A DNA stretch of 14,251 nucleotides from the NCBI GenBank assembly GCA_026125925.1, contig JAHCKF010000044.1, forward strand, positions 1 to 14,251. Reading direction: 5' to 3'. This document shows positions 1 to 14,251 of this stretch, one piece after another. The DNA comes from Pseudolabrys sp. Its GTDB lineage: Bacteria; Pseudomonadota; Alphaproteobacteria; Rhizobiales; Xanthobacteraceae. Made by a program: the position numbers and the translations under genes. The number at the start of each line of letters is the position of its first letter. Positions within the stretch are counted from its first letter, which is position 1. A model generated the notes under the pieces. The model was not told where the DNA came from, made no database searches, and worked only from the letters and a program-made list of their open reading frames with translations.

Positions 1-736
1 CCGGCATGGTGTCCTTGAAGCCGCGGCGCTCGCGCATGCGCTGGTTATAGGCGCGCCGCGTGTTGTTGCGGCCGACCAGCACCTGATCGGCCTCGAGCAC
101 GCGCTGCGGATCGAATTCGCTCTTGATGACCACTTCGGTCTCGCCATAGCGGCCGGGCTCGAGATATTCGCCGGCGCGGATGTCCATCGACAGCCGGATG
201 ATCGGATTGTCCTGCGCCTGGCGATGCACCTCGGTGAGCATGATGTCCGGCTCGTGCTCGGTGAAGAAGCCGCCGCCATTGGCGCCGGTGGTGATCGGCG
301 GCAATTGCGCCGGATCGCCCAGCACCAGCAGCGGCACGCCGAACGACAGCAGGTCCTTGCCGAGCTCGGCATCGACCATCGAGCACTCGTCGATGATGAT
401 CAGCGAGGCCTTGGAGGCCGGCGCCTCATCCCACAGGTCGAAGCTGGGGATCTCCTCGCCGCTCTCGCGGGCGCGATAGATCAACGAATGGATGGTGGTG
501 GCGCCGCGGCAGCCCTTGCCGCGCATCACGGACGCGGCCTTGCCGGTGAAGGCGGCGAACTTCACTTCGCCATCCACCGCCTCGGCGAGGTGGGTGGCGA
601 GCGTCGTCTTGCCGGTGCCGGCAAAGCCGAACAGGCGGAAAATCTGTGGCGTCGAGCCGGTACCGGGCTTGGCCTTGAGCCAGGTGGAGACCGCCTTGAG
701 AGCGTCATCCTGATGGGGCGTGAATTTCATGGGCAT
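1..736 (-). CDS. RecD-like superfamily 1 ATP-dependent DNA helicase (partial, C-terminus off window)
   Basis: ATP-driven DNA helicase of the RecD/RecD2-like AAA group, acting in DNA repair or recombination in the cytoplasm. Reading the minus strand from ATG at 736 gives 245 residues with no stop. Visible motifs are Walker A GFAGTGKTT (residues 37-45), a motif Ia-like stretch FTGKAA (63-68), Walker B LIIIDECSM (112-120, D116/E117), motif III GDPAQLPP (140-147) and EVHRQA (169-174). The C-terminal 2A domain with motifs V and VI lies beyond base 1, so the gene is cut by the window and is not a pseudogene on present evidence. A second in-frame ATG at 730 (MKFTPHQDDAL) is an equally possible start; neither has a recognisable Shine-Dalgarno sequence. 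Stand-alone proteins of this kind, without RecB/RecC, are common in alphaproteobacteria. Its exact biological role is not known to me. Confidence 0.88.
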   Translation of the reverse strand, partial: MPMKFTPHQDDALKAVSTWLKAKPGTGSTPQIFRLFGFAGTGKTTLATHLAEAVDGEVKFAAFTGKAASVMRGKGCRGATTIHSLIYRARESGEEIPSFDLWDEAPASKASLIIIDECSMVDAELGKDLLSFGVPLLVLGDPAQLPPITTGANGGGFFTEHEPDIMLTEVHRQAQDNPIIRLSMDIRAGEYLEPGRYGETEVVIKSEFDPQRVLEADQVLVGRNNTRRAYNQRMRERRGFKDTMP

Positions 737-867
737 TGCTTAATGCATGGCGGGGGCGGGTCCAAGAACAAATTGGGAACCGGATTTTCTGTCGGCCCGG
801 GCGAGCGATAGCGAGGCCCGGGACCATAACCACCGGCGATGCGATATCGCGATCATGGTGGCTATAG

Positions 868-887
868 GTCCCCGCCTTCGCGGGGAC
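868..887. repeat. REP-like palindrome, copy 1
   Basis: An 8-bp perfect stem GTCCCCGC/GCGGGGAC closes a CTTC loop. The same hairpin core, with the same flanking GACGAC on one side, occurs twice more in this window (6030-6049 and 6088-6107). The sequence is familiar from intergenic regions of Bradyrhizobium- and Rhodopseudomonas-like genomes, where such elements are dispersed extragenic palindromes. There is no T-run after the stem, so it is not a classical intrinsic terminator. Confidence 0.8.
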
Positions 888-1098
888 GACGCCCTTTCGC
901 CAATGCGGAAAATAATCTTGACGGCCATTGACCGGTAGCATATATTCCCAATCTCTTCCAGTTTGATCCGGCGCCGTCATGACGCGCCGGGGCGGGCGGG
1001 TAGGGCGGGGCGCCGACAATGCGCCTCGTGACAATCGAGCCGGCCGGTCGCCGGTTCGATGGTGGAGCGCCGGGAGGCGCAGCGCCGCCGCATCGGGC

Positions 1099-1213
1099 CT
1101 CGCAAACCCGGCGCGGGCCGGCGCGCGCGCCGCGGAGCAGGTCTCGCAAACCTTGCTTCGGTCCGGCGTGCAGGCGGGGCCTCGCAAGCCTCGCCAAAGG
1201 GGGTCTCGCAAAC
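1099..1213 (+). repeat. Cluster of CTCGCAAAC short repeats
   Basis: CTCGCAAAC occurs at 1099-1107, 1143-1151 and 1205-1213, with near copies CTCGCAAGC at 1181-1189 and CTCGCCAAA at 1190-1198. Spacing is irregular (44, 38 and 24 bases between starts), so this is not a CRISPR or a simple tandem array. The last copy is the loop of a hairpin with arms GGGGGT (1199-1204) and ACCCCC (1212-1217). The function is unknown. It may be decayed dispersed-repeat DNA or a set of protein-binding sites. Confidence 0.5.
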
Positions 1214-1379
1214 CCCCTGGCGCCTCCCGGCGCTCCATTCCCCCTTTGGGGAAACGGAAAAAGGGGACAGGCCAGCCCGGGCCTTACAAACAACAGGGCT
1301 GACGTCGCATGTCTCCGGGCCGGCTCGCGGCTTTCCCCATCTCCCGAAAACGACGCTTCCCTCTGTCATCGGCCTGTCG

Positions 1380-1405
1380 TAATATGTCGATATGTCCCGA
1401 CATAT
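1380..1405 (+). promoter_or_regulatory. Probable ArsR operator and -10 region of the ars operon
   Basis: A perfect inverted repeat ATATGTC-cc-GACATAT spans 1390-1405, and a further direct half-site ATATGTC lies at 1382-1388. The repeat overlaps the annotated start codon at 1392. TAATAT (1380-1385) could serve as a -10 box, with a poor -35 (TTCCCT, 1357-1362) 17 bases upstream. ArsR proteins normally bind AT-rich inverted repeats over their own promoter, so self-repression is inferred. The binding site is not proven. Confidence 0.6.
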
Positions 1406-2255
1406 GGATAACATGGAAGCCGAAGCCGTCTTTGCCGCGCTCGCCCAGGCGACCCGGCTGAGGGCTTTCCGCATGCTGATGGCCGCTCATCCGAACGGCC
1501 TGCCGGCGGGCGAGGTATCCAGCACCTGCGAGGTGCCGCACAACACGATGTCCACGCATCTGTCGGTTCTTCATCGCGCCGGCCTTGTCACCGTCGAACG
1601 TGACGGCCGGTCGATGAACTATCGCGCCGATCTGCGGACCTTCCGTGAGCTCATTCGATTCCTGGCCACCGATTGCTGCAATGGACGGCCGGAAATCTGC
1701 GGCGATCTCGCGCGGCTCATTCCCGAAGAGGTCGATGACATGGATCAGAATACTCACGCGCCTGCGTTCAACGTGCTCTTCCTGTGCACGCAGAATTCCG
1801 CCCGCTCGATCATGGCCGAGGCTTTGCTCGAAAAGATCGGCAAGGGACGCTTCAACGCCTATTCGGCCGGCTCCGCGCCGGCCGCGCAACCGATGCCTGA
1901 AGTGATCGAGCGCCTGAAGGCGCTTGGCCACGAGGTTGGCAACCTGCGCAGCAAGTCGTGGAACGAATTCACCGGGCCCGACGCGCCGCGCATGGATTTC
2001 GTCATCGCGCTTTGCGACACGCTGCAGGGGCAGGTCTGTCCGGATTTCGGCAACAAGGCGATGACCGCGGCATGGCCGCTGCCCGATCCCGCCAAATTCA
2101 CCGGCACGGCGGCCGAGCGCGTCACGCTGCTCAACGAGCTCTACGCCATGATCCGGCGCCGCCTCGAAGCCTTCACCAGCCTGCCGTTCACATCGCTCGA
2201 CAAGATCGCGCTCGGGCTCAGGCTCGACGAAATCGGCGACACCGCGCGCGCTTGA
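1392..2255 (+). CDS. ArsR-type repressor fused to low-molecular-weight phosphatase-type arsenate reductase (ArsC)
   Basis: This is a 287-residue two-domain cytoplasmic protein. Residues about 8-110 form an ArsR/SmtB winged helix-turn-helix domain (recognition region near VPHNTMSTHLSVLHRAGLV). It lacks the classical CxC metal site in the recognition helix, but has C95, C96 and C103 after the DNA-binding domain, like the three-cysteine As(III) site known in Acidithiobacillus ferrooxidans ArsR. Residues about 125-280 are a LMW-phosphatase fold arsenate reductase: P-loop CTQNSARS (C132, N135, R138), redox pair C208/C216, and general acid D232 in LPDP. All expected catalytic residues are present. 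The start at 1392 has no clear Shine-Dalgarno; M5 (1404) and M8 (1413) are alternatives and would fit better with the operator overlapping 1390-1405. It is the first gene of the operon, 18 bases before gap. An internal ATG at 1740 has its own ribosome site. Confidence 0.93.
   Translation: MSRHMDNMEAEAVFAALAQATRLRAFRMLMAAHPNGLPAGEVSSTCEVPHNTMSTHLSVLHRAGLVTVERDGRSMNYRADLRTFRELIRFLATDCCNGRPEICGDLARLIPEEVDDMDQNTHAPAFNVLFLCTQNSARSIMAEALLEKIGKGRFNAYSAGSAPAAQPMPEVIERLKALGHEVGNLRSKSWNEFTGPDAPRMDFVIALCDTLQGQVCPDFGNKAMTAAWPLPDPAKFTGTAAERVTLLNELYAMIRRRLEAFTSLPFTSLDKIALGLRLDEIGDTARA
1725..1742 (+). promoter_or_regulatory. Possible internal ribosome binding site and start for a free ArsC domain
   Basis: GAAGAGG at 1725-1731 lies 8 bases before an in-frame ATG (1740-1742, residue M117) exactly at the linker between the ArsR and ArsC domains. 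Translation from here would give a 171-residue protein starting MDQNTHAPAFNVLFLC, the usual beginning of a stand-alone ArsC. This is better spaced than any signal before the main start. It may be a relic of two formerly separate genes or still be used. Confidence 0.4.
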
Positions 2256-2273
2256 AGTCAGGGGACGAAGGTC

Positions 2274-3317
2274 ATGGCCATCGGAATCAACGGCATGGGC
2301 CGCGTCGGCCGGCTCGCGCTGCGGGCCGCGTTCGGCGGCATCCGGCGCGGGGCGGACGATCCGCGCGCCGGCAACCGGCTCGATGTCGTGCACATCAACG
2401 AACTCAAGGGCGGCGCGGCCGCGACCGCGCATCTCCTTGAGTTCGACAGCATCCATGGCCGCTGGCATGGCGCCTTCGCTGTGGAGGATGAAAGCGCAAT
2501 CGTCGTCGATGGCCGCCGGTTAAGTTTCAGCGCGGCGGCGCAGCCCGGCGACGTCGCCTGGGGCGATCTCGGCTGCGATATCGTGCTCGAATGCACCGGC
2601 AAGTTTCTCAAGCCCGAGCAGTTGCAGGCCTATTTCGATCGCGGCGTGAAGCGCGTCATCGTTGCCGCGCCGGTCAAGGACGATCGTGCGCTCAATGTCG
2701 TCGTCGGCGTCAACGATCATCTTTACGATCCGGAGCGCCATCGCCTGCTTACCGCGGCGTCTTGCACCACCAATTGCCTCGCACCGGTCGTGAAGGTCAT
2801 TCATGAGGCGATCGGCATCCGTCACGGCCAGATCACGACTATCCACGATCCGACCAACACCAATGTCGTCGTCGACGCGCCGCACAAGGACTTGCGCCGC
2901 GCGCGGTCGGCCATGCTGTCGCTGCAACCGACCACGACCGGCAGCGCCACGGCGATTGCGCTCATCTATCCGGAATTGAAAGGCAAGCTGAACGGTCACG
3001 CGGTGCGCGCGCCGGTGCTCAATGCGAGCCTGACCGATTGCGTCTTCGAACTGGAGCGTCCGACGACGGTCACCGAAGTCAATGCGCTGTTCGATGCCGC
3101 CGCCAAGGGGCCGCTGGCCGGCATTCTCGGCATCGAGCACCGGCCGCTGGTGTCGGCGGATTACAACAACGACGCGCGCAGCTCCATCGTCGATGCGCTC
3201 TCGACCATGGTCACCGACGAAACGCTGCTCAAGGTCTATGCCTGGTACGACAACGAGGTCGGCTATGCCTGCCGCATGGTGGACCTTGCCAACATCGTCA
3301 TCAGAGCGAGCGTGTGA
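2274..3317 (+). CDS. ArsJ-associated glyceraldehyde-3-phosphate dehydrogenase
   Basis: A 347-residue type I phosphorylating GAPDH in the arsJ-linked subgroup. In known systems this enzyme uses arsenate in place of phosphate to make 1-arseno-3-phosphoglycerate from glyceraldehyde-3-phosphate and NAD+, for export by ArsJ. Visible features are the Rossmann start [15 protein letters not shown] (3-17), the active-site SCTTNC with catalytic C164 (163-168), catalytic H191 followed by DPTNTN (192-197, unlike the SYT sequence of glycolytic GapA), and C-terminal [16 protein letters not shown] (323-338). A good Shine-Dalgarno AGGGGA (2260-2265) sits 8 bases before ATG 2274. It lies between arsRC and arsJ in one transcription unit, and its stop at 3315-3317 is 5 bases before the arsJ ATG. 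The operon position and the HDPTNTN motif favour the arsenate role over housekeeping glycolysis. Confidence 0.93.
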
Positions 3318-3322
3318 CGTCG

Positions 3323-4549
3323 ATGGTCAGAAACTACCTCATCGTCACGGCGTCCTATTGGGGCTTCACGCTCGTCGATGGCGCCTTGCGCATGCTGGTG
3401 TTACTGCACTTCTTCCGGCTCGGCTATACGCCCTTCGCGCTTGCCTTCCTGTTTCTGCTCTATGAAGCCGCCGGCATCGCGGCCAATCTCGGCGGTGGCT
3501 GGCTGGCGTCGCGTTTCGGCATCCCGCGCATGCTCGCGGTCGGTCAGACGCTACAGATCGCCGGCCTCGTCATGATGTCACTGCTTGATCCCGGCTGGAG
3601 CGCCGCCGCTTCGGTCGCGTGGGTCGTCGCCGCGCAAGGCATTGCCGGTGTCGCCAAGGACGTCACCAAGACGGCGTCGAAGTCGGCGATCAAGGCGACT
3701 TCCGCCGAAGGCAGCGGTCAATTGTTCAAATGGGTCGCGTGGTTCACCGGGTCGAAGAACGCGATGAAGGGCATCGGTTTCTTCTTCGGCGGCTTGTTGC
3801 TCGAACTCGTAGGTTTCCGGTTCGCGCTCTGGCTGATGGCGGCACTGCTTGCTGTGATTCTCGTCGTCGGCCTGCTGTCGCTGCCCCGCACGCTTGGCAA
3901 GGCCAAGTCGTCGAAGACCATGAAGGAGCTGTTCGGCAAGTCGCGCGGCGTCAATCTCCTGGCGGCGGCGCGCATCTTCATGTTCGGCGCGCGCGATGTC
4001 TGGTTCGTCGTCGGCCTTCCGGTCTATCTCTACGCCAGCGGCTGGCGCTTTCTCGAGGTCGGCGGCTTTCTCGCCGCCTGGACCATCGCCTATGGCGGCA
4101 TTCAGGCCATCGCGCCGGCTTTGGTCATGCGCAGTGCCGATGGTCTGAGCCGCGAAATTCCGGCAGCCCGGCTGTGGGCGGCGGTGCTCGCTACGGTGCC
4201 GGTCGCTCTGGTCTTCGTTATGCAGGCGCCCGATTTGTGGCGCCCGGATATTATTCTGGTCTGCGGCCTGGCGTTGTTCGGGCTGCCCTTTGCGGTCAAC
4301 TCGTCGCTGCACTCCTATCTGATCCTCGCCTATGCCGGCTCGGAGAAGGCGGCGGAAGACGTGGGCTTTTACTATGCCGCCAATGCGGCCGGCCGGCTGA
4401 TGGGAATCCTGCTTTCCGGTCTTCTCTATCAGTTGGGCGGCATCACGGCGTGCCTGATCGGTTCGGCCGCCATGCTGGTCGTCGGCTGGCTCATCACATT
4501 CCTGCTACCCGCCAGTGCTTCAGCGGCGCCGGTTCGGCGGATGGCCTGA
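3323..4549 (+). CDS. arsJ: ArsJ, organoarsenical (1-arseno-3-phosphoglycerate) efflux MFS permease
   Basis: A 408-residue inner-membrane protein of the major facilitator superfamily with many hydrophobic helices. ArsJ exports 1-arseno-3-phosphoglycerate, which then falls apart outside to arsenate and 3-phosphoglycerate, so arsenate is expelled without reduction. Family-typical segments include the N-terminal NYLIVTASYWGFTLVDGALR, the cytoplasmic loop with KDVTKTASKSAIK, and the C-terminal NSSLHSYLILAYAGSEKA followed by VGFYYAANAAGRLMG. ATG 3323 is chosen because it gives the usual MVRNYLIVT start and leaves 5 bases after the GAPDH stop. A GTG at 3314 overlapping that stop is an alternative. 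The open frame extends far upstream into gap, but that part is out of phase with the GAPDH gene and not coding. The adjacent GAPDH is its required partner in described systems. Confidence 0.94.
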   Translation: MVRNYLIVTASYWGFTLVDGALRMLVLLHFFRLGYTPFALAFLFLLYEAAGIAANLGGGWLASRFGIPRMLAVGQTLQIAGLVMMSLLDPGWSAAASVAWVVAAQGIAGVAKDVTKTASKSAIKATSAEGSGQLFKWVAWFTGSKNAMKGIGFFFGGLLLELVGFRFALWLMAALLAVILVVGLLSLPRTLGKAKSSKTMKELFGKSRGVNLLAAARIFMFGARDVWFVVGLPVYLYASGWRFLEVGGFLAAWTIAYGGIQAIAPALVMRSADGLSREIPAARLWAAVLATVPVALVFVMQAPDLWRPDIILVCGLALFGLPFAVNSSLHSYLILAYAGSEKAAEDVGFYYAANAAGRLMGILLSGLLYQLGGITACLIGSAAMLVVGWLITFLLPASASAAPVRRMA

Positions 4550-4650
4550 GCGGTCGCGACCGGCCTATGCATGGCACGCTTCCGTCTTCCGCATTGCCCT
4601 TTGCCGCGACCCATGGTTAGTTCGCGCCCCGAATTGCCGGACCTTTTCTG

Positions 4651-6021
4651 ATGGCGCGTGACCAGATCGACATGACCCCGCTCGAGACGCGCGACGAACT
4701 CGTCGCCTGGCTCGAAGCAGGCTGCAAACCTAAGACCCAGTTCCGCGTCGGCACCGAGCACGAGAAATTCGTCTTCACGCTCAACGATCATAAGCCCGTA
4801 CCCTATGCCGGGCCGCGGTCGATCCGCGCGCTGCTCGACGGCATGCACGCCCTGCTCGGCTGGGAGCCGATCATGGAGGGCGAGAACATCATCGGCATGT
4901 TCGACGTCACCGGCGGCGGCGCCATCTCGCTGGAGCCGGGCGGCCAGTTCGAACTGTCGGGCGCGCCTTACGACAACGTGCACCAGACCGCTGCCGAATT
5001 GTTCGCCCATCTGGCGCAGGTGCGTGAAGTCGCCAAGCCGATGGGTCTTGGCTTCATCGGGCTGGGCATGACGCCGACGTGGTCGCGCGCCGATATGCCG
5101 GTGATGCCCAAGGGCCGCTACAAAATCATGACAAACTACATGCCGAAGGTCGGCACGCGCGGCCTCGACATGATGTATCGCACCTGCACGGTGCAATCGA
5201 ACCTCGACTTCTCCTCGGAAGCCGACATGGTGAAAAAGCTGCGTGTGTCGCTGGCTCTGCAGCCGGTCGCCACTGCCTTGTTCGCCAATTCGCCATTCAC
5301 CGAAGGCTGCCCCAACGGCTATCTGTCGGCGCGCTCGGAAATCTGGCGCGACACCGACAATAACCGCGCCGGAATGCTGCCCTTCGCCTTCGAGGACGGC
5401 ATGGGCTTCGAGCGCTACGTCGATTACGCGCTCGACGTGCCGATGTATTTCATCAAGCGCGGCGACAGTTATATCGACGTCTCGGGCAAGTCGTTCCGCG
5501 ATTTCTTCGCCGGCAAACTCGACACCATGCCCGGCGAGCGGCCGACCATCTCCGACTGGGCCAATCACCTGTCGACGATCTTTCCCGAAGTGCGGCTCAA
5601 GCGTTATCTCGAAATGCGCGGCGCCGACGGCGGGCCGTGGCGGCGCCTGCCGTCGCTGTCGGCCTATTGGGTTGGCATCTTCTATGATGACGATGCGCTC
5701 GAAGCCTGCTGGCAGATGGTCAAGGACTGGACCGCGGAGGAACGTCAGAAGCTGCGCGACGACGTACCGAAGCTCGGCTTCAGGGCCGAGATTCGCGGCC
5801 GCAACGTGCTGACTTTGGCGCAGGAAACCTTGCGCATCGCCGCTCGCGGACTGGCGCGCCGCAAAAGGCTCGACCGCAACGGCCGGGACGAGACGCGCTA
5901 TCTGCGGCCGCTCGAGGAATCGATTGCGCGCGGCATCACCCCGGCCGAGGAGCTTTTGGAGAAGTACCACGGTGAATGGGGCGGCAATGTCGACCGCATT
6001 TATGATGAGTATATGTATTAA
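4651..6021 (+). CDS. gshA: Glutamate-cysteine ligase (alphaproteobacterial/plant type)
   Basis: Catalyses ATP-dependent joining of L-glutamate and L-cysteine, the first and limiting step of glutathione synthesis (EC 6.3.2.2), in the cytoplasm. The 456-residue length suits the GCS2-family enzymes shared by alphaproteobacteria and plants. Conserved stretches are GTEHEKF (34-40), SLEPGGQFELSGAP (93-106), TCTVQSNLDF (178-187), FANSPF (211-216) and SEIWRDTDNNRAG (229-241). ATG 4651 has no clear Shine-Dalgarno (upstream GGACCTTTTCTG), and M8 at 4672 is an alternative start. It follows arsJ by 101 bases that include the 12-bp palindrome CGGTCGCGACCG (4551-4562) but no obvious terminator, so read-through from the ars operon is possible but not shown. 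Glutathione could aid arsenate or arsenite detoxification; that link is inferred from position. Confidence 0.95.
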   Translation: MARDQIDMTPLETRDELVAWLEAGCKPKTQFRVGTEHEKFVFTLNDHKPVPYAGPRSIRALLDGMHALLGWEPIMEGENIIGMFDVTGGGAISLEPGGQFELSGAPYDNVHQTAAELFAHLAQVREVAKPMGLGFIGLGMTPTWSRADMPVMPKGRYKIMTNYMPKVGTRGLDMMYRTCTVQSNLDFSSEADMVKKLRVSLALQPVATALFANSPFTEGCPNGYLSARSEIWRDTDNNRAGMLPFAFEDGMGFERYVDYALDVPMYFIKRGDSYIDVSGKSFRDFFAGKLDTMPGERPTISDWANHLSTIFPEVRLKRYLEMRGADGGPWRRLPSLSAYWVGIFYDDDALEACWQMVKDWTAEERQKLRDDVPKLGFRAEIRGRNVLTLAQETLRIAARGLARRKRLDRNGRDETRYLRPLEESIARGITPAEELLEKYHGEWGGNVDRIYDEYMY

Positions 6022-6026
6022 ATGCT

Positions 6027-6110
6027 GTCGTCCCCGCGAAGGCGGGGACCCATACGCCGTGTACTCTCGATAGGGCCGGGATTATGGGTCCCCGCCTTCG
6101 CGGGGACGAC
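6027..6110. repeat. Perfect inverted pair of REP-like hairpins (BIME-like), copies 2 and 3
   Basis: Two 28-base arms (6027-6054 and 6083-6110) are exact reverse complements, separated by 28 bases. Each arm is itself a hairpin: GTCCCCGC-gaag-GCGGGGAC at 6030-6049 and GTCCCCGC-cttc-GCGGGGAC at 6088-6107. The same core occurs at 868-887. Head-to-head pairs of extragenic palindromes are the usual arrangement of BIME-type elements. It begins 5 bases after the gshA stop codon and ends where the ribosome binding site of the next gene starts (GGAGGT, 6111-6116). Confidence 0.88.
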
Positions 6111-6119
6111 GGAGGTGCC

Positions 6120-6589
6120 ATGGCCAAATCCACGCCCGCGACGGTCGCGCTCGAGAAGGCCAAGGTGGCCTTTACGCTGCTGAATACGAGTATGATCCGA
6201 ATGCCGAACGCATCGGCATGCAGGCGGCCGAAGCGCTCGGCATCGAGCCGGCGCGGCTTCTCAAGACACTGATGGCCAAGGCCGGCAACGACGTCGTTTG
6301 CGTGCTGGCGCCGTCCGACCACGAGGTGAACCTCAAGCGGCTCGCCGCGGCCGCCGGCGCCAAGAGCGCGGCGATGCTCGGCGCCGCCGAGGCCGAGCGC
6401 ATCACCGGCTATCATGTCGGGGGCATCTCGCCCTTCGGCCAGAAGAAGCGCGCCCGCGTCTTCATCGAGCAGGCGGCGCTCAAGTTCCCGACTGTCCTGT
6501 GCAATGGCGGACGCCGCGGCCTGCAGGTCGAACTCAAGCCGGCCGACCTGGTGCGCGTTCTCACAGCAACCGCCGCCGAGATCTGCTGA
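6120..6589 (+). pseudogene. YbaK/EbsC-type Cys-tRNA(Pro) deacylase, frameshifted
   Basis: The intact family hydrolyses Cys-tRNA(Pro) made in error by prolyl-tRNA synthetase. Reading starts at ATG 6120 behind a strong GGAGGT (6111-6116) and gives MAKSTPATVALEKAKVAFTL, then goes wrong. Homology resumes at 6182 in another frame as EYEYDPNAERIGMQAAEALG and continues to the stop at 6587-6589, with the family motifs LLKTLM (likely active-site lysine) and GGISPFGQKKRARVF. The expected His codon between Leu and Glu is present only as CT (6180-6181), so one base is missing. Joined, the protein would be about 156 residues, the normal length. There is no slippery heptamer at the site. The cause is either a real inactivating deletion or a sequencing or assembly error. 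An ATG at 6218 could give an N-truncated product. Confidence 0.85.
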
Positions 6590-6662
6590 GCGGAATGGCT
6601 TCGGTCGGCGGAATCGGGTTGTGCGGCGTCGTCTGCACAGGCACAAGCGCCACCACAACGTC

Positions 6663-7619
6663 ATGAGATCGAAGCCGCCCGGCATGCCGCAACCCGCCAG
6701 CAATTCCACCGCCGATCGTGAGCCGAATGCGCGCGCGCTGAAGCCGCTCGACTACGTTCTCTATGCGGCGTCAGTGCTGCTGTGGGGCTTTTCGTGGATC
6801 GCCATGCACTATCAGGTTGGCAAGGTCGCGCCCGAAGTGTCGGTGGTCTGGCGCTTCGTCATCGCCGCACCGCTGATGTTCTTGCTGGCGGCGGCGCGCG
6901 GCGAACGTCTGATGTTTCCGCTGGCCGATCATCGTTATTTCATCGGCCTCGGCGCGGCGATTTTCTCGACCAATTTCATCCTGTTCTATCATGCCGCGCA
7001 GCACGTGGCGTCCGGGCTGCTGTCCATCGCCTTTTCGCTGGCCTCGGTCGGCAATATCGTCCTCGGCGCATTGGTCTTCCGCGCGCGGATCGAGCGCCGC
7101 GCCATTGCCGGCGGCGTCCTCGGTGTCACCGGTGTCGCGGCCATGTTCTATCCGGAACTGGGTGGGCTCGATTTCAGCGGCTCAGCCGCGCTCGGCCTTT
7201 TGCTGGCGCTCGGCGGGACGCTGTCGTTCTGCACCGCCAACATGATCTCGGTAGCGGCGCAGCGCCGCCGTCTGCCGGTGTTCGCTTCGGCGGCGTGGGG
7301 CATGATCTACGGCATCTGTTTCGTGACGCTGGCGGCCCTGGCCCGCGGTCAGACCTTCACGATCGACTGGAGCCTCACTTATCTTGGCGGCCTTGCCTAT
7401 CTGTCGATCTGCGGTTCGTTCATGGCTTTCGCCATCTACTTCACGCTGCTTGGTCGCATCGGCGCGGCGCGCACCGGATATACAACGGTCATGTATCCCG
7501 TGGTCGCGTTGCTGGTGTCGACCTTTGCCGAGGACTATCGCTGGAGCTTGCTGGCGGCGTGCGGTTTGGCCGCCGTGCTGTTAGGCAATGTGCTGATCCT
7601 GCGCAGACCCAATAACTAG
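6663..7619 (+). CDS. DMT superfamily (EamA) inner-membrane transporter
   Basis: A 318-residue integral membrane protein with about ten hydrophobic helices in two EamA repeats (roughly residues 32-160 and 175-312). The first helix region LYAASVLLWGFSWIAMHYQV followed by EVSVVWRFVIAAPLMF is typical of the drug/metabolite transporter superfamily. The substrate cannot be told from sequence; members export amino acids, metabolites or drugs. ATG 6663 is the first start after the ybaK remnant; ATG 6684 (MPQPASNS) gives 311 residues and is as likely, and neither has a good Shine-Dalgarno. The gene starts 73 bases after the end of the ybaK remnant and converges on the LysR gene with an 18-base gap holding the 14-bp palindrome GGCGCGGCCGCGCC (7622-7635). 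Confidence 0.9.
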   Translation: MRSKPPGMPQPASNSTADREPNARALKPLDYVLYAASVLLWGFSWIAMHYQVGKVAPEVSVVWRFVIAAPLMFLLAAARGERLMFPLADHRYFIGLGAAIFSTNFILFYHAAQHVASGLLSIAFSLASVGNIVLGALVFRARIERRAIAGGVLGVTGVAAMFYPELGGLDFSGSAALGLLLALGGTLSFCTANMISVAAQRRRLPVFASAAWGMIYGICFVTLAALARGQTFTIDWSLTYLGGLAYLSICGSFMAFAIYFTLLGRIGAARTGYTTVMYPVVALLVSTFAEDYRWSLLAACGLAAVLLGNVLILRRPNN

Positions 7620-7637
7620 CAGGCGCGGCCGCGCCGA

Positions 7638-8519
7638 CTATTCCGCCGCGATCGCCGCTTCCGACAAGTTATCGAGCGAACAGATAATGTGCTCGGCCAG
7701 CGCATTGGCCAAAGTCGAGCTTTCATGCGCATTGCGCACCAGGCCGATCTGGCAGCTCGGGAGGTCCGGATAGCCATCGGCCGGAGTCAGCACCCGCATG
7801 CCGGGCCGCAGGCCCGATTCGGCGAGCACCGATACGGCGAGTCCCGACAGTACGGCGGCAGCGACCGCACCGGCGTTCGAGCTCGAATAGAGCAGGCGAT
7901 AAGGTCTACCCATCGTATCGAGCCGCTCGATGGCGGTGCGGCGCCACGCGCATGTCGGACGGCCGAGCGCCAGCGGCACGGTCTCTTCGCTGTGTGCGCT
8001 GTGGCGGTTCGACGTTACCCACAGCAGCCGCTCGCGGCGGAAGGTTTCGGCGGCGCGCTGCGATTCGCAATTGGTGACGATAGCGAGATCGATCTCGTTG
8101 CCGTCGATGCGTTCCCACAGGTCGGATGACGGCTCGCAGGTCACCGAAAGCTCGACGCCCGGATAAGCGCGCGAGAAGCGCGCCATGATCTCGGGGAGAT
8201 AACGGTCGGCGTAATCGTCGGGCACGCCGAGCCGGACTCGGCCGGACAATTCCTCGTCACCGAACGCCGCGATCGTCTCCAGGTTCAGCTTGATGATACG
8301 CCGCGCGTAATCGAGCAGGCGCTGGCCGTCTTCGGTGAGCTTGGAGGCGCGGCCATCGCGCACGAATACCGGGCGGTCGAGGCGTTCTTCCAACCGCTTC
8401 ATCTGCATCGATACGGCGGACTGCGTCTTGTTCACGACCTCGGCGGCTTTGGTGAAGCTTCCCGTTTCGGCAATGGCAATGAAGGTGCGGAGCTGGTCAG
8501 CGTCGAGCAGTGCGGCCAT
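7638..8519 (-). CDS. LysR family transcriptional regulator
   Basis: A 293-residue DNA-binding regulator. The N-terminal winged helix-turn-helix is clear: LDADQLRTFIAIAETGSFTK (5-24) then AAEVVNKTQSAVSMQMKRLE (25-44). A linker helix follows and the periplasmic-binding-protein-like effector domain starts near GRVRLGVPDDYADRYLPEI (93-111). The start at 8519 is supported by a strong AAAGGAGT (bases 8525-8532 on the opposite strand) 5 bases away. It is transcribed away from the DUF1127 gene across a 220-base shared region that holds an inverted repeat. LysR proteins usually control the divergent gene and themselves. In Brucella and relatives the LysR regulator VtlR/LsrB activates DUF1127-type small proteins. 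Whether this protein is an orthologue cannot be decided here, and the effector is unknown. Confidence 0.93.
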   Translation of the reverse strand: MAALLDADQLRTFIAIAETGSFTKAAEVVNKTQSAVSMQMKRLEERLDRPVFVRDGRASKLTEDGQRLLDYARRIIKLNLETIAAFGDEELSGRVRLGVPDDYADRYLPEIMARFSRAYPGVELSVTCEPSSDLWERIDGNEIDLAIVTNCESQRAAETFRRERLLWVTSNRHSAHSEETVPLALGRPTCAWRRTAIERLDTMGRPYRLLYSSSNAGAVAAAVLSGLAVSVLAESGLRPGMRVLTPADGYPDLPSCQIGLVRNAHESSTLANALAEHIICSLDNLSEAAIAAE

Positions 8520-8587
8520 GGGCGACTCCTTTGGCTCCCGGCAGCTCAGGGCCTCGGACCGGGCAAGGGCTCATATCAGCATTCCTG

Positions 8588-8624
8588 ATTGGTCAGATTA
8601 AAAACATTCGTTTCACTAATCAAT
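8588..8624. promoter_or_regulatory. Candidate LysR binding site between divergent genes
   Basis: ATTGGTCAG (8588-8596) and CTAATCAAT (8616-8624) form an imperfect inverted repeat (7 of 9 positions pair), about 19 bases apart, inside an AT-rich patch that stands out from the GC-rich surroundings. It lies 69 bases upstream of the LysR start and about 115 upstream of the DUF1127 start, where an operator for both would be expected. Binding is not shown. Confidence 0.45.
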
Positions 8625-8739
8625 ACCGCAGGCGCATATAGACAGCGTCGGCGACGGAATCGGACGTGGTGATACAGGCTCCGGCCGGCCAAAATCAGAG
8701 CATAAAGCCCTGGTTTTGCATCAAAAATTGGAGATGACC

Positions 8740-9099
8740 ATGACCACCGCCTATCCCGTTCTGCCGCTCGCTGCCGGAACCCTGACCCGGGTCCTGGGCG
8801 TCGCCATCAACGTGGTCTTTGTCTCGGTCAAATCCGTGGCCCGCGCCGTGCGCCACCGCCGCGACGCGCAAATGCTCGCTAGCCTCGACGGCCGCATGCT
8901 TGCTGATATCGGCCTGACTCAGTCCGATATCCAGGACGCTTTTTCGGAGCCGCTGTGGGCGGACCCGACGGCGCTGCTGAAGGAGCGCGCCATCGAGCGG
9001 CGCATGAACCGGGCTCGCACCCGGGTCGTGACCTGGGAAGGCGACAGCAAAGTTTTCCGCCGGCCGGCGACCAACCGACCCGCGCGGCAAACGGTCTGA
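8740..9099 (+). CDS. DUF1127 domain protein
   Basis: A 119-residue basic protein with the DUF1127 core at about residues 35-72: RAVRHRRDAQMLASLDGRML followed by ADIGLTQSDIQDAF. DUF1127 proteins are abundant small proteins in alphaproteobacteria; some influence RNA turnover, phosphate or C1 metabolism and stress responses, but no reaction is assigned. The domain is followed by a basic tail (RRMNRARTRVV) longer than in the shortest family members. ATG 8740 is chosen because GGAG (8730-8733) lies 6 bases upstream; ATG 8734 (MTMTTAYP) and ATG 8716 are less well placed. It is divergent from the LysR gene, which probably regulates it, and is followed by a strong intrinsic terminator. Confidence 0.88.
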   Translation: MTTAYPVLPLAAGTLTRVLGVAINVVFVSVKSVARAVRHRRDAQMLASLDGRMLADIGLTQSDIQDAFSEPLWADPTALLKERAIERRMNRARTRVVTWEGDSKVFRRPATNRPARQTV

Positions 9100-9181
9100 T
9101 AATTCACCAAAACGGCCGATTCCTCTCATCGGCCGCTACGATCCGAGCATCAGCGAAATTCCCCTCTCGCGCCCGGATCAC

Positions 9182-9220
9182 AAGCGCCCGCTGGCCCCTC
9201 CGGCGGGCGCTTTAATTTTC
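9182..9220 (+). terminator. Intrinsic terminator of the DUF1127 gene
   Basis: A perfect 10-bp stem AAGCGCCCGC (9182-9191) / GCGGGCGCTT (9203-9212) is followed by the T-rich TAATTTTC. It lies 83 bases after the DUF1127 stop and just before the end of the convergent glycosyltransferase-like gene. The T-tract is on the plus-strand side only, so it mainly serves the DUF1127 transcript. Confidence 0.8.
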
Positions 9221-9233
9221 TCACGCTGCCCGG

Positions 9234-10985
9234 TCACGGCATGCCGGCAACTTCCGGCGTGAGCAGGGCGCGGCGGTCCTTGACGACGCCGATCTTCACG
9301 CCGAGCCGTTTGATCGTCGAGATTTCCCAGCCGCCCAGCGCGCGATCGCAGTTCATGTGCGTCGGCGCAATGAAGAACTCGGCCTTGCTCCAGTCCGAGA
9401 CCCATTGGAGTCGTGAGTTGGCTTCTTTCTCGAAGGGCAGGCGCTCGCCGCAGACCGCGACCGTATAGCGGTGCGTGTGATGTCCTTTGACATCGAGCTT
9501 GGCGACATAGGCTTCGAGGTCATCAACAGCCTCGGGCATGATAGCGACCCAATAGTCACCGACATAACGTCCCGATGCGCCCGATAGTCCGCCGACCAGC
9601 GGATTGTAGAAGAGGTATTCGTAGGGATGCAGCGCGATCAGGGTGCCGGCGTTCCAGCCGAGCGTCGCCACGATCGCCAGCGCCGCGGCGCGTGACAGCA
9701 ACGGCCGTACCGCGGCACAGCGGCTCAGCAGCGCGTCGAAACCGATGCCGGCGAGCACCGCGAACACCGGCACGACGAACAGGAAATGCCGCAGCCCGGT
9801 GAAGGCGGGACCGCGATCGATCACCTCGCAAACCACCGGAAAGGCCGCGATCACGGCGAGGAGCAGCGTCTCATTGCGCCGGCGAAGTTGGCCGGCGCAA
9901 CCGTCGCGGCGCGGCCAAACGATGAAGATGACCGACACCATCGCGCCGGCGACGATGATTAGCGGCAGCTTGAACAGCAGATAGGCCGGCACGTACCAGC
10001 GCGGCACGTTGGCCATCTCATAGATGTGGCCGTCGAGCAGGGTGCGGATCTGATAGTGAAACTGGCCGAAGTCGAGAAGCCCGCGTATCGGATTGAGCGG
10101 CGCCAGCGCCGACCACGGCCAGGCCACGATCATGACGAGATAGGCGATGATGAGGGCCGGCAGCAGCGCCTTCACCGAGCGGGCGAAGAATTCGACGGCC
10201 TTGTCGAGGTTGCGCCGCCATGACGGTCCATAGACGAAGATCGCGAGTGCGACGTAGCCGGCGAGCAAGAGCCCGAGCACGCGAATGCCCAGCGCGGCGC
10301 CGAACAGCAGACCGAAGCCGATGACGTCGCGCCAGCGCGGCCGTGGTAGGTTGCGCGCCGCGCGCAGCAGGAAGTAGGTCGCTCCCATCATCGCCGCGGC
10401 GAAGGGGATGTCTTTGGTGTGGTTGAACATCGAGCCGTACCACGGCCCGCACACCGCAAGCGCGAAGGCGGCGATCGCCGCGGCGCGCGATCCGGCGACG
10501 AGGCGCGCGGTGGCCCAGGCGGCGACGATGCCGCCAAGTCCCATGAAGGCGCAGAGCAGATGCCGGATGGCGTAAGCGTCGACCATCGGCAGCGCGCGCT
10601 GCGTCAGCACCGCGATACCGTCGAACAGCCCGCCATAGAGATACAGATTGACGAAATGAAACAGTGCCTGGTCTTTGAAACCGCTGGCGTAATAGGCGAC
10701 GATCAGCTCGCCGTAGCGCTGCTGCACTTCCTCGTCGTTGGTGATGGCGTAGGAATCGAACGTCAGCACGATCAGCGCGGCCACCGTGGCGAACAGCGCG
10801 GCCGCCGCCAGGTCGTAGCGGTCCCAGCCGTCAAGCCGTGCGCGCAGGCGCGCGGCAAGGCGTGTCGCGGCGCTTGGCCGCACGCTTGAAAAACCGGCGG
10901 ACATCATTGTGTGCGTGTCGGGGATACGCCAGGGCGCAGGATGAACTGTGGCCATGCGTTGGTTCGCATGGTCCGGCTGTGTCAT
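9234..10985 (-). CDS. GT-C type (family 39-like) membrane glycosyltransferase
   Basis: A 583-residue polytopic inner-membrane protein with roughly ten to twelve hydrophobic segments between residues 58 and 440 and a soluble C-terminal part of about 130 residues. It resembles dolichyl/polyprenyl-phosphate-sugar mannosyltransferase (PMT/ArnT/GT39) proteins: the first outer loop after helix 1 carries the acidic motif ITNDEEVQQRYGE (81-93; D84, E85 are candidate catalytic residues), and HPYEYLFYNPLVGG near the last helices matches the YxYxxYN-type ending of such proteins. It would transfer a sugar from a lipid carrier on the periplasmic side; donor and acceptor are unknown. The start is uncertain: M1 (10985), M11 (10955) and M27 (10907) lack a Shine-Dalgarno, and M27, just before the basic segment, gives a more usual N-terminus. 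It is divergent from the PAN-domain gene. Confidence 0.78.
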   Translation of the reverse strand: MTQPDHANQRMATVHPAPWRIPDTHTMMSAGFSSVRPSAATRLAARLRARLDGWDRYDLAAAALFATVAALIVLTFDSYAITNDEEVQQRYGELIVAYYASGFKDQALFHFVNLYLYGGLFDGIAVLTQRALPMVDAYAIRHLLCAFMGLGGIVAAWATARLVAGSRAAAIAAFALAVCGPWYGSMFNHTKDIPFAAAMMGATYFLLRAARNLPRPRWRDVIGFGLLFGAALGIRVLGLLLAGYVALAIFVYGPSWRRNLDKAVEFFARSVKALLPALIIAYLVMIVAWPWSALAPLNPIRGLLDFGQFHYQIRTLLDGHIYEMANVPRWYVPAYLLFKLPLIIVAGAMVSVIFIVWPRRDGCAGQLRRRNETLLLAVIAAFPVVCEVIDRGPAFTGLRHFLFVVPVFAVLAGIGFDALLSRCAAVRPLLSRAAALAIVATLGWNAGTLIALHPYEYLFYNPLVGGLSGASGRYVGDYWVAIMPEAVDDLEAYVAKLDVKGHHTHRYTVAVCGERLPFEKEANSRLQWVSDWSKAEFFIAPTHMNCDRALGGWEISTIKRLGVKIGVVKDRRALLTPEVAGMP

Positions 10986-11117
10986 CAGGCCGCGGCGACA
11001 GGCAGGCTCCCCGGCAGGCGGCCCTCCCTATCTTGTTGCCGGGATTTTGTCTTGTTCCATGGCGTCTGTCATGCTCCATCTGCGCGAGCGGAAAGCGTGA
11101 GGGCGGCAAAGCGCGAT

Positions 11118-11135
11118 CCTCGGTTGAAGCCGAGG
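11118..11135. other. Hairpin in the leader of the PAN-domain gene
   Basis: CCTCGG (11118-11123) and CCGAGG (11130-11135) form a 6-bp stem around TTGAAG, 23 bases before the chosen ATG at 11159. It could affect translation of the downstream gene, or be chance in GC-rich DNA. No T-run follows. Confidence 0.35.
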
Positions 11136-11158
11136 CCGCAACGGAATGGCGGGCCGGA

Positions 11159-11728
11159 ATGCGATTGAGCGTCGATCTTGCCGGAATGATGCGACGGGCG
11201 GGCGGCCTTTGCGCCCTGCTGCTGGCTCTGGCCCTGACTGCGGGGCTGGCCCATGCCCAAACCGGATTCGACCGCCGCGGCGGCGACTATTCCAAGTTCG
11301 AGGTCAAGAGCGGCGATCCGGCAGTGTGTGCCGCGCGTTGCGAGCGCGACTCGCGGTGCCGGGCCTGGAGTTTCTCCTATCCGCGCACGGCCGACGCGCA
11401 GGCCTTCTGCTGGCTCAAGAACAAGGTACCGCCGCGCAATCCCGACGATTGTTGCGTGTCCGGCGTGCGCGGCGCCGGCGTGATCGAGCCCCGGATCGGC
11501 GAAACCGAATTTTCCATCGACCGCTTCGGCGGCGATTACCGCAATTTCGAGCTGCCGCCGGACCCGACCGGCGCCGCCTGCGGCAAGGCTTGCACCGACG
11601 ACAACAAGTGCCGGGCCTGGACCTATCTGCGGCCGGGCTATATCGGCGCGCCGGCGCGATGCTTCCTCAAGGACAGGATCACCCGGCCGCGGCCAAAGCC
11701 GTGCTGCATTTCGGGGGTGGTGCGCTGA
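11159..11728 (+). CDS. Secreted protein with two PAN/apple-like domains
   Basis: A 189-residue exported protein of unknown function. A signal peptide runs from the basic RR (12-13) through the leucine-rich core to AHA (31-33), with probable cleavage before QT. Two homologous modules follow: residues 35-104 and 117-188. Each starts with a D/RxGGDYxxF segment (RRGGDYSKFE; DRFGGDYRNFE) and has C-x3-C-x5-CRAW, then x13 after the fourth cysteine to a CC pair. Cysteines at 57, 61, 67, 84, 98, 99 repeat at 141, 145, 151, 168, 182, 183, a period of 84. PAN/apple domains are disulfide-bonded modules that bind proteins or carbohydrates; no enzyme motif is seen. Start candidates are 11159, 11186 and 11189, and the last two would trim only the front of the signal peptide. 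A MITE-like palindrome directly abuts its stop codon. Confidence 0.82.
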   Translation: MRLSVDLAGMMRRAGGLCALLLALALTAGLAHAQTGFDRRGGDYSKFEVKSGDPAVCAARCERDSRCRAWSFSYPRTADAQAFCWLKNKVPPRNPDDCCVSGVRGAGVIEPRIGETEFSIDRFGGDYRNFELPPDPTGAACGKACTDDNKCRAWTYLRPGYIGAPARCFLKDRITRPRPKPCCISGVVR

Positions 11729-11729
11729 T

Positions 11730-11846
11730 CCGTCATCCTGAGGTGCTCAGCCGAAGGCTGAGCCTCGAAGGACGACGGCCCGGGAATCATTGCCCGTCGT
11801 CCTTCGAGGCTCGCGTGCTTCGCACTCTCGCTCCTCAGGATGACGG
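11730..11846. mobile_element. MITE-like palindromic element with 14-bp terminal inverted repeats
   Basis: The 117-bp element has perfect terminal inverted repeats CCGTCATCCTGAGG (11730-11743) and CCTCAGGATGACGG (11833-11846). Inside is a perfect 18-bp inverted repeat (11761-11778 with 11794-11811) and a small hairpin GCTCAGCC-gaa-GGCTGAGC (11745-11763). TGAT flanks it on both sides (11726-11729 and 11847-11850), as a 4-bp target duplication would. It encodes nothing. The GTCATCCTGAGG type of sequence is widely dispersed in Bradyrhizobium-like and related alphaproteobacterial genomes. It lies between the convergent PAN-domain and lepB genes and may act as a two-way terminator. Confidence 0.8.
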
Positions 11847-11855
11847 TGATAGGCC

Positions 11856-12635
11856 TTACTCCACGCCCGTAAAGAACCGCGACAGCCGCAAACCTTTCGG
11901 CCAGGTCCAGATCGGCTGGTCCTTCATGCCGAGGTCCCACGAGCCGACGATGGCATCGACGCGGCCGATGAGATCCGCGGTCGGCAGCATGCCGACACCA
12001 CCGGCGCGCAGCGGCACGCGCGAGTCGGCCGAGTTGTCGCGGTTGTCGCCCATGACGAAAACATGGCCGGCAGGCACCACGGTGTCAGGCACGTTGTCGA
12101 GCGGGTCGTAGCCGGGCAGCTTGAAGATCGTGTGCTTGCGTCCGCCGGGCAGCGTTTCGATGAAGCGCGCCGCCTTGGCCTGCGAACCGTCTTCGTTCTC
12201 GGCCTCGCCGGTGCCTTCCGAACTCTGCGTCGCGGCTTCGCCGTTGATGTAGACGACGCCGTTCTCGAGCTTGATGTGATCGCCGGGCAGGCCAATGACG
12301 CGCTTGACCCAGACCTGCGAGCGGTCGCCCGGCCAGCGGAACACGACGACATCGCCGCGCTTGGGCAGCGCGCCGAACAGCCGCTCGCTCTGCGGCAGCG
12401 TGATCACCGCCGGCAGCGAGGCGGTCGAATAGCCGTAGGCGAACTTGGTTGCCAGCAGTTCGTCGCCGATCAAGAGCGTCGGCTCCATCGACCCCGACGG
12501 CACATAGAACGGCTCGGCAAGCGCGGTCTTGGCGATGGTCACCGCCAGCACGATCGACACGATATCGACGACGCCCTTGCCGATGCTGCGCAGGCGCGTG
12601 CGCGATTTGCTCACGGGAGCGGTCTCGGTGGTCAT
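11856..12635 (-). CDS. lepB: Signal peptidase I
   Basis: A 259-residue inner-membrane serine protease that removes signal peptides from secreted proteins on the periplasmic side. One N-terminal transmembrane helix (about residues 21-40) precedes the catalytic box PSGSMEPTLLIGD with nucleophile S49. The general base K111 lies in VKRVIGLPGD, and the signature GDNRDNSADSR spans 197-207. ATG 12635 (MTTETAPVSKS) is preferred over an upstream in-frame ATG at 12683, because AGGAAAG lies just upstream (opposite-strand bases 12644-12650) and the upstream extension falls inside a dispersed repeat. An insert of about 20 acidic residues (QSSEGTGEAENEDGSQAK, 137-154) sits between the catalytic Lys region and the GDNRDNS box. 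It follows tldD in the same direction, 65 bases away. Confidence 0.95.
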   Translation of the reverse strand: MTTETAPVSKSRTRLRSIGKGVVDIVSIVLAVTIAKTALAEPFYVPSGSMEPTLLIGDELLATKFAYGYSTASLPAVITLPQSERLFGALPKRGDVVVFRWPGDRSQVWVKRVIGLPGDHIKLENGVVYINGEAATQSSEGTGEAENEDGSQAKAARFIETLPGGRKHTIFKLPGYDPLDNVPDTVVPAGHVFVMGDNRDNSADSRVPLRAGGVGMLPTADLIGRVDAIVGSWDLGMKDQPIWTWPKGLRLSRFFTGVE

Positions 12636-12650
12636 TTCACATTCTTTCCT

Positions 12651-12701
12651 GGCGCATGGTCTGATCCGAGAACCGGTTCCCACTTTTCGGGACCATGCGC
12701 C
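12651..12701. repeat. Rhizobiales-type dispersed intergenic repeat with 11-bp inverted ends
   Basis: Perfect ends GGCGCATGGTC (12651-12661) and GACCATGCGCC (12691-12701) enclose GATCCGAGAACCGGTTCCCA and CTTTTCGG. The AACCGGTTCCCACTTTTCGG core is familiar as a repeat scattered between genes in Bradyrhizobium, Rhodopseudomonas and relatives. It fills the tldD-lepB spacer: one end overlaps the last base of the tldD stop codon and the other abuts the lepB ribosome site. Confidence 0.78.
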
Positions 12702-14122
12702 TACGCCGTCCCGCCCACGGTGATCTTGTCCATGCGCAACGACGGCTGGCCGACGCCCACGGGCACGCCCTGGCCGTTCTTGCCGCAGGTGCCGATGCCC
12801 GGATCGAGCGCGAAGTCGTTACCGATCATGGAAATTCGATGCAGGTCGGTCGGGCCGTTGCCGATCAGCATGGCGCCCTTCACCGGCGCGGTGATCTTGC
12901 CGTTCTCGATCTTGTAGGCCTCGGTGCACTGGAACACGTACTTGCCCGAGGTGATATCGACCTGGCCGCCGCCGAAGTTTACGGCATAGAGGCCGTTCTT
13001 CACCGAGGCGATGATCTCGGACGGCTCCTTGTCGCCGGCGAGCATGGCGGTGTTCGTCATGCGGGGCATCGGCACATGGGCATGCGATTCACGGCGGCCG
13101 TTGCCGGTCGGCTTCATGCCCATCAGCCGCGCATTCTGGCGGTCCTGCATGTAGCCGACCAGAATGCCGTCCTCGATCAGCACGGTGCGGTTGGTCGGCG
13201 TGCCCTCGTCGTCGATGGTCAGCGAGCCGCGGCGCTGTTGCACGGTGCCGTCGTCGATCACGGTGACGCCCTTGGCGGCGACCTGCTGGCCCATCAGGCC
13301 GGCGAAGGCGGAGGTCTTCTTGCGATTGAAATCGCCCTCGAGACCGTGGCCGACAGCTTCGTGCAGCATCACGCCGGGCCAGCCGGAGGCGAGCACGACA
13401 TCCATTTCACCGGCGGGCGCGGCGACGGCGGTGAGATTGACCATCGCCTGACGCACGGCCTCGTCGACCGCCGTCTGCCACATCGACGGTTCGATGAAAC
13501 GTTCGTAACCTTCACGGCCGCCGACGCCATAGCTGCCGGTCTCCTGGCGGTCGCCATCGCCGGCCACCACCGAAACGTTGAGACGCACCAGCGGACGAAT
13601 GTCGCGATAGGTCTCGCCGTCGCCGCGCAGGATCTCGACGACCTGCCAGGTCGCGGCGATCGAGGCGGTGACCTGCCGGACGCGGGGGTCCTTGGCGCGG
13701 GCATAGGCGTCGATGGTCTCGAGCAGCTTGACCTTCTGATCGAAGGCCGGCGTGCCGAGCGGATTCACGTCGTCATAGAGCTTGCGGTTGGTGCGGCCGG
13801 GCGCTTCGGCATACTTGCCGCTGTAGCCGCCCTTGACCGCGCGCACCGCATCGGCGGCGCGCGCCAGCGCGCCCTCCGACAGGTCGGAGGCGTGAGCATA
13901 GCCGACCGCCTCGTCCTTCACGGCGCGCAGGCCGAAGCCCTGTGTAGTGTCATAGGTCGCCTGCTTGAGGCGACCATTGTCGAAGGCGAGCGCCTCGGTT
14001 TGCTTGTATTCGAGGAACAACTCGCCGTCGTCGGCGCCTTCCAGGCCGCGGCCGACCAGTTCTCGCACCTTGGACTTGTCGAGCCCGGCGCGGTCGATCA
14101 GGGAGGAAGCGGCTGGATCCAT
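12701..14122 (-). CDS. tldD: TldD family metalloprotease
   Basis: A 473-residue cytoplasmic protein, close to the usual length for TldD (E. coli about 480). TldD pairs with TldE/PmbA as a zinc protease that degrades unfolded peptides; in other bacteria the pair matures microcin B17 and breaks down CcdA. The zinc motif HEAVGHGLEGD is at 254-264 (H254, E255, H258/H259 region) and C446 in GTCGKNGQ is at the place of the third zinc-ligand cysteine. The glycine-rich C-terminal region VNFGGGQVDITSGKYVF (381-397) is also typical. The start at 14122 has a good AGGAGA (opposite-strand bases 14131-14136) 8 bases away. The pmbA partner is not in this window. It is probably co-transcribed with lepB downstream. 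Confidence 0.95.
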   Translation of the reverse strand: MDPAASSLIDRAGLDKSKVRELVGRGLEGADDGELFLEYKQTEALAFDNGRLKQATYDTTQGFGLRAVKDEAVGYAHASDLSEGALARAADAVRAVKGGYSGKYAEAPGRTNRKLYDDVNPLGTPAFDQKVKLLETIDAYARAKDPRVRQVTASIAATWQVVEILRGDGETYRDIRPLVRLNVSVVAGDGDRQETGSYGVGGREGYERFIEPSMWQTAVDEAVRQAMVNLTAVAAPAGEMDVVLASGWPGVMLHEAVGHGLEGDFNRKKTSAFAGLMGQQVAAKGVTVIDDGTVQQRRGSLTIDDEGTPTNRTVLIEDGILVGYMQDRQNARLMGMKPTGNGRRESHAHVPMPRMTNTAMLAGDKEPSEIIASVKNGLYAVNFGGGQVDITSGKYVFQCTEAYKIENGKITAPVKGAMLIGNGPTDLHRISMIGNDFALDPGIGTCGKNGQGVPVGVGQPSLRMDKITVGGTA

Positions 14123-14136
14123 GGCGAAAATCTCCT

Positions 14137-14164
14137 GAAAAGCCCCCGCTCGAAGAAGAGCGGG
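14137..14164 (-). terminator. Terminator-like hairpin just upstream of tldD
   Basis: On the minus strand CCCGCTC-ttcttc-GAGCGGG (bases 14164 to 14145) is followed by GGGCTTTTC. It ends a few bases before the tldD ribosome site (14131-14136). It may end the transcript of a gene to the right, or act in the tldD leader. The T-run is short. Confidence 0.5.
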
Positions 14165-14219
14165 CCCCCAAGAGATAGGGACAATAAGGCGATTTGGCGA
14201 GGGTGGCGGGACGCCGGCG

Positions 14220-14251
14220 CTAGCCCGCCTTGGTCGCCGTCCAGATGAAGT
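14220..14251 (-). CDS. Possible 3' end of a minus-strand gene (partial)
   Basis: The last bases of the window, read on the minus strand, give FIWTATKAG followed by TAG (14222-14220). A terminator-like hairpin lies 55 bases downstream, which suits a gene end here. Nine residues are too few to name a family, and other frames are not excluded. Confidence 0.25.
   Translation of the reverse strand, partial: FIWTATKAG

Follow-up and report, generated by a model that had tools for sequence, protein, structure and literature searches.

ArsR repressors are sensors of As(III), and those of the AfArsR kind carry a Cys triad (CC plus C) after the last helix. In ArsC of the LMW-PTP type, the P-loop Cys attacks arsenate, and two more Cys then take over the oxidation while the segment between them moves extensively. 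Chains that combine the two, ArsR-ArsC fusions, have been reported from Leptospirillum ferriphilum, Microbacterium, and Sinorhizobium (PMC6205960) and from Actinobacteria (PMC6514093). The available part of PMC6205960 suggests that the fusion is advantageous for arsenite sensing and/or detoxification. The fusion itself is thus in print in both reports, and an earlier note on the present DNA, which mentioned Leptospirillum, was right not to regard it as new. Since Vibrio cholerae makes no As(III), its ArsR "probably senses AsV" according to the available text of PMC9601151, and the question of arsenate sensing is posed there without an answer. The same text describes that, without an exporter, replacing the inactive arsC of V. 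cholerae with E. coli arsC inhibited growth, which was restored by ArsB expression.

The window (the whole stretch of DNA that we analyzed, 14,251 nucleotides from Pseudolabrys sp.) contains an ArsR-ArsC fusion gene at 1392..2255 on the + strand, recognized from its open reading frame, Pfam and NCBIfam profiles, and homologues. The 287-aa product holds both domains in one uninterrupted chain, with Cys at positions 46, 95, 96, 103, 132, 208, and 216, in addition to R138 and D232. The ArsR part (1416..1700, residues about 9-103) has the winged-helix HTH of the ArsR/SmtB family and was assigned by profile and by a Foldseek match to 6j05_A. It includes the C95/C96/C103 triad (1674..1700), which we take to be an As(III) site of the AfArsR kind, 6j05 presumably being AfArsR-type. 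A linker (1701..1763, residues about 104-124), modeled with low confidence at 113-123, leads to the LMW-PTP-type arsenate reductase domain (1764..2252, residues about 125-287), for which 8p6m was the best Foldseek match. In this domain, the P-loop C132-X5-R138 (1785..1805) and D232 of the DP loop (2085..2087) were assigned from residue position and conservation. The resolving cysteines C208 and C216 lie at 2013..2039, and residues 211-213 between them are modeled with low confidence. The CX5R P-loop, the DP Asp, the PTP fold, and the two resolving Cys of a thiol-type LMW-PTP ArsC are present.

Profile scores exceeded the Pfam cut-offs for both LMWPc (PF01451; 54 bits against 23.2) and HTH_20 (40 bits against 27), and the ArsR half also passed NF033788 (57.9 against 55). 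The ArsC half did not reach the NCBIfam equivalogs of the thioredoxin type (TIGR02691, 51.8 against 174.3) or the glutaredoxin type (TIGR02689, 37.4 against 157.6). By sequence, the nearest solved structures were ArsR 6j05_A for residues 9-102, with C95-C96 aligned to its CC, and Deinococcus ArsC2 8p5n_A for residues 125-262. Two AlphaFold models were obtained; both domains were seen, and their mutual contact was not defined. The first model was compared with solved structures: the AlphaFold model had a pTM of 0.58, and Foldseek on it retrieved the same families as the sequence search. An alternative start, ATG 1404, may be the true one, as 283 residues were found in 19 of the best 28 homologues and the N-termini of the best 120 included M-D or M-E starts in 52 and M-S-R in 27. 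Among the query and the best 120 of 7985 homologues, the catalytic residues were found in 121/121 and the ArsR triad in 120/121, which places the fusion far beyond chance. The earlier note had described an ArsR triad and a complete ArsC in one chain at the head of a GAPDH-ArsJ operon; the residues were exactly those it named, and the two domains and both downstream genes passed their profiles.

The fusion gene is followed after 18 bp by an ArsJ-associated glyceraldehyde-3-phosphate dehydrogenase gene (GAPDH; 2274..3317, + strand; NF033735, 554 bits against a cut-off of 450). Another 5 bp downstream, with its start taken as ATG 3323, lies the gene for ArsJ, an MFS organoarsenical efflux permease (3323..4549, + strand; NF033734, 519 bits against 400). 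The two genes are adjacent and both above curated cut-offs, and hence form a GAPDH-ArsJ arsenate efflux module. Downstream of arsJ is gshA (4651-6021, TIGR01436), and the other flank of the cassette is an AAA-helicase gene (2-736). At this helicase-gshA site, fusion-GAPDH-arsJ was found in the window and in loci L001 and L013, the same set plus acr3 in L002 and L006, and unfused arsR, arsC, and aqpS instead in L064, L068, L074, and L075. Judged from gene order, this is an apparent cassette exchange at a fixed chromosomal place between the AAA-helicase gene and gshA.

A scan for promoters and terminators yielded no promoter, and terminators only at chance level. Overlapping the start region of the fusion gene is a probable operator, the inverted repeat ATATGTCG-N8-CGACATAT (1382..1405, no strand assigned), a perfect palindrome with 8-bp arms that none of 40 shuffles equaled. 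A near-identical element was present at the fusions of L001, L002, L006, and L013 and also at the unfused arsR of L045, suggesting that both kinds of regulator may read one operator. At most other window-type loci, the same palindrome scan returned nothing above chance. From the position of this putative operator, we infer that the fusion is autoregulated through the palindrome at its own start.

Relatives of the fusion were collected by a contig scan, in which 212 stretches contained a relative and 76 loci were kept. Frame analysis divided these into 56 fusions, 17 two-gene loci, two loci with an in-frame stop (L030 and L031), and one without an ArsR part (L062). The 17 two-gene loci had been candidate fusions of lineage B; they were rejected as such, being two genes that often overlap, and were counted among the unfused controls instead. 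L030 and L031 (about 10001-10813), from Bradyrhizobiaceae-type assemblies, are window-type fusions with the stop in the ArsR half, followed by matches to GAPDH and arsJ. We defined loci as window-type when the ArsC half was at least 60% identical to that of the window (n = 43, L062 being dropped). In 38 of these 43, including both stop-bearing loci, arsJ lay within 4.5 kb; the other five had Acr3 nearby (two), AqpS nearby (two), or a contig edge (L025). Among Xanthobacter-type fusions, arsJ was nearby in 5 of 14 loci and absent nearby in nine.

The pairing with arsJ was evident in a survey centered on arsJ itself. With G001 (the genome of relative L001) as the point of reference, it drew 66 arsJ loci from 385 genomes of the same class and 297 of the same order, the locus of G001 itself being left out. 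These loci held a fused ArsR-ArsC in 23 cases, separate ArsR and ArsC in eight, ArsR only in 12, and neither in 23. The comparison set comprised 60 of the 89 acr3 places without arsJ nearby in the same class sample, one of which (L202) was from G001. Here, one was fused, 26 had separate genes, 15 had ArsR only, two had ArsC only, and 16 had neither. Thus, where both ArsR and ArsC occurred, they were fused in 23/31 arsJ loci versus 1/27 acr3 loci (Fisher p 2e-8, uncorrected for kinship). Of the 66 arsJ loci (L107-L126, L144-L189), the 23 with neither gene within 4.5 kb include at least two, L186 and L188, that are cut by contig ends.

A second survey was blind to arsJ: a fused protein was searched against the 385 class genomes, G001 being left out, and a match was counted as fused when both halves were matched without a stop. 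Among the matches listed, arsJ was within 6 kb of 17/23 fusions versus 7/126 unfused ArsC (p 3e-12, uncorrected for kinship). Two of the 17 fusions adjoin partial arsJ genes at contig ends, and two of the seven unfused ArsC in fact belong to fusions, L154 and L147. The six fusions away from arsJ had AqpS (L251, L252, and L253), Acr3 (L254 and L243), or none of the genes sought (L250), and all six retain CC plus C. On plasmids, we opened 13 among the 40 matches listed of 419 plasmid records matched. The order fusion, ArsJ-associated GAPDH, arsJ was found in all 12 Rhodobacterales loci opened, many with overlapping ends; the thirteenth plasmid, from Shinella H34 (48% identity), carries an arsC-acr3 locus. 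In a sample of the phylum, ArsJ was present in 118/398 genomes, and the 40 arsJ loci fetched included six with an ArsR-ArsC fusion and three more with the reverse order; since the profiles score ArsR weakly outside Alphaproteobacteria (about 20-50 bits), "none" is an undercount there. The association with ArsJ, to which the earlier note had drawn attention, was therefore strong in both surveys and uniform in the Rhodobacterales plasmid loci. Within Alphaproteobacteria, the pairing of the fusion with ArsJ is genuine and widespread.

We then compared 361 fused proteins in three groups: 121 belong to the window's group, counting the query itself, 120 are of the Xanthobacter type, and 120 are of the Rhodobacterales type, taken as the best 120 of 7985, 1407, and 5727 matches, respectively. 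The ArsC catalytic residues C132, R138, C208, and D232 were retained in 361/361 and the second resolving Cys in 357/361. The ArsR triad was retained in 120/121 proteins of the window's group, 9/120 of the Xanthobacter type, and 0/120 of the Rhodobacterales type. The CC pair was lost in 109/120 and 120/120 of the latter two types, and 86 and 105 of these proteins, respectively, have no Cys whatever before the P-loop. In unfused ArsRs, the CC pair was present in 83/83 (80 distinct), a set made up of 66 of 71 single ArsR hits (five under 45 bits were excluded as other families) and 17 more. Loss of the CC pair was thus seen in fusions only. Within the arsJ loci, the 23 fused ArsR domains had CC plus C in 15, CC only in four, and neither in four, whereas single ArsRs at fusion-free arsJ loci had CC plus C in 22/22 (Fisher p 0.004 against 15/23).

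The same operon on the Rhodobacterales plasmids encodes a fusion with the full triad in six of 12 cases, with one of the three Cys in one, and with no triad Cys in five. The damaged triads include those of two laboratory strains, Cereibacter sphaeroides 2.4.1, in which one of three Cys is left, and Rhodobacter capsulatus SB 1003, in which none is. The recognition-helix residues N51, T52, S54, and H56 were invariant across the three groups in the 47 of the 361 proteins that were aligned. Classical As(III) binding is impossible for an ArsR half that has no thiols, so in the two triad-less groups arsenic is most likely read by the ArsC domain. One fusion beside GAPDH-arsJ, at L109 (4959-5771), is missing the Cys pair of its ArsR half and, in the ArsC half, the second resolving Cys.

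In the phylogenetic tree, the fused clades A, R, and X were each well supported. This tree excluded L031, as a twin of L030, and also the degenerate domain in the middle of L154, and L030 was given no fusion state. A single origin of all fusions was not rejected by the AU test (p 0.17 and 0.30), and we therefore do not claim independent origins for the three clades; an independent-pairs test, with few events, gave a median p of 1. The ArsC-ArsR fusions in reverse order (L277, 1625-2410; L278, 8544-9359; L283, 3249-4046), which lie in arsJ operons, must be of separate origin. The ArsR part of L283 has Cys-x-Tyr in place of Cys-x-Cys, which we take to be the E. coli-type ArsR motif, and the plasmid relatives of the L278 protein are gammaproteobacterial. 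Reverse-order fusions also occur in Pseudoalteromonas arsJ operons (L314, 4543-5262; L315, 4495-5259). The ArsR and ArsC halves differ in their levels of identity, which might suggest domain swapping; we do not claim it.

Other unusual architectures were also observed. At L154 (8847-10331, - strand), upstream of GAPDH-arsJ, one chain contains ArsR, an ArsC-like domain without the catalytic Cys, and an intact ArsC. A periplasmic-binding-protein domain (PBP_like_2), PstS-like by our reading, shares one open frame with an ArsR-ArsC fusion at L056 (8909-10867), and at L060 (8909-10864) a gene for such a domain, likewise PstS-like by reading, lies 21 bp upstream of the fusion. At these last two loci, Acr3, AqpS, ArsK, and ArsJ were sought within 4.5 kb and none was found.

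Taken together, we consider it reasonably probable that the fusion senses arsenate, regulates its own expression, and controls the operon whose GAPDH and ArsJ expel arsenate, acting through self-made As(III) or through ArsC-ArsR coupling, depending on the group. The ArsR half would bind the palindrome that overlaps the start of its gene and repress the operon. Arsenate would react at C132 of the ArsC half and be turned over via C208 and C216, as expected from knowledge of the family. In the window's group, As(III) freed beside C95-C96-C103 may then lift the repressor, which fits the conservation of both sites. In the triad-less groups, what is relayed to the DNA-binding half would instead be the state of ArsC itself, either arsenic-bound or at the disulfide step. 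The window's protein could be released by arsenate via local As(III), movement of ArsC, or both. The fusion would also hold the dose of reductase at the level of a repressor, so that little toxic As(III) might be formed in an operon built to expel As(V). More tentatively, the enzyme may have become the ligand-sensing domain in these fusions, with ArsC turnover (arseno-cysteine/disulfide) switching the DNA-binding half directly and the window's protein keeping both inputs; we regard this as possible rather than probable. The earlier note had proposed that the fused reductase makes As(III) for the ArsR triad. At best, this proposal applies where the triad is retained, as in the window's group; it is not supported as a general mechanism, given the two large groups without it.

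How arsenate-expelling, non-reducing operons detect arsenate is a question that a reductase turned sensor domain would answer. If the proposed role is true, a reductase as sensor domain would provide a metalloregulator with an enzyme-turnover input, and the triad-less fusions would constitute a class of arsenate-reading ArsR repressors freed from the As(III) site. Some observations count against a sensor role. ArsJ is also found with an ordinary, triad-bearing ArsR (12/66 loci with ArsR only), and fusions occur without arsJ, in 6/23 cases of the blind survey among the matches listed and in 9/14 of the Xanthobacter type. Furthermore, the ArsC cysteines might themselves bind As(III), so that As(III) sensing could persist even where the triad is gone.

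An alternative is that the chain is simply bifunctional, joining a repressor that senses As(III) to a bulk arsenate reductase for translational convenience, while As(III) exits by way of Acr3, AqpS, ArsK, or a pump encoded elsewhere. In its favor, the catalytic residues are intact, fusions beside AqpS or Acr3 without arsJ exist, and 22 of the 36 intact window-type fusions by arsJ have Acr3, AqpS, or ArsK within 4.5 kb, so the As(III) produced there could leave the cell. When the genomes of 20 of the 43 window-type loci were searched, Acr3 was above the cut-off in 11/20; PF02040 passed in 6/20, convincingly only in G017 (511 bits), with 30-95 bits in the others. We nevertheless consider this explanation unlikely. 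Unfused arsR and arsC are the rule beside acr3 (26 separate, one fused), and the explanation does not account for why the As(III) site of ArsR is lost in fusions only. The constant presence of an As(III) exporter gene with the fusion, which the earlier note had named as counting against its own proposal, was not seen either: at the other 14 of the 36 loci, none of Acr3, AqpS, and ArsK lies within 4.5 kb, and a search for Acr3 and ArsB in the genome of L008 (G007) gave no match. The suggestion in the same note that the chain is an arsenate sensor rather than a detoxifying reductase gains support in its first part from a loss of the CC pair that was seen only in fusions. Its second part is weakened by the nearby exporters and by the fusions that accompany AqpS or Acr3 without arsJ.

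Two explanations depart further from an arsenate sensor. The LMW-PTP domain might act on 1-arseno-3-phosphoglycerate in the manner of V. cholerae VarH, a Cys-based PTP of the arsJ operon that is a proposed arsenatase in the available text of PMC9601151, and thereby free arsenate for ArsJ. The P-loop and DP Asp that such a role would use are present in the fusion, but according to the same text (PMC9601151) VarH belongs to the dual-specificity family rather than LMWPc, whereas the fusion domain is PF01451 LMWPc. Moreover, two Pseudoalteromonas plasmids have acr3, GAPDH, and arsJ in the same gene row as both a reverse-order ArsC-ArsR fusion and a gene annotated as a dual-specificity phosphatase. 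Crude patterns detected no dual-specificity phosphatase near arsJ in 14 and 40 loci, a search by which divergent ones would be missed. The fusions also conserve the three Cys of the reductase relay, for which a phosphatase would have no need, and we regard a VarH-like role as highly improbable. Only marginally less improbable is a loss of arsenic sensing in the triad-less fusions, with an ArsC half that responds to phosphate or redox state or is a relic. The PBP_like_2 neighbors of some Xanthobacter-type fusions (L056 and L060), which have no Acr3, AqpS, ArsK, or ArsJ nearby, would be consistent with this idea. However, C132, R138, C208, and D232 are retained throughout the 361 fused proteins, and the operon order fusion-GAPDH-arsJ is kept in all 12 Rhodobacterales plasmid loci opened, six of which lack the full triad. 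An arsenate sensor thus remains our preferred reading of the fusion.

The published ArsR-ArsC fusions (PMC6205960, PMC6514093), compared here by description only, likewise have ArsR and ArsC in one chain, and the available portions of these reports describe no arsJ pairing, loss of the ArsR site, or arsenate-sensor role. Among open-licence full texts, we found no paper on the fusion-arsJ pairing or on ArsR-site loss in fusions. The decay of the ArsR As(III) site, apparently confined to fusions, would be new here. Compared with AfArsR-type repressors (6j05), the fusion shares the fold and the CC pair and has a third Cys nearby; this Cys is one residue further on, and an enzyme is fused at the C-terminus. 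Its ArsC half shares the P-loop, two resolving Cys, the DP Asp, and the fold with LMW-PTP-type ArsC (8p6m, 1jl3, and pI258 ArsC) but falls below the thioredoxin and glutaredoxin equivalog cut-offs. A similar arrangement is Brevundimonas ArsR-M, also an arsenic repressor fused to an arsenic enzyme, for which the available text of PMC10190100 reports binding to its own promoter; unlike the ArsC of the window, the enzyme there is a methyltransferase acting on As(III) (PMC10190100). By curated cut-offs, the GAPDH and ArsJ of the window belong to the same families as those of the GAPDH-ArsJ efflux systems of P. aeruginosa DK2, Halomonas GFAJ-1, and the V. cholerae var operon. In V. cholerae, ArsR and a dual-specificity phosphatase are separate proteins, as described in the available text of PMC9601151, whereas in the window the regulator itself carries the reductase.
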